Shown: piece after piece, positions 1-57,225 of the stretch | Layout: the number at the start of each line of letters is the position of its first letter | Position numbering within the stretch: position 1 is the stretch's first letter | Source: a bacterium | GTDB taxonomy: Bacteria; Chloroflexota; Dormibacteria; Aeolococcales; Bog-877 | DNA length: 57,225 bases | Direction of reading: 5' to 3' | Assembly (NCBI GenBank): GCA_021791415.1 | Contig: JAJYWQ010000020.1 | Coordinates: forward strand, 1-57,225 | Notes under the pieces: generated by a model | Seen by the model: the letters and a program-made list of their open reading frames with translations, nothing else | What the model was told of the DNA's origin: nothing | Database searches by the model: none | Position numbers and translations under genes: made by a program

Positions 1-205
1 GTTCAACACCGATGGCCCACCCCTGGTCATCACTTATCCAGCTGAGGTCCACCGCCTGAAACCCTTGCGGGGCGCTGCCGGTGGCGGGCATCGCCGGAGC
101 GGCCCCGAGCGCCCCCCGGGGGTCGCCGTTGGACGCGCCAGCGGACCCGCAACTAGAGATGATCAGGCCCGCCGCCAGCAGGCCCAGGATGCGAGCACTC
201 AGCAC
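1..205 (-). CDS. Partial lipoprotein, N-terminus of a BNR/beta-propeller-like secreted protein
   Basis: Only the first 68 codons are inside the window; the gene runs off the left edge. The GTG start at 205 gives a short lipoprotein signal peptide: an N-terminal Arg, the hydrophobic stretch ILGLLAAGLIIS, then a lipobox ending SSC with Cys19 as the lipidation site. A Gly/Ala/Pro-rich linker follows, then the phrase VDLSWISDDQGWAIG. That phrase resembles the first blade of BNR/YCF48-like beta-propellers, in which an aspartate-box turn precedes a Gly-Trp-Ala strand. It is probably an extracytoplasmic membrane-anchored protein of unknown ligand. No clear Shine-Dalgarno is visible, so the exact start is inferred from the signal peptide. 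Confidence 0.6.
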   Translation of the reverse strand, partial: MLSARILGLLAAGLIISSCGSAGASNGDPRGALGAAPAMPATGSAPQGFQAVDLSWISDDQGWAIGVE

Positions 206-698
206 TGCGGTTGGAACGGTAGCGCATCCAGATAGGGCACACGGGGTGACAGACCGGGTTTGGCAGCCGGCGGCGGCGAAGTGAGCCGCGGTGCCCACGA
301 CGGAGGTTGGTTGGACCAGGGAACGGTAAAGGGGCACTGCTGGCGAGTAGGGTTGTAGGCGGCGGCTGCCGGCGCCCGCCGGCGAATGCAAGCGGGGAGT
401 TCCTGGTGAGGAGCATCGGGTCGCCCATGCCTCTCGGCGCCGGCCAGCGCCGCCGGTGGAAGAACGTGACCCCGCCGGTCCGGCTTTCGCTGTGAGAGGG
501 ACGGTGGCGCGCGGCGCGATTTTGCCAGGGGATCGTGGACGCGAAGCGAGAGCCCTAGCCGCTGGCCCCACTGGCCAACCTCACCAAGTGCGGCCTCCCG
601 CGACCACTTCCAAGCGGCGATCGACTTCTCCGACCATGACGCGGAGTAGCCGGCCCCGGCGGGGAGGGACCGGGTGTCGCCTCACTCCTGAGGGGTGC
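206..698. other. Intergenic stretch, no gene recognised
   Basis: About 490 bp between the lipoprotein start and the DivIC-like stop. The open frames here are short, Arg/Pro/Gly-rich and look like GC-rich shadow frames. I find no tRNA T-loop, no RNase P or tmRNA signature and no strong terminator. It presumably holds the upstream region of the lipoprotein gene. Confidence 0.5.
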
Positions 699-1106
699 TC
701 AGGGGGAGCCTTGCACCGCCGTGGCGAATTCGCTCACGATCTGGGCGGCCCGCTCGACCCCCGCCTGGGCCGGGCCAGGACCGGCCGCGGCGGCCGCACT
801 CTCGATCACGTACACGCGCTCACCAGGTGCGGAGAGTCCATCCGCACGCGCCAGCTCAGCCTGCCACTGCGGGGTGCCCGCCACCTTCAGCTCCTGGTTC
901 TGGGCCGCCACCTCCGTCTGGAGCTGGCTCGTCTGGCCCTGGATGGCCAGCAGCTGACGGCCCAGGGCCTGGTCGGACCGGTAGGTGGACAGGGCAGCCA
1001 CCGCGATCCCCACGGAGACCAGCATGCCCACGGCCAGGAGGGCCTGTCCCGCCGTGAGGGAGCGCCCACGGCGCAGGAGGATCCAGCGGATCCGCATTTC
1101 GCGCAC
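699..1106 (-). CDS. Septum formation initiator (DivIC/FtsB-like) membrane protein
   Basis: 135 aa bitopic protein. It has a basic N-terminus (about residues 1-17), one transmembrane helix (about 19-40, LLAVGMLVSVGIAVAAL), then a Gln/Leu-rich coiled coil (about 45-75). It ends in the family-typical segment LSAPGERVYVIES, equivalent to the conserved PGE-x-VY element of FtsB/DivIC. These proteins bridge FtsL/FtsQ in the divisome at the outer face of the membrane. The 3' end is Ala/Gly-rich and poorly conserved. The start could be GTG at 1106 or ATG at 1097. It lies downstream of mfd-mazG, a neighbourhood also seen for this family in Gram-positive bacteria, which supports the call. Confidence 0.75.
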   Translation of the reverse strand: MREMRIRWILLRRGRSLTAGQALLAVGMLVSVGIAVAALSTYRSDQALGRQLLAIQGQTSQLQTEVAAQNQELKVAGTPQWQAELARADGLSAPGERVYVIESAAAAAGPGPAQAGVERAAQIVSEFATAVQGSP

Positions 1107-1206
1107 GGCATCCCCAACGGGTCGGCCGCCATCAGCTCGCTTGAAGAAGGACGTGGGGTGGATCTCGGCTGAATGTGGTGCGGGAAGTCCCCGCGGCTTA
1201 GCGGGA

Positions 1207-1212
1207 AGTATA
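1207..1212 (-). promoter_or_regulatory. Possible -10 box for the DivIC-like gene
   Basis: TATACT on the minus strand in the 111-bp gap between mazG and the DivIC-like gene. No convincing -35 is visible, and it lies about 100 nt upstream of the start. Confidence 0.3.
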
Positions 1213-1217
1213 GGCGG

Positions 1218-1949
1218 TCAGGTGGCCTGGGGGGTCGGCGCCGTGCCTTGCCCCGGGGGATTGCCCTCCGCAGCGCGATAGTGCCGCGCGTGCCGATCAG
1301 CTGCACTGCGCAGCGCCGTCTCGGGGTCCACGCCGATGCGCTGGCATTCGGCGACCACCTGCCAGAGCAGTTCACCCGCCAGTGGCTCGGCATCGGGTGA
1401 CCCGGATTGAAGTCTCGACAGGCCCTCCCCCATCGCCGCCAGAGTGTCAGCCGGGGGGCCCAAGCCGGCCGCGCCGAGAACGCCCCGGGCGGCCCGCCGC
1501 TGAACCAAGACGGCGCGCATCAGCGCTGGCAGGGAGGCCGGCACCCCGTCCAGCGCCGAAGTGCGTTCGGGCTTCTCCCGCCGCTTCATCCGGTCCCAGT
1601 TGCGAAGCAGCTCGGGCTCATCGGCCACCGCCTGGTCGGCGAACACATGGGGATGACGGGAGATCATCTTGGCGGCAGCCCCATCGGCCACCTCAGCGAG
1701 GTCGAAGGCCCCGCCCTCGGCCGCGATGGCAGCCTGCATCGCCACCTCGACCAGGAGGTCGCCCAGCTCCTCCCGCACCGCCTGGGCGTCCGAGGCCAGG
1801 ATCGCGTCCGCCAACTCGTAGGCCTCCTCCAGCAGGTAGGGGATGAGGGACTTTGGGGTCTGCGCGGCATCCCACGGACAGCCTCCTGGGCCCCGGAGGC
1901 GCGCCATCAGGTCGAAGAGCCGCCCCACGGCGTCGGTCTGGCGGCTCAC
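1218..1949 (-). CDS. mazG: Nucleoside triphosphate pyrophosphohydrolase MazG
   Basis: All-alpha NTP pyrophosphatase that cleaves (d)NTPs to NMP and PPi, a house-cleaning role. From the GTG at 1949 it is 243 aa. The N-terminal domain shows GGCPWDAAQTPKSL followed by LLEEAYELADAI and REELGDLL, the Glu/Asp metal-binding motifs (EExxE and ExxD) that chelate Mg. A second, degenerate MazG-like half follows (EPLAGELLWQVVAECQRIGVDPETALR, split here for reading), as in long bacterial MazG. The chosen GTG overlaps the mfd stop as GTGA, which implies translational coupling. An upstream ATG at 2024 would add a Pro/Ala-rich tail inside mfd and is rejected. Confidence 0.9.
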   Translation of the reverse strand: MSRQTDAVGRLFDLMARLRGPGGCPWDAAQTPKSLIPYLLEEAYELADAILASDAQAVREELGDLLVEVAMQAAIAAEGGAFDLAEVADGAAAKMISRHPHVFADQAVADEPELLRNWDRMKRREKPERTSALDGVPASLPALMRAVLVQRRAARGVLGAAGLGPPADTLAAMGEGLSRLQSGSPDAEPLAGELLWQVVAECQRIGVDPETALRSAADRHARHYRAAEGNPPGQGTAPTPQAT

Positions 1950-4900
1950 CGGGCACCGCCGACGGGCTGGAGGACACGCTGGTCCGCCAGCCGCCGCAGG
2001 ATGAGGAGCAGCAGCTGTGGCCACTCGGGGCCGGCGGCCTGAAGCCGGAGCCGGAGCTGGTTCCCGCTGGCCATGACCGCCGGGACCTCCCGGGCCACCC
2101 GACCCAGGTCGAGCCCGTGTCCGGGATCAAAACGCACCACCAGCTCCCCCGCCCCGGACTCGACGGCGGCGGCTCCGGCGGCGGCCGCCGCCAGCCGTAC
2201 CCGCAGGCCGACCAGGAGATTTTCGACCTCCGGAGGCCGCGGCCCGAATCGCTGCCGCAGGTTGCGGGCCAACTCGTCGAGGGTGGCTGGCTCGGTGGCC
2301 GCAGCCAGCTGCTGGTAGATCCTCAGCCTCAAGCGCTCATCCGCGATGTACCGGTGCGGCAGCAGGGATCGCAGCGGCAGGCTCACCGTCACCTGGGCCG
2401 GCGACTCCGGCATCTCCTCGCCCTGTGCCTCCAGCACCGCCTGGCGCAGCAGATGGTTGTACATCTCGATTCCCACCGCGGCCACATCACCGTGCTGGGC
2501 CTCCCCCAGCACATTGCCCGCCCCCCGGATCTCCAGGTCCTTGATGGCCAAAGTGAGGCCGGCACCCAAGTCCTGGAGCTCCGACACCACGTCCAACCGC
2601 TTGTCAGCCTGCTCGGTGAGGGAACGCTCGGGGTCATAGAGAAAGTAGGCGTAGGCGCGCTGTCCCGACCGTCCCACCCGTCCCCGGAGCTGGTAGAGCT
2701 GGGCCAGCCCCAGGCGCGAGGCGTCGTCCACGATGAGGGTGTTGGCGTTGGGGATGTCCAGCCCATTCTCGATGATGGTGGTGCAGCACAGGACGTCCAC
2801 CTCACCCGAGGCGAACGCCACCATCGCCCGGGCCAGCGTCCCCTCCTCCATCTGGCCGTGGGCCACCGCCACCCGGGCCTCGGGCACCAGCCGGCGCACC
2901 AGTTCCACCTCGCGCACCATGGTCTGGACCCGGTTGTGAACGTAGTAGACCTGTCCGCGCCGGGCCAGCTCGCGGCGGATGACATCCTGCACCAGGCCCT
3001 CCTCCTTGGCCGTGACGTAGGTGCGGATCGGCAGCCGGCCCTCTGGAGGGGTGCGAATGACCGAGAGGTCGCGGATGCCCGCCAGGGCCATGTGCAGGGT
3101 GCGAGGGATGGGCGTCGCCGAGAGAGAGAGCACGTCCACGGCCGTCCGCAGCTGCTTGAGCCGTTCCTTCTGGAGCACGCCGAAGCGCTGCTCCTCGTCG
3201 AGGATGGCCAGCCCCAGCCGCTTGAAGCGCACGTCGCGCTGGAGCAGCCGGTGCGTGCCGATGACGATGTCCACCGTCCCTGCCGCCAGCCCCGAGAGGA
3301 CCCCTGAGGCCTCCTCGTCCGACCGCAGACGAGAGAGCTGCTCCACGACCACGGGGAAGGCTCGCAGGCGCTCCTTGAAGGTCAGGTAGTGCTGCTGGGC
3401 GAGCACTGTGGTGGGCACCAGCACCGCCACCTGCCAGCCGTCCTCGACCGCCTTGAAGGCGGCCCGCAGGGCGATCTCGGTCTTGCCAAAGCCCACGTCG
3501 CCGCACAGCAGGCGGTCCATGGGGCGCTCCGCCTCCATGTCTCGCTTGATGTCCTCGAGGACCAGCATCTGGTCGCGAGTCTCCTGGTAGGGGAAGGAGG
3601 CCTCCAGCTCCTGCTGCCAGCGAGAGTCGGGGGCGAAGGCATGCCCCTTGGCCTTCTGGCGGCGCGAGTAAAGCTCGACCAGTTCCTCGGCGATCTGGTC
3701 TATCCGGCGCCGCACCCCTCGCCGGGTCCGCTCCCACTCCCCCGTCCCCAGGCGGGAGAGCTGGGGGTTGGCCCCCACCCCGCCGACGTACCGCTGGATC
3801 CTGTCCAGGTGCTCGGCGGGCACGTAGAGCCGGTGCCCGTCGGCGTACTCCAGCTGCATGTACTCGCGCTCACCATCGTCGGCGCTCACCAGTCTCATCC
3901 CCAGGAAGCGCCCTACCCCATGGTCCCGATGCACCACCACATCGCCGGGCTGGAGTTCGAACCCGAGGAGCCCGGCCTCTGGGGCGACCGGGCCCGACTG
4001 GTGCAGACGTCCCTGGTGGCTGGACTCCGCCCGGTGCACTGTCCGGACCAGATTGGATGGCCGCCGCTTTTGGGCGCCGAACAGGTCGGAGTCGGAGAGA
4101 ATGCCGACCTCGCCAACCACAAGACCACTCTCCAGATCCCCAGGCGCCACCGTCAGCCGCCCGGGAAGGATGGGTGTCACGTCGATCCGGTACTCCGGCA
4201 CCAGGACGGGATCCAGCCGGAGCTCGGTGGCCAGCTCAACGACCCTCTCCTCCTGCAGGCCGATCTGCAGCAGCGCACCCCCTCCTCCGGTGAACTCCCT
4301 GGCCCAGCCGGCGAAGGCCGCGAGGTCTCCGTTGAAGGCGGGAACCGATCCCATGCCGAGGTCGCTCAGCAAGGCCGGTCCTTCAACCGCCTCGCGGCTG
4401 AGGTCGACCCAGTGGGAGGACCCGAGCCGAGCCTCAACATCCCCGAGGGGGACCAACGCGAGCGGGAGGTTGACGGGCAACTCTCCTCGGGCAGTCTCGG
4501 CCTCCTTGATGGCTCCGACCTCCTCGACCCAACCCTCCAGGGAGCGGCGCAGGCGCGGCCAGCGATCGGATATGAACACGGCATCTTCCGGCAGGTGGGC
4601 GAGCAGCGAGTTCCCCGGCTCCGAGAGGAGGGGGGCAAGGGTGTCCAGGGAGTCGGGCTGGACACCTTCCTCCAGCCGGGCGAGCTCCGCCTCCCAACGC
4701 TGGCGTACATCGTCGCGCAGCCCCGCGAGATCGGTGGCCCGCAGTCGTTCAGCCGCCCGCGCGAGAGCGGCGGAATCCATGGGGAACTCCCGGGCCGGCA
4801 TCAGGGACACACGGTCCAGGCGCGCCCTCGAACCCTGGGTTTCGGGGTCCAACCTCCAGAGCCCGGCTACGACATCGCCGTCCCACTCCGCTCGCCAGGG

Positions 4901-5476
4901 ACGGCTATCCAGAGGGAAGCAGTCCACGATCCCTCCGCGCCGGGAGAAGTCGCCGGGGGTCAGGGCCACGGGCTCGTTGCGATAGCCGGCCTCCAGGAGT
5001 AGGCGGGCGAAGTCCGCGGGCGCGATCCGGCTGCCCACCTCCAGGTCAGCCAGCCAGGAGCCCACCCAGTCCGGGGCCAGGGTGGGCCGGGCCAGGGCCT
5101 GCGGCGATGTGACAACCAGCGGCGGCGGGCCGGTTCTAACCCGCCTCAGAGTCCCCAGCCGGTAACGCAAAACGGCTGCCGCCGGGGCCACCCGGTCGAA
5201 GGGCAAAACGTCGGGGGCGGGGAAGAGGCACACCTCCTCGTCGCCGGAACCCAGCCAGGTCCGGGCCTCGGAAAAGGCCTCCTCAGGTGAGTCCACTATG
5301 AGGCACACGGTGCGCCCGCGAAGGCGCAAGCAGAGAGCGGCCACCAGTACCGCCCCCGGGTGGGTCACGCCGCCAATCCGGTCACTCGAAGGCGGTCCCT
5401 GGAGGAACTTCTGGCTGCTCCGGCCCAGCTCGTCAGCGGCCAGCAGGTCCAGAAGCGTGTTGGCGTTTTCAGCCAC
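1946..5476 (-). CDS. mfd: Transcription-repair coupling factor Mfd
   Basis: 1176 aa, the normal family length. The UvrB-like damage-recognition module is at about residues 1-330. A CarD/RID-type RNA polymerase interaction domain is at about 507-580 (LQPGDVVVHRDHGVGRF). The RecG-like translocase follows, with Walker A GDVGFGKTE at about 659, the DEEQRFG helicase box at about 760 and SATPIPRTLHMALAG at about 787. The C-terminal TRCF domain completes it. Mfd displaces RNA polymerase stalled at lesions and recruits UvrA. The ATG start at 5476 overlaps the end of pth by 8 bp, and the stop overlaps the mazG start, so it is the long middle gene of the rpsU-ybeY-pth-mfd-mazG operon. Confidence 0.97.
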   Translation of the reverse strand: MAENANTLLDLLAADELGRSSQKFLQGPPSSDRIGGVTHPGAVLVAALCLRLRGRTVCLIVDSPEEAFSEARTWLGSGDEEVCLFPAPDVLPFDRVAPAAAVLRYRLGTLRRVRTGPPPLVVTSPQALARPTLAPDWVGSWLADLEVGSRIAPADFARLLLEAGYRNEPVALTPGDFSRRGGIVDCFPLDSRPWRAEWDGDVVAGLWRLDPETQGSRARLDRVSLMPAREFPMDSAALARAAERLRATDLAGLRDDVRQRWEAELARLEEGVQPDSLDTLAPLLSEPGNSLLAHLPEDAVFISDRWPRLRRSLEGWVEEVGAIKEAETARGELPVNLPLALVPLGDVEARLGSSHWVDLSREAVEGPALLSDLGMGSVPAFNGDLAAFAGWAREFTGGGGALLQIGLQEERVVELATELRLDPVLVPEYRIDVTPILPGRLTVAPGDLESGLVVGEVGILSDSDLFGAQKRRPSNLVRTVHRAESSHQGRLHQSGPVAPEAGLLGFELQPGDVVVHRDHGVGRFLGMRLVSADDGEREYMQLEYADGHRLYVPAEHLDRIQRYVGGVGANPQLSRLGTGEWERTRRGVRRRIDQIAEELVELYSRRQKAKGHAFAPDSRWQQELEASFPYQETRDQMLVLEDIKRDMEAERPMDRLLCGDVGFGKTEIALRAAFKAVEDGWQVAVLVPTTVLAQQHYLTFKERLRAFPVVVEQLSRLRSDEEASGVLSGLAAGTVDIVIGTHRLLQRDVRFKRLGLAILDEEQRFGVLQKERLKQLRTAVDVLSLSATPIPRTLHMALAGIRDLSVIRTPPEGRLPIRTYVTAKEEGLVQDVIRRELARRGQVYYVHNRVQTMVREVELVRRLVPEARVAVAHGQMEEGTLARAMVAFASGEVDVLCCTTIIENGLDIPNANTLIVDDASRLGLAQLYQLRGRVGRSGQRAYAYFLYDPERSLTEQADKRLDVVSELQDLGAGLTLAIKDLEIRGAGNVLGEAQHGDVAAVGIEMYNHLLRQAVLEAQGEEMPESPAQVTVSLPLRSLLPHRYIADERLRLRIYQQLAAATEPATLDELARNLRQRFGPRPPEVENLLVGLRVRLAAAAAGAAAVESGAGELVVRFDPGHGLDLGRVAREVPAVMASGNQLRLRLQAAGPEWPQLLLLILRRLADQRVLQPVGGAR

Positions 5477-6086
5477 TCCCGTTCCCGCCCGCTCCTCGGT
5501 TGTACTCGGTCATAGTCGCCTCCAGTCCCCGCTCGGCCACGGAGAGTGCCGCTTCGACGGCGCGTTCACAGGCGCCCTCCAGAAGCTCCCTCTCCTCTCC
5601 CTCGGGCCGACCAAGAACGTAGTCAATGGGATCGACCCCTGGAGGTGGGCGCCCGATTCCCACCCGGAGGCGGGCGAACTCCTGTGAACGCCAGTGTGCC
5701 TGCAGGGAGCGGATCCCGTTGTGGCCTCCGGGGCTCCCGGAGCGGCGTAGTCGCAGCCTGCCCACTGCCAGGTCCAGGTCGTCGTACACCACCAGCACCC
5801 GGTCGAGGGTCAGCCCCAGATCCCGGAGTAGCCTGGCCCCGGCCACGCCCGACTCGTTCATATAGGTGCGGGGGCGGGCGAGGACGATCTCCCGGCCCGC
5901 GTACTGCCCCCGACCGGTCCAGGCCGGGGTCCTGGCGGCCCTGAGCCGAACCCCGAGGTGAGCCGCCAGCAACTCAACAACCCGAGCGCCGACGTTGTGA
6001 CGCTGCCCCTCATACGCGGCCCCAGGATTGCCGAGGCCGACGATCAGAATCGGCCCAAGTTGGGGCTCGATCGGAGCCGAGTTCAC
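5469..6086 (-). CDS. pth: Peptidyl-tRNA hydrolase
   Basis: 205 aa. It hydrolyses peptidyl-tRNAs released prematurely from ribosomes. Visible signatures are IVGLGNPGAAYEGQRHNVG (substrate-binding Asn and catalytic His), the NESG loop, VVYDDLDL (catalytic Asp) and SPGGHNGIRSL with the conserved Asn. The ATG at 6086 overlaps the ybeY stop as ATGA. Gene order with ybeY upstream and mfd downstream is common in bacteria. A short Gly/Asn-rich tail at the C-terminus is ordinary. Confidence 0.97.
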   Translation of the reverse strand: MNSAPIEPQLGPILIVGLGNPGAAYEGQRHNVGARVVELLAAHLGVRLRAARTPAWTGRGQYAGREIVLARPRTYMNESGVAGARLLRDLGLTLDRVLVVYDDLDLAVGRLRLRRSGSPGGHNGIRSLQAHWRSQEFARLRVGIGRPPPGVDPIDYVLGRPEGEERELLEGACERAVEAALSVAERGLEATMTEYNRGAGGNGSG

Positions 6087-6604
6087 CGTCCCGCGGGGAC
6101 CAGTGCTGGCACCCGGGGGGCGGCCTCCCCTCGGCGGCCGGCCGCCAGTCTGAGCAGCCTGCGGGTCTCCATGGTCATCGTCCTGGCCTCCTCAGCGCCG
6201 TGGTGGTCATGTCCCAGAAGATGGAGCAGTCCGTGGACCGCCAGGAGCCTCACCTCCTCCACCGGGCTCCCGGGCGCGTTCTCACAGGCGTCGGGGACCG
6301 AGATCACTATGTCCCCCAGCTCGGGCACCGGTCCCGGGGGGAGGGTGAAGGCGAAGCCGGCAGCCGTCTCGCCCGCAGGAAAGGCGAGCACATCGGTGCT
6401 GGCGTCCTGGCCCGAGAAGGCGCGGTTCAGCCGGGCCACCTCCCTGGCACTGGTGAGCCGGCAGTTCACCCGGCCGGCGAGAATCCCGAGGTCCTCTACG
6501 GCCCCCTGCAGGAGACCGTCCAGTCCCGCGGCCCGAGCAACCGCCCGCTCCGCGGGGGTGAGGGAACGGCTGATGGTGACCCGGGGGCTGACCCCGGCGC
6601 TCAG
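6083..6604 (-). CDS. ybeY: Endoribonuclease YbeY (rRNA maturation factor), possible CTG start
   Basis: Zn-dependent single-strand endoribonuclease used in 16S rRNA 3'-end maturation and ribosome quality control. The diagnostic metal site [17 protein letters not shown] is clear, preceded by [10 protein letters not shown] and the DIVIS strand. The frame stays open far upstream through rpsU, but the YbeY-like part begins just after the rpsU stop. The in-frame codon there is CTG at 6604, overlapping rpsU TGA as CTGA, which gives 173 aa. The only in-frame ATG, at 6820, would require an 80-residue non-homologous Arg-rich extension. The start is therefore uncertain and possibly non-canonical. Confidence 0.9.
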
Positions 6605-6783
6605 ACCTGCTTGGCCCGCCGCTTGCGCGCCGCCATGGTCTTCTTCTTGCGACGGACGCTGGGCTTCTCGTAGAACTCCCGGCGCCTCACCTCGGTCAGG
6701 ATGCCGTTCTGCTTGATCTTCTTGTTGAAGCGGCGCAGGGCGCTTTCGAAGGACTCCCCTTCCCGCAGCTTTACCTCCGACAG
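6601..6783 (-). CDS. rpsU: Ribosomal protein bS21 with a CTG start codon
   Basis: 60 aa, fully typical bS21. After the initiator come [20 protein letters not shown] and then a basic tail [17 protein letters not shown]. The usual bS21 N-terminus is [10 protein letters not shown], so the initiator position falls exactly on CTG at 6783. An in-frame TGA lies three codons upstream (TGA GGT CCA CTG), so no ATG, GTG or TTG is available before the conserved region. A perfect Shine-Dalgarno sits 9 nt from the CTG, measured from GGAGG. It is the first gene of the operon with ybeY, pth, mfd and mazG. Automatic callers that disallow CTG will miss it. Confidence 0.93.
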
Positions 6784-6788
6784 TGGAC

Positions 6789-6800
6789 CTCACCTCCTTT
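6789..6800 (-). promoter_or_regulatory. Perfect Shine-Dalgarno of rpsU
   Basis: AAAGGAGGTGAG on the minus strand, a full complement of the 16S 3' end, placed 5 nt before CTG 6783 at its 3' edge (9 nt from the GGAGG core). It decides the CTG start of rpsU. Confidence 0.85.
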
Positions 6801-6840
6801 GCCTGATTGGCGCGCCCCACCCGATCCAGCGCGAACTCCG

Positions 6841-6846
6841 ATTGTA
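6841..6846 (-). promoter_or_regulatory. -10 box of the rpsU operon promoter
   Basis: TACAAT on the minus strand, about 58 nt upstream of the rpsU start. It leaves a leader of roughly 50 nt that contains the Shine-Dalgarno. The -35 is weak. Confidence 0.5.
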
Positions 6847-6884
6847 TCCGGCCGCGACATCTCTCTGTGGCGAGCGTCGGGGCG

Positions 6885-7727
6885 TCAGCGCACGCCGCTC
6901 GCCACCCTTGGGTCCAAATGCTGACGCAACAGCCGCAGGGTGGTGGCCGGATCCTCCTGGAAGAACATGTGGCCCCGCCCGGGCAGCCAGTGCACCACCG
7001 ATCCGGCGATCCCCTCCTGCAGCCGCGAGGAATTACCGGCCGGCATGACCCGGTCAGCTGTGCCGTGGAGCAGCAGGGTCGGCGCGGAGATCCGGGTTAG
7101 CAAGGGGCTGATGTCATGGTGGCGGATTGCGGACCACTGGGCGGCGAAGACCCCGGGACGCACCGGATGCGTCGCCCGCCAGCGCACCGCGTCCTCGATT
7201 ACCTCAGGGTGGGCGACGGCGAAGCTGCGCTCGTACAGGACCTGGCAGGCCGCCCGGTAGGCCATCCCGGGATCCCGGGCGTCGCCGCCCAAGAGCAGGC
7301 GGGTATCCTCCGGGTCGGCCCGCACCGCCAGACGGCCGCCGGGGCCGGTGCAGCCCAGGACCAGGGAGTTGACCGCCTCCCCGTGCCGGGCGGCCAGATG
7401 CTGGGCCACCATTCCGCCCATCGAGACGCCGAACACCGAGGCCCCGCCCGGCGCCAGCGACGCGATCACCGAAGCCGCGTCGGCGGCCAGCTGCTCCATG
7501 GTGTAGGGCCCGGGAGTCGCGTCCGAGGCACCTAGTCCGCGTTGGTCGAGTACCAGGCAGCGCCAGAAGGCGGCCAGGTCGTAGATGTTCCAGACGAAGG
7601 CGTGGTGGTCGGTGCCGAGCCCTGGGATCAGCAGAAGGGCTGGGCCGCTGCCCACCTCGTGCACCGCCAACTCCACGCCTGGCTCCACCTCCACCCGGTG
7701 GGTGATGCTGTCGCTTGGCCACTCCAC
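6885..7727 (-). CDS. Alpha/beta-hydrolase (esterase/lactonase-like)
   Basis: 280 aa from GTG 7727. Alpha/beta-hydrolase fold: the oxyanion-hole strand LLLIPGLGTDHH, the nucleophile elbow GVSMGGM (Ser), the acid loop LLLHGTADRVMP (Asp) and the catalytic His in PGRGHMFFQEDP. It resembles 3-oxoadipate enol-lactonase or haloperoxidase-like hydrolases, but the substrate cannot be told from sequence. The start is set by TACGAT 6 nt upstream (a leaderless pattern) and by the divergent rsmE promoter. A longer frame reaching 7883 would overlap rsmE and is rejected. Monocistronic, facing away from rsmE. Confidence 0.85.
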   Translation of the reverse strand: MEWPSDSITHRVEVEPGVELAVHEVGSGPALLLIPGLGTDHHAFVWNIYDLAAFWRCLVLDQRGLGASDATPGPYTMEQLAADAASVIASLAPGGASVFGVSMGGMVAQHLAARHGEAVNSLVLGCTGPGGRLAVRADPEDTRLLLGGDARDPGMAYRAACQVLYERSFAVAHPEVIEDAVRWRATHPVRPGVFAAQWSAIRHHDISPLLTRISAPTLLLHGTADRVMPAGNSSRLQEGIAGSVVHWLPGRGHMFFQEDPATTLRLLRQHLDPRVASGVR

Positions 7728-7733
7728 ATTCCC

Positions 7734-7739
7734 ATCGTA
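7734..7739 (-). promoter_or_regulatory. -10 box, leaderless hydrolase promoter
   Basis: TACGAT on the minus strand followed by exactly 6 nt and then the GTG start at 7727. A transcript starting at or next to the start codon is expected. Confidence 0.55.
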
Positions 7740-7793
7740 CGGAGAGCCCTGCCGGGCGGCCGCGGGCCCGATCGACCCCCGAGGTCTTCGCTC

Positions 7794-7799
7794 TAAAAT
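7794..7799 (+). promoter_or_regulatory. -10 box, leaderless rsmE promoter
   Basis: TAAAAT followed by exactly 6 nt (cgcgag) and the GTG start of rsmE at 7806. There is no separate Shine-Dalgarno leader. Confidence 0.6.
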
Positions 7800-7805
7800 C
7801 GCGAG

Positions 7806-8573
7806 GTGCCCGTGTACTTCGCCAGGGGCGGCGTGCTGACCCCAACGGGCGAGGTGGAGCTGAGGGAGGAGCAGGCTTGGCATCTCGCTCGGGTGCTGAG
7901 AGCCCGGCCTGGTGAGTCCATCCGGGTGGTGGTGGACGGGACGCAGGAGCTGCTGGTCGAACTCTCTGAGGTCTCGGCCGCCCTGGTCCGGGGAAGGGTG
8001 CTTGACGTCCGACCGGCCCGAGGGGAGCCGCGATGCCGGCTGCTGCTGGTCCAGGCCATCCCCAAGGGCTCGGGGATGACCGAGCTCTGCGAGCGCACCT
8101 CCGAGCTGGGGGTCACCTCGATCTGGCCCGTTTTCAGCGAGCGCACGGTACCCCGTCCCGGCCCGGCGGCCAGCGCCGACAGACGGCGGAGGTGGGCTAA
8201 GGTCGCCGGGGAGGCGGCCCAGCTCGCGGGCCGAAGCCGGGCGCCCGAGGTGGAGGAGCCCGCAGGGCTCGATGGCGCCCTCGAGCGGCTCCGGGAACGG
8301 GTGCCAGATGCCCAGCTCTTCGTCTGCCAGCGGGAGCCGGCGGCGGTGGCGCTCACGGCCGCCCCGTATGACCCCTTGCGCCCCGCCGCCGTCCTCATCG
8401 GACCCGAGGGGGGCTGGTCGCCCGGCGAACTCGGTCGGCTCCGCGGCCTGGGCTCGGTCACCGTCTCACTGGGCCCCCGGAACCTCCGGACGGTGGTCGC
8501 CGGCGTGGTGGCGCTGACCCTCCTCCTGGCCCGGGCCGGGGAGTTCGGTCCTCCCCTGGGTGAGCGGGCGTGA
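7806..8573 (+). CDS. rsmE: 16S rRNA (uracil-1498-N3)-methyltransferase RsmE
   Basis: 255 aa SPOUT-class methyltransferase that modifies U1498 in 16S rRNA using SAM. The N-terminal PUA-like part (about 1-70) is followed by the knot domain. That domain shows QAIPKGSGMTELCERTSELG (the catalytic/recognition helix region) and the family hallmark IGPEGGWSPGEL. The third knot element normally reads LGPRILRTETA but here reads LGPRNLRTVVAGVVAL, so the Ile and the Glu are replaced; this is unusual for the family. It starts at GTG 7806, and its TGA overlaps the GTG of the GalT-like gene (GTGA), forming a two-gene operon. Confidence 0.9.
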   Translation: MPVYFARGGVLTPTGEVELREEQAWHLARVLRARPGESIRVVVDGTQELLVELSEVSAALVRGRVLDVRPARGEPRCRLLLVQAIPKGSGMTELCERTSELGVTSIWPVFSERTVPRPGPAASADRRRRWAKVAGEAAQLAGRSRAPEVEEPAGLDGALERLRERVPDAQLFVCQREPAAVALTAAPYDPLRPAAVLIGPEGGWSPGELGRLRGLGSVTVSLGPRNLRTVVAGVVALTLLLARAGEFGPPLGERA

Positions 8574-9625
8574 CTGTGCGCTTCTCCCACCAGTGGCGGA
8601 ACGGCGTTTACCTGTCGCCCGAGGTGGACGGCGGCCCGCGGCGGGTGCGGATCAGGGTCGAGCTGCGCCGTGACCCCCTCACCGGACGCGGTGGACGCGT
8701 GGCCCATTTCCAGGGCTTCCACCTGCGCCGCCCTGACCTGAGCGCCGAGGTGGCGGCCAGCCGACCCCACTGCCCGTTCTGCCCGGACCGGGTGCTGGCC
8801 GTCACCCCCCGCCTGGACCCTCCTGTGGATGGCGCCTTTCGGGTGGTCGAGGGGGAGTCCGTCCTCTTTCCGAACATCTCTCCGTACGATCGGCGCAGCG
8901 CCGTCGTGGTGCTGTCCCGGGCGCACTACCTGGCGCCCGAGGACATTCGGCCCCACCACCTGGTTGACGGGATGCGGGCGGCCCAGCGCTACCTGGAGGC
9001 TCCGGGCACCCTGCGCCGACGCGACTTCGGGCTGGTCACCTGGAACTACATGCCCCTCGCGGGTGCGACCCAGGTGCACCCCCACCTCCAGGTGTTTGCC
9101 ACAGACCGCCCCGGGCGGCTGCTCGAGGACGAGGTGGCCGCCAGCCTACGGTACCGGCGGCGCTTCGGCCGTTCGTATTGGGAGGAGCTGGTGGAGGCTG
9201 AGTTTCAGCTCCAGGAGCGCTGGGTCGCCCGGGGCCGCCACAGCGTCTGGCTGACCCCCTTCGTCTCCCGCAGCGTGGTCTCCGACCTGATGGTGGTCTT
9301 CCCGGAGAAGGCCCTGCTCTCGGACCTTTCGTCGGCCGACCTGGAGGAGTTCGCTCGTGGCTTGTCGGCCGCCCTTCAGCAGCTGGCGGCAGAGGGGGTA
9401 GTGAGCTTCAACCTCGCCTTCTACCCCTCTCGGGGCGACTCCCCGGCCCCGGCGGTGTGGCTGCACGCCCGCCTCTCGCCGCGCATCCACTTCAACCCGG
9501 CCATCGGCGGGTCGGACGCCACGGTCTGGCAGCATCTGCTGGACGAGCCGTTCATGGTGCGGAGCCCAGAGCGGCTGGCCGAATTCCTCCGGCCGGCCGT
9601 TTCCGAGGCCCTGGCCGAGGGGTGA
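8570..9625 (+). CDS. Galactose-1-phosphate uridylyltransferase-like HIT-superfamily protein
   Basis: 351 aa. It has the GalT architecture: a CPFC zinc pair at 68-71, then the nucleotidyl-transfer motif HPHLQ at 170-174 whose His is uridylylated in GalT. It continues with a second HIT-like half containing WLTPFVSR and a late histidine in RIHFNP. It could be true GalT (UDP-glucose + Gal-1-P) or a related nucleotidylyltransferase or phosphorylase such as an ADP-sugar/Ap4A type; no galK or galE is nearby to decide. The start codon GTG overlaps the rsmE stop, so translation is coupled. A hairpin follows the stop. Confidence 0.75.
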   Translation: MTVRFSHQWRNGVYLSPEVDGGPRRVRIRVELRRDPLTGRGGRVAHFQGFHLRRPDLSAEVAASRPHCPFCPDRVLAVTPRLDPPVDGAFRVVEGESVLFPNISPYDRRSAVVVLSRAHYLAPEDIRPHHLVDGMRAAQRYLEAPGTLRRRDFGLVTWNYMPLAGATQVHPHLQVFATDRPGRLLEDEVAASLRYRRRFGRSYWEELVEAEFQLQERWVARGRHSVWLTPFVSRSVVSDLMVVFPEKALLSDLSSADLEEFARGLSAALQQLAAEGVVSFNLAFYPSRGDSPAPAVWLHARLSPRIHFNPAIGGSDATVWQHLLDEPFMVRSPERLAEFLRPAVSEALAEG

Positions 9626-9627
9626 GG

Positions 9628-9654
9628 GCGGGGCGGCCCAGGCGGCCGCCCCGC
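9628..9654. terminator. Bidirectional terminator-like hairpin
   Basis: A perfect 11-bp GC stem (GCGGGGCGGCC / GGCCGCCCCGC) with a 5-nt loop, centred between the convergent GalT-like and hsp20 stops. No U-tract follows, so termination is inferred from position and stem strength. Confidence 0.6.
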
Positions 9655-9659
9655 GCCGG

Positions 9660-10166
9660 TCAGCTCTGCGAGGCGGGGGCCTCTAAGACCTGTGGCTCGG
9701 GCTGCTCCCCGGTGGCCACCGGGATCCGCCGGGGCGCCGGGGCCTCGACGCGCGGCAGGTGCACGGTGAGCACCCCGTTCTGGAAGGTGGCTCGGATCTC
9801 ATCCTCCTTCACATCCGCGGGAAGGGTGAGCTGGCGAACGAATGAGTAGTTGGCCCGCTCCCGCCGGAGGTAGGTGCCCTCGGCCTGAGTTCCGTCGGCC
9901 TTCCTCTCCCCACGCAGGGTGAGGATGCCCTGGTCGGCGGTGATCTCCACCTCCTGGGGGCTGAAGCCCGGGATGGAAGCCTCGACCAGGAACTCCCTGT
10001 CAGTCTGCCGGATGTCCAGGGGCAGGTAGGCGGTGGGCGCCACCGTGGTCGTGCCCCGGCCGCTTCCGGATGTCAGTAGTGGGGTACCGGAGAAGGCCTC
10101 GTTGACCCACCGGGCCATCTCGTTCTGCAAGTTGAAGAGATCACTCCACGGATCCCAACGTGCCAT
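9660..10166 (-). CDS. Small heat-shock protein Hsp20 (alpha-crystallin family)
   Basis: 168 aa ATP-independent chaperone that holds unfolding proteins. The N-terminal arm is DPWSDLFNLQNEM. The alpha-crystallin domain runs from about 50 (YLPLDIRQTDREFLVEASIPG) to about 145, ending in the conserved FQNGVLTVHLP. The I-x-I/V oligomerisation motif is RIPV in the tail. The ATG at 10166 has AGGTGA upstream. It is separate from the hrcA-grpE-dnaJ operon just upstream and faces the same way. A 12-bp palindrome lies in its upstream region. Confidence 0.93.
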   Translation of the reverse strand: MARWDPWSDLFNLQNEMARWVNEAFSGTPLLTSGSGRGTTTVAPTAYLPLDIRQTDREFLVEASIPGFSPQEVEITADQGILTLRGERKADGTQAEGTYLRRERANYSFVRQLTLPADVKEDEIRATFQNGVLTVHLPRVEAPAPRRIPVATGEQPEPQVLEAPASQS

Positions 10167-10213
10167 CGAATATCACCTCCCAACTCAAGTAAACCGCTGT
10201 CCTAGTGCCGGGA

Positions 10214-10225
10214 GATTCGCGAATC
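10214..10225. promoter_or_regulatory. 12-bp perfect palindrome upstream of hsp20
   Basis: GATTCGCGAATC, a perfect inverted repeat about 48 bp upstream of the hsp20 ATG. It could be a regulator-binding site. A CTTGAGT half-site like that of HspR HAIR operators lies nearer the gene, near 10184, but its partner half is missing. Confidence 0.35.
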
Positions 10226-10244
10226 CCACCATGTTCCATACCCC

Positions 10245-10256
10245 CGCCTTCGGGCG
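10245..10256 (-). terminator. Small hairpin after dnaJ
   Basis: CGCC-CGAA-GGCG stem-loop 12 nt past the dnaJ stop, followed by a G-run rather than a U-tract. It is a weak terminator candidate for the hrcA-grpE-dnaJ operon. Confidence 0.35.
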
Positions 10257-10267
10257 TCCAAACACGC

Positions 10268-11380
10268 TCAGATGCCGATGGCGTCCTTGAGGTGCTCGAA
10301 GAAGCCGCGGCGCACGGGATGCGGCTTGCCGTCGGGGGGAGAAAGCTCGCGGAGGAGGTGCCGCTGCCGTTCGGTGAGCTTGGTGGGGATCACCACCCTC
10401 AGTCGCACCACCTGGTCGCCCCGCCGACCGGTGCGGGGGTCGGGCGCCCCCCTTCCCGGGATGCGCAGCTGCTCCCCGTACTGGGTGCCCGGCTTGATGG
10501 TGATCGTCGCCGACCCGTCCACCGTGGGCACCTCGACCGTGTCTCCCAGGGCAGCTTGGGAGACGGTGATCGGGCAGTCGTAGAGGATGGTCATCCCACG
10601 CCGGGTGAGCAGGTCATGCGGGCGCACGTTGATAACCAGGAAGAGGTCTCCGGGGGTGCCTCCGCGCGGTCCAGCAGCTCCCTCCCCGGGCACCCTCACC
10701 TGCATCTCGCTGTCCACCCCGGCCGGGATCTGGACCTCGATCGACTTTCGCTGGTCGACCACCCCCTGCCCGTGACAGGCGGGGCAGGGGGATTCGATCA
10801 CCTGCCCCTCGCCGCGGCAGCGCGGGCAGGGCTCCACGGTGACCATCTGGCCCAGCAGCGACTGCCGCACCCTCTGGACCTGTCCCCGTCCCTGGCACTC
10901 GGTGCAGGTGGTGGGTGAGGTGCCCCGCTGGGCGCCGGTGCCACCGCACTCCTCGCAGGCCGCGGGCTTGGTGACCTCGAAGGTGCGTGTCACCCCCCGC
11001 ACGGCCTCCTCGAAGCCGATGCTCACCTGCAGGCGTAGGTCGGCGCCGCGCCGGGGCCCGCTGCGGCCCCGGCCCACCTGCCCCCCGCCGAAGAACATGT
11101 CGAAGAGGTCGAAGGCGGACTGGAAGTTGAAGCCCCCGGGCGAGCCGAATCCGTCCCCCGCCTGTCCGAAGGTGTCGTACTGGCGCCGGCGGGCAGGGTC
11201 GGAGAGCACCTGGTAGGCCTCGCCCACCTCCTTGAACCGCTCCTCGGCCGCGGGGTCCCCGCTGTTGCGATCGGGGTGGTAGCGCATGGCCAGGGTGCGG
11301 TAGGCGCGCTTCAGCTCCTCGGGGCTGGCGCTGCGGTCCACCCCCAGCACCTCGTAGTAGTCGCGCCGCGTCTGGGGCAT
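10268..11380 (-). CDS. dnaJ: Chaperone DnaJ (type I)
   Basis: 370 aa Hsp40 co-chaperone of DnaK. The J domain occupies 1-70 with HPD at 35-37. A short Gly/Phe-rich region follows (GFGSPGGFNF), then four zinc-finger repeats: CEECGGTG, CTECQGRG, CPRCRGEG and CPACHGQG. The C-terminal substrate-binding barrels follow and the protein ends in EHLKDAIGI. All four CxxCxGxG motifs are intact. The ATG overlaps the grpE stop by one base (TGATG). DnaK itself is not in the window. Confidence 0.97.
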   Translation of the reverse strand: MPQTRRDYYEVLGVDRSASPEELKRAYRTLAMRYHPDRNSGDPAAEERFKEVGEAYQVLSDPARRRQYDTFGQAGDGFGSPGGFNFQSAFDLFDMFFGGGQVGRGRSGPRRGADLRLQVSIGFEEAVRGVTRTFEVTKPAACEECGGTGAQRGTSPTTCTECQGRGQVQRVRQSLLGQMVTVEPCPRCRGEGQVIESPCPACHGQGVVDQRKSIEVQIPAGVDSEMQVRVPGEGAAGPRGGTPGDLFLVINVRPHDLLTRRGMTILYDCPITVSQAALGDTVEVPTVDGSATITIKPGTQYGEQLRIPGRGAPDPRTGRRGDQVVRLRVVIPTKLTERQRHLLRELSPPDGKPHPVRRGFFEHLKDAIGI

Positions 11381-11964
11381 CAGCCGGACCCAGCCTCGAA
11401 CAGCTCCTCGCCAGGACCAGCCGCATCAGCCGGATCATCCGACGCTCCCCGGTCCCCGCCCGCGGTCGCCCCCCCACCCACTGCCACCTGGGCGGCCCGC
11501 ACCACCCGGTCATGCAGGCGGTACCCAGGCAGGTACTCGGACACCACCTGGCCCGCCGGCTGCCCCGGGACGGTGGCCACCGCCTCGTGGAGCCGAGGGT
11601 CGAACAGCTCACCGACAGCCGGGATGCGCTCCACCCCTTCAGAGCGCAGGGCCTCCTCGAGCTGACGCACCGTCAGTCTCAACCCCTCTGCCAGCCCATC
11701 GGCGGCGTCCTCGGGGATGTGGCTCAGGGCTCGCTCCAGGTTGTCCAGCACCGGCAGGATGGCCCGGAGCAGGCCAGCCGCGCCGTACCGCGCCTGCTCC
11801 TGCGCCTCCTGCGCCCGGCGGCGCTTGAAGTTCTCGAAGTCGGCCGCCAGACGGACATAGGACTCCCGGGTCCGTTCCAGCTCCTCAACCGGGTCGGGTG
11901 CCTCTGCCGGGACGGCATCGGGGCGCTGAAACTCAGGCTCGCCGTCGCCGGTCGGCTCGGGCAT
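11380..11964 (-). CDS. grpE: Nucleotide exchange factor GrpE
   Basis: 194 aa from ATG 11964. An acidic, Pro-rich N-terminus leads into the long helix VRLAADFENFKRRRAQEAQE, the GrpE dimer helix. Then comes LLRAILPVLDNLERAL and the C-terminal beta domain with FDPRLHEAVATVP and VSEYLPGYRLHDRVVRAAQVAV. It exchanges ADP on DnaK. ATG 11964 is preferred over GTG 11991 because AGGAGG sits 9 nt upstream of the ATG. A further Gly/Ala/Asp-rich tail (GGGATAGGDRGASDD) is low complexity. Operon: hrcA upstream, dnaJ downstream. Confidence 0.96.
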   Translation of the reverse strand: MPEPTGDGEPEFQRPDAVPAEAPDPVEELERTRESYVRLAADFENFKRRRAQEAQEQARYGAAGLLRAILPVLDNLERALSHIPEDAADGLAEGLRLTVRQLEEALRSEGVERIPAVGELFDPRLHEAVATVPGQPAGQVVSEYLPGYRLHDRVVRAAQVAVGGGATAGGDRGASDDPADAAGPGEELFEAGSG

Positions 11965-11994
11965 GGGCGCTTCCTCCTGGTTAACGTCCACAGC

Positions 11995-13002
11995 TCAGGC
12001 CAGAACCCGGGCGAGAGCCTCTCCGGTCACCTGTGAGATCAGCTGCAAGCGAGCGGCGACCCGGGCGTAGCGGATGCGGGTCGGACCGACCACACCGACC
12101 GTCCCCCAGAGCTGGGTACCCACACGATAGCTGGTCAGGACAAGGCTGCAGTCCTGGAGCTCCTCCAGGCTGTTCTCGTGGCCGATCACGACCTGGACCC
12201 CGGACTGGGGCGCCAGCTGGCTCACCACCGCGGCCAGGATCCGCTGCGCCTCGAGGACCTCCAGCACCACCCGCAGCCGGTTGGGGTCCTCGAACTCGGG
12301 GTTGCGGACTAGGTTCCGCACCCCGTCATGCAGGACCAGCGCCGAGCGGTTCTCCAGCTGTCGGAGCCCGGCCCCAACCTCCAGGACCACCGCCCGCGGC
12401 ACGACCTCCGGCATGGCACAGGCCTCCAGCTCCTCCGCGGTCATGCCCGCCCCCACCCGGTTGAGCACCTCGGTCAGGGTGTTGAGAGCCTCCTGGTCCA
12501 GGGTGGGATCCACCTCCACGGTCCGCTGCTGGGCTCGGCGACCACTGCCGACCACGACCACCAGGGCCTGGCCGGGGCGGGTGGACACCAGCTGGGCCCG
12601 CGCCAGCCGACTGCTCCCCTCGGCCGGGCCCGTCACCAGAGCCACGTTGTCGCTCAGCCTGCTGAGCGTCGCCGCGGCCAGCTCCAGGATCGCCTCGACG
12701 TCCGGCTCCACCTCCATGAATCGCTGGCGGACCTGGCGTCGCAGCACCGGCTCGACGATCTCCTGGGGAAGTAGGAAGTCGACGAAGTAGCGGTAACCCA
12801 TGTCCGTCGGCACCCTCCCGGCTGAGGGGTGTGGCTGGGCCAGGAAGCCGTCGTCGACCAGCTCGGACAGCTCGTTGCGGATGGTCGCTGAGCTGAGCTC
12901 CATGAAGTAGCGCGCCGCGAGGACGTGGGAGCCTACCGGGACCACCGTCTCGGTGTAGTCGGAAACCACCGCCTGAAGAATGCGCTCTTTGCGTCCGTCC
13001 AT
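11995..13002 (-). CDS. hrcA: Heat-inducible transcription repressor HrcA
   Basis: 335 aa repressor of class I heat-shock genes. The N-terminal winged helix contains ELSSATIRNELSELVDDGFL and PHPSAGRVPTDMGYRYFVD, both diagnostic. The GAF-like dimer domain and the C-terminal VVGPTRIRYARVAARLQLIS block follow. A perfect CIRCE inverted repeat lies 26 nt upstream of the ATG, so the operon hrcA-grpE-dnaJ should be autoregulated by HrcA together with GroEL. Overlap and spacing to grpE are tight. Confidence 0.97.
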   Translation of the reverse strand: MDGRKERILQAVVSDYTETVVPVGSHVLAARYFMELSSATIRNELSELVDDGFLAQPHPSAGRVPTDMGYRYFVDFLLPQEIVEPVLRRQVRQRFMEVEPDVEAILELAAATLSRLSDNVALVTGPAEGSSRLARAQLVSTRPGQALVVVVGSGRRAQQRTVEVDPTLDQEALNTLTEVLNRVGAGMTAEELEACAMPEVVPRAVVLEVGAGLRQLENRSALVLHDGVRNLVRNPEFEDPNRLRVVLEVLEAQRILAAVVSQLAPQSGVQVVIGHENSLEELQDCSLVLTSYRVGTQLWGTVGVVGPTRIRYARVAARLQLISQVTGEALARVLA

Positions 13003-13027
13003 TGTCCCGATCTCGGAAGATGCCTCT

Positions 13028-13058
13028 GCTTAGCACTCTCCAACTCGGAGTGCTAAGC
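13028..13058. promoter_or_regulatory. CIRCE operator
   Basis: Perfect consensus TTAGCACTC-N9-GAGTGCTAA at 13030-13056. Two extra complementary base pairs flank it on each side, making 11-bp arms. It is the HrcA binding site for the hrcA-grpE-dnaJ operon. Confidence 0.97.
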
Positions 13059-13060
13059 GG

Positions 13061-13066
13061 AGTCTA
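13061..13066 (-). promoter_or_regulatory. -10 box of the hrcA operon
   Basis: TAGACT on the minus strand directly upstream of CIRCE. The start of transcription would fall inside the operator, the classic arrangement for HrcA repression. Confidence 0.6.
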
Positions 13067-13097
13067 ACACGGGTGTTCGGCCGCCTCCCCCGGCAAA

Positions 13098-13103
13098 TAG
13101 AAT
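13098..13103 (+). promoter_or_regulatory. -10 box, leaderless VIT1-type gene promoter
   Basis: TAGAAT followed by exactly 6 nt and the ATG at 13110. Confidence 0.6.
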
Positions 13104-13109
13104 CGCGAC

Positions 13110-13919
13110 ATGGTCAGGCGCACGCCCCCCGATGTCGGCCCCGTTCGCGCCGGCCGGGCCCAGGCGCTCAACCCCTTCCGGGTCCGGCATCCCACCGAAA
13201 CCACCCGCGAGGACCTCGCGCGGCGGGCGAGCATCCGGGAGGTGGTGTTCGGCATGCAGGACGGGCTGCTCACCACCCTGGGCCTCACCACCGGGGTCGC
13301 CACCGCCACGGCAGGAGCGGCGGTCTCGCACACCACCATCCTGATAGCCGGGATCGCCGGCGCGCTGGCGGGGATGGTCTCGATGGGGACGGGGGCCTAT
13401 CTCGCCGCCGTGGCGGAGAGAGACCTGAAGGAGGCCGCCATCCACCAGGAGCTTGCCGAGCTCGAGAGCCAGCCCCAGGAGGAGCACGAGGAGATGGTGG
13501 CCATCCTGGTGGAGAGCGGGGTTCCCGCCGCCACCGCTGACGGTCTCAGTCGGGAACTGGCCCGCTTCCCCCGCCTCTGGGAGCAGACCCACATCGAGAA
13601 GGAGCTGGGCATCGCAGGCACCGACCAGGAGAACCCCGTCCGAGACGCCCTGGTGATGGGGGTCACCTTCCTGCTCGGGTCGATTGTCCCCATCGTTCCC
13701 TACGTCGCCCTCTCGGGCGTCGCGGCCGTGCTGTTGTCCCTCGGGCTGTCGGCGCTGGCGCTGGGAGGGGTGGGCGCGGCCAAGTCCAAGGTGGTGGGGC
13801 ACCCCCTCTGGCGGGGCGCCGTTCAGGTCATGGGGGTGGGTTGCGCGGCAGCCCTTGCCGGCTACATTCTCGGCGTCCTCATGCCCCACGTGTTCGGGCT
13901 GCGCCTGCCCCCGGCGTGA
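13110..13919 (+). CDS. VIT1/CCC1-family iron/manganese transporter
   Basis: 269 aa membrane protein. A soluble N-terminus (1-40) leads to REVVFGMQDGLLTTLGLTTGVA, the family's first helix and metal-site region, then a second helix and GMVSMGTGAYLAAVAERDL. A cytosolic Glu-rich helical domain (HEEMVAILVESG and nearby) matches the metal-binding domain of VIT1. Three C-terminal helices follow (FLLGSIVPIVPYVAL, AAVLLSLGLSALALGGVGAAKS, and the last ending near HVFGLRL). It probably exports or stores Fe2+ or Mn2+ by H+ antiport. The ATG is leaderless-type. The stop abuts the hemW stop with no gap (convergent). Confidence 0.88.
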   Translation: MVRRTPPDVGPVRAGRAQALNPFRVRHPTETTREDLARRASIREVVFGMQDGLLTTLGLTTGVATATAGAAVSHTTILIAGIAGALAGMVSMGTGAYLAAVAERDLKEAAIHQELAELESQPQEEHEEMVAILVESGVPAATADGLSRELARFPRLWEQTHIEKELGIAGTDQENPVRDALVMGVTFLLGSIVPIVPYVALSGVAAVLLSLGLSALALGGVGAAKSKVVGHPLWRGAVQVMGVGCAAALAGYILGVLMPHVFGLRLPPA

Positions 13920-15098
13920 TCAGGCCGCAATCAGCTCCAGGGTGAGGCGGTCGAGGATCTCCATACCCTCGGGGGTCGCCCGCACCCTGCCGCCATCCAC
14001 CTCGAGCCAGCCGTGGACGGCGAGCCGCCGGGAGACCGCCAGCAGCCGTTCGTCGGCGACATCCACCCCCTCCGTGAGCCTCAGCCCCAGGGCCAGCCGC
14101 TCCAATCTCAGTTGAGAGTCGTCCAGCTGCTCGCTCCCGCGGATGCCGGCCGTGCCTTGGCCCACGACGCGGGCATAGGTGGCGGCGTCCCGGTAATGCC
14201 AGTAGCGGACGCCCGCGGCGCGCCCGACCGGCAGTCCGAGGGCGCCGGCCGCCGGCCCCCCCAGGAATCCGTGGGATCCGGCGCCCAGCGCCAGGTAGGT
14301 GCCTCCCCTCCAGTAGTTGAGGTTGTGGCGGGACTGGCACCCGGGCCGGCTGTAGTTGGACACCTCGTAGCGGGTGAGGCCGGCCACCAGCAGCCTGGCC
14401 CGGGCCGAGCGGAGCTGCTCCAGGGCCTCCGCCTCGGCGACCTGCTGGCAGCGCCCCGAGTCCACCAACCTCTGGGCCGTGGTGCCGGGCTCCAGGGTCA
14501 GCTCGTAGCACGAGAGGTGGTCCGGCTGGAACTGGAGAACCCGCTCCAACCCGTCCAGGAAGGCCCCGGTGGACTGACCGGGGATGGCGAACATGAGGTC
14601 GCAGCTGAGCTGCGGGATGCCGGATTCGCGCAGCCAGCCCAGGGCATTCAGGCCGAGCTCGGCATCGTGGCCTCGGCCCAACCAGCGCAGGATGGGGTCG
14701 GAGAGGCTCTGGATCCCGAGGGAGGCGCGGGTGATCCCCATCCCGGCCCACTCCCGGGCCGCGGCTTCGGATACCTCCTCAGGGTTGGCCTCCAGGGTCA
14801 CCTCACAGCCATCCGCCACGGGGAAGCCCGCGGCCACCGCCTCCAGCAGCCTTGCCAACCGCGACGGACCGAGGAGGGAGGGGGTGCCGCCACCTAGGTG
14901 GATCGTCTTGAGGGGCTCGTCGGCCAAGGCGGTACGGCTCACGAAGCGCAGCTCCGCGAGCAGGGCGTCCAGGTATCTGTCCTGCAGGTTCGGGCCGGAG
15001 ACCGAGATCGCGAAGTCGCAGTAGGTGCAGCGCCGGCGGCAGAAGGGAAGGTGCACGTAGAGGGACGTGGGGGGCCCCAAGCGATCGTCAGCGGTCAA
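13920..15098 (-). CDS. hemW: Heme chaperone HemW (radical SAM, HemN-like)
   Basis: 392 aa radical-SAM protein. The 4Fe-4S motif is CRRRCTYC near residue 20. It is followed by [11 protein letters not shown] (SAM GGGTP loop), [24 protein letters not shown] and [10 protein letters not shown], all standard for HemW. The extra N-terminal and HemN-specific cysteines are absent, so a heme-transfer chaperone is more likely than coproporphyrinogen dehydrogenase. It starts at TTG 15098, overlapping the lepA stop by 11 bp, the common lepA-hemW pair that often precedes hrcA-grpE-dnaK-dnaJ in Gram-positive bacteria. Confidence 0.92.
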
Positions 15099-16893
15099 TG
15101 GTGAGCACCGCCATGAAGGCCTCCTGGGGAATCTCCACGCTCCCCACCCGCTTCATCCGCTGCTTTCCCTCCCGCTGCTTCTCGAGAAGCTTGCGCTTGC
15201 GGGTGATGTCACCCCCGTAGCACTTGGCCAGCACATCCTTGCGGAGGGCTGGGATGGTCTCCCGGGCCACCACCTTGCCACCCACCGCCGCCTGGAGGGC
15301 GACCTCGAAGAGCTGCCGTGGGATGACCTCCTTCATGCGCCGAACCAGCCTCTTACCTTGGCCCTGGGCCTGACCGCGGTGGACGATGGTGGAGAGGGCG
15401 TCCACCGAGTTGCCGGCCACCAGGACGTCCAACTTCACCAGCTGCTCCGGGCGGTACCCGGCAAGCTCATAGTCCATGGAGGCGTATCCCCGGCTGCGGG
15501 ACTTCAGCTGGTCGTAGAAGTCGTGGATGATCTCCCCCAAGGGGAGGTCATAGGTGAGCAAGGCGCGGTCCCCTACCTGGTACTCCAGGTGGCGGAACTC
15601 GCCGCGCCGCTCCTGGCAGAGTTCCATGATCCCGCCCAGGTACTCCCGGGGCGTCACCACCTCCAGCTTGACGCGCGGCTCCTCAATCGAGACAACCTGG
15701 GAGGGATCCGGCAGCTGGTCCGGGTTGTCGATCTCCAGCTGCTGGCCGTCCCTGAGGTTGACCCGGTAGGCGACCGACGGTGCGGTGGTGATGAGCTCCA
15801 GACCGAACTCGCGCTCCAGCCGCTCCTGGACGATCTCCATGTGCAACAGGCCGAGGAACCCACACCTGAAGCCGAAGCCCAGAGCGGCGGAAGTCTCGGG
15901 CTCGAACACCAGGGCGGCGTCGTTCAGTTGCAGGCGATCCAGGGCCTCCTTGAGGTCGGGGTAGTCGTCGCTGTCGATTGGAAAGAGGCCGGCCCAGACC
16001 ATGGGGCTGGCCTGGCGGTAGCCCGGCAGCGGCTGGGTGGCGGGCCGCTGGGCCTCGGTGATGGTGTCCCCCACCTTGCTGTCCCGGACATTCCGGATGG
16101 AGGCGATGAGATAGCCGACCTCCCCGGCGGCCAGCTCCGCCACCTCCTCCATGCCCGGCCGGAAGCATCCCACCTCGTCAACCGTGAAGACGCCCTGGCC
16201 GGCCATCATCCGAATCTGGGTTCCTGGACGAAGGCGCCCCTCGAAGACGCGCACGTAGACCACCACCCCGCGGTAGGGGTCGTACTTACAGTCGAAGATG
16301 AGAGCCCGCAGCGGCAGGCTGTCGTCGCCGATGGGGGCCGGGAGCTGGTTGACCACGGCCTCAAGCACCTCGCCGACCCCCGCTCCGGTGCGGGCCGAGA
16401 CCAGAAGGCAGCGATCTCTGGCTATGCCGATCACCGACTCCACCTCGGCCGCCACCCGCTCGGGTTCGGCCTGGGGCAGGTCGATCTTGTTGATGACGGG
16501 GACGATCTCCAGGTTCAGCTCCATGGCCTTGTAGACGTTGGCCAGGGTCTGAGCCTCGATCCCCTGGCTGGCATCGACCACCAGGAGCGCCCCCTCGCAC
16601 GCCGCCAGGGCCCGCGACACCTCGTACGCGAAGTCGACGTGGCCGGGGGTGTCTATGAGGTTCAACTCATAGTCGAGTCCATCCGCGGCGCGGTAGGGCA
16701 TGCGCACCGCCTGGGCCTTGATGGTGATCCCCCGCTCCCGCTCCAGGTCCATGGTGTCCAGGACCTGCTCGGTCATCTCCCTCGGGGCCACGGTCCCGGT
16801 GGCCTCCAGGAGCCGGTCCGCCAGGGTCGACTTTCCGTGATCGATATGGGCGATGATCGAGAAGTTGCGAATCCGCTCGCTCGGGATGCCCAT
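15088..16893 (-). CDS. lepA: Elongation factor 4 (LepA)
   Basis: 601 aa translational GTPase, normal length. G1 is [19 protein letters not shown]; switch regions and G3 are in [19 protein letters not shown]4 [11 protein letters not shown] (PVINKIDL) and G5 SARTG follow. The EF-G-like domains and the LepA-specific C-terminal domain come next ([25 protein letters not shown] is its diagnostic stretch, cited in parts: [16 protein letters not shown]). It acts in ribosome biogenesis or back-translocation. ATG 16893 lies 10 nt after a GATAAT box. Confidence 0.98.
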
Positions 16894-16903
16894 CTGGCTT
16901 CCG

Positions 16904-16909
16904 ATTATC
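16904..16909 (-). promoter_or_regulatory. -10 box of lepA-hemW
   Basis: GATAAT on the minus strand, 10 nt before the lepA ATG, implying a 5' leader of only a few nucleotides. Confidence 0.5.
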
Positions 16910-16957
16910 CCGAAGGGATGGTCGCCGCCCCGCGCTCAGCCCTCGGCCCCGCCCGGT

Positions 16958-16963
16958 TAGGAT
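16958..16963 (+). promoter_or_regulatory. -10 box of the GNAT gene
   Basis: TAGGAT followed by 10 nt (containing GAGGAG) and ATG 16974. It is divergent from the lepA promoter, about 50 bp away. Confidence 0.45.
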
Positions 16964-16973
16964 CGAGGAGTCC

Positions 16974-17720
16974 ATGGCCGAAACGCAGAGCGCAGGTCGC
17001 CGGATCACCGTTCACAGGGCCCGTCGGATCGAGGAGCTGGAGCAGGTCGCCCAGCTTCAGGCGCGGATCTGGGGAGCCGCGGAGGTGGCGGCTCCCAGCC
17101 CCCTCCTGAAGGCCATCTCGGAGGCCGGGGGGGTGGTCCTGCTGGCCAGGGAGGGCCCGCGGGCGGTGGGGTTCGCGTTCGGCTTCCTGGGGAGAGACCA
17201 CCAGGGAAGCCTGTACCACAGATCTCACGCCGCCGGCGTCCTTCCGGAGCTGCGCGACGCGGGGGTCGGGAGGTCCCTGAAGCTCGCCCAGAGGCATTGG
17301 GCTCGCGCCCAGGGCCTAGACCGGATGGTCTGGACGTTCGATCCCTCGCAGCTGCGCAACGCCCACTTCAATCTCCACCGCCTGGGAGCGGTGGCCCGCC
17401 GCCACCACCGCGATTACTACGGGCGGCGCACCGACGACCTCAACGAGGGCCGACCGACCGACCGCCTGGTGGTGGAGTGGTTCCTGGACCCCGTCCAGGC
17501 GGGAAGGCTGCGGGCCCGAAGGCGCCTCGGCGGGCTGGCCATACCGATTCCGCCGGGGCTGCTGCGGGCCGGCACCCCGGCGCTTGCCGACCTCCATCGC
17601 CTGCGCCGCCAGCTGAGCCGGGCCATGGAGGCCGGCATGGCCATCGTCGACTACGACCGGGAACGGGGCGCCTATGTGGCGGCGGAACTCCCTCCCGGGT
17701 TCCCGCCCCCGGCGGAGTGA
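16974..17720 (+). CDS. GNAT-family acetyltransferase-like protein (COG3375 type)
   Basis: 248 aa. The N-terminal GNAT-like fold has VGFAFGFLGRDHQGSLYHRS, then LRDAGVGRSLKLAQRHWA at the acetyl-CoA pyrophosphate-loop position, and LDRMVWTFDPSQLRNAHFNL. It continues with LHRLGAVARR, YYGRRTDDLNEGRPTDRL and VVEWFL. The block WTFDP, NAHFNL, GxPTDRLxVEW is typical of the predicted acetyltransferases of COG3375. Substrate unknown. The first 90 residues are poorly conserved. Its last 49 bp overlap, antisense, the 3' end of the DUF2795-like gene. Confidence 0.75.
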   Translation: MAETQSAGRRITVHRARRIEELEQVAQLQARIWGAAEVAAPSPLLKAISEAGGVVLLAREGPRAVGFAFGFLGRDHQGSLYHRSHAAGVLPELRDAGVGRSLKLAQRHWARAQGLDRMVWTFDPSQLRNAHFNLHRLGAVARRHHRDYYGRRTDDLNEGRPTDRLVVEWFLDPVQAGRLRARRRLGGLAIPIPPGLLRAGTPALADLHRLRRQLSRAMEAGMAIVDYDRERGAYVAAELPPGFPPPAE

Positions 17721-18058
17721 CGTCGGGCCAGCTCCAGCTCACAGATCACGTCCATCTCCCCTCCGTAGTCTCCTGGGGGAAGTTCCTCCAGGTCGGCAGC
17801 CAGCTGGGGAGATGACCGGAGCCAGGGGCGAGCCGCCTCCAGCACCTGCTCACGGGAGGCGGGGTAGGAAACTCCGCCCAGAGCCCTGAGCAGGGCCAGC
17901 CTGAGATTGCCGATGGGGACACCGCGAGGATTGGCGAAGCGCGGCCCCCGGAGCCCGACCTCGACGGGAGGCTGCCCCCGAGCGCCGAGAGCCTCACGCA
18001 TCAGCAGCTCCTCCAAGGGCAACTTGGGAAGCAGGTCCGAGAGATCGACGTCAGCCAT
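17672..18058 (-). CDS. DUF2795-like small protein
   Basis: 128 aa from ATG 18058. The central part reads NLRLALLRALGGVSYPAS, then REQVLEAARPW, LEELPPGDYGGEMDVICEL. The pattern YPAS-x4-VLxxA ... LEELPpxxY ... DV matches DUF2795 proteins, small helical proteins of unknown role often near stress or DNA-binding genes. The C-terminus (RRHSAGGGNPGGSSAAT) is Gly/Ser-rich and lies antisense to the GNAT gene end. It follows chlI at a distance of 189 bp with strong hairpins between, so it may be read through or separately controlled. Confidence 0.55.
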   Translation of the reverse strand: MADVDLSDLLPKLPLEELLMREALGARGQPPVEVGLRGPRFANPRGVPIGNLRLALLRALGGVSYPASREQVLEAARPWLRSSPQLAADLEELPPGDYGGEMDVICELELARRHSAGGGNPGGSSAAT

Positions 18059-18117
18059 GGTGGACCACCGGCAGGGGGCACGACTGGCGTCGCCAGGCAA
18101 ACCGGCCGCGGTGGAGG

Positions 18118-18178
18118 TCCCACCGAAGTGGGAGGACGGTCCCCGCACCGCGACCGGCGATCCCCACCGTATCGCCGG
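18118..18178. terminator. Two strong hairpins between chlI and the DUF2795-like gene
   Basis: Hairpin A: TCCCAC-CGAA-GTGGGA at 18118-18133 (a UUCG loop on the minus strand). Hairpin B: CCGGCGAT / ATCGCCGG, 8 bp with a 9-nt loop, at 18154-18178. Neither has a U-tract. They are possible terminators or an attenuator after chlI. Confidence 0.45.
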
Positions 18179-18247
18179 CGCCGACCGGTTCACCGCCCCG
18201 CGACCTCAGTGTGACGCGGCCTGCAGCCGGTCGTGACCGGTGGGCCA

Positions 18248-19276
18248 TCAGGCCTCGCCCAGCACCCGGGTGGCCACCTCGGCGACATCGGGTGGACGCT
18301 GACCAGGATGACTGCGCACACGGTGACTCAGGACCATGGGCGCCACCTCGGCGACCTCGGCTATCCCCGCGGTCCGACCGCCCCGCAGGGCGGCCAGAGC
18401 CTGAGCAGCCTTCCGGCCGACCAGGTCGGCGCGGTGGCCGTCCACGTCGAGGGCGATGGAGAGCCGGGCGATCGCCTCAAGCACCGGCCGGCCCACCTCC
18501 ACCTGGGGCAGGAGAGCCATAGCCTCGGCGATCTGGACCCGCAGCTGCTCCTCGGCCTCTGCCCAGGACGCCTGAAAGGCCTCGGGGTCCTCCTCGAATG
18601 CCTCCCGGCGGAGGACGATCTCCACCCGCTCGGACAGGTCGGAGATGCCCTCCACGTCCACGCACAGCCCGAAGCGGTCCAGCAGCTGGGGACGCAGGTC
18701 CCCCTCCTCCGGGTTCATGGTTCCCACCAGGATGAAGCGGGCAGGGTGCCACACGGAGATGCCCTCGCGCTCCACCACATTGACCCCCATCGCCGCCGCG
18801 TCCAGGAGGACGTCGACGATGTGGTCGTCGAGGAGGTTCACCTCATCCACGTAGAGGATCTGACGGTTGGCCTCCGCCAGAACTCCCGGCTGGAACCGAC
18901 GCTGGCCCGCGTGGATGGCCGCCTCCAGATCGATGCTCCCCACCACCCGGTCCTCGGAGGCGTTGATCGGAAGTTCCACCACCCGCATCCGCCGCGGCTC
19001 CGCCACCAGCTCCTCCCCCCCGGCCCTCCGCTGCTGGCACTCCAGGCAGAGGGGCTCTGAGAGCGGGTCACAGCCGTATCTACAGCCCCGTATCACCTGG
19101 ATCTCTGGGAGGAGGCGTGCCAGAGCCCGCACCGCCGTGGACTTGGCGGTCCCCTTCTGGCCCCGGATGAGGACCCCCCCGACGCTGGGGTTGACGGCGT
19201 TCAACTCCAGCGCCAACCGCATCCGGTCCTGACCCACGAGGGCAGTGAAGGGGTACACGCTTCGCGGCTCGCTCAC
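18248..19276 (-). CDS. chlI: Mg/Co-chelatase AAA+ subunit I (ChlI/BchI-like)
   Basis: 342 aa AAA+ ATPase: Walker [10 protein letters not shown] near residue 40, Walker [20 protein letters not shown], sensor-1 [20 protein letters not shown] and an arginine finger region after RFGLCVDV. It carries a four-cysteine insert (CRYGC ... CLEC) between Walker A and the next strand. That insert is seen in chelatase I proteins linked to cobaltochelatase rather than photosynthetic BchI. It drives metal insertion into tetrapyrrole together with the D subunit directly upstream (47-bp gap). No large H/CobN subunit is present here. GTG start. Confidence 0.87.
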
Positions 19277-19323
19277 GCCTCGATTGTCGCAGAGGTGCGG
19301 CCCCCGACCGGTCTGGCGCCAGG

Positions 19324-21408
19324 TCAGGTGCCGCGGCGGAGGGCCTCTGCCACCGGGCGGAGGATTCCCTGCTCGGTGACATCGAATAGGGCGAAGTACT
19401 CTCCTCCCAGCCGCTGGCTGAGGTCCACGCAGGCGTTGAAGTGGTATCCGGCCAACTGTGGGCCTCCCGAGGTCTGAGTGACCGGCAGGTGGTCGCGCGA
19501 GGTGTCGATGACCACGGTGTGGATCCGAGCCCGCTGAATCTCGGCGGCGGCGGCCTGCGCCTCGCGCAACGGCTCATCTCCTCGAAGGCTGATGTTGCCT
19601 CGGCCGTCGCTGATCAGCACCAGGAGCGGCAGCACGTCCTGGTCGCGGCGCCGCTCCGCCAGGATCAGGTCGAGGGCGGCCACCAGCCCGTGGGTGAGGG
19701 GGGTCGTCCCGCCCACCGCCAGCCGGCTCAGCTGGCGCTCGGCGAGGTCCACGCTCGAGGTGGGCCGGAGCACGGTCCGGGCGCTGCGGCCGGCGAAGGA
19801 GATCATCGCCACCCGGTCGCGGCGGACATAGGCCTCCCGGAGGAGGGCCAGGATGGCGCTGCGCGTGGCATCCATCCGCTGCTCGGCGTCCATGCTGGCC
19901 GAGGCGTCGACGAGGAACACTATGAGGTTGCCGATCCGCCGCTGGCGGACCTTCTGGCGGAGGTCCTGGCGCTCCAGCTGGATCGCCCTTCCATCGCCGG
20001 CGGGGGCTGCGCTGCGGCGCTGGTTCTGGTGGGGGGCGGCGGCCCTCAGAGTGGCGTCCAGGGCCAGGTCTGTCGTCTTCTCCTGCCAGCGCGAGCTCAC
20101 GTACCGGCCCCTTCGATCCTGAGAGGAGGTGCGGCTGCGCCGGCCGCTCCCCCGGCGCCGCCTCCTCTCATGGGGGAGCTGCAACCGGCCCGCCTCATAG
20201 CGTTCCTCCAGCTCAACGCTGGCCGCGGTGGGCGCCGACATGGGCCCGGCGCGGCCGGCACCGGCCTCCGCGGCGTTGCCTGGGGAGCTGGACTGGCTTC
20301 CCTCGGCGACCTCTCCCTCTCCCTCGCGCTCGCCCTCCCCCCCTTGCGCGGGCTCGGGGTCACCGCCTGGACCGGGGGCGCTGGCCTGCTGGTCGGCGGC
20401 GCCTTCCGCCATGGTCGGCACCCAGCTTCCGGCGACCCGCCGGCGATGCGCCAGGGCCAGCTCGGAGACCTCCATCAGGTCCTGGAGGCTCGCCGGACGA
20501 GCCGCCCCCGAGGGGCCGGGCCGGAGCGCGGCCAGCGCGCGAGCCGCCCTCACCATGACCAGGTCCGCACGGTGCCCGACCACCTGCTGGTCGACGGCCA
20601 TCCGGGCGGCAGCCAGGACCAGCTTGCGGGGCAGCTCCACCTCGGGGAGCCGGCGGCGCGCCTCGGTCAGCTGGAGGCGCAGGTTCTCGTCACCGGCTGC
20701 GGGACCCGTCGGACCGAGCTCGGACTCCATCACCCTGACCCGTTGCTCCAGGTCCCGGAGCCCAAGCACGTCAACGCAGAGCCCGAAGCGGTCCAGCAGT
20801 TGGGGACGCAGCTCCCCCTCCTCGGGGTTCATGGTCCCGATCAGGATGAAGTGGGAGGGATGACTGGCGGAGACGCCCTCCCGCTCCACGACGTTGCGCC
20901 CGCTGGCGGCGGCGTCCAGGAGCACGTCCACCAGGTGGTGGTCCAGAAGGTTGACCTCGTCCACGTAGAGGACCTGGCCGTTGGCCTCGGCGAGGACTCC
21001 CGGTTGAAACCTCACCTCGCCTGAGTTGAGGGCGAACTCGAGGTCCAGGGATCCGACCACCCGGTCCTCGGTGGCTCCCAGGGGCAGCTCCACCAGCCCG
21101 GTGGGGACGCTCTCCAAAGGCAGGGTGCGCCCCCCCTGGGACCGCGTCCGGCACTCCTCGCAGAGGTCACCAGCAGAGGGCTGGCAGTGGAAGCGGCATC
21201 CGACGACCACCTCGCGTGGGGGGAGCACCGCGACCAAGGCGCGCGCCAGCGTGGACTTCGCGGTGCCCCGCTCGCCCCGGATCAGGACCCCGCCGATCAA
21301 CGGGTCGACGGCCGCCAGCAGCAGCGCCAACTTCATGCGGTCCTGACCGACCACCTGCTGGAAGCCCGGTCCCCGACGGGGTGCCAGGTCGACCGTGGGA
21401 AGGCTCAA
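19324..21408 (-). CDS. chlD: Mg/Co-chelatase subunit D (AAA+ plus von Willebrand A domain)
   Basis: 694 aa from TTG 21408, which overlaps the upstream stop as TTGA. The N-terminal AAA+ domain retains GERGTAKST, a Cys4 insert (CRFHC ... CEEC), [20 protein letters not shown] and [20 protein letters not shown]. An acidic/Pro/Gln-rich linker (about residues 340-420) follows, then a C-terminal vWA domain with the MIDAS motif FLVDASASM and the SDGRGN strand. I and D form the ATP-driven double ring that remodels the catalytic subunit. Unlike many D subunits, its AAA motor keeps an intact Walker A. Cofactor specificity (Mg versus Co) is undecided. Confidence 0.87.
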
Positions 21409-21791
21409 GCGGGATCCGGCTCCGTGCCGGCGAGGCGCCGCCGCCACGGCGAAGGCAGGGCCACGGTCACCGCTCCGTCCGGCCATCCCACCTCGAGCTC
21501 TCCCGGAGGAGTGTTGGCGAGCGGAGCCAGCAGCAGGGCCACGGCGTCCCCGCCCTCGTCCCACCCGGCCTCGGCGACCACCCGGAAAGGCGCGTCGGCG
21601 GACGGGTATCCAATCGAGGGAGGCGGGGCCGCGGGCAGCCCGGCCTCTCGCACCAGGAGTAGCTGGCAGTGGCGCCCGGATTCGGCATCCGCCGGTTGCG
21701 ACGCCGTCCCTTCCGCCGGCTCGAGGGTGGGAGAGAACAGCAGTTCATGCCCCGAGCCCAGGGCGAGTGGCTCGTCTCTCGGCTGGTCCAT
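21405..21791 (-). CDS. Unknown small protein, first gene of the chelatase operon
   Basis: 128 aa from ATG 21791. I do not recognise a family. It begins MDQPRDEPLALGSGHELL and contains strands such as CQLLLVREAG, FRVVAEAGWDEGGDAVALLL and LEVGWPDGAVTVALPSPW. The mix of short beta-like strands and Pro/Gly turns suggests a small beta-rich fold. Its stop overlaps the chlD TTG start, so its translation likely drives chlD. The start is supported by TACGAT exactly 6 nt upstream. No signal peptide or membrane segment. A role in tetrapyrrole handling is only inferred from the operon. Confidence 0.6.
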   Translation of the reverse strand: MDQPRDEPLALGSGHELLFSPTLEPAEGTASQPADAESGRHCQLLLVREAGLPAAPPPSIGYPSADAPFRVVAEAGWDEGGDAVALLLAPLANTPPGELEVGWPDGAVTVALPSPWRRRLAGTEPDPA

Positions 21792-21796
21792 GCCGA

Positions 21797-21803
21797 TATC
21801 GTA
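21797..21803. promoter_or_regulatory. Overlapping divergent -10 boxes
   Basis: TATCGT on the plus strand (21797-21802) and TACGAT on the minus strand (21798-21803) overlap in the 7-bp sequence TATCGTA. This could be one symmetric element serving both npdG (plus) and the chelatase operon (minus). The minus box is 6 nt from ATG 21791. Confidence 0.45.
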
Positions 21804-21840
21804 GGTGCGCTGAGGTTGGCAGGGAGCCGGAGGAGTGGCG

Positions 21841-22497
21841 GTGGGAGAGCCGATCGGCATCATCGGAGGAACGGGCCCCCTGGGGACCGGCCTGGCGCTG
21901 CGCTTCGCGGCGGCCGGGCTCAAAGTGCAGGTGGGCTCAAGGGACCCCGACCGAGCCGGGGAGGTCGCCCAGAGGCTGAACACGCTGCTGGACGGCGCCG
22001 CCGGGGAGGTGAGCGGAGGCCTGAACCAGGAAGTGGCAGCGCTGGGGCTGGTCGCCGTCGCCCTGCCCTACGAGGCGATGCGGGCGACCGTCCTGGGACT
22101 GGCTCCTGAGCTGGCCGGGAAGATCGTCATCTCCACGGCTGTGCCGATGTCGTTCGCCTCTGGCCGGCCCGAGCCGGTGCGCCCCGAAGCCGGTTCCGCC
22201 GCCGAGGAGTTGGCAGAGATCTGCCCAGGGTCCCGGGTGGTGGGGGCGTTCCAAACGGTGGCGGCGGGTCAGCTGCTGGACCTTCGGCTGCGGCTGGACG
22301 AGGACGTGCTGGTGGGCTCGGACGACCGAGAGGCGCGAAGGGAGGTTGCCAACTTGGTGGGGCGAATCGAGGGGCTCCGCGCTGTGGAGTCGGGCCCGCT
22401 CGCCACCTGCCGATACTCGGAGGGGCTGACCCCACTGCTCCTCAGGCTGAACCGGCTGCACCACGCTCAGACCGGCATCCGCATCACCGGGCTCTAG
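21841..22497 (+). CDS. npdG: NADPH-dependent F420 reductase-like protein
   Basis: 218 aa, Rossmann-fold. IGIIGGTGPLGTGLALRFAAAG is the dinucleotide motif, followed by VQVGSRDPDRAGEVA, the loop that selects NADP phosphate in F420:NADP oxidoreductases. The strand VVGAFQTVAAGQL and the helix LATCRYSEGLTPLLLRL fit the family's C-terminal F420-binding half. It would interconvert F420H2 and NADPH, or act as a related NADP reductase. GTG 21841 is chosen because GGAGG lies 7 nt upstream; a GTG at 21835 is too close to it. Divergent from the chelatase operon. Confidence 0.78.
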   Translation: MGEPIGIIGGTGPLGTGLALRFAAAGLKVQVGSRDPDRAGEVAQRLNTLLDGAAGEVSGGLNQEVAALGLVAVALPYEAMRATVLGLAPELAGKIVISTAVPMSFASGRPEPVRPEAGSAAEELAEICPGSRVVGAFQTVAAGQLLDLRLRLDEDVLVGSDDREARREVANLVGRIEGLRAVESGPLATCRYSEGLTPLLLRLNRLHHAQTGIRITGL

Positions 22498-22517
22498 GGG
22501 AGCTCGGCGCAGGGGCC

Positions 22518-23888
22518 TCAGATGTGGATGGCGGCCCCGTCGGCGGCGAGCGCCGCCTCCTTGAGGCTCTCGCTGAGGGTGGGGTGGGCGTGGACCAGTG
22601 CCTCGAACTGGTCCGGGCGCACGCCGGACCACCCGGCCATCACCATCTCGGGCAGCAGCTCGGTGACCTCCGGACCCACCGCGTGGGTCCCGATGAGGCG
22701 TCCGGTCGCCGCCTCGAACACGGTCTTGACGAAGCCCCCGGTCTCTCCCATGGCGATGGCCTTCCCGCTGGCGCTGAAGGGGAACTTGCCCACCCGCACC
22801 TGGAGACCACGGGCCTTGGCCTGCTCCTCGGTCAGTCCGAGAGATGCCACCTGAGGTTGACAGTAGGTGCAGCGAGGAACCAGGTCGGCGTCGAGTGGCG
22901 CCACCTCCCGGCCGGCCGCGGTCTCCACCGCTATCACTCCCTCCGCGCTGGCCGCGTGGGCCAGCAGGGGAGGGCCCGTGACGTCGCCGATGGCGTACAC
23001 CCCGGACACGTTGGTGCGCTGGTGCGGGTCGACGGCGATCACCCCCTCTGACACCTGAAGGCCCAGCTCCTCCAGGCCCAGCTCCTCGATGTTGGCCCGC
23101 ACCCCGGTCGCGGTGAGCACCATGTCCGCTTCGAGCGCCTCGCCTGACTCCAGGTGCAGGCGCATTCCCTCGACAGAGCGCTCCGCCCTCTGGATCAGCG
23201 CGCCCGACCGGACCTCGATGCCGCGGCGCTGGAACTGGCGGTTCACCTCGCGGGACACCTCGGAGTCCTCCTGGGGGAGGATCCGGTCCAGGGCTTCGAC
23301 CACCGTGACCCGCACCCCATAGGTGGAGTACACGTCGGCGAACTCCGCGCCGATGGCACCCCCACCGACGATGATGCACGAGGCCGGCAGTCTCCGGAGC
23401 TCCAGCGCCTGGCGGTAGGTGAAGACGGTGCGGCCGTCCGGGTCCAGCCCCGGGAGCACCTTGGGGCGCGCCCCGGTGGCGATGATGATCTGGGTGGCGG
23501 CGACGGTCTGCCCAGACGGCTCGACCCTGATGGTCTGCTCGGAGACCAGCCGGCCCCGGCCCCGGACCACCTCGACCCCGTTCTTCCGCATCAGGAAGGC
23601 CACCCCTCCCACCAGCTTGGAGACCACCTCTCGGCTCCTGGTGATCGCGGCGTCGAAGTCGGCGGCGACCTCGCCCGTGGTGATGCCGAAGCGGTCCGCC
23701 TCCTGGATCAGGCGCAGGACCTCAGCGTTTCTAAGAAGCGCCTTGGAGGGGATGCAGCCCCAGTTGAGGCAGATCCCTCCCAGGGTCTCCTCCTGTTCGA
23801 TCAGGGCGACGCTCATCCCCAACTGGGCGGCCCGGATGGCGGCCACATACCCCCCCGGGCCAGAGCCCAAGATGGCCAGGTCCTTCAT
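22518..23888 (-). CDS. lpdA: Dihydrolipoyl dehydrogenase (E3)
   Basis: 456 aa flavoprotein disulfide reductase. The FAD motif is LGSGPGGYVAAIRAAQLG. The redox-active disulfide is in GGICLNWGCIPSKALL (Cys40/Cys45). The NAD site is IIVGGGAIGAEFADVYSTYG, a second FAD strand is NVSGVYAIGDV, and the C-terminal dimer motif HAHPTLSE provides the catalytic His-Glu pair. It reoxidises dihydrolipoyl-E2. A strong GGAGGAGGAG Shine-Dalgarno precedes the ATG. Last gene of pdhA-pdhB-pdhC-lpdA. Confidence 0.96.
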   Translation of the reverse strand: MKDLAILGSGPGGYVAAIRAAQLGMSVALIEQEETLGGICLNWGCIPSKALLRNAEVLRLIQEADRFGITTGEVAADFDAAITRSREVVSKLVGGVAFLMRKNGVEVVRGRGRLVSEQTIRVEPSGQTVAATQIIIATGARPKVLPGLDPDGRTVFTYRQALELRRLPASCIIVGGGAIGAEFADVYSTYGVRVTVVEALDRILPQEDSEVSREVNRQFQRRGIEVRSGALIQRAERSVEGMRLHLESGEALEADMVLTATGVRANIEELGLEELGLQVSEGVIAVDPHQRTNVSGVYAIGDVTGPPLLAHAASAEGVIAVETAAGREVAPLDADLVPRCTYCQPQVASLGLTEEQAKARGLQVRVGKFPFSASGKAIAMGETGGFVKTVFEAATGRLIGTHAVGPEVTELLPEMVMAGWSGVRPDQFEALVHAHPTLSESLKEAALAADGAAIHI

Positions 23889-23913
23889 CGCTCCTCCTCC
23901 ATCTGGGCCGGGT

Positions 23914-25215
23914 TCAGATCAGCAGTGAGGCCGGGTGTTCGAGACACCAGCGAAGGTAGCCCAGGGCCTCGGCCCCCTCGGCGCCGTCGGTCACCCGGTG
24001 GTCGATGGCCAGCGTCATCTCCATGATCTGGCCGGCAACCACCTGGCCGTCCCGCACCACCGGTACCTCGCCCACCTCGCCCACCGCCAGGACGCTGCCC
24101 TGGCCCGGGGTGATGATGGCCGAGAACTGGTTGATGCCGAACATCCCCAGGTTGCTGATGGCGGTGTGCGCGCCGGCCAGTTCCTCGGGGCGCAGCTGGT
24201 TGCTCTTGGCGCGGGCCGCCAGGTCGTGGGTCCGGCGCGCCAGCTCGGCGAAGGACAACGACTCGCAGGAGCGCAGCGTGGGGGCGACTAGCCCGTCCGG
24301 CACGGCCACGGCGAGCGCGATGTTGCTGGAGAAGAAGCGCCTGACCCCTCCTCCCACGTATGCCGAGTTGAGTTGGGGGTGGCGCTGCAGGGTGAGGGCC
24401 ATGGCCCGTACCAGGAAGTCGGTGACGGAGAACCGGGGTACCCCAGGCTGCTGAAGGGAGTTGAGCTCCGACCGGAGCTTCATCAGGGCCCCAACGTCCA
24501 CCCGGGTGGTGAGGTAGAAGTGGGGGATGGTGCTGTTGGCCTCGGACATCCGGCGAGCGATGGCCTCGCGCATCCGGGTCGCCTTGACCGGCTCCGAGGG
24601 GTCGGTGGGGTCCAGTGGGGCGGCGCGCCCCGCCGCGGTGGGGGCAGCGGCCACCAGCCCGCCCGATCGCGCCATGGCCTCGACATCCTCGGCGGTTACC
24701 CGACCCTCGGGCCCGGTCCCGCGCACCTGGCTCAGGGGAAGTCCCAGCTCCCGCGCTCGGCGGCGAGCCAGCGGGCTGGCCTTGACCCTCCCGGCCGGGG
24801 GCGGCTCCTCGGACACCGTGGACTCCCCACCAAGTTGGTGGGCCCAGTCCGGTACGGGAGTCGGCTGGGGCTCCGCGGACCGGGGGGCCTCGTCCTCGGT
24901 GACGACGTCGGGAGGCGGCGCTGCAGGCACCTCCTCCCCGCCCTCGGCGGCCGGAGCGCCCTCTTTCAGCTCCTCACCCTCCTCGGCGATCACGGCGATG
25001 GGAGCACCCACGGGCACCTTCTCTCCGGGTCCGACCAGGATCCGGCGGAGGATCCCGCTGGCGTAGGCCTCGATGTCGATGTCCGCCTTGTCGGTGGCGA
25101 TGGAGGCGATGGTGTCACCACGCTCCACCCTGGTCCCCTCCTCCACCAGCCAGCGGTTGATGGTGCCCTCGGTCATGTCGTACCCCATCTGGGGCATGGT
25201 GACCTGATAGGCCAT
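23914..25215 (-). CDS. pdhC: Pyruvate dehydrogenase E2, dihydrolipoamide acetyltransferase
   Basis: 433 aa. A single N-terminal lipoyl domain carries the lipoylated Lys43 (ATDKADIDIEA). A Pro/Glu/Ala-rich hinge follows. The peripheral subunit-binding domain at about 175-215 reads VKASPLARRRARELGLPL then GTGPEGRVTAEDVEAM. The catalytic acyltransferase domain ends with the active site DHRVTDGAEGAEAL, the His-x3-Asp motif. It could also serve a branched-chain 2-oxoacid complex, but the E1 partners next door look PDH-like. The ATG overlaps the pdhB stop by one base. An upstream in-frame ATG at 25413 lies inside pdhB and is rejected. Confidence 0.94.
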   Translation of the reverse strand: MAYQVTMPQMGYDMTEGTINRWLVEEGTRVERGDTIASIATDKADIDIEAYASGILRRILVGPGEKVPVGAPIAVIAEEGEELKEGAPAAEGGEEVPAAPPPDVVTEDEAPRSAEPQPTPVPDWAHQLGGESTVSEEPPPAGRVKASPLARRRARELGLPLSQVRGTGPEGRVTAEDVEAMARSGGLVAAAPTAAGRAAPLDPTDPSEPVKATRMREAIARRMSEANSTIPHFYLTTRVDVGALMKLRSELNSLQQPGVPRFSVTDFLVRAMALTLQRHPQLNSAYVGGGVRRFFSSNIALAVAVPDGLVAPTLRSCESLSFAELARRTHDLAARAKSNQLRPEELAGAHTAISNLGMFGINQFSAIITPGQGSVLAVGEVGEVPVVRDGQVVAGQIMEMTLAIDHRVTDGAEGAEALGYLRWCLEHPASLLI

Positions 25216-26189
25216 CAGCTCATCCGCCTCACCGCGTCGACGATCTGCTGGCTGGCGGGAATGAGCTGCTGCTCCAGCTTGCGGGAGTACGGCAGGGGGA
25301 TGTCGCGCATGGCCACCCGGGCGATGGGCGCATCCAGGTCGTCGAAGCTCCGGTCGTGAATCTCGCTCAAAAGACTCGCGCCGAAGCCGCCGGTGCGCCA
25401 GTCCTCCCCGCACAGCACGAGCCGGTGGGTGCGCCCGACCGACGCCACCACCGTGGGGTAGTCCAGAGGACGCAGGGTGCGCAGATCGACCACCTCGCAG
25501 GAGACGCCGTCCTCGCGCTCCAGCACCTCGGCCGCGTGCAGCGCCTGGAGCAGCATCCGGGAGTACCCGACCAGGGTCACGTCGGTCCCCTCGCGGACCA
25601 CTGAGGCCCGTCCGATCGGCACCTCGAGACCCTCCTGCTCAGGCACCTCACCCTTGGTGCTGTAGAGGAGGCTGTGCTCGATGAAGATCACCGGGTCAGG
25701 GTCCCGGATGGCGGCCAGCAGCAACCCCTTGGCGTCGGCCGGGGTGGCGGGCATCACGACCTTCAGGCCCGGGACGGAGGCAAACCAACCCTCGAAGGTC
25801 TGGGAGTGGGTCGGGCCGAGCTGGCCGAAGCCGGAGACGGTGCGCACCACCAGGGGCACCGACCACTGGCCCCCGAACATGTAGTGGAACTTGGCGGCGC
25901 TGTTGACGATCTGGTCAAGAGCCAGCAGGGCGAAGTTGACGGTCATCAGCTCGGCCACCGGGCGCAGACCGCCCATGGCCGCCCCGACCGCGAAGCCCAC
26001 GATCCCGGCCTCGGCGATCGGGGTCTCCATCACCCGCTTGGGGCCGAACTCCTCCACCAGCCCCTTGGTCACTGCGTACGACCCCCCGTAGCCGGTGATG
26101 CTCTCCCCCATGAGGATCACTCTCGAGTCGCTGCGCATCTCCTCGCGCATGGCGCTGCGCACCGCCTCCCGGTAGGTCAGCTCGGCCAC
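25215..26189 (-). CDS. pdhB: Pyruvate dehydrogenase E1 beta subunit
   Basis: 324 aa. Typical E1-beta: YREAVRSAMREEM, then VILMGESITGYGGSYAVTKGL, TPIAEAGIVGFAVGAAMGGLRP with the TPP-contacting Glu, then HSQTFEGWFASVPGLKVVMPATP, and the transketolase C-terminal domain (VVDLRTLRPLDYPTVVASV, GFGASLLSEI). It pairs with pdhA in an alpha2beta2 decarboxylase. The GTG start directly abuts the pdhA TAA (no gap), so translation is coupled. Confidence 0.96.
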   Translation of the reverse strand: MAELTYREAVRSAMREEMRSDSRVILMGESITGYGGSYAVTKGLVEEFGPKRVMETPIAEAGIVGFAVGAAMGGLRPVAELMTVNFALLALDQIVNSAAKFHYMFGGQWSVPLVVRTVSGFGQLGPTHSQTFEGWFASVPGLKVVMPATPADAKGLLLAAIRDPDPVIFIEHSLLYSTKGEVPEQEGLEVPIGRASVVREGTDVTLVGYSRMLLQALHAAEVLEREDGVSCEVVDLRTLRPLDYPTVVASVGRTHRLVLCGEDWRTGGFGASLLSEIHDRSFDDLDAPIARVAMRDIPLPYSRKLEQQLIPASQQIVDAVRRMS

Positions 26190-27281
26190 TTAGCTAGCCG
26201 CCCCCGCCGGGTTCCCGGCCATGGAGGGCGCTTCCTCGGTCGCCTCGGGATCGATGGGCTTGGCGTAGATCCAGCGGTCCACGGAGTCTGGTTCGGGCCA
26301 AGGGGAGCTGTCGGCGAATCGCACGGCCTCCAGCATCTCGGCCTCGACCTCCTCGTTGACCTCCGCCAACTCCTGCGGGCTGGTGATCCGGTGTTGGACC
26401 AGAAAGTCCCCGAAGCGGGGGATGGGGTCCAGCTCTCTCCAGCGGCGGACCTCCTCCTTATCCCGGTAGAGCTCCGGGTCGGCCATGGAGTGGCCCCGGA
26501 AGCGGTAGGTCATGGCTTCGACGAAGAACGGCCCCTTGCCCGAGCGGCAGTGCTCCGCGGCCTGCTGGACCGCTCCGTACACCGAGAGCACGTCCATGCC
26601 GTCGCACTGCACCGCGGGCATGGTGTAGCCCTCCGCCTTGATCATCATGTCCGACACCGGAGACTCCTCGGCCAGGGTCGCCCCCATGCCGTAGAGATTG
26701 TTCTCGCAGATGAAGACCACCGGGAGGTTCCAGAGGGCAGCCATGTTCAGGCCCTCGTGGAAGATGCCGTTGCCGGTGGCGCCGTCGCCGAAGAAGTCCA
26801 GCACCACCAGCGGCTGCTCAAGGTACTGCATGGCGTAGGCCATCCCCGCCCCGATCGGGATGTGGGATCCCACGATGGCGTGTCCGCCCCAGAAGTGACG
26901 GGAGGCGTCCGCCAGGTGCATCGACCCGCCGCGACCGTGGCAGATCCCCGTGTCGCGCCCGAAGAGCTCGGCCATGCAGGCCCTCACGTCGCAGCCCCGG
27001 GCCAGCGCGTACCCGTGGTCGCGATAGTGCCCCAGGATGTGGTCGTCCTCACGAACCGCGGCTATCGCCCCCACCGCCACCGCCTCCTCCCCGATGTAGA
27101 GGTGGAGGAAGCCGCCGACCTTGGCTTGGGCGTAGGCCTCGGCGGCGTGATCCTCGAAGTGGCGGATCTGCACCATCTTGCGGTACATGTCGCGGCACTG
27201 CTGGGCGGTGAGCCCGTGCGGCAACGCGCCGGAGGAGCGCGCGGCGGCGCGAGGGCGGCTCTTGCGAGGGGTGGTGGCCAC
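26190..27281 (-). CDS. pdhA: Pyruvate dehydrogenase E1 alpha subunit
   Basis: 363 aa thiamine-diphosphate enzyme. After a basic Ala/Arg-rich leader (1-25) come MYRKMVQIRHFEDHAAEAY, GGFLHLYIGEEAVAVG, GRGGSMHLADASRHFWGGHA and the TPP motif GDGATGNGIFHEGLNMAAL ending in ENN. The phosphorylation-loop equivalent YRFRGHSMADPELYRDKEEV is present. It decarboxylates pyruvate and transfers the acetyl unit to E2 lipoyl groups. GTG start, six nucleotides after TAGACT, so leaderless expression is likely. First gene of the PDH operon. Confidence 0.96.
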   Translation of the reverse strand: MATTPRKSRPRAAARSSGALPHGLTAQQCRDMYRKMVQIRHFEDHAAEAYAQAKVGGFLHLYIGEEAVAVGAIAAVREDDHILGHYRDHGYALARGCDVRACMAELFGRDTGICHGRGGSMHLADASRHFWGGHAIVGSHIPIGAGMAYAMQYLEQPLVVLDFFGDGATGNGIFHEGLNMAALWNLPVVFICENNLYGMGATLAEESPVSDMMIKAEGYTMPAVQCDGMDVLSVYGAVQQAAEHCRSGKGPFFVEAMTYRFRGHSMADPELYRDKEEVRRWRELDPIPRFGDFLVQHRITSPQELAEVNEEVEAEMLEAVRFADSSPWPEPDSVDRWIYAKPIDPEATEEAPSMAGNPAGAAS

Positions 27282-27287
27282 GTACCC

Positions 27288-27293
27288 AGTCTA
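27288..27293 (-). promoter_or_regulatory. -10 box, leaderless pdh operon promoter
   Basis: TAGACT on the minus strand followed by exactly 6 nt and the pdhA GTG at 27281. Confidence 0.6.
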
Positions 27294-27537
27294 AGAGATC
27301 GGCCGCTACCCACCCGCAGGTGGATCGGGGCGCACTCGGCGCCACCGCCTCCCCGTCACCCCGGGAGTCAGGTCGCCATTCCTGGCCCTGGTAGCGGCCC
27401 TCGTCGCCGACTCCTGGAGTTTGCCGTCGCGTCCGGCTGAGTGCCGGGGACGACGGCCGACGCCGCTCCGCCTCGCGGCCTGCCGGAGGCGGCCAAATTG
27501 GGGTCGCCCAGAGGAGCTCAAACTGTGCCCCACGGGG
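27294..27537. other. Intergenic part of the pdhA / 27704 divergent region
   Basis: About 240 bp upstream of the promoter at 27538. Only short Arg/Pro-rich shadow frames are present. No tRNA, operator palindrome or gene is recognised. Confidence 0.45.
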
Positions 27538-27543
27538 TATACT
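27538..27543 (+). promoter_or_regulatory. -10 box of the long-leader transcript
   Basis: TATACT on the plus strand in an otherwise GC-rich stretch. The matching -35 is poor. It would start an RNA near 27550. Confidence 0.5.
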
Positions 27544-27549
27544 TCTCCT

Positions 27550-27703
27550 GCGCAGCCGCGGTGTGCGGAGCTGCCGGGTGGTGGGGAGCACCGGGTAACC
27601 GGGTTGCGCCCATTGCCGTTGACACCGAGGGGCCCAAGCCACGCGGGGCTCCCCAGAGGGACCAACCCATGAGGCGTGGCGCCCCCACCGAGGAAGTGAC
27701 GAG
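27550..27703 (+). promoter_or_regulatory. Structured 5' leader of about 150 nt, type unknown
   Basis: Long-range pair CGGTGT (27559-27564) with ACACCG near 27625. Inside it lies CCGG-GUAA-CCGG, a GNRA-tetraloop hairpin. Downstream is a stem GGGGCCC / GGGCTCCCC with a 2-nt bulge. GAGGAAG then provides the ribosome site. I compared it by eye with the common riboswitch cores (TPP, SAM, B12, FMN, c-di-AMP, T-box) and found no match. It could be a new cis-regulatory RNA or simply GC-driven pairing. Confidence 0.35.
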
Positions 27704-28111
27704 ATGATGACCACCGAGCGGGACAACCGCTACCGGGTTACCCACCACGACATCCTGCGTCGGCAGCGCGAGAGCCTGGCCCGGACCAGGAAGTTGCGCA
27801 AGTACCGCTCCCACCTGGAGCACTTGGACCGGGTTCTCGCCGACCTCGAGGATGCCCGCATCCGCGAGCGCCGGGTGGTGCCGCCCGCGATCACCGAGGA
27901 GCTGCGCCGGGCCGAGGTGTCCCAGGTCGATCCGGATCTCGCCCAAGTGGTGGCCAGCAGCCGCCCCAGCATCGACCGGGTGCAGGACGCCGTGTTCGAC
28001 GCCCAGGGGCGCATCATGGTCGAGGTCAGCAGGCTTTTGGGGCAGCCGGACTGGATCACCATCGAGGCCGAGGAAGGCGAGGCCCTGGAGCTAGAGGCCT
28101 CTCGTCACTGA
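27704..28111 (+). CDS. Unknown charged helical protein
   Basis: 135 aa, starting at ATG 27704 (a second ATG follows at once). No family recognised. It is Arg/Glu/Asp-rich and helical: HHDILRRQRESLARTRKLRK, YRSHLEHLDRVLADLEDARI, then SIDRVQDAVFDAQGRIMVEV and an acidic end EEGEALELEASRH. No signal peptide, membrane segment or cysteine. It sits after a 150-nt leader, divergent from pdhA. Its last 7 bp overlap the convergent 28105-28755 gene. The start is supported by AGGAAG 7 nt upstream. Confidence 0.6.
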   Translation: MMTTERDNRYRVTHHDILRRQRESLARTRKLRKYRSHLEHLDRVLADLEDARIRERRVVPPAITEELRRAEVSQVDPDLAQVVASSRPSIDRVQDAVFDAQGRIMVEVSRLLGQPDWITIEAEEGEALELEASRH

Positions 28112-28755
28112 CCGGCGCGAGCGGACGCTCCCAGCGTCCGCTCCGGGTCGAAGTTGCGGGCCAACTCCAAGATCCGTTCCTGGTCCCTTCTCGCCTTGCG
28201 GCTGCGGGCAGTCTCGCGCTGGCGGGGCCTGACCGGCAGGTGAGCGGTCTCGGCCATGCGCTCGGCGAGCCTGGCATCCCGCGTCTGGGCCATCCGATCC
28301 CACTCCTCTATGGCCTCGGCGATGGCGAGGCGCCGCTCCTTGGGGTCCGCCTCACCCAGCTCGGCCAACCGCGCCTCCAGCCTGGCCATGCGCCGCGCGG
28401 GCAGCCGGCCGCGGGCCATCTGAATCGCTGACTCGGCCTCGGCCTCCTCGTGCCTCCTGGCCCCAGAAGCGTGGCTGGCCGCGGCCTCCTGGCTCCTCGC
28501 CTCCCGGAGAGCTGCCTGAGCTTCCTGAAGGAGCGCTCCGTAGGCCGGGAGCAGCGCCTCATGTTCCCCCTGGGCGGCCAGAGCGGCCAGCTCGGCACCC
28601 CGGGCCACCAGCTGGCCAACCGCCGTCTCCTGTCCCAGCTCGCGCAGCTGAGGAATGATGAACACTCCGAGCTTGCGATCCAGGTCCACCCAGGCCTGGC
28701 GGACCTCGGGTGCTAGCTGCGGGTGCTCAGGCACCGCCAGCGGGCTACGGGGCAT
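28105..28755 (-). CDS. Unknown coiled-coil protein
   Basis: 216 aa, Ala/Arg/Glu-rich, almost wholly helical. Features include LDRKLGVFIIPQLRELGQE near the N-terminus, a long heptad-like region of about 60-170 (LQEAQAALREARSQEAA, ARLEARLAELGEADPKERRL), and a basic C-terminus RSRKARRDQERILELARNFD. No recognised domain and no membrane segment. The ATG has AGGAGG 10 nt upstream. It lies 27 bp after rpe on the same strand, so it is probably the last gene of the tkt-tal/pgi-pgl-rpe operon. Confidence 0.6.
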   Translation of the reverse strand: MPRSPLAVPEHPQLAPEVRQAWVDLDRKLGVFIIPQLRELGQETAVGQLVARGAELAALAAQGEHEALLPAYGALLQEAQAALREARSQEAAASHASGARRHEEAEAESAIQMARGRLPARRMARLEARLAELGEADPKERRLAIAEAIEEWDRMAQTRDARLAERMAETAHLPVRPRQRETARSRKARRDQERILELARNFDPERTLGASARAGQ

Positions 28756-28782
28756 TCTCTCCCAACCTCCTCGGTATCTCGG

Positions 28783-29463
28783 TCACGACAGCTGCGCGCC
28801 CGTTCCTCCCGAGATCCGCTCCAGGAGGCATCCGACCCCGGCGGCGGTGCCCTTGGGGGCGGCGAACACCGAGGTGCCAGCTACCACCACGGTGGCCCCG
28901 GCGGCTACGCAGCTAGACGCATTGTCGCAGTCCACACCCCCGTCCACCTCCAGCTCGCAACCGGGATTCAGCTGGGAGATCATCTCCGCCACCTCCCGGA
29001 GCCTCATCAGCGACTGGGGTAGGAGGCGCTGGCCCCCGAAGCCCGGGTCCACCGACATCACCAGCGCCAGCTCCACCTCGGGCAGGAGCGGTCGGAGGAG
29101 TGAGGTGGAGGTCCCGGGATTGATCGCCATCCCGGCCCTGGCGCCCAGCTGGTGGATCAGGGCCACGCTGCGGTGCGGCTGCGTGCCCGCCTCCAAGTGC
29201 ACGGTGACCGTGCCACAGCCCGCCTCGACGAACGCCGGGATGATGCTGTCTGGGCGCTCCACCATGAGGTGCACCTCCAGGGGCAGGTCAGTGTGACGAC
29301 GGCAGGCGGCGACCACCTCTGGTCCCATGCTGAGGTTGGGCACGAAGTGGTTGTCCATGACGTCGATGTGAATGCGGTGGGCGCCGGCCCGTTCGCAAGC
29401 CTGGACCTCCTCTCCCAGCCTGGAGAAGTCGGCGGCAAGGATCGACGGGGCGAGTTGTACCAA
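28783..29463 (-). CDS. rpe: Ribulose-phosphate 3-epimerase
   Basis: 226 aa TIM barrel interconverting ribulose-5-P and xylulose-5-P. It has LAPSILAADFSRLGEEV, the metal/catalytic strand IHIDVMDNHFVPNLSMGP, VHLMVERP, VMSVDPGFGGQ and VDGGVD near the phosphate site. The start is TTG 29463, one base after the pgl stop; the frame stays open upstream but lacks homology. Member of the pentose phosphate operon. Confidence 0.95.
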   Translation of the reverse strand: MVQLAPSILAADFSRLGEEVQACERAGAHRIHIDVMDNHFVPNLSMGPEVVAACRRHTDLPLEVHLMVERPDSIIPAFVEAGCGTVTVHLEAGTQPHRSVALIHQLGARAGMAINPGTSTSLLRPLLPEVELALVMSVDPGFGGQRLLPQSLMRLREVAEMISQLNPGCELEVDGGVDCDNASSCVAAGATVVVAGTSVFAAPKGTAAGVGCLLERISGGTGAQLS

Positions 29464-29464
29464 C

Positions 29465-30250
29465 TCAGCTTCCGGTGAGCCTGGCGGACGCCGCCGCGTC
29501 GCACCACACCTCTCCCCCCCGGGGCCGCCGGGCGGCCAACTGGGCAGGAAGGGCCACCGGGTCATAGGGCCCCTCAAGCACCCGGGCCAGCGTCTCGCTC
29601 TTATCCGGGCCCGCCAGCAGGAGCGCCAGCCGTCCTGCGGCCCGGAGGGCGGCGGGACCCAGGCTGAGCCGGGGCTCGCCCGTGGGGGAGATCGAGGCGA
29701 GCGCCAAGGCGTGCGGGTCGTACTCCCGCCCGGGGAAAAGGGAGGCGGTGTGGCCGTCCTGACCCATGCCGAGCACGCACAGGTCCATGACCGGCGCCCC
29801 AGCAGGGTCGAGGCTCAGGAACTGCCGCTGGAAGTTGGCGCAGAGTTCGGCCGCTCCGAGGCCGCTGCCGGCCTCCCAGGAGAGTAGCCTTGGGCCGGCA
29901 CCCACGATCCGCTCCAGCAGGCAACTCCGAATCATCCCCTCGTTGGAACGCGGGTCGCTGGGCGGCACCGCCCTCTCATCGGCCGGCAGCACCACCACCC
30001 GGCCCCAGTCAACATCCGGCTGCTCCGCCAGCAGCTCGAGGAACCGCCGGGGCGTCTCACCGCCAGGGAGCCCCACGAGCGCGGCCGCCCCCCGCCGGGC
30101 CAGGGCCTGGCGGATGACAAGGCTGGCGGTACTGGCGGCGAAGCGGGCCAGAGCCTCCGGGTCCGGTTGCACCAGGACCTGGCAGCGACCCGGGGCGCCA
30201 ACCTCCGCCACCGCCTCCCGGCTCCCCTCTGGGGAGCTACCGCCGCCCAC
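29465..30250 (-). CDS. pgl: 6-phosphogluconolactonase
   Basis: 261 aa. NagB-like fold enzyme hydrolysing 6-phosphogluconolactone. Key motifs: LVGLPGGETPRRFLELLAEQ (phosphate loop), VVLPADERAVPPSDPRSNEGM (the DER and SN elements), and LGMGQDGHTASLFPG, the signature that separates Pgl from glucosamine-6-P deaminase. GTG 30250 directly follows the TGA of tal-pgi. Zwf is not in the window, so the lactone source is elsewhere. Confidence 0.95.
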   Translation of the reverse strand: MGGGSSPEGSREAVAEVGAPGRCQVLVQPDPEALARFAASTASLVIRQALARRGAAALVGLPGGETPRRFLELLAEQPDVDWGRVVVLPADERAVPPSDPRSNEGMIRSCLLERIVGAGPRLLSWEAGSGLGAAELCANFQRQFLSLDPAGAPVMDLCVLGMGQDGHTASLFPGREYDPHALALASISPTGEPRLSLGPAALRAAGRLALLLAGPDKSETLARVLEGPYDPVALPAQLAARRPRGGEVWCDAAASARLTGS

Positions 30251-33133
30251 TCAACGAGGCCCGCCCACCGGGGCGAGGAGCCGCTCCAGCCCCAGGGTGA
30301 GCTCCAGGAGGCCGGCCCCAATGTCCTGCAGGTTGGCCCTGAGGACCCTCCGCCCGCGGCCGGTGAGGGAGAGGTAGTCCCCCAGCGCCTGCGCCGCCTG
30401 GAGGGTGGCGAAGTCGTAGGCGCCCCCCGGAATGGCGGGGGCGGTGCGGTGGGACCCGGTGATCTGCAGGAAGGCGGCGGTGGCCGGCCCTCCCTTGTGC
30501 AGCTGACCGGTGGAGTGGAGGAAGCGCGGACCGAAGCCGAAGGTGGTGGCGCACCCGGTGGCCTGGGTGAGGGCCCGGCGCAGCCGCGCGATCTCCTCCT
30601 GATCCTCGGGATGTCCGGTCCGCATCGGCAGGTAGGCCATGACGGCTATGTACCAGCCGCGTCCGACGCCGGCCAGCCACTGCCGGAGTGCTGAATCCAG
30701 GTCGACGGAGCCGGGGCATCCGGTGAGTTGCAACGGCCCGCTCTCCAGGTCACATGCAGGCTCCGGCAGCCGGCCATGGGCCTGGTACTCGGCCAGAAGG
30801 CGTGCGGTGTTGTCCTTGCTCTCCTGAACGTTGGGCTGGTCGAAGGGGTCGATCTGAAGCAGGGCTCCGGCCAGCGCCGTGGCCACCTCCCAGCGGTAGA
30901 ACTCCGCCCCCAGGTCCAGCAGGTGCGGCGTCGGCAGGTGGACGACCGGCTGGTCGGCACGAACAAGCTCCTGCAGCCAGGCGGTGATCTCGGGGTCGGG
31001 GTTGGCGGAGCCGCTCTCGAGGTGGATGAAGAGCCGGTCGGCGCCGTAGGCCGCCACCTCCATCTTCGGCTCGCCGACCACCGGCACCAGCCCCCTCCCC
31101 TCCTTTCCAGTGGACTCCGCCAGCAGCTGCTCGATCCAGACGGGCAGGGCCTCGAGGTCGGGGTCCGCCACGATGGTGACCTTGTCCCGACCGCTGGCGG
31201 CCGAGCCAGCCAGGACCGCGGCCAGCTGCTCTCCCGGGCTGCCTTGGGCCGCCGAGCAGGCCTCGGACATGGCCAGCGCCGCGGCCAGAAGTTGGTCCAG
31301 GTCCACGCCGAGGGTGGCCGCCGGCACCAGCCCGAAGTCGGAGAGGGCGCTGTACCTCCCGCCGATCTCTGGATTGGCGGTGAAGACCTGGTGGAAACCC
31401 AGCTCCCGGGCCCTCGCCTCGAGCGGGGTCCCGGGGTCGGTGACGGCGATGAGGTGCTCTCCAGCCTTCTCCCCCACCGCCTTCACCAGCAAATCGTGGA
31501 AGTAGGCGAGGTGGCTCAGTGTCTCCGTCGTTCCCCCGCTCTTAGAGGACACGATCACCAGGGTGCGCTCCAACTCCAGCCGGGAGGCCACGTCGCTCAC
31601 CTGATCCGGGTCAGTGGAGTCCAGCACCAGGAGCTCCGGGAACCCAGGGGCGGCGCCGAAGGTCTTGGAGAGCACGTCCGGGCACAGGCTGCTGCCACCC
31701 ATTCCCACCAGCAGCGCCTGGCGGAACCCCCGGTCGCGCACCCAGCTCCGATGCCCCTTGAGACCGGCGATGGCCTCCTGCTGGCTGCGGGGTTCATCGA
31801 GCCAGCCGAGCCGGTGCCGCATCTCCTCGCGCTGTGCCGGGTCGCCGGGCCAGAGCGAGACGTCTCGGGCCACCAGCCGGGCGCTGGCCTGGCTGGCCGC
31901 CAGCCGCGCGGCCGCCTCCTCTACTGGCACGGTGGTCGAGCCCAGCTCCAGCCTGGCCGTGGTGGCGGTGGCTATGAAGCGGGTGCGCGGGGAGGCCACC
32001 ACCCGGCCCGCGCCCAGGCTGGCCCTCTTTCCGCCCACCTCCGCCAGAAGCTTGTCCATCGACGCCGCGAAGCTGGCCACGCCCTGCTCCTCGAGGAGCT
32101 TGGTGACGTCCGCCAAGTCGATCCCCAGCCGGGCCAGGTGGGCCCGGTTCGCCTCCGCCTGGGGCAGGTGCTCGCGCAGACTGTCCCGCACCCGCCCGTG
32201 GTCCAAAAAGGCCCGGACCGAGGCCGGCGGCATGGTGTTGACGGTGTCCGGGGCGATCAGCTCCTCGCAGTAGAGGACGTCTCGGTAGGCGGCGTTCTTG
32301 GTGCTCGTGCTGGCCCAGAGGGGGCGCTGCAGGTGGGCTCCGGCCTCCCGCAGGGATGCGAACCGCGGTCCCCGCATCACCTCCTCGAAGGCCAGGTAGG
32401 CCAGGGCGGCGTTGGTGATCGCCGCGGTGCCGTGTGCCGCCGCCAGCTGGCGGGCCCGGTCGGCGTCCGCCCCCTCAGCCAGACGGTCGAGCCGGCGGTC
32501 CACCTCGGTGTCGACCCGGCTCACGAAGAAGCTGGCCACAGAGCGGATTCCCGAGAGGTCGGAGCCGGCCTCCAGCCGCCGCTCCAGACCTCGGCAGTAG
32601 GCCTCCATCACCTCGCGGTAGCGGTCGACGGCGAAGATGAGGGTGACGTTGACGTTCAGCCCCTGGGCGATGGCCTCCTCAATCGCCGGCACCCCCTCCG
32701 GCGTCGCCGGGATCTTGATCATGAGGTTCTCCCGCCCCACCAGCTGCCGGTAACGCTGGGCCGCGGCGACCGTGGCGGCCGTGTCGTGGGCCAGCCGGGG
32801 GGCGACCTCCAGGCTCACGTACCCGTCCCGGCCGCCGCTGCGACGATGGACCTCGGCCAGGATGTCACAGGCCGCCCTGACGTCCTCAACTATTAGGCGG
32901 TCGTAGATCTCCTCGTCGCTGAGCCCCTCGCGGGAAAGGCTGGCGATCTCCAGGTCGTAGGCGTCGCTGCCGGAGACAGCCTGCTCGAAGATGGTGGGAT
33001 TGGCGGTCACCCCGACCACCCCCAGATCGATGAGCTCCCGTAGGCCGTTGGAGCTGATGAGGTCCCGGCTCAGGTTGTCATACCAAACGCTCTGACCATG
33101 GTCCGCCAGCTGGCGCAAAGTGTTCTCGGCCAT
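30251..33133 (-). CDS. tal-pgi: Bifunctional transaldolase / glucose-6-phosphate isomerase
   Basis: 960 aa fusion. Residues 1-370 are a transaldolase of the long (TalB/mycobacterial) type: QSVWYDNLSRDLI, GVVGVTANPTIFEQAV, the Schiff-base Lys141 in LMIKIPATPEG, and LYCEELIAPDTVNTMP. Residues about 385-960 are phosphoglucose isomerase, with LVGMGGSSLCPDVL (478-484 region), VIVSSKSGGTTETLSHL (529-538 region) and the later isomerase core. Both active sites look intact. It links fructose-6-P pools between the two pathways. ATG 33133 is preferred over TTG 33157 because GAGGTGG lies just upstream. Such fusions are known but uncommon. Confidence 0.94.
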   Translation of the reverse strand: MAENTLRQLADHGQSVWYDNLSRDLISSNGLRELIDLGVVGVTANPTIFEQAVSGSDAYDLEIASLSREGLSDEEIYDRLIVEDVRAACDILAEVHRRSGGRDGYVSLEVAPRLAHDTAATVAAAQRYRQLVGRENLMIKIPATPEGVPAIEEAIAQGLNVNVTLIFAVDRYREVMEAYCRGLERRLEAGSDLSGIRSVASFFVSRVDTEVDRRLDRLAEGADADRARQLAAAHGTAAITNAALAYLAFEEVMRGPRFASLREAGAHLQRPLWASTSTKNAAYRDVLYCEELIAPDTVNTMPPASVRAFLDHGRVRDSLREHLPQAEANRAHLARLGIDLADVTKLLEEQGVASFAASMDKLLAEVGGKRASLGAGRVVASPRTRFIATATTARLELGSTTVPVEEAAARLAASQASARLVARDVSLWPGDPAQREEMRHRLGWLDEPRSQQEAIAGLKGHRSWVRDRGFRQALLVGMGGSSLCPDVLSKTFGAAPGFPELLVLDSTDPDQVSDVASRLELERTLVIVSSKSGGTTETLSHLAYFHDLLVKAVGEKAGEHLIAVTDPGTPLEARARELGFHQVFTANPEIGGRYSALSDFGLVPAATLGVDLDQLLAAALAMSEACSAAQGSPGEQLAAVLAGSAASGRDKVTIVADPDLEALPVWIEQLLAESTGKEGRGLVPVVGEPKMEVAAYGADRLFIHLESGSANPDPEITAWLQELVRADQPVVHLPTPHLLDLGAEFYRWEVATALAGALLQIDPFDQPNVQESKDNTARLLAEYQAHGRLPEPACDLESGPLQLTGCPGSVDLDSALRQWLAGVGRGWYIAVMAYLPMRTGHPEDQEEIARLRRALTQATGCATTFGFGPRFLHSTGQLHKGGPATAAFLQITGSHRTAPAIPGGAYDFATLQAAQALGDYLSLTGRGRRVLRANLQDIGAGLLELTLGLERLLAPVGGPR

Positions 33134-33146
33134 TTCCGCCACCTCT

Positions 33147-35204
33147 TCAAGCTTCAAGGAGTTCGCGAGCGCGCTGGGCCACCCGCTGCGGGGTGAGTCC
33201 CAGATGCTCGTAGATCGTCTTGTAGGGCGCGGAGGCGCCGAAGCGATCCACGCCGATCACCGCGCCCCGGGGTCCGACCATCGCCTCCCAGGGCTGCGGT
33301 ACACCCGCCTCCACCGCCAACCGAGGCGGGCCGTCCGGGAGCACCTCGGATCGGTAGCCAGCCTCCTGCTCCCGGAAGAGCTCGAGCGAGGGGACGCTCA
33401 CCACCCGCGCGGCGATCCCCTCCTCCAGAAGCAGCTCCCGGGCCGCGGCGCAGATCGAGAGCTCGCTTCCGGTGCCGATCAGCACCACGTCCGGCAACCC
33501 CCCGCGAGCCTCCTGGAGAACGTACCCGCCGCGGGCCACTCCCTCCCGGCCCAGCTCCCTGGTGCCGTCCAGGACCGGCACCCCCTGGCGGCAGAGGACC
33601 AAGGCGGTGGGGGCGGATGCGCGGCGCATCGCCACCATCCAGGCCCAGCTGGACTCATTGGCGTCCCCGGGGCGGAGCACCACCAGGCCGGGGATGACCC
33701 GTAGCGCGGCCAGCTGCTCCACCGGTTGGTGCGTGGGCCCGTCCTCTCCGAGGCCGATGCTGTCGTGGGTGTAGACCCAGACCACCCCCAGGGAGGAGAG
33801 GGCCGAGAGCCGCACCGACGGCCTCTGGTAGTCGGAGAAGGTGAAGAACGTCGCGCTGAAGGGGCGCACCCCTCCGTGGGCGGCCATACCGTTGACCGCC
33901 GCCCCCATGGCGTGCTCCCGGACCCCGAAGTGGAGGTTCCTGCCGTCCCCCGTCTGACCGTCGAAATCGCGCTCTGCGGTGAGGCGTGTCTTGGTGGACT
34001 CCGAGAGGTCGGCGTCCCCGCCCACGATCCAGGGGATCCTCTCCGCCAGCCGATTCAGCACCTCCCCGGCCGAGACCCTGGTGGCCATGTCCGGGGCTCC
34101 CGGATCCCAGCCGGGAAGATCGTCATCCCAACCGGCGGGCAGCTCCCCAGAAAGGGCCCGGCTCCACTCCTCCGCCAGCTGCGGCTGGGAGGCAGCAAAG
34201 GCTGCGTACCTTGATTCCCACTCCCCCCGCCACCCCGCACCCCGGGTCAGCGCTTCGCCGAAGACCGCCCTCGCCTCATCTGGGACATGGAAGACGGCAT
34301 CCGGATCCCAGCCATACGCCCGCTTCACGGCGGCCACCTCGTCCGCCCCCAGCGGCGATCCGTGCGCTGAGTTGGAGTCCTGCTTGTGCGGGGAGCCGTA
34401 CCCGATGTGAGTGCGGACCGCGATCAGGGAGGGCCGGGTGTCGTCGGCGATGGCGGCCTCCAGAGCCCGGGAGATGCCATCCAGGTCCAGGTTCCCGTCC
34501 TCCACCCGTTGGACCTGCCAGCCGTAGGCGCGGAAGCGCTCCTCCACGTTCTCGGTGAAGGCCATGGAGGTGGGTCCGTCCAGGGAGATGTGGTTGTCGT
34601 CGTAAAGGCAGATGAGCCGGCCCAGCTGAAGATGCCCGGCCAGCGAGGCGGCCTCCGCCGAGACCCCCTCCATGAGGTCGCCATCACCGCAGAGGACGAA
34701 CGTCCTGTGGTCCACCACTAGGTGGCCATCCAGGTTGTACCGGTGGGCCAGCCAGCGCTCGGCGATGGCCATGCCCACGGCGTTGCCGAACCCCTGGCCG
34801 AGGGGACCGGTGGTGACCTCGACCCCGGGGGTGAGCCCCCGCTCGGGGTGGCCCGGTGTGATCGAGCCCCACTGCCGGAAGCGCTGGAGGTCGTCCAGGC
34901 TCACCCCGTACCCGGTGAGGTGAAGCAACGCGTACAGGAGGGCGGAACCGTGGCCGGCGCTGAGGACGAAGCGGTCACGGTCCGGCCACCCCGGGTGGGC
35001 CGGGTCGTGGCGCAGGAACCTGGTCCAGAGCACATAGGCCATGGGCGCCGCTCCCATGGGCAGCCCCGGGTGCCCGGAGTTGGCCTTCTCCACAGTGTCG
35101 ATGGCCAGGCAGCGGATGGTGTCGATGCAGAGGGTGTCGAGCGCGCTCCCGGCGAGGGGCAGGGTGCGCCGCCCAGCCGCCAGCTCGCTCTCCAGGGGAC
35201 TCAC
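33147..35204 (-). CDS. tkt: Transketolase
   Basis: About 685 aa. The TPP domain shows [20 protein letters not shown], the conserved [18 protein letters not shown], and the TPP signature [20 protein letters not shown]. The Pyr domain shows [20 protein letters not shown] and [19 protein letters not shown] with catalytic His. The C-terminal domain ends with [17 protein letters not shown]. The start is unsure: GTG 35204 touches a GGAGG that is only 1 nt away, whereas CTG 35195 is 10 nt from it. First gene of tkt, tal-pgi, pgl, rpe. It is divergent from the amidohydrolase at 35297. Confidence 0.95.
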
Positions 35205-35284
35205 CCCTCCATGGTCGCACGACCGGGTTAAGGAAGGGCCCCGCGAGCACCGCCGGGGTGTGAGCGTCGAGGGAGCCGGCCGTC

Positions 35285-35290
35285 CAGAAT
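35285..35290 (+). promoter_or_regulatory. -10 box, leaderless amidohydrolase promoter
   Basis: CAGAAT followed by exactly 6 nt and GTG 35297. Confidence 0.45.
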
Positions 35291-35296
35291 GAGGGC

Positions 35297-36787
35297 GTGG
35301 TAGACGGGACCCGTCCGGGGTCGGTGCTCTTCCGGGGGGCGGCGCCCGAGGTGCTGGCATCCGGAGACGGGCGCATCGTCGCCGTTGGGCGCGCGGCGGC
35401 GGAGTTGGGCGCCGGGGCCCGGGTCGTGGAGCTGGAGGGCCGGGTGCTCCCCGGTCTCGGGGACTCCCACCTCCACCTCCACGAATTGGTGCGGCTGCAC
35501 CTCGATCTCGATGTCTCCAGGACCAGGACCGCCACGGAGCTCCTGCGCCGGGTCGCGGCCCGGGCACGCCGGCTGGGGCCCCAGGACTGGGTGGTGGGCG
35601 GTGGATGGTCTGGCCGCCTCTTCCCAGATGGGGCCGCTCCGAGCCGCCGGGCGCTGGACCGGGCCGCCGAAGGCCGCCCGGTGGTCCTGCTGAGCCAGGA
35701 CGAGCACTCGGTCTGGGCCAGCACTCGCGCCCTGGAGATGGCCGGGATCCCCTGGCAGGGACCGGACCCGCACCCCATGGTGGTCGACCGTGACCACGAT
35801 GGTGCTCCTTCCGGCGTGGTCCGGGAGGGTGGGCCGGCCTTCCTCCGTCTGGTGCCCCGACCTGATGGCCCGGCCTACGAGCGGGCGCTGGAGCGGGTCC
35901 TCCGGCAGCTTTCCGCCCTGGGCCTCTGCTCGGTCCACTCCATGGACCCCCCTGAGACCTACTTCGCCTTGCAGCGCCTCCACCGCCATGGGCGGCTGCC
36001 GCTCCGGGTCACCTACAACCTGCCCGCCGACCTGATGGAGGACGCCGGGAGGCTGGGCCTGCGGCAGGGCCTCGGGGACTCCTGGCTCCGGCTGTATGGG
36101 GTGAAGGGCTTCGTGGACGGCTCGCTGGGCAGTGGTACCGCGGAGATGCGCGGCGGAGGCGGGGTGGCTCGCCTCTCCGATGCGGACCTTCGCGACCTGG
36201 TCAGGCTGAGCATCCGGACCGAGCTGAACCTCTGCCTCCACGCCATCGGGGACATGGCCGTCCACCGCGCCCTCCGCGCCCTGCGCGCCGGGGTCGGGAG
36301 CTGGCCGGGGTGGCGCCCCCGCATCGAGCACGCCCAGCTGGTCGACCCAGCCGACGTCGCTCTCTTCAAGGAGGTGGGAGCGGTGGCGTCTATGCAGCCC
36401 CTGCATGCCCCCGCCGACCGGGAGATGGCCGACCGGCTGTGGGCGGGGCTCACCGGCAACGCCTATGCCTGGGGGAGGCTGGCTCGGGCCGGGGTCCGGC
36501 TGGCGTTCGGATCGGACGCTCCGGTGGAGTCGGCCGACCCGATTCTCGGGCTGGAGGCGGCCACCGGCTGGCGACGCGGCGCCGGGTGGCACCCCGAGCT
36601 GGCGCTGACCCGGAGGGAGGCCCTGTTCGCCTACACCTCGGGGGTGGCCTTCGCCGGAGGGGTCGAGCGCCAGGAGGGCAGGCTGCGTCCCGGGTACCGC
36701 TGTGACCTCACGGTGGTGCGAGGTGGAGAGGTGGTCGCCACGGTGGTGGGCGGAGTGGTGCGCAGCGCGGCGCCTGATCCCACTTGA
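35297..36787 (+). CDS. Amidohydrolase, YtcJ-like (amidohydrolase family 3)
   Basis: 496 aa metal-dependent hydrolase. [18 protein letters not shown] gives the His-x-His metal pair. The barrel continues with [11 protein letters not shown] and [19 protein letters not shown], where the lysine may be carboxylated or structural. It then has [28 protein letters not shown] and the late metal/catalytic Asp in [14 protein letters not shown]. The C-terminal beta-sandwich ends [15 protein letters not shown]. Substrate unknown: YtcJ-type enzymes hydrolyse diverse exocyclic amides or aryl compounds. GTG start. Its TGA overlaps the -35 of the following gdh promoter. Confidence 0.82.
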
Positions 36788-36814
36788 CACGGCCGCCAAT
36801 CTCGGGACTACCCT
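36784..36814 (+). promoter_or_regulatory. gdh promoter
   Basis: TTGACA at 36784-36789, whose bases include the amidohydrolase TGA, then a 19-bp spacer and TACCCT at 36809-36814. The leader to the gdh ATG is about 55 nt with AAGGAGGG. Confidence 0.5.
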
Positions 36815-36875
36815 TCCACTCGGGTCGGGCCCAGACCCTTCCCAAGTCCCGGTACTGCAAGGAGGGTTCGGGGTC

Positions 36876-38162
36876 ATGGCCAGCAACGTCCTCACCGCGG
36901 CATCGGAGGCGGCCGAGGCCGCCAACCCCTACGAGACAGCCCAACGCCAGTTCGACCAGGCGGCGGGGATCCTGGATCTGGACCCCGGGCTGCGCCAGGT
37001 GCTCCGGGAGGTCCGCCGCGAGTTCACGGTCAACTTCCCGGTGCGGATGGACGATGGCAGCATCCGGGTCTTCACCGGCTACCGGGTCCAGCACAACCTG
37101 ACGCGGGGCCCCGCCAAGGGGGGCATCCGCTACCACCCCCAGGTCAGCCTGGATGAGGTGAAGGCGCTGTCGATGTGGATGACCTGGAAGTGCGCGGTGA
37201 CCAACCTCCCCTACGGCGGCGCCAAGGGCGGGGTCATCTGCGACCCCAGTCAGCTGAGCGCCCAGGAGCTGGAAAACCTGACCCGCCGCTACGCCAGTGA
37301 GATCTCCATCCTGATCGGTCCGGAGAGCGACATCCCGGCTCCCGACGTCAACACCAACCAGCAGACCATGGCCTGGATCATGGACACCATCTCCATGGAG
37401 AAGGGCTACTCGGTGCCCGCCACGGTCACCGGCAAGCCGCTTTCGATCGGAGGCTCCGAGGGAAGGCCGGCGGCGACAGGCCGCGGGGTGATGGTGGTCA
37501 CCCTGGAGGCTTGCCGGCGGATGGGGCTGGACCCCGCCAGGACGACGGTGGCCATCCAGGGCTTCGGCAACGTGGGAAGCGTCAGCGCCGAGCTGCTGCA
37601 CGGCCAGGGATTCAAGGTGGTGGCGGTCTCGGACGTCTTCGGGGGGATCCACAATCCGGATGGGCTGGACATCCCCGCGCTGCTGCGGCACCAGCGGGCC
37701 ACCGGCAAGGTCAAGGGCTTCGCCGGGGCGAAGGAGGAGATCTCCAATGCGGCCCTCCTGGAGCTACCCGTGCAGATCCTGATCCCGGCCGCCCTGGAGA
37801 ATCAGTTCACCATGCGCAACGCCGCGCGTGTCCAGGCCAAGCTGGTGGTAGAGGCGGCCAACGGGCCCACCACCCCCGAGGCGGACGACATCTTCCACCA
37901 GCGTGGGGTGGTGGTGGTTCCGGACATCCTGGCCAACGCCGGAGGGGTCACCGTCTCCTACTTCGAGTGGGTGCAGGACCTCCAGTCCTTCTTCTGGGAG
38001 GAGTCGGAGATCAACCAGCGCCTCACCAGGATCATGGAGCAGGCCTACCGCCAGGTGGACGAACTGGCCCAGCAGCACCGCACCACTCTGCGCATGGGGG
38101 CCTACTGTCTGGCGGTGAAGCGGGTCGCCGACGCCACCGCTGTCCGGGGGATCTACCCCTGA
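36876..38162 (+). CDS. gdhA: Glutamate dehydrogenase (Glu/Leu/Phe/Val dehydrogenase family)
   Basis: 428 aa from ATG 36876, set by AAGGAGGG 9 nt upstream. The dimerisation part has FPVRMDDGSIRVFTGYRVQHN, then GPAKGGIRYHPQVSLDEVKALS and TWKCAVTNLPYGGAKGGV with the catalytic lysine, plus IPAPDVNTNQQTMAW. The Rossmann domain shows VAIQGFGNVGSVSAELLHGQG. It converts glutamate to 2-oxoglutarate and ammonium; the lack of the long insert of NADP-GDH fits a 420-aa NAD or dual-specific type. It has its own promoter. The stop overlaps the convergent gnd stop by 10 bp. Confidence 0.94.
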   Translation: MASNVLTAASEAAEAANPYETAQRQFDQAAGILDLDPGLRQVLREVRREFTVNFPVRMDDGSIRVFTGYRVQHNLTRGPAKGGIRYHPQVSLDEVKALSMWMTWKCAVTNLPYGGAKGGVICDPSQLSAQELENLTRRYASEISILIGPESDIPAPDVNTNQQTMAWIMDTISMEKGYSVPATVTGKPLSIGGSEGRPAATGRGVMVVTLEACRRMGLDPARTTVAIQGFGNVGSVSAELLHGQGFKVVAVSDVFGGIHNPDGLDIPALLRHQRATGKVKGFAGAKEEISNAALLELPVQILIPAALENQFTMRNAARVQAKLVVEAANGPTTPEADDIFHQRGVVVVPDILANAGGVTVSYFEWVQDLQSFFWEESEINQRLTRIMEQAYRQVDELAQQHRTTLRMGAYCLAVKRVADATAVRGIYP

Positions 38163-39196
38163 TCGACCGGCCGCTCATCGTGGCCGCCGAACTGCTTGCG
38201 CATCGCCGATAGGACCCGGTTGCTGAACTCGCCCAGGTCACGGGAGGCGAAGCGCGAGTAGAGGGCGGAGGTGAGGACTGGGGCCGGCACCCCCTCCTCC
38301 ACCGCTGCGATCGACGTCCAGCGGCCCTCCCCAGAGTCGGAAACCCGGCCGTGGAACTCGTGAAGGTCTGGAGACCCCGCCAGCGCCGAGGCGGTCAGGT
38401 CGAGCAGCCAGGATCCCACGACACTCCCCCGCCTCCAGAGCTCCGCCACCTGGGCGGTGTCGATCCGGTAGCGATAGAACTCGGGGTCCTCGAGCGGCGC
38501 GGTCTCGGCGTCCCCGGTCCGCTGGGTCAGCCCGGCATCGGCATGGTGCAGGATGTCCAGCCCCTCGGCCAGGGCCGCCATCATCCCGTACTCAATTCCG
38601 TTGTGGACCATCTTGACGAAGTGCCCGGCCCCGCTCTCGCCGCAGTGCATGTAGCCCTGCTCGAAGGGCTGCACGGGCCCGGTGCGCCCCGGACTCCGCG
38701 GGGCCGAGTCCACCCCGGGGGCGATGGAAGCGAAGATGGGCTCCAGGCGGGAGAACGCCTCGGCCTTCCCCCCCACCATGAGGCAGTACCCGCGCTCCAG
38801 CCCCCAGACCCCTCCGCTGGTGCCGCAGTCCAGAAGGGTGATCCCCTTGTCGGCCAGCCTCCGCGAGCGGCGGATGTCGTCCCGGTAGTACGAATTGCCG
38901 CCATCCACGATGGTGTCACCTGGGGCCAGCACCGCGGCCAGCCCGGCGATCGTGCTCTCGGTGATCTCCCCGGCGGGAACCATGGCCCACACCGCCCGCG
39001 GCGCGGCGAGCTTCTGGGCCAGCTCCTCAAGCGAGCCGGCCCCGGTGGCGCCCTCGGAGGCCAGCTCCTCCACCGCCTTCTGGTTCACGTCGTAGACCAC
39101 CAGCTGGTGACCGTCGCGCATCAAGCGCCGAACCAGGTTGGCCCCCATCCTGCCCAAACCCACCATCCCCAGCTGCATCGGCCTTGCTGTCGCCAT
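38153..39196 (-). CDS. gnd: 6-phosphogluconate dehydrogenase, short form
   Basis: 347 aa, the short decarboxylating type. The Rossmann motif LGMVGLGRMGANLVRRLMRDGH, VDGGNSYYRDDIRRSRRL, DCGTSGGVWGLERGYCLMVGG, and the catalytic GAGHFVKMVHNGIEYGMM with Lys and His-Asn. The C-terminus VPAPVLTSALYSRFASRD is shortened relative to 470-aa Gnd, typical of the NAD-preferring GndA/YqeC form. Makes ribulose-5-P and CO2. ATG 39196 has GGAGGTGG 6 nt upstream. A much longer open frame to 40735 runs antiphase through the upstream membrane gene and is not used. Confidence 0.93.
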   Translation of the reverse strand: MATARPMQLGMVGLGRMGANLVRRLMRDGHQLVVYDVNQKAVEELASEGATGAGSLEELAQKLAAPRAVWAMVPAGEITESTIAGLAAVLAPGDTIVDGGNSYYRDDIRRSRRLADKGITLLDCGTSGGVWGLERGYCLMVGGKAEAFSRLEPIFASIAPGVDSAPRSPGRTGPVQPFEQGYMHCGESGAGHFVKMVHNGIEYGMMAALAEGLDILHHADAGLTQRTGDAETAPLEDPEFYRYRIDTAQVAELWRRGSVVGSWLLDLTASALAGSPDLHEFHGRVSDSGEGRWTSIAAVEEGVPAPVLTSALYSRFASRDLGEFSNRVLSAMRKQFGGHDERPVDQG

Positions 39197-39261
39197 GTGC
39201 GCCACCTCCGCTGGTCCTGCCGTCCGGGCGATCCGGCCCCCTCTAGGGTATAGGGCGGAGG

Positions 39262-40830
39262 TCAGCCGCCCTCCGGGCACCCCGCCCGGGAGGTGTGCCA
39301 ACTGGGGGCGGCGGAGGTGGGGGCGTACAGGAGGTTGGCCGATGTGCCGAAGACGCAGCTCCAGCCGCCGGTGTGGGCGAGGAGGACTGCCAGGGCGCTG
39401 CCCCTCGGCTGCCAGACCAGGTTCACCCGGTAGGTGCGCAGCAGCCGCAGGCTCCCCTGGCCCCCGGCCACTATCTGCAGATAGTCGGAGATTATCTGGC
39501 GGCCCATGAGGACCGCCTCGCCGAAGATGAAGACGCGGTCTGAGGCACATCCTCGCCCCGCCGGTTCGGCGTGGTCGAGACGGTACAGGAGCCAGCCACT
39601 GCTCCCGTATGGCGCCAGCACCCGGGCGGTGGGCCCCTCGCAGATCACGCGACCCACCGCCACCGGGTAGGCGGAGCTCTGCAGCTGGTTGTCCGGGCTG
39701 CTGAGCTGGGACATCATGCGCGCCGCAGTGGTCAGCACCACCAGGACCAGGACCAGCGCCGTGAACCAGGCGGCGGCAGGAGCCCGGCGGCGAGGCCGCA
39801 GGTGGAGACCTGCGCGCAGCTCGAGCCCGAGCTGCTCCGCGCCGTCCACCCAGAGCGGCAGCGAGAGGACGGCGAAGATAGGGATGTCCCTCACCGCGTA
39901 GAGGAGCAGAAGGACCCCCGCGACGGCCAGGAAGAGGTCGGAGATCCTGGTCCGGCGCGCCCAGCGGGCCGCCACCACCAGAGAGAGGAGCAGGAAGAGC
40001 GCGGGGAAGTTGGCCACCTGGTGAAAGTCGGGGGGCTGCCACTCGTTGAGGTTGGCCTGAGCCACATGGCTCAGGAGCAGCTTGAGGGGGTACAGGTACA
40101 CCCCCCAGCCGTTGGGGTTGACCATGGCGGAAAGTGCGGCCAGCACCAGCCCCGCCAGCAGGTCCCGGAGGGAACGCCACCCCATCGCGTCGGGCCGCCG
40201 CAGGGCGGTGGACACCGCCTCTCCGGCCAGGAACACCGCCGTCACCCCGAGGCCGATGGTGAACCCGCCGTGGAGGTTGCTCCAGAGGGCGAAGAGGGGA
40301 ACCAGGAGGAGCAGCAGGCGTGGGGACGGACGGCTGCGGTAGCGGTCCAGGAAGGTGAGCAGCACTCCCAGCAGCCCGAAGGTGAACATCTGCGGGCTGG
40401 GCCCCCAGATCTGCAGTCCGGAGATGACCACCAGCGCAGCGCCGAGGGACACCGCCCAGGCCGATCTGCCCAGGCGCCAAACACGCCGGACTGCCAAGGC
40501 GAAGCCCACCCAGGTGGCCCCCGCCATGAGCAGGATCACCGCGGTCATGCCGAGGTGGGTGTAGAGGAGGGCGTACAGCGCCTCCGCCCCCCACTCCTGG
40601 GTGATGAACGGGCGAGTGAAGGCTGTGAATGTGAAGTAGTTGTGCTGGGGCACTCCGTGGGCCAGGATCTCCAGCCCCACCCGAGCGTGCCACCAGAAGT
40701 CGGGGTCGAACTCCGGGGTGGTGAAGGCCGCCCATCCCAGGACCACGATCGCCAGCAGCAGCACCGACGGCGCTTCCAGCTCGGCGACCCGGACCCGCCG
40801 ACCCGCGGCGGCCAGCTCACCCAATGACAT
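39262..40830 (-). CDS. Multi-pass membrane protein, GT-C glycosyltransferase-like
   Basis: 522 aa with about ten hydrophobic helices. After helix 1 (SVLLLAIVVLGWAAFTTP) comes the loop EFDPDFWWHARVGLEI, the Asp-x-Asp/WWH motif seen in the first extracytoplasmic loop of GT-C-like mannosyl/arabinosyltransferase relatives. Further on are FTFTAFTRPFITQEWGAEAL and IWGPSPQMFTFGLLGVLLTF. A soluble C-terminal region follows with GWLLYRLDHAEPAG and two cysteines (WSCVFGTSANLL and earlier). Substrate unknown; a polyprenyl-phosphate sugar donor is likely. ATG start. Separate from the other GT-C genes at 50 kb. Confidence 0.65.
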   Translation of the reverse strand: MSLGELAAAGRRVRVAELEAPSVLLLAIVVLGWAAFTTPEFDPDFWWHARVGLEILAHGVPQHNYFTFTAFTRPFITQEWGAEALYALLYTHLGMTAVILLMAGATWVGFALAVRRVWRLGRSAWAVSLGAALVVISGLQIWGPSPQMFTFGLLGVLLTFLDRYRSRPSPRLLLLLVPLFALWSNLHGGFTIGLGVTAVFLAGEAVSTALRRPDAMGWRSLRDLLAGLVLAALSAMVNPNGWGVYLYPLKLLLSHVAQANLNEWQPPDFHQVANFPALFLLLSLVVAARWARRTRISDLFLAVAGVLLLLYAVRDIPIFAVLSLPLWVDGAEQLGLELRAGLHLRPRRRAPAAAWFTALVLVLVVLTTAARMMSQLSSPDNQLQSSAYPVAVGRVICEGPTARVLAPYGSSGWLLYRLDHAEPAGRGCASDRVFIFGEAVLMGRQIISDYLQIVAGGQGSLRLLRTYRVNLVWQPRGSALAVLLAHTGGWSCVFGTSANLLYAPTSAAPSWHTSRAGCPEGG

Positions 40831-40841
40831 CCTGAGGCGCG

Positions 40842-40847
40842 ATTCTA
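40842..40847 (-). promoter_or_regulatory. -10 box of the 39262-40830 membrane gene
   Basis: TAGAAT on the minus strand, 11 nt before the ATG at 40830, implying a very short leader. A GCGGCC / GGCCGC hairpin (40853-40874) lies just upstream, after the aminotransferase. Confidence 0.5.
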
Positions 40848-40951
40848 GGCGCGCGGCCGCCGGCTCCCGGCCGCTTTGCTGCTACGGCCCGGCGCGGTCC
40901 GGTAACGGCTGCGGTGCATCGCCGGGAAGGAGGACCGGCCGCGCGCGGCGA

Positions 40952-42124
40952 TCAGGCGGGATCCTGGCCCCAGCTCTCCAGGAGGGCCGAAACGCCCTGC
41001 CCGGGCTCGATCCTTTGGCCCAGCCGGGCAAGCGCCGCCTCCAAGGCGGCGACCCCGCGGAGAAGCTCGGGGAGCCCCGCGGCCCCCATGTGGCCAATCC
41101 GGCCCGCGGTGTCGCTCCAGGCGGCGAGTCCGCCGGCGATCGCCACTCCTTCCCGGGCCACCTCGGTGCGCAGGGCCCCCGGGGTGACTCCCTCGGGGAG
41201 GGCGAAGGCGGTGACCGTGGCGCTGGAGACTTCCTCGCGGGCCAGGGGCTCCATCCCCAGGGCCCGCAGCGCCTGGCGCACCGCCCGGCCCATCCGACGG
41301 TGGCGAGCGAAGCGACTCTCCCACCCCTCGGACCCGGCCAGCCTGAGGGCCACGGCGGCGGCGGCGACGAGGTTGGTGGGCAGGGTGGCGAAGTACCGGC
41401 CGGAGGAGTCGCGCATCGGGGGCTCCCAGCGCATCCAGTCGAGGAAGTAGCCCTGGGCGCGGCCGATCGAGCGGCGGCGCTCAAGGGCCGCCGGGGAGAT
41501 GGCCAGCAGCGCCAGCCCTGGCGGAGCGCCCAGCGCTTTCTGGGAAGCCGTCACCACGACGTCGATGCCCAGGCCGGCCATCCCCACCGGCATCCCCCCG
41601 GCTCCGGCCACTGAGTCCAGCACCATCATGGCGCCGCGCCGGCGGGCGATCTCCGCATATTCGGCGACCGGGGCGACCACTCCGGTGGCGGTGTCCACGT
41701 GGGTCACGGTCATCACCTGGGCCCCAGACTGGCGCAGTGCCTCCTCGACCCGCTGGGGCTCCACCTGCTGGCCCCAGGGGCAGGACACCTCCACCACCTC
41801 GGCCCCCAGGGCCCGACCCACCTCGGCGAAGCGGTCGCCGAAGTAGCCGTGGTTGACCACCAGCAGCGTCTCACCGGGGCGCAGCAGGTTGGTGAGCGCG
41901 GCCTCCAACCCCAGGGTCCCACTGCCCGCCAGGATCAGAGCCAGGGGTTCCCGGCCGGCGCCCCCGACGGCCTCCAGGAGACCGGCCTGAATCTGGCCCA
42001 GGGCGGCTGCGGTGGCCGGGCTGCTGTGACTTTCGGTGGGCCGGGCCAGGGCCTCCAGTACCGGCTGGGGCACCGGCGTGGGACCAGGGATCAGCAGCAG
42101 CGGGGCGCTCTCAGGCTCAGGCAA
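40952..42124 (-). CDS. Class V aminotransferase (serine/alanine-glyoxylate type)
   Basis: 390 aa PLP enzyme. LLLIPGPTPVPQPVLEALARP, the N-terminal hallmark of AGXT-like enzymes, then LAGSGTLGLEAALTNLLRPGE, VTHVDTATGVVAPVAEYAEI and the PLP lysine in VVTASQKALGAPPGLALLAIS. The C-terminal part includes HMGAAGLPELLRGVAALE. Likely alanine-glyoxylate or serine-glyoxylate/phosphoserine-like transamination; the acceptor cannot be decided. It starts at TTG 42124 with AGGAGAG 5 nt upstream. It lies 19 bp after the carboxylase gene, probably in the same operon. Confidence 0.88.
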   Translation of the reverse strand: MPEPESAPLLLIPGPTPVPQPVLEALARPTESHSSPATAAALGQIQAGLLEAVGGAGREPLALILAGSGTLGLEAALTNLLRPGETLLVVNHGYFGDRFAEVGRALGAEVVEVSCPWGQQVEPQRVEEALRQSGAQVMTVTHVDTATGVVAPVAEYAEIARRRGAMMVLDSVAGAGGMPVGMAGLGIDVVVTASQKALGAPPGLALLAISPAALERRRSIGRAQGYFLDWMRWEPPMRDSSGRYFATLPTNLVAAAAVALRLAGSEGWESRFARHRRMGRAVRQALRALGMEPLAREEVSSATVTAFALPEGVTPGALRTEVAREGVAIAGGLAAWSDTAGRIGHMGAAGLPELLRGVAALEAALARLGQRIEPGQGVSALLESWGQDPA

Positions 42125-42143
42125 AGCTCTCTCCTTGGATCGG

Positions 42144-43712
42144 TCAGACGGGGAAAACGCCGTGGTGTCGGGCCGGGGCGGGACGGCGCCGCGACGAGGC
42201 GGCCGCCAGCCTCAGGATCAGCTCAGATCGGAGGCGGGAGGGGTCGACGACGGCGTCCACCACCAGGTCCGAGGCGAGCTTGAAGATGTCAATGTCGGCG
42301 GCGTACTCGGCGCGCAGGCGGGCGACGAACCCGGCACGCTCCGCCGTGGGCAGCTCGGCGATGCGGTTGGCGTACACGGCGTTGACCGCCGCCTCGGGAC
42401 CCATCACCGCGATCTCGGCCGTGGGCAGGGCCAGCGTGGCCTCGGGCTCGAATCCCGGGCCGGACATGGCATACAGGCCAGCCCCGTAGGCCTTGCGCAA
42501 CACTACGCAGTAGCGGGGCACGGTCGCCGAGCTCAGGGAGGCGATCATCTTGGCGCCGTGGCGGATGATCCCCTCCCGCTCCACCTGCGATCCGATCATG
42601 AAACCCGGCACATCGGCCAGGAAGACGAGGGGCAGGTTGAAGGCGTCGCAGAGGCTGATGAAGCGGGCCGCCTTGTCCGCGGAATCGACGAAGAGCACCC
42701 CACCCTGGTGCGCCGGCTGGGAGGCGAGAACGCCCACCGCCCGTCCCCCGAGGCGGGCCAGGCCGCAGACCAGCTCCCGGGCGTACAGCGGCTTGATCTC
42801 GAACAGCGAGTCGGCGTCCAGCAGCGAGTCCAGGACCAGGTGGATGTCGTAGCCCCGGGAGGGCTCGTCCGGAACGATCTCGGCAAGCTCCTGGGAGGAC
42901 GCCGGCTGGCGGGGGGCGGCCATAGGTGGGTCCTGGCTCCAGCTGGACGGGAGGTACCCGAGGTAGCGGCGCAGGGCGGAGATGGCCTCGGCCTCGTCCC
43001 GGCAGAGGAGGTCGCCGCACCCGGACACGGTGCAGTGCATCCGAGCGCCTCCCATCTCCTCCAGGGTGACCTGTTCCCCCACCACCTCCTGGGCCATCCG
43101 CGGAGATCCGAGGTACATGGAGGCGTTGCCCTCGACCATGAAGACCACGTCGCAGAAGGCGGGAATGTAGGCACCCCCGGCGGCGCTGGGGCCGAAAAGG
43201 ATGCAGGGCTGAGGCACCTGGCCGCTGAGCCGTACCTGGTTGTGGAAGATGCGGCCGGCGTGGCGGCGGCCGGGGAACATCTCCAGCTGCTCGGTGATCC
43301 GGGCCCCGGCCGAGTCCACCAGGTAGCAGAGAGGGAGCTGCAGCTGCTCCGCCCTCTCCTGGATGCGGAGGATCTTCTCCACCGTCCGGGGCCCCCAGGA
43401 GCCCGCCTTGACGGTGGGGTCGTTGGCCATCACCAGCACCCGACGACCCTGGACCATCCCGGCCCCGGTCACCACGCCGTCGGCGCCCAGCTCCTCCTCG
43501 GCCTCGGTGTTGGCCAGCAGGCCGTCCTCCACGAAGGGCGTCTCGGGATCCAGAAGCAGCCTGAGCCGCTCCCGGACCGGGAGCTTGCGCTGCTCAGGGA
43601 GCCGCTTTCGGTGGCGCTCGGGCCCGCCCAGGAGCGCCCTGGCCTCCCGTGTCCTGAGCTCCTCCACCCGGGCCCGACCCGACTTCCGGCCCGGAGAGGA
43701 ACTGCTCGACAT
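42144..43712 (-). CDS. Acyl-CoA carboxylase carboxyltransferase (PccB/MccB-like beta subunit)
   Basis: 522 aa of the biotin-dependent carboxyltransferase fold. It has KLPVRERLRLLLDPETPFVE, DGVVTGAGMVQGRRVLVMAND, the N-domain oxyanion loop GPSAAGGAYIPAFCDVVFM, and the C-domain VPGFMIGSQVEREGIIRHGA and RKAYGAGLYAMSGPGFEPE. It transfers CO2 from carboxybiotin to propionyl-, methylcrotonyl- or geranyl-CoA. No alpha (biotin carboxylase) subunit is in the window. ATG 43712 is preferred over GTG 43733 because TATACT sits 10 nt upstream of it. Confidence 0.92.
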   Translation of the reverse strand: MSSSSSPGRKSGRARVEELRTREARALLGGPERHRKRLPEQRKLPVRERLRLLLDPETPFVEDGLLANTEAEEELGADGVVTGAGMVQGRRVLVMANDPTVKAGSWGPRTVEKILRIQERAEQLQLPLCYLVDSAGARITEQLEMFPGRRHAGRIFHNQVRLSGQVPQPCILFGPSAAGGAYIPAFCDVVFMVEGNASMYLGSPRMAQEVVGEQVTLEEMGGARMHCTVSGCGDLLCRDEAEAISALRRYLGYLPSSWSQDPPMAAPRQPASSQELAEIVPDEPSRGYDIHLVLDSLLDADSLFEIKPLYARELVCGLARLGGRAVGVLASQPAHQGGVLFVDSADKAARFISLCDAFNLPLVFLADVPGFMIGSQVEREGIIRHGAKMIASLSSATVPRYCVVLRKAYGAGLYAMSGPGFEPEATLALPTAEIAVMGPEAAVNAVYANRIAELPTAERAGFVARLRAEYAADIDIFKLASDLVVDAVVDPSRLRSELILRLAAASSRRRPAPARHHGVFPV

Positions 43713-43722
43713 CTCGATCCCG

Positions 43723-43728
43723 AGTATA
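43723..43728 (-). promoter_or_regulatory. -10 box of the acyl-CoA carboxylase gene
   Basis: TATACT on the minus strand, 10 nt before ATG 43712. Confidence 0.55.
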
Positions 43729-43787
43729 GGCACCGCCGGCGCCCGCTCCTGGGAGGTCTCCCCCGGTGCGGGGCCGCGGGGGTGTGG

Positions 43788-45071
43788 TCAGGTGAGCTCC
43801 AGGGAGAGCTGATGTGACGAGAGCTCGAAGCGGCCGCCCCAGGTGCGGCAGGAGGTAAGAGCGCCAGTGGCGGAGTCGACGGTGGCCGCCCAGCGGTCCC
43901 CGAAGGGGTGGACCACGGAGGCACCGTACCCGTGGGCCCGGTCCGATGGCCTTGGCACGCCGGAGATCGACCAGCCGCCTGCGACCCTGCGCACCCTCTT
44001 GAGACGGACCGCGGCCAGCACGAGAAGGGGATCGAGCATCTCGCGGAGGGCGGGGTCCAGCGGCGCGACCCTCTCGTCCCGAAGCCAGAGGGGGGCGCGC
44101 TCGCCTTTCCGGGCCCACCTGAAAGGGTCCAGTTCGGAGCGCACCGGAAGCATCTTCGCCTCCCACTCCCGGCGTCCGGCCAGGAGCCGGTACCCGGCGT
44201 CGAAGCCGGCCCCCCGAGGCTGGGTTAGGCCGGGTGGCAGGCGGCGGCGATGCTCTTCCAACGACGCCCACTCCTGCGCCACCGCCCCCACCCCGACCGG
44301 GAAGAGCCGCCGGTGCCAGCCCCTCCACTCGTACCCGCCGCTGAAACCGCTGGAGGGGTGGCGGTCGCCGTCGGGAAGGGCCAGGACGCCCTCCACTGAG
44401 TAGCCCACCCGCACGGTGGCCCGGAAGCGGGCACGCTCCAGCTCCCCTGAGGCGCGGGCCATCCGCTCCAGCGCCGCCTGCCACTCCCGCCGGGGACGGA
44501 ATCCGGGCAGATGGCCGCCCTCCACCTCCAGCCTCATCCGCGAGCGGAATCCCACCCGGCCCGATTTGATCCACCGGGCCTCCCGTAGCACCCCTATCCG
44601 GGGATCCATCAGACCTCTCCAGCCATCCCCGCCGAAGCCGTATACGAGAGCGGCGAGATCATCCATGTCCCCCACAGGTCGGACGCGGCCGCTCAGCACC
44701 GGCCCCCCCACGGTCTCCGCCCCGCGCAGGTCGTAGAGCGAGGAGAGCAGCAGGCCCGGGTCGAGGTGCTCCTGAATGTCCGGTCGGTCCAGATCCCACC
44801 ACCTCCCGGTCCCGCTCTCCCGCCTGGCCGGGCCGGCGCCGCCAGCGCCTTGCAGCTGGTAGCGCCACCCGAAGGGCCCGGCCGCGATCAGCTCCCGCTC
44901 CCCTATCTGGAGCGATCCCGGGTCCTCGGAGATCGGCCAGGTCGGAGCCGTGCCCCGGTAGGTCGTGACCTCGGCGCGGAACTCGCAGGCTCTGAGCCGC
45001 TCCGGACCGCGCAGGACCAGCTCCAGGAGACGGCCCAGGGTGGGAGGTGGGCTCACGTAGAGTTGAGGCAA
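43788..45071 (-). CDS. Unknown protein, possible LolA/RseB-like fold
   Basis: Up to 427 aa. No family recognised with confidence. N-terminal LGRLLELVLRGPERLRACEF followed by alternating polar strands (AEVTTYRGTAPTWPIS, ERELIAAGPFGWRYQLQG) suggests a half-barrel like LolA/RseB lipoprotein-handling domains, but no signal peptide is visible. Trp/Arg-rich throughout (RWWDLDRPDIQEHLDPGLLL, GYEWRGWHRRLFPVGVG). Possible starts are TTG 45071 and GTG 45056; the TTG exactly faces the rnhB ATG. It lies 75 bp upstream of the carboxylase gene, which has its own -10. Confidence 0.55.
   Translation of the reverse strand: MPQLYVSPPPTLGRLLELVLRGPERLRACEFRAEVTTYRGTAPTWPISEDPGSLQIGERELIAAGPFGWRYQLQGAGGAGPARRESGTGRWWDLDRPDIQEHLDPGLLLSSLYDLRGAETVGGPVLSGRVRPVGDMDDLAALVYGFGGDGWRGLMDPRIGVLREARWIKSGRVGFRSRMRLEVEGGHLPGFRPRREWQAALERMARASGELERARFRATVRVGYSVEGVLALPDGDRHPSSGFSGGYEWRGWHRRLFPVGVGAVAQEWASLEEHRRRLPPGLTQPRGAGFDAGYRLLAGRREWEAKMLPVRSELDPFRWARKGERAPLWLRDERVAPLDPALREMLDPLLVLAAVRLKRVRRVAGGWSISGVPRPSDRAHGYGASVVHPFGDRWAATVDSATGALTSCRTWGGRFELSSHQLSLELT
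45058..45063 (+). promoter_or_regulatory. -10 box, near-leaderless rnhB promoter
   Basis: TAGAGT followed by 7 nt and ATG 45071. Confidence 0.45.
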
Positions 45072-45646
45072 TGGCCCTGGACGTGCCCGAGGGCGCCTGC
45101 GGGATGGACGAGGTCGGTCGGGGTGCCCTGGCCGGTCCCCTGGTGGCGGCGGCCGTCATCCTGCCGGCGGGCTTCTCGCACCCCCTGCTGCGGGACAGCA
45201 AGCTCCTCACCCCCGCCCAGCGTGAGCGGGCCGAGGCGGCGATCCTGGAGGCGGCCGCGGCGGCCGAGGTGGTGGAGGTGCCGCCCTGGGAGATCGATCT
45301 TCGAGGCGTGGGATGGGCCAACCGCTGGGCCTTCGAGGAACTCATGCGACGGGTGCCGGCACCGCTCTATCTGGTGGACGGCAACCTCCGCCTGGACCCC
45401 GGCCGGCCCCATCGCTGCATCCCCGGGGGGGACCGGCTGGTGAGGGCGATCTCCGCGGCCTCCATCGTCGCCAAGGTGCATCGAGATCGCCGGATGGTGG
45501 AGCTCGACCGTCTCCATCCCGGGTTCGGCTGGAGGCGCAACAAGGGCTACGGCAGCCGCGAGCACCTCGATGCCCTCCGCGAGCTCGGCCCGGTGGCGCT
45601 GCACCGGGCCACCTTCGTCCATCTCCAGCCCCGACTCCCCCTCTAG
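45071..45646 (+). CDS. rnhB: Ribonuclease HII
   Basis: 191 aa. RNase HII degrades RNA in RNA:DNA hybrids and excises single ribonucleotides. GMDEVGRGALAGPLVAAAVIL carries the first two acidic residues (Asp, Glu), LVDGN the third, and AASIVAKVHRDRRM plus the following acid (VELDRLHPGFGWRRNKGYGS, in two pieces) the fourth. The conserved NKGYGS and HLDALRELGP follow. The consensus is GVDEAGRG but here reads GMDEVGRG, a mild variant. The stop lies 4 bp from the convergent MBL gene stop. Confidence 0.94.
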   Translation: MALDVPEGACGMDEVGRGALAGPLVAAAVILPAGFSHPLLRDSKLLTPAQRERAEAAILEAAAAAEVVEVPPWEIDLRGVGWANRWAFEELMRRVPAPLYLVDGNLRLDPGRPHRCIPGGDRLVRAISAASIVAKVHRDRRMVELDRLHPGFGWRRNKGYGSREHLDALRELGPVALHRATFVHLQPRLPL

Positions 45647-45650
45647 CCCG

Positions 45651-46280
45651 TCACCAGCCCCGCCGCCGCCAGCTGTCCAGATGGGGCCGCTCGGCGCCGA
45701 TGGAGGTGGGGTCCCCGTGGCCGGGGAGCACCAGGGTCGAATCCGGCAGCGGCCAGAGCTTCATCTCGATGCTGGTCACGATGGTGTCGAAGTCGCCCTC
45801 GGGGGCCAGGGTGGCGCCAGGACCACCGGGGAAGAGGGTGTCCCCGGAGAAGAGGATCCCGGGGGCCAGGAAGCAGACGCTGCCCGGGGTGTGCCCCGGC
45901 GTGTGCAGCACCGTCAGCCGGCGGCGGCCGAACTCGACCACCTCCCCATCGTGCAGGTGGTGACCCGGAGGCGGCGGAGGGAACATGCCGAGATCGTCCG
46001 GGTGGGCCGCGACCAGCGCGGCCGGGAACTCCCCCGACACCTCTGCCAGCGCCTGCCAGTGGTCCCAGTGCCCGTGGGTCTCCAGGATGGCCCGGAGCTC
46101 CATCCCCTGGGCGGCGGCGATCAGCTGCGGGGCCTCGTTGGCGGCATCGATCAGGACCGCCTCGCCGGTCTCGGGACACGCCACGAAGTAAGCGTCGTTG
46201 TCCAGCGGGCCGACCCGGCGCCGGCGCACCCACACCTCGCCCCGGTAGGCCCAGTCGTCGCCACTCAGGCTCACTCCCAT
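45651..46280 (-). CDS. Metallo-beta-lactamase-fold hydrolase (glyoxalase II-like)
   Basis: 209 aa. The binuclear zinc motif is THGHWDH, followed by HTPGHTPGSVCFL (third His) and SGDTLFPGGPG with the bridging Asp, then LVLPGHGDPTSIG (last His). This is the small YcbL/glyoxalase-II-like type acting on thioesters such as lactoylglutathione analogues. It starts at ATG 46280, 11 bp after the MFS permease stop. The frame stays open upstream into the MFS gene, but the homology begins at this ATG. Confidence 0.88.
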   Translation of the reverse strand: MGVSLSGDDWAYRGEVWVRRRRVGPLDNDAYFVACPETGEAVLIDAANEAPQLIAAAQGMELRAILETHGHWDHWQALAEVSGEFPAALVAAHPDDLGMFPPPPPGHHLHDGEVVEFGRRRLTVLHTPGHTPGSVCFLAPGILFSGDTLFPGGPGATLAPEGDFDTIVTSIEMKLWPLPDSTLVLPGHGDPTSIGAERPHLDSWRRRGW

Positions 46281-46291
46281 GCTCCGTCTCC

Positions 46292-47512
46292 TCAGCCCAC
46301 GCTCAGCCCGCCTCCCCCAATGGCCAGCCGGCGAGGTAGGCGCCGAGGCACCGCCGGGGAGACCACCATCATGACCGCCGCGGCCAGGGTTATGGGAATG
46401 AACGGCGAGAGGCGCCCGCCCCCCAGGTCCACCGCGACCCCGCCCAGCAGCGGCCCCAGGAAGGCGCAGCCGTACCCCACCGAAAGCATCACCGAGGTGA
46501 GCTGGGCCACCTGTTGCGGGGGTGCCACCAGCGGTGGGTACGCGAGCAGGCCGGCGAAGTTGGTGGCCACCCCGGCGCCGATCAGCGCGGGGCCGAGCCA
46601 GGGGAGGGTCGAGCCCCACCAGATCCAGGCGAGGCATCCCAGCAGGACCACCAGACCGCTGGCCAGATAGAACTCCCAGCGGGTGGCGAACTGGCGGGGC
46701 CAGAAGACCAGGACAACGTCCACCGGCACCATCACCCCGTTGAGGGCCGCCAGCGCCAGGGTGGCCGCCGCCGAGTGCGACCCTCCCGGTGCGGAGAGCG
46801 GGATCCAGGTGTTGGCGGAGAAGAACACCAGGGACTGGCCGGCGAAGCAGACGTAGACGGCCCAGACCCGGGATGGGCGGACCAGTGGCAGCCAGCGCGA
46901 TGTCCGGTCGCTGGTCCGACCGGCGTCGGCGCGGGGCGCGAAGCCGGCCCAAGCGACGGCGCAGAGCAGGCCCAGAAGGCCCCAGAACACCATGGTCCCC
47001 TGCCAGCTGCCCACCGCCGGCAGCAGCGCCGATCCGGTGAGGCTGGCCGCCACCAGCTCCCCCACCGTGATCCCCAGTGTCAGGGTCACTGAAGAGCTCT
47101 GCACCCGGCCCCGGAACCACGCCTGGACCAGGACCGGCAGGCCGGGCTGGGTGGCCGCGATTCCCACCCCCATGATCGCCGTGCCGAAGAACAGAGCGAC
47201 GGGCTGGAGGGGCACCACCCGCAGCAGTTCGCCCGCCGCCGCCAGCCCCAGCCCGGCCACCACCACCAGCCAGCCTCCCAGCCGGCGGACCAGGCGGGCC
47301 GCCGGGATGGCGGTGACGCCGAAGGCGAGGATCGGAATCCCGCCGAGCAAGCCCACCTGCGAGTAGCTGAGATGGAGCTCGCCCCGGACCGAGCTGAGCA
47401 CGGGGGGAACCCCGAGAACGGCGGCCCTCAGATTGAACCCCACGGCGAAGGTGAGGGCCAGGAGCGCCACGGAGCTCAGCCGGCGGGATCGGAGAGCGCT
47501 CGGGGCGCTCAC
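46292..47512 (-). CDS. MFS permease (CynX/NimT-like)
   Basis: 406 aa with twelve predicted helices. LTFAVGFNLRAAVLGVPPVL in helix 1 and its loop is typical of the CynX/NimT subfamily. The loop 2-3 motif AARLVRRLG and TQPGLPVLVQAWFRGR in helix 4-5 follow. Substrate unknown: relatives move cyanate or 2-nitroimidazole, or act as drug exporters. The GTG start overlaps the stop of the glycosyltransferase as GTGA. In the operon amidohydrolase, GT4, MFS, MBL. Confidence 0.85.
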   Translation of the reverse strand: MSAPSALRSRRLSSVALLALTFAVGFNLRAAVLGVPPVLSSVRGELHLSYSQVGLLGGIPILAFGVTAIPAARLVRRLGGWLVVVAGLGLAAAGELLRVVPLQPVALFFGTAIMGVGIAATQPGLPVLVQAWFRGRVQSSSVTLTLGITVGELVAASLTGSALLPAVGSWQGTMVFWGLLGLLCAVAWAGFAPRADAGRTSDRTSRWLPLVRPSRVWAVYVCFAGQSLVFFSANTWIPLSAPGGSHSAAATLALAALNGVMVPVDVVLVFWPRQFATRWEFYLASGLVVLLGCLAWIWWGSTLPWLGPALIGAGVATNFAGLLAYPPLVAPPQQVAQLTSVMLSVGYGCAFLGPLLGGVAVDLGGGRLSPFIPITLAAAVMMVVSPAVPRRLPRRLAIGGGGLSVG

Positions 47513-48804
47513 CCCTGAGGCAGGGCCGGCCAGCGCACCATCTGTCGAGCCGCGAGAAGCGGCAGCCGAGGCACCAGGTCACCGGACACCACCTCGGGCC
47601 AGGTGTAGGTCCTGGCGGTGGCGCGCCCGGCTCGGCGGATGGCGCCCTCCAGCGCCGGCTCGGCGACCAGGGACTCCACGATCCCGGCCAGTTCGAAGGC
47701 CTCGTCCGTCTGGGCCACCAGACAGTTGTGGCGGTGGCGGGCATAGTCTTCGCCCGTCGCCCCCACGACCGCCACTCCACCGGCCGCCATCGTCTCCAGT
47801 CCCACCAGCCCAAAGGGCTCGAACCCGGAGTTGGCCAGCACCGCCTGAGCCGCCGCGTACAGGACCGGGAGCAGAGCCTCGGGAAGAAAGGTGGCCAGCT
47901 CCAGGATGTCCGCTTCCGAGCTGGCCTCGATGGCCTCTGCCAGGTCGGAGGCGGAATGCACCGGCGCCCGCCAACTGGCGACCCGAAGGCCGAGCCCCTC
48001 GGCGGACCGAAGGAGCTCGCGGCCGTAGGACTCCCCTCCGCCCCGTGCGAGCATCCGCACAGGAACCCCCCGGCGGCGGAGCTCGCCCAGGGCGGAGATC
48101 GCCTGGGCCCAGCGCTTGTCGGGGTGGAAGCGCCCGATCTTGAGGACGAACTGGCGCTCCCCAGCCGCCCGGCGCAACCGCTGGACCGAGGTTGCCGAAG
48201 GCCGGCGCAGGGCCGACAGCGGGATTCCGTTGGGGATCACCAGGGGATCGACGCCGCGTGCCTGGAGCAGGACCCGCATGTAGCGGCTCACCGTGGTGAC
48301 CGAGGAGGTGTAGGCGAGAGCGGCCCAGTCGATGGCCTCGAATCCGAACTGGTTGTTGGCATTCCAGACCAGCAGCGAGCGGTCCCTCGCCCCCTCCTGC
48401 CAGAGGAAGTCCGACACCCGCCGGACCAGGGGGGCGGTGTGCCACTCCTCGAAGAGCACCACCGGGGTCCTGCCCTGGCGCAGCTGCGGCAGGGCGAAGT
48501 TGAGCACCAGCTCGGAGGGGAAGGTGGCGGCGAGGTGGGCGGCCTTGAGCTCCTCCCCGTCGTACACCCCCCTCGGGTGTCGGCGCGAGACCTCCTGAGC
48601 GACCCTGCGAAGGGTGACCCCGTCCCGCGCCTCGGTGGCCGGGCGCCCGGGGTCCCCCACGAAGTAGAGCCAGGTGGGGTAGCCCGCAGCGGCCAGGGCC
48701 GCGCTGAGATGGGCTACCCGCACCCCCAGCCCACCGGCCTGGCTGTACTCGTCAGGCCCCTCCATCGAGACCACGGCGAACGCGAGCTCCCGCATCTGGC
48801 TCAT
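47509..48804 (-). CDS. GT4-family glycosyltransferase
   Basis: 431 aa GT-B fold. The N-domain has SQAGGLGVRVAHLSAALAAAGY; the hinge shows SRYMRVLLQARGVDPLVIPNGIPL. The donor domain shows LKIGRFHPDKRWAQAISAL, ANSGFEPFGLVGLETMAAGG (Glu-x7-Glu of retaining GT4) and VGATGEDYARHRHNCLVAQ. It uses an NDP-sugar (glycogen-synthase-like or polysaccharide-type); acceptor unknown. Start ATG 48804 overlaps the amidohydrolase stop as ATGA. Confidence 0.88.
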   Translation of the reverse strand: MSQMRELAFAVVSMEGPDEYSQAGGLGVRVAHLSAALAAAGYPTWLYFVGDPGRPATEARDGVTLRRVAQEVSRRHPRGVYDGEELKAAHLAATFPSELVLNFALPQLRQGRTPVVLFEEWHTAPLVRRVSDFLWQEGARDRSLLVWNANNQFGFEAIDWAALAYTSSVTTVSRYMRVLLQARGVDPLVIPNGIPLSALRRPSATSVQRLRRAAGERQFVLKIGRFHPDKRWAQAISALGELRRRGVPVRMLARGGGESYGRELLRSAEGLGLRVASWRAPVHSASDLAEAIEASSEADILELATFLPEALLPVLYAAAQAVLANSGFEPFGLVGLETMAAGGVAVVGATGEDYARHRHNCLVAQTDEAFELAGIVESLVAEPALEGAIRRAGRATARTYTWPEVVSGDLVPRLPLLAARQMVRWPALPQG

Positions 48805-49640
48805 CCCGCCACCCACCGCAGTGTCGCCTCCTCCAGCCAGAGATCCCCGCCGCCGGGCGCGGGGATCGCCTCCAGGTGGGTACGGTACCGGCTCGGCGGG
48901 AGCAGTGGGAAGTCGGTGCCGAGGCAGATCCGCTCCCGGCCGATGAGCCGGCTCACGTTGGCCAGCACGCTATCGGAGTAGAGGTAGGGCAGAGCCGCCG
49001 TGTCGAACCAGAGGCTGCGGCAGAGCCTGGCCACCTCGGGAATGTGCGCGTACAGCGGAAGGCCTCCTCCCAGGTGGGCGAGGCAGAGTCGCAACCCCCC
49101 TGCCTCCTCCAGGAGGGGGCGGAGGAGCTGCCAGAGGCGGTCCGGCGTGGCCGTGCCCTTGCCCGCGTAGTCGTGCCCCACCGGTTCGCTGCAGTGGATG
49201 AGGGCCGGCCAACCGATGTCGGAGCAGGCCATGAGGGTTCGGCGGAGCCCACCACCCCACTCGAGGTCGAACCCCTGGCCGTCGGCGTTGAGCTCCCCCA
49301 GCCCGGCCAGGCCCATGCCTCGGCAGCGCTCCAGCTCGGAGGCGGCCCGCTCCGAGGCGGGGTTGACCACCGCAAAGCCGGTCAGCCTGGTCGGGTGGAG
49401 CGCCACCTCCTCGGCGACCCAATCGTTGACCTCGGCGAGCAGCCCCGGGTCCGAGAAGGGCCAGCCGAAGACGACCGCCCGGCCACCGCCCTCCCGGTCC
49501 AGCTCGGCCACCACGTCCTGTCCCGACGCGAACCGAGGATGGGCGGCGCTGTGGCAGGTGGCGAACCAGAAGTCACGCCAGGACGCCGAACCGGCCTCCC
49601 GCAGCCATGGGGGTACCAGATGGCAGTGCCCGTCTAGCAC
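48801..49640 (-). CDS. Amidohydrolase family 2 (TIM-barrel) protein
   Basis: 279 aa. The DGHCHLVPPWL His-x-His metal site near the N-terminus, GFAVVNPASERAASELERC, ALIHCSEPVGHD (third His), CLAHLGGGLPLYA and the terminal LGTDFPLLPPSRYR (catalytic Asp) fit the 2-pyrone-dicarboxylate lactonase/ACMSD-like amidohydrolases. The reaction could be a decarboxylation or lactone hydrolysis. GTG start 49640, 51 bp downstream of the big membrane gene. Possibly the first gene of the GT4-MFS-MBL operon, or a continuation of the mtnP operon. Confidence 0.8.
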   Translation of the reverse strand: MLDGHCHLVPPWLREAGSASWRDFWFATCHSAAHPRFASGQDVVAELDREGGGRAVVFGWPFSDPGLLAEVNDWVAEEVALHPTRLTGFAVVNPASERAASELERCRGMGLAGLGELNADGQGFDLEWGGGLRRTLMACSDIGWPALIHCSEPVGHDYAGKGTATPDRLWQLLRPLLEEAGGLRLCLAHLGGGLPLYAHIPEVARLCRSLWFDTAALPYLYSDSVLANVSRLIGRERICLGTDFPLLPPSRYRTHLEAIPAPGGGDLWLEEATLRWVAG

Positions 49641-49691
49641 GGGGCGCGGTCCTCGGGAATCATCCCCGGAGTATGGCTGGACCGCCGGGCC

Positions 49692-51902
49692 TCAGCGCCA
49701 GAGGCTGCGGACGTCGAGGATCAGGTAGCCCGGGGCCGAGGCCACCACCGGCAGATGCTGGTCGCGGTACCAGGCGAGGTTGGCGGCGATCTGGTTGTAG
49801 TCGCCGGGCTCGAACTCGATGTAGCCGACCCGGTAGCGGGCCAGGAGGTAGCCCACCTGGCAGGAGCCGGAAGCCGGGCAGCCGGCGTACATCAGCTGCA
49901 CCGCCCGGTAGCGGGCGGCCAGCGGCTGACCGTAGCTCCAAAGCCAGCCGTAGTAGCCCAGGACCGCGGTGCGCCCGGCGAGCGACGTGACCGGGTCGTT
50001 GGGCTGACCCTCGGTGAGGAAGATGGCCCGCGGGTTGGTTCGCCGCTCCACCTCCCGGGCCACGGTCAGCTCCGGCGGCCCGGCCAGGGTGGAGGTGGCA
50101 CCGCTGGGGGGCGTCTGCAGGGTGCTGCTCCGCCCCTGCAGTCCAGCGAGCTCAGCCAGGACCCCGCTGAGGACCAGCGTGAGGGTGGCTGCAGCCGCCA
50201 GGCCCCGGAGCCAGGCCCCCCGGGGCACCTGGGTGAGGAGCCAGGCCAGGGGGATGGCGGCGACCAGGTACCAGTAGCTGAGCAGCTTGGTGTTGTCCCA
50301 GTTCCAGGGCTGGGTGATGACCAGGTTGGCCAGCAGGAAAGCCGCCCAGCCCGGAGCCCAGAAGCGCAGGAGCTGGAGACGCCGGGCCCTGTCCGGGGTC
50401 CTTCCCCGGACGGTGGCCAGCGCCACCAGCCCCACCGCCAGGACCAGGAAGATCCCGGTGTTGGAGAGCCAGAAGCCGAGGAACGCCCCGTAGAAGGATG
50501 GCTGCGAAAGGGTCTGGCCGACGTACCTGACCATGTCGGGGGGGGACGCACCGGCGAGGTAGAGGGCCGAACAGGCATATCCGGCGTGGAGTTGGGCCGC
50601 GGTGCAGGCGGAGCTGGCGTGCGAGAGCCACCCCAGGTCCAGCGCGGGGAAGAGGTTGGGCCCGAGCGGTCCAGTTGCGGATCCGTGGGGACCGGCAACC
50701 TCGAAGTAGAGCTGGGGCAGACCCAGGACCGCCGCCGGGAGGATGGAGGCGGCCACCCCCCGCCACCATCCCCGGCGCCCGCTCCACCAGAGAGCAGACA
50801 GGCCCAGGAAGAGGTAGCCGAAGGGGTTGAACAGAGGAACGGCGGCGGTGAGGACCCCGGCGGAGATGGCCAGTGGCGTCCGGCGCCTCCTGACCGCCTC
50901 CCAGAGGCAGCTCAGCCCCAGCGCTACCATCCCCACCCCGAAGGCGAAGTCGCGCTGGGGTAGCCAGTAGACCAGGAGAGGCTCGTACCACTGCAGGTCG
51001 GGGAGCGGTGGGTCCGGCTGCTGCTGACCGTCGTAGAAGCGGGGAAGGTGGGTCAGCTCGGTGGGGATGTGCCCCAGGTAGGCCGCCACCGCAGAAGGAG
51101 TGGCGGTGCTGAGGTGGGTGCAGGCCGCGGAGTCGAACCCCGGTTGACTCACGGCCAGCTGCTGGCAGCCGTCTCCGTACGCGCCCACGAATCCCAGGCC
51201 GCCCCCGAAGAGCACCAGTCCGAGGGCGAGCGCGCCCGCCGCCGGGCGGCGCGTGACCCGGGTCGCGAGTTGGAAGACAAGGACCATGGCCGCCCAGCCG
51301 ACCACGAACGAGGGCATGTCGAGCGCCCCGGCGAGGTTCTGCCCGAGCGCCTCCAGGAGGGCCGGCTGGAAGTCCACCAGGAAGGGGTAACGGAAGGCCG
51401 TCCCGGACTCCACGCTGTCCCGGGGCGGCAGGTTGTGGCCCAGATGGAAGCTCTGGACGTAGCTGGCGTGGACGGACCAGTCTCCCCAGAGGTTGGAAGC
51501 CGCCAAGAGTGTCCCGTGGGGACCCACCTGGAGGGCGTGGGAGAACAGGAACCAGCTGCCCAGACCGGTGACCACCACGGTCGCCAGCGACCAGCGGAAG
51601 CCGGCCGTCCTTATCCCCTGGCGGACCTGGGTGGCCCACAGCCGGAACTTCCCGGGCCGGAACCTGGCGAAGGTGAGGGCGGCGATCAAGGCAGGTGGGA
51701 CCAGGGCGGCGGCAGCGCCGGGCCCCAGCACCAGCGCCAGGAGGATACCGAGCATCGTCGAGCCCACCAAACCCGTCAAGGCGGCCGCAGCCGGCCGCTC
51801 CAGGGGCAGCCACCTGAGCGGGATGAGGGAGGTCAGCCCCCAGCCCGCAGCTGCGACCAGTGTCCAGTAGGCGGTGAGGGCAGGCCAGCCGGTCAGTACC
51901 AA
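49692..51902 (-). CDS. Large multi-pass membrane protein, GT-C-like
   Basis: 736 aa with about twelve hydrophobic segments. After two or three helices there is a loop with WGDWSVHASYVQSFHLGHNL, suggestive of the Asp/His loop of GT-C enzymes. The middle reads PTELTHLPRFYDGQQQPDPP and LQWYEPLLVYWLPQRDFAFG; near the end of the membrane part is QPWNWDNTKLLSYWYL. A C-terminal soluble part carries AGCPASGSCQVGYLLARYRV with a possible disulfide. The TTG at 51902 overlaps the PMT stop by 10 bp. Substrate unknown; probably works with the PMT gene on the outer face. Confidence 0.65.
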   Translation of the reverse strand: MVLTGWPALTAYWTLVAAAGWGLTSLIPLRWLPLERPAAAALTGLVGSTMLGILLALVLGPGAAAALVPPALIAALTFARFRPGKFRLWATQVRQGIRTAGFRWSLATVVVTGLGSWFLFSHALQVGPHGTLLAASNLWGDWSVHASYVQSFHLGHNLPPRDSVESGTAFRYPFLVDFQPALLEALGQNLAGALDMPSFVVGWAAMVLVFQLATRVTRRPAAGALALGLVLFGGGLGFVGAYGDGCQQLAVSQPGFDSAACTHLSTATPSAVAAYLGHIPTELTHLPRFYDGQQQPDPPLPDLQWYEPLLVYWLPQRDFAFGVGMVALGLSCLWEAVRRRRTPLAISAGVLTAAVPLFNPFGYLFLGLSALWWSGRRGWWRGVAASILPAAVLGLPQLYFEVAGPHGSATGPLGPNLFPALDLGWLSHASSACTAAQLHAGYACSALYLAGASPPDMVRYVGQTLSQPSFYGAFLGFWLSNTGIFLVLAVGLVALATVRGRTPDRARRLQLLRFWAPGWAAFLLANLVITQPWNWDNTKLLSYWYLVAAIPLAWLLTQVPRGAWLRGLAAAATLTLVLSGVLAELAGLQGRSSTLQTPPSGATSTLAGPPELTVAREVERRTNPRAIFLTEGQPNDPVTSLAGRTAVLGYYGWLWSYGQPLAARYRAVQLMYAGCPASGSCQVGYLLARYRVGYIEFEPGDYNQIAANLAWYRDQHLPVVASAPGYLILDVRSLWR

Positions 51903-53791
51903 CCGGACACCCAGATGTGCTGGAAGAAGTCCGATGAGGAGATGGGCTGGCCGGTCCAGAGCGGGTAGAAATAGGCGAAGCAGAGGACCACGGCGAGGAC
52001 CACCGCCCCGCCCACCGGAGCCAGAGAAAGGCCTCCGAGACGCGCCCGGTCCAGCTGCAGCACCATCCGGGCGCGGAGAAGCCTGGTGCAGAGGTAGGCC
52101 AGAGCCAGGCAGACAAACGGCAACGCCTCGATGTACTCGTAGAAGAATAGGATCCGGGACGGCCAGGACCAGAGCAGGAGCCAGTCGAAGAGGTAGGCGA
52201 GGAGGATGAACCCGGCCACCCGGTCACGGCGCCGAACCAGGAGGTAGAGGCACCAGGCGAGGGCCAGAAGACCGAGCCAGAAGACGGCGGGGTTACCCAT
52301 GTCGGTGATCCACGTGTAGTTGGACACCGTCTGCCCCCCCACAGTGCTCACCCCATTGCCGTTGTAGGTCGCGTAGAAGAGCACCGGATGGGCGTCGAGC
52401 GGCCAGCTGTAGAAGGGGGAGGCGAACGGATGCGTGGCTTTGAGGGTGGCCTGGTAGCTCAGGCTTCCCAGGCTGTTCCACTCCACGTCGGCGATGGACT
52501 GTCCCAGGTTGAATCCAGTGGGCAGCCAGAAGTCGACCTGCCCGATGTGGTACTCCGAGAGCGGCATCGCCACCGGGAGGCGGCAGACCGAGGCCGTCTC
52601 CACGAGCCCGGTGCAGGTGGCGGTGGGGCCGCCGGGGTTGGCGAAGTTGACGTAGAGCGTGTGGGCGATGGTCCAGTACCGGAAGAAGGAGGCGTAGAAG
52701 AGAAAGAGGATCACCACCAGGGCGCCCAGGTAGTGCCAGGACCAGCGCAGCTGCCGCACCATGGTGCGCCGGGAGGCCTCCTCAGGATCGTCCGGAGCGG
52801 GGGGCAGGATCCACCGGGCGACCCCGCCCACCCCCCATCGCACCCTCAGCCGGGGCCGGAGCCAGCGCCCGAGAAGCAGCACGACCATGACCGCGATCCC
52901 GGGCACCATGTCCGCCTTGCAGGCCAGCCCGAGACCCGAGGCGAGTGCCGTCAGGTAGAGAGTCCAGCGCCACTGGGCGGGGGTCCTGGCGTGCCAATGC
53001 AGGAGGAACATCCAGAACGCCAGCATCACGAAGAAGACGGCGATTACGTCGATCACCCCGGTGCGCGACTCCACCAGCTCCAGCCCGTCCAGGCTGAAGA
53101 AGAGGGCCGCCAGAGCGGGGAATAGCCGGCTCCGGCGCCAAAGGCGCCGGGCCAGGAAGTACAGGACCCCGATCACCAGGCTGCCCAGGATGGCCGACAT
53201 GATCCGCCAGCCCCAGGGGTTGAACCCCAGCCAGCTGATGCCGCCGGCGATGATCAGCTTGGTGAGGGGCGGCTCAGGGTCGAAGTAGTCGATGCCCTTG
53301 AGGTTCTTGAGCGCGTCCACGGGGAAGTAGACCTCGTCGAAGACGAACCCACAGGTCTGGCGCTCTGCGTTGTGGGGCCCTACGGGGGCCTGGGTGCACC
53401 CCGAGGTGTTGAAGGGATAGCCGAGCCCCCAGGCCCCTATCCCCAAGACGTCGTGGGTAGGGGTGCGGTGCACCCCGGTCGGAGCGGACACCGTGCCGGT
53501 GACTCCCACGTGGCCCTGGAGGAAGTCCAGGTAGATGGGACTGGCCAGCCGCACCGCCAGGGCGGCTGCCACCAGCACCCCGGCGATGGCGAGGTCCCTC
53601 CCATCGACTGCCGTGAGGTCCTGATGGCGGCGGAGCAGCAGGGATAGCGCCCAGACCGCCGCCACCATCACCACCGCCACCAGTGGGTTCAGCGGCCAGC
53701 GCAGCAGTTGGGCGGCGAGGGCGAAGAGCGCCGCTGAGGCCAGCGCGTACGGCCACTCCCGCCGTACGGCGGGCCAGTTGGAGAGGGTCAC
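51893..53791 (-). CDS. Dolichyl/polyprenyl-phosphate-mannose protein mannosyltransferase (GT39)
   Basis: 632 aa. PMT family: an extracytoplasmic acidic loop FVFDEVYFPVDALKNLKG then IDYFDPEPPLTKLIIAGGIS, equivalent to the catalytic Asp-Glu and HPP-type motif, followed by GWRIMSAILGSLVIGVLYFL. Around eleven helices and a large periplasmic domain (near 390-480, with Cys pairs GPTATCTGLVETASVCRLP). It O-mannosylates exported proteins using polyprenyl-P-mannose. GTG start overlaps the upstream stop (GTGA). The mannose donor synthase is not in the window. Confidence 0.85.
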   Translation of the reverse strand: MTLSNWPAVRREWPYALASAALFALAAQLLRWPLNPLVAVVMVAAVWALSLLLRRHQDLTAVDGRDLAIAGVLVAAALAVRLASPIYLDFLQGHVGVTGTVSAPTGVHRTPTHDVLGIGAWGLGYPFNTSGCTQAPVGPHNAERQTCGFVFDEVYFPVDALKNLKGIDYFDPEPPLTKLIIAGGISWLGFNPWGWRIMSAILGSLVIGVLYFLARRLWRRSRLFPALAALFFSLDGLELVESRTGVIDVIAVFFVMLAFWMFLLHWHARTPAQWRWTLYLTALASGLGLACKADMVPGIAVMVVLLLGRWLRPRLRVRWGVGGVARWILPPAPDDPEEASRRTMVRQLRWSWHYLGALVVILFLFYASFFRYWTIAHTLYVNFANPGGPTATCTGLVETASVCRLPVAMPLSEYHIGQVDFWLPTGFNLGQSIADVEWNSLGSLSYQATLKATHPFASPFYSWPLDAHPVLFYATYNGNGVSTVGGQTVSNYTWITDMGNPAVFWLGLLALAWCLYLLVRRRDRVAGFILLAYLFDWLLLWSWPSRILFFYEYIEALPFVCLALAYLCTRLLRARMVLQLDRARLGGLSLAPVGGAVVLAVVLCFAYFYPLWTGQPISSSDFFQHIWVSGWY

Positions 53792-54378
53792 CTCCGCCGG
53801 GTGGGCCGGGACGCCGCCGATGGGGGCCGACGGCGGATCCTCGGGCGGAGCCCCCGGTCCAGCTCATCGGCGCGCCGCACCAGCAGGATGAGATCCTGGT
53901 CCAGCACCGTTCGCCGACCCAGCTCCCGACCCACGGCCAGCAGCTGGTCATGGTCCATCTCGACCCTCACTATGCAGACGGGACTGGTGGCGTAGCGCTT
54001 CAGGCTCCCGCTGAGCAGTGAACGCCGGCTGGGGGTGTCGAAGAAGGCCCCCAGGGGTTGGGACCGGGACTGGCGGAGGCTCTCGTAGGGCACGGTGGTG
54101 AGCTTGAACCAGTGGCGAATGAGCAGCCCCTCGGAGACGAGGGAGACGTAATGCCAGCGCTGGCGGAGGTAGAGCCAGCCAAGGACCATGAGGAACAGGG
54201 CAAGCACGACCAGGAAGCTGGGGTCGAGCCCGTGGCGCCCGTAGATGGTGATGCCCTCCCCCGCCAGGAGCACGGCGATGCCGTAGGCGAGGACCCACCA
54301 CATCCGCCGCCACAGCTCGTAGGAGGTGATCAGCGGGTACTTCGGCTCGGGAGCGACCGCAGGTTGGCTCTGGCTCAC
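53788..54378 (-). CDS. Membrane protein with bacterial PH-like domain
   Basis: 196 aa. Two closely spaced helices (about 28-48 and 55-75: MWWVLAYGIAVLLAGEGITI, FLVVLALFLMVLGWLYL) followed by a beta-rich module YVSLVSEGLLIRHWFKLTTV and PYESLRQ, the pattern of bacterial PH (YdbS/YdbT-like) domains. C-terminal Arg-rich tail. Function unknown. The GTG start overlaps the mtnP stop as GTGA and its own stop overlaps the PMT start, so it is an operon member between mtnP and the PMT gene. Confidence 0.7.
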   Translation of the reverse strand: MSQSQPAVAPEPKYPLITSYELWRRMWWVLAYGIAVLLAGEGITIYGRHGLDPSFLVVLALFLMVLGWLYLRQRWHYVSLVSEGLLIRHWFKLTTVPYESLRQSRSQPLGAFFDTPSRRSLLSGSLKRYATSPVCIVRVEMDHDQLLAVGRELGRRTVLDQDLILLVRRADELDRGLRPRIRRRPPSAASRPTRRR

Positions 54379-55178
54379 CCGGCAGCGTCCTGGGGGAGGC
54401 GGGCGGCGGCACAGGAGCACCCCCTCTCCGGCGGCATCCCGGCCACCACGTCCAGCAGTAGGGAGCGAACCCGATCCACGTTCGCCGCGAACACCCTCAG
54501 GACCTCCTGGTGGCTAACCGGGGCGATGTCCGGCCTGCCCTCCAGCCCGGCGTCGTAGTCCGTGACCAGGGCGATGGAGGCGTAGCACATGCCCAGCTCC
54601 CTGGCCAGCGCCACCTCGGGGTATCCCGTCATGCCCACGATCCCCCACCCCATCTGCGAGTACCAGGCCGACTCCGCCCGGGTTCCGAAGCGGGGGCCCT
54701 GGATCACCACCATGGTCCGATGCCGGTGGACCGTCCTGCCGGAGGCAGTGGCTTTCGATTCGGCAAGGTCGCCCAACTCCGGGCAGTAAGGGTCAGCAGC
54801 CGCGAGGTGTGCCACCTCGGGCCCCTCCCAGAAGGTGTCCGAGCGGCCCCAGGTCCGGTCCACGTACTGGTCGGGGATGACGACGTCCCCGGGGGCCAGC
54901 TCGGCTTGCAGCGAGCCGACCGCCGCCGGGCCCAGCACCCGGGTCACGCCCAGCTGGCCCATTGCATGGAGGTTGGCGCGAAAGTTGATCTGGTGCGGCG
55001 GGATGGTGTGGTGGCGGCCATGCCGCGGCATGAACACGACCTTGCGGGTGCCGATCCGGCCGACGAAGGCGGCGTCGCTGGGCGCCCCGTAGGGGGTCTC
55101 GACCCGAACCTCCTCGGCCCCCTGCAAGAGCTCGTAGAGCCCCGACCCGCCGAATATCCCCACCACGTCCTCGGTCAT
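54375..55178 (-). CDS. mtnP: S-methyl-5'-thioadenosine phosphorylase
   Basis: 267 aa PNP-family phosphorylase. VGIFGGSGLYELLQGAEEV, VFMPRHGRHHTIPPHQINFR (phosphate and base site) and RVLGPAAVGSLQAELAPGDV are present. IQGPRFGTRAESAWY has GPRFGT where MTAP normally has GPRFST, and LVTDYDAGLEG is the acidic substrate loop. Cleaves MTA to adenine and methylthioribose-1-P; with the GT/PS variation a 6-oxopurine phosphorylase-type specificity is possible. ATG with GGGAGG upstream. Preceded by CATAAT at 55233. First gene of mtnP, PH, PMT, GT-C. Confidence 0.92.
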   Translation of the reverse strand: MTEDVVGIFGGSGLYELLQGAEEVRVETPYGAPSDAAFVGRIGTRKVVFMPRHGRHHTIPPHQINFRANLHAMGQLGVTRVLGPAAVGSLQAELAPGDVVIPDQYVDRTWGRSDTFWEGPEVAHLAAADPYCPELGDLAESKATASGRTVHRHRTMVVIQGPRFGTRAESAWYSQMGWGIVGMTGYPEVALARELGMCYASIALVTDYDAGLEGRPDIAPVSHQEVLRVFAANVDRVRSLLLDVVAGMPPERGCSCAAARLPQDAAG

Positions 55179-55232
55179 CAGCGGGACACCTCCCAGTGCG
55201 CGCCAGGAGACCGGCGCTCGGACATGGCGCCA

Positions 55233-55238
55233 ATTATG
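55233..55238 (-). promoter_or_regulatory. -10 box of the mtnP operon
   Basis: CATAAT on the minus strand in the 75-bp gap after moeB. The leader to ATG 55178 is about 48 nt and contains GGGAGG. Confidence 0.5.
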
Positions 55239-55253
55239 GTGAGCGAGGAGCCC

Positions 55254-56018
55254 TCACCTCCGATGGCTCGGGCAGTTCGGGTCCCGCGGGAACTGGATCT
55301 CCCGCCAGCGCATGGAGGCGCCGTCGAGGTCCCACAGCCTGCCCACCAGGCTGGCTGGGCCGATGCCCGCGAGCCAGCTGAGCGCCAGAAGAGCCTGCAT
55401 CGCCCCCACCACCCCAGCCACCGGTCCGAGGATCCCGGCAGTGCGGCAGTCGGCCGCGGTGGCAGGGGTCGCCGGGAACAGACAGCGGTAACACGGCCCG
55501 ACCCCTCCCACCTGCAGCACCTGACCCCGAAGGCCGGTAGCTCCGGCGATCACTAGCTGGCGTCCGCTCTCCACGGCCCAGTCATTGAGCGCGAACTTGG
55601 TCTCCGGGTCGTCGGTGCACTCCAGGATCAGCTCCGCGCCTTCGAGAGACGGGCTCAGGGCACTCGGATCAGCCCGGGCAGGAAGGGGCTCCACCGCTAC
55701 CAACTCGTTGAGCGCGCGAAGACGCTCAGCCAGGCGCCCCGCCTTGGAGGCTCCGATGTCCGCCGTGCTGAACTGCACCTGGCGGTGGAGGTTGTCCAGG
55801 GCCACAGAGTCCGGGTCGAGGAGGCGAACATGGCCCACCCCCGCCCCCACAAGATAGGGGGCGGCAGCCGAGCCCAGGGCCCCGCACCCCACGACCGCCA
55901 CTGTGGCCCGTCTGAGCCGGAGCTGGGCAGTCTCGCCCATCTCTGGCAGCAGCAGTTGCCTGCTGTAGCGCTCCACCTCCACGTCGGACAGACTGTCCCC
56001 GGCGCCCTCCGAGCTCAC
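55254..56018 (-). CDS. moeB: MoeB/ThiF-family E1-like adenylyltransferase
   Basis: 254 aa. RYSRQLLLPEMGETAQLRLR, nucleotide loop VVGCGALGSAAAPYLVGAG, LLDPDSVALDNLHRQVQF (Arg finger) and STADIGASKA are standard. GPCYRCLF holds the zinc pair C176/C179, and ATAADCRTAGILGPVAG the catalytic C191. The second zinc pair is changed: the C-terminus reads DPNCPSH (C249, H252) instead of CxxC. It adenylates the C-terminus of a ubiquitin-like sulfur carrier (MoaD/ThiS type), but no such carrier gene is present here. GTG start overlaps the DsrH-like stop (GTGA). Confidence 0.88.
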   Translation of the reverse strand: MSSEGAGDSLSDVEVERYSRQLLLPEMGETAQLRLRRATVAVVGCGALGSAAAPYLVGAGVGHVRLLDPDSVALDNLHRQVQFSTADIGASKAGRLAERLRALNELVAVEPLPARADPSALSPSLEGAELILECTDDPETKFALNDWAVESGRQLVIAGATGLRGQVLQVGGVGPCYRCLFPATPATAADCRTAGILGPVAGVVGAMQALLALSWLAGIGPASLVGRLWDLDGASMRWREIQFPRDPNCPSHRR

Positions 56019-56305
56019 CAAGCGACCACCACGTCGGCAGACAACAGGAGGCTCAGCAGCGCCTCGTAGTCCACAAGCGCCCAGCGCTCGGTGGCCAGCC
56101 GCACCGCAGCATCGGCGTGCACCGCCAAGATGGGCACCACCTCCTGGCTCACCGAGTGCCCGAGCAAGCCCCGAACGCTCGGCTCTGTCTCCGACACCGC
56201 TTCCCCGGCCAGTACCACCACGGGCCGGCGCCCGCCCGCGAGAGAGTACGCCACCGACTGCCAACCTCTGTGGTCCCCGGCGCGGCTGATCAGGTGGAGC
56301 TCCAT
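56015..56305 (-). CDS. DsrH/TusB-like protein without cysteine
   Basis: 96 aa. MELHLISRAGDHRGWQSVAY, a central VVVLAGEAV, VPILAVHADAAVRLA, the strand WALVDYEALLSLLLSADVVVAW at the end. The terminal DYxxLLxL...ADVVVAW closely matches DsrH/TusB. It has no cysteine at all, so it would be structural in a DsrEFH/TusBCD-like hexamer rather than a persulfide carrier. ATG 56305 is preferred over GTG 56311 because GAGGTG lies 5 nt upstream. Confidence 0.68.
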   Translation of the reverse strand: MELHLISRAGDHRGWQSVAYSLAGGRRPVVVLAGEAVSETEPSVRGLLGHSVSQEVVPILAVHADAAVRLATERWALVDYEALLSLLLSADVVVAW

Positions 56306-56312
56306 GCCCACC

Positions 56313-56669
56313 TCATATCACCAGCCAGTGGTGCGCCTGCCGGCATCGGGCCTCGATCTCGTCCGCGCCAAGAGTCCGCACCTGCGGCCGCAGGCGGGCA
56401 ACGAGGGCGGGGTCATCCCCGGCATCCCACCTGACCACGACCTCGACGCCATCATCGGCCAGCAGGGCCTCCATCTGCTCAGAGATCTCATCGGGTCCCG
56501 TACCGCCGGGGGTCTCGGGCTGGATGGCCAACTCACGGGCCGCACCCTCCAGCACCAGGAACACGTCACAGCCGCCCAGGGGAAGCGCCAGGGCGACCGC
56601 GACTGCCTGCCCCATCTCCGCTCCCCCGCTCCTGGCCACCAAGGCCACCTCCCGATTGGTCACCGGCAT
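56313..56669 (-). CDS. DsrE/DsrF-like protein, second subunit
   Basis: 118 aa. REVALVARSGGAEMGQAVAV, VFLVLEGAARELAIQPE, a helix EQMEALLADDGVEVVVRW and the ending RCRQAHHWLVI. The strand-helix alternation and EG-A at the DsrE GV loop suggest DsrF/TusC. Cys34 and Cys109 are not at the classic carrier position. Its ATG overlaps the previous gene by 10 bp; the DsrH-like gene follows at 7 bp. Confidence 0.6.
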   Translation of the reverse strand: MPVTNREVALVARSGGAEMGQAVAVALALPLGGCDVFLVLEGAARELAIQPETPGGTGPDEISEQMEALLADDGVEVVVRWDAGDDPALVARLRPQVRTLGADEIEARCRQAHHWLVI

Positions 56670-56977
56670 TGCACGACCCTGTCCGCCTCTCGGCACCAGA
56701 GTGCGAGGTCCCTCAGGCTGCCCCTCAACACCCGGTGGTCCGGTGCCTCGCCCCCCCGCCTCCATCGCCAGTCGGCGTCGCAGTGGGCCACCGAGGCGCC
56801 CGATCCGACGACCCGCCCGGCCGCCAGGACCCCATCCCCCACGAGGAAGACCTTGGTGTCATGGCCGGCAGCCACGGCTGCGTGGGCCAGTCCCGAGATC
56901 AAACCGGCCGATGGAGAGTCCGGCCCCGAGCCCAGGACCAGGACCAGCCTGCGGTGGGTCGCACTGACGCCGGCCAC
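56660..56977 (-). CDS. DsrE/TusD-like protein with candidate carrier cysteine
   Basis: 105 aa from GTG 56977. RRLVLVLGSGPDSPSAGLIS, HAAVAAGHDTKVFLVGDGVL (the DsrE GDGV loop) and ASVAHCDADWRWRRGG, where Cys66 falls at the conserved persulfide-carrying position. Two more cysteines lie at 95 and 104 near the C-terminus. First of the operon dsrE, dsrE2, dsrH, moeB. The start is backed by TACGCT 7 nt upstream; earlier in-frame codons run into the tRNA and are not used. Confidence 0.68.
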   Translation of the reverse strand: MAGVSATHRRLVLVLGSGPDSPSAGLISGLAHAAVAAGHDTKVFLVGDGVLAAGRVVGSGASVAHCDADWRWRRGGEAPDHRVLRGSLRDLALWCREADRVVQCR

Positions 56978-56984
56978 GCCGGTC

Positions 56985-56990
56985 AGCGTA
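56985..56990 (-). promoter_or_regulatory. -10 box, leaderless sulfur-relay operon
   Basis: TACGCT on the minus strand followed by 7 nt and GTG 56977. Confidence 0.5.
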
Positions 56991-57067
56991 GCTGAGTGTG
57001 GGAGCCGTGAGCCGGGGGACCGCCCCCACGCCCGGGTTCCGCTACCCTGCCCACTCAGCAGCCCTCC

Positions 57068-57153
57068 GCCGGGGTGGCGTAATGGCAGCCGCAGCGGTCT
57101 TAAAAACCGCCGGACGCAAGTCCGTATGGGTTCGAGTCCCATCCCCGGCACCA
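57068..57153 (+). tRNA. tRNA-Leu (UAA)
   Basis: 86 nt including the encoded CCA. Acceptor GCCGGGG / CCCCGGC, discriminator A. D arm GGC...GCC. Anticodon stem GCGGT / ACCGC with loop CUUAAAA (anticodon UAA). A long variable arm (CGGACGCAAGTCCG) as expected for class II Leu. T arm TGGG-TTCGAGT-CCCA. A possible -10 TACCCT lies at 57043-57048, about 20 nt upstream. After it, 57154-57225 holds no recognised feature. Confidence 0.96.
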
Positions 57154-57225
57154 CCAACTGGATCTCACCCAGGCGCCCTCCAGCAAACGGTGGTCGTATC
57201 CAATTTCGCAACCGTGCTCAACCCA

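Follow-up and report, generated by a model that had tools for sequence, protein, structure and literature searches.

What does a DsrEFH-type ring serve when it is encoded together with an E1 enzyme in a genome in which its usual partners are not found? The textbook uses of the DsrEFH/TusBCD ring depend on DsrC/TusE or DsrAB. The window analysed here, a stretch of 57,225 nucleotides, corresponds to contig 83 in an assembly of 2.16 Mb that is approximately 91% complete and comes from an uncultured Dormibacterota bacterium. A preliminary description had placed three small DsrE/F/H-like proteins and an E1 in one operon of this window and proposed that they deliver sulfur to a ubiquitin-like carrier or into tRNA.

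The operon and its products

The locus comprises the following features, with P1 to P3 denoting the small proteins:

56660..56977, minus strand: P1, DsrE-like subunit, 105 amino acids from GTG 56977 (alternative GTG 56968)
56313..56669, minus strand: P2, DsrF/YchN-like subunit, 118 amino acids, start within P1
56015..56311, minus strand: P3, DsrH/TusB-like subunit, 98 amino acids
55254..56018, minus strand: E1-like adenylyltransferase of the MoeB/ThiF type, 254 amino acids, GTG start
54375..55178, minus strand: S-methyl-5'-thioadenosine phosphorylase (MTAP; NCBIfam PRK07823, 330.8 bits, above the cut-off)
57068..57153, plus strand: tRNA-Leu(TAA), found with ARAGORN, upstream of the operon and divergent

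The four-gene operon on the minus strand (56977-55254) was confirmed as first described, including its co-translation. The P1 and P2 genes share 10 nt, a single nucleotide separates the P2 stop from the P3 start, and the P3 stop overlaps the GTG start of the E1 gene (GTGA). All four frames are conserved in 14 further family genomes, in which the identity of P2 and P3 falls as low as approximately 30–40%, showing that P1 to P3 and the E1 gene are genuine genes rather than chance frames. A promoter scan gave no match.

The functional meaning initially attached to the neighbouring genes found no support. MTAP is the nearest gene downstream of the E1 gene (75-nt gap) and was rejected as a relay partner: in a related family (f3; L050, L051) it follows a tandem E1 pair, itself located behind an Rrf2-like gene, without any DsrEFH, and in one genome (G013) a nadA-like gene intervenes. 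It is probably a conserved syntenic neighbour and not part of the relay. The tRNA-Leu gene was likewise rejected as a functional partner and is a neighbour only. Elsewhere in the window, two neighbouring magnesium-chelatase-like genes and an F420-dependent NADP reductase-like gene were read by eye (18248-21564 and 21835-22497).

Taken as single sequences, the small proteins gave weaker support for DsrE/F/H signatures than had been implied. P1 matched Pfam DsrE barely over the cut-off (23.3 vs 22.7 bits; 7.5e-5) and the NCBIfam TusD equivalog far under it (14.7 bits, cut-off 89), and P2 and P3 had no match in Pfam or NCBIfam scans. The signatures emerged from family profiles, built on alignments of 16 orthologous sequences, and from structure models. 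Searched against the PDB, the P1 profile (A1) ranked YchN (6e-4) and DsrE (2hy5_A, 1.2e-3) first and the P2 profile (A2) YchN (1.8e-3), while the best two matches of the P3 profile (A3) were DsrH (2hy5_C, 0.011) and TusB (2d1p_C, 0.12); these E-values are modest (6e-4 to 0.12), and the best-ranked among 177,635 sequences are the expected relatives. The AlphaFold model of P2 (pLDDT 85) matched DsrE (2hy5_A, 5.4e-6), YchN (3.9e-5) and DsrF (2hy5_B, 1.2e-3) in Foldseek, and that of P3 (pLDDT 94) the DsrE/F-like 3mc3 (3e-4), DsrH (7.2e-4) and TusB (2.4e-3); the Foldseek probability of both models against the DsrE/DsrF/DsrH and TusB/TusD structures was 1.00. Profiles and models thus support a predicted grouping of P2 with DsrE/YchN/DsrF and of P3 with DsrH/TusB, and the operon encodes three DsrE-fold subunits including one of the DsrH/TusB type, P1 by profile and P2 and P3 by modelled fold. 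As both kinds of match exist, the earlier concern that the three proteins might match no profile falls away.

The DsrE/TusD-type subunit carries a carrier cysteine. Cys66 of P1 (numbered from GTG 56977; alignment position 62), in the motif VAHCDADWRWR, is invariant in the 16 sequences, in agreement with the carrier position first ascribed to it. P2 has no invariant cysteine among the 16 orthologues. P3 is free of cysteine, as had been seen for the DsrH-like subunit, and its Tyr82 and C-terminal Trp are invariant across the 16.

The fourth product belongs to the MoeB/ThiF E1 superfamily. It contains a Pfam ThiF domain (2.3e-64) and the nucleotide-binding, zinc and cysteine motifs of these enzymes: GxGxxG and NLxRQ, CYRC and CPSH of the zinc type, and a conserved cysteine in CRTAGIL. 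The second zinc motif is CxxH in most of the family. The protein matched ThiF (1zfn, 2.7e-46) and MoeB (1jw9, 1.4e-40) in the PDB but stayed below the trusted NCBIfam cut-offs for MoeB (205.8 bits, cut-off 266) and ThiF (202.1 bits, cut-off 275), so that by these scores it would be neither MoeB nor ThiF proper. In the E1 tree the operon E1s of 15 genomes of the window's family (f1) form one clade (100/99), outside which fall the E1 of genome G009 and the E1s of the second copy in family f2. The genome of the window encodes just two E1s at E<=1e-30. The second has a fused N-terminal rhodanese and reaches 552 bits against a MoeB cut-off of 449; the operon E1 has no rhodanese domain. That it lacks the rhodanese of its paralogue suggests that the ring takes the place of this domain.

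Gene neighbourhoods in the phylum

Orthologues of the E1 were detected in the genus and the family, and 15 family genomes carry P1-P2-P3-E1 in full (the window's own, seven of the genus and seven others); in a further one (G010) the order is interrupted by a contig end. The suspicion that this gene order might occur in one genome only is thereby removed. A search of genome contigs with the E1 profile (A4) matched loci titled Dormiibacterota or Chloroflexi and untitled 'bacterium' entries, all on contigs of the genomes compared here; the survey as a whole covered this phylum. Several of the neighbouring genes named below were read by eye from translations and not scored.

Outside the family, f2 (L047-L049) shows the order Rrf2-E1-DsrE-DsrF-DsrH-LarE-E1, in which Rrf2 and LarE were confirmed by search. 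We extended the comparison to 400 genomes sampled from the phylum, incomplete metagenome assemblies among them, of which 20 were matched by a DsrH-like profile and 21 by a wider one. One of these (L163) encodes the entire relay in a single run, E1-TusA-DsrE-F-H-JAMM-LarE. Family f22 (L159/L162) has Rrf2-E1-DsrH-JAMM-LarE; between its E1 and JAMM genes a cysteine-free DsrH-like gene stands alone, DsrE and DsrF were not detected there, and in L162 the gap contains repeated sequence. L160 has DsrE-F-H-JAMM, and L157 and L158 have DsrEFH with TusA, Hdr-like and LbpA/GcvH-like genes. The DsrH neighbourhood of L161 showed none of E1, TusA, JAMM, LarE, Hdr-like or LbpA-like genes.

The pairing of DsrEFH-like genes with an E1 recurs across the phylum. 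Of seven families with a DsrH-like gene, four have an E1 near DsrEFH or DsrH and three have JAMM beside DsrH; a simple placement model gave 3e-7 and 1e-5 for these counts, values that are crude because the families share ancestry and the operon itself helped to find them. Together the two neighbours indicate a ubiquitin-like carrier. No gene for such a carrier was seen within any DsrEFH-E1 cluster examined.

Candidate recipients of the sulfur

Four ubiquitin-like carriers are encoded in the genome of the window:

carrier 1, beside mnmA: SAMP1/CysO-like (65.2 bits, cut-off 60)
carrier 2: MoaD-MoaE fusion
carrier 3, by the thiazole genes: ThiS
carrier 4, by a BNR-repeat-like gene (neighbour read by eye)

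The genome also holds a CysO-type set, comprising the CysO-like carrier, a CysM-like synthase and JAMM. The CysM-like gene (362.6 bits against a cut-off of 394, its exact type not certain) adjoins the JAMM gene on the contig of the operon, at a distance of approximately 17 kb. Searches of the genome had been proposed for TusA, MoaD, ThiS and TusE; the first three are present, MoaD as the fusion, and TusE was not found. The original view that neither partner of a classical ring is here therefore stands for TusE/DsrC but not for TusA, which is encoded elsewhere in the genome. DsrC/TusE (PF04358) and DsrAB or assimilatory sulfite reductase (PF01077) had no match in the approximately 91% complete, metagenome-derived assembly; these absences, like those of the Lar proteins below, rest on family searches and are provisional. 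Neither the TusBCD-TusE nor the Dsr pathway is thus complete, and the two textbook users of the ring are unavailable.

The reading we favour, with a probability of about 0.5, is that the DsrEFH ring acts as persulfide donor to the rhodanese-less E1, which would thiocarboxylate a ubiquitin-like carrier, most likely a CysO/SAMP1-like one. From the gene order and its conservation, the folds of P2 and P3, the conserved catalytic residues and the partners in the genome we infer the following route. P1 to P3 would assemble a ring of the DsrEFH/TusDCB type, with Cys66 of P1 bearing the persulfide. Loaded by a sulfane-sulfur donor, for example TusA or a rhodanese, the ring would feed the co-translated E1 directly. 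The E1 would adenylate the C-terminal glycine of the carrier, and sulfur from the ring would convert the acyl-adenylate to a thiocarboxylate, the role of the fused rhodanese in the other E1 of the genome. A CysO/SAMP1-like thiocarboxylate may then serve CysM as substrate, with JAMM releasing the product to yield cysteine; MoaD, ThiS or MnmA are alternative users of the sulfur.

The proposed delivery from a Tus-like ring through an E1 to a ubiquitin-like carrier thus gains support from the coupling itself, the JAMM and E1 neighbourhoods and the candidate carriers, and does not single out one carrier. It could be CysO/SAMP1-like, MoaD, ThiS or the fourth; the CysO/SAMP1-like one is favoured because JAMM, its usual companion, recurs beside DsrH. 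Presence and absence was tried as a guide and proved uninformative, since MoaA occurs in nearly all tested genomes with or without the operon, JAMM in 22 of 23, and CysE-like matches do not follow operon presence. Against the model count the lack of a carrier gene in the clusters examined and the f22 arrangement, in which DsrH alone was detected between E1 and JAMM. In addition, a genome of the same family (G011) has JAMM without a DsrH-like gene, so that the CysO/JAMM set can exist without the operon. By analogy with MoeZ in Mycobacterium, the rhodanese-fused E1 could be the CysO enzyme of this genome.

The CysO/SAMP1-like carriers continue past GG (GGLR, GGRP, GGLSSAG), and such tails would need trimming, e.g. 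by JAMM. In f1 the carrier gene directly adjoins mnmA (L107 6609-6890 and 5341-6531; also L204, L120, L122 and L115 in the f1/f2 set), and in f2 a threonine-synthase-like gene is followed by the carrier gene, a small NIL-like gene and mnmA.

It is doubtful, though conceivable, that the operon serves molybdopterin synthesis, with the E1 adenylating MoaD and DsrEFH providing the dithiolene sulfur. The E1 has both zinc motifs of MoeB-type enzymes, the MoeB-type paralogue of Mycobacterium serves MoaD and not CysO (PMC3227635), and the genome encodes MoaA as well as the MoaD-MoaE fusion. In G009, CoxS/CoxL/CoxM-like genes (of a CO-dehydrogenase-type molybdenum hydroxylase) and a MoxR-like ATPase gene, read by eye, follow the DsrEFH-E1 operon (L046 2251-5110). 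This Cox neighbourhood, however, was found in one genome, MoaA is near-universal irrespective of the operon, the high-scoring rhodanese-MoeB fusion can fill the MoeB role, and the JAMM and LarE neighbours would be left unexplained.

Those LarE neighbours would fit a general sulfur hub that first fed LarE for the nickel-pincer cofactor and of which the window's family, having lost Lar, retains a remnant for other uses. In f2, f22 and f33 the cluster includes LarE and the genomes also encode LarC. The cluster LarE proteins examined carry the CXXC-C cysteine pattern of [4Fe-4S] LarE, a type that depends on a separate sulfane-sulfur donor; in the three-cysteine type this sulfur came from a desulfurase in vitro (PMC9283937). 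Such a hub cannot operate in the genome of the window, which has no match to LarC and only weak PP-loop matches below the cut-off for LarE, so that it lacks the LarE-LarC module; none of the tested f1 genomes has LarC. As the E1 and JAMM would also be unaccounted for, we consider this origin unlikely.

A diverged TusBCD, passing sulfur from TusA through the ring to MnmA for tRNA 2-thiouridine, appears improbable; the E1 would be a passenger or would make a ubiquitin-like intermediate for MnmA. TusA is present, and in both f1 and f2 mnmA stands close to the gene of a CysO/SAMP1-like carrier, which makes a carrier-to-MnmA route conceivable. Beyond this the tRNA thiolation route suggested at the outset found no support, and MnmA of the genome retains both catalytic cysteines and can use a desulfurase directly. 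Moreover, TusE/DsrC is missing from about half of the tested family genomes and was not found in the window's own, the TusD score is far too low, and the E1 is co-translated in every complete copy of the family.

DsrC was found in 6 of 14 family genomes tested, and several members carry SQR-like, DsrC and DsrE2-like genes clustered on other contigs (L225-L230). Sulfur oxidation of the Dsr, sHdr or SQR type, with an incidental E1, is very improbable: for all these clusters and the Hdr-like and LbpA/GcvH-like neighbours in L157 and L158, neither DsrAB nor DsrC was found in the genome of the window, and the operon persists in relatives without the DsrC clusters.

Wider meaning and comparison with known systems

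The delivery route of sulfur to CysO and similar carriers is a matter of debate, and the partner usually associated with DsrEFH is DsrC/TusE. A conserved operon in which the ring is coupled to an E1, in genomes where DsrC and DsrAB are not detected, offers a concrete, testable candidate donor. As judged from gene content, the pairing suggests a dedicated sulfur handover to carriers for cysteine, cofactors or modified tRNA. More tentatively, DsrEFH rings may have the dedicated task of supplying persulfide, in place of rhodanese, to ubiquitin-like carriers activated by an E1, throughout a phylum-wide Rrf2-E1-TusA-DsrEFH-JAMM-LarE sulfur-distribution module, a generalization that we regard as possible rather than probable. 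If true, DsrEFH would have a third role besides tRNA thiolation and sulfur oxidation, and DsrEFH genes in environmental genomes, often read as markers of sulfur oxidation, would need rereading. Within the open-access literature searched, no paper was found to join DsrE, TusA and MoeB, which is weak evidence of novelty.

With TusBCD of Escherichia coli (YheL-YheM-YheN, PDB 2d1p) the operon shares three small adjacent DsrE-fold genes, a single carrier cysteine in the D-like subunit, a B/H-like subunit ending in Trp, and TusA in the genome. It differs in the coupled E1, in the TusD score of 14.7 vs 89 bits and in that no TusE/DsrC was found. The subunits and their folds also correspond to those of DsrEFH, both of type I (A. 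vinosum, PDB 2hy5) and of type II; Cys66 lies at the position of Cys78/Cys67, and TusA is a plausible donor. In cable bacteria TusA loads Cys67 of DsrE of the type II complex, from which sulfur passes to DsrC in vitro, and the type II paper makes no mention of MoeB (PMC13293266). Here, in contrast, DsrAB and DsrC were not found and the partner is an E1.

Compared with MoeB, ThiF and UbaA, the operon E1 has a complete ThiF fold with the nucleotide-binding, zinc and cysteine motifs, but it lies under both trusted cut-offs, has CxxH as second zinc motif and is accompanied by DsrEFH instead of a fused rhodanese. In Mycobacterium, rhodanese-fused MoeZ sulfurates CysO and its MoeB-type paralogue does not, both have a rhodanese, and the sulfur source of CysO is stated as unknown (PMC3227635). 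In the pathway studied there the E1 brings a rhodanese domain of its own and DsrEFH plays no part; here the carrier gene lies by mnmA and its product has residues beyond GG. Nevertheless, the mycobacterial CysO-MoeZ-CysM-Mec set and the haloarchaeal SAMP1/UbaA/desampylase set have counterparts in this one genome, with a SAMP1-like carrier, a CysM-like protein and JAMM, and in other families of the phylum JAMM stands directly beside DsrH.
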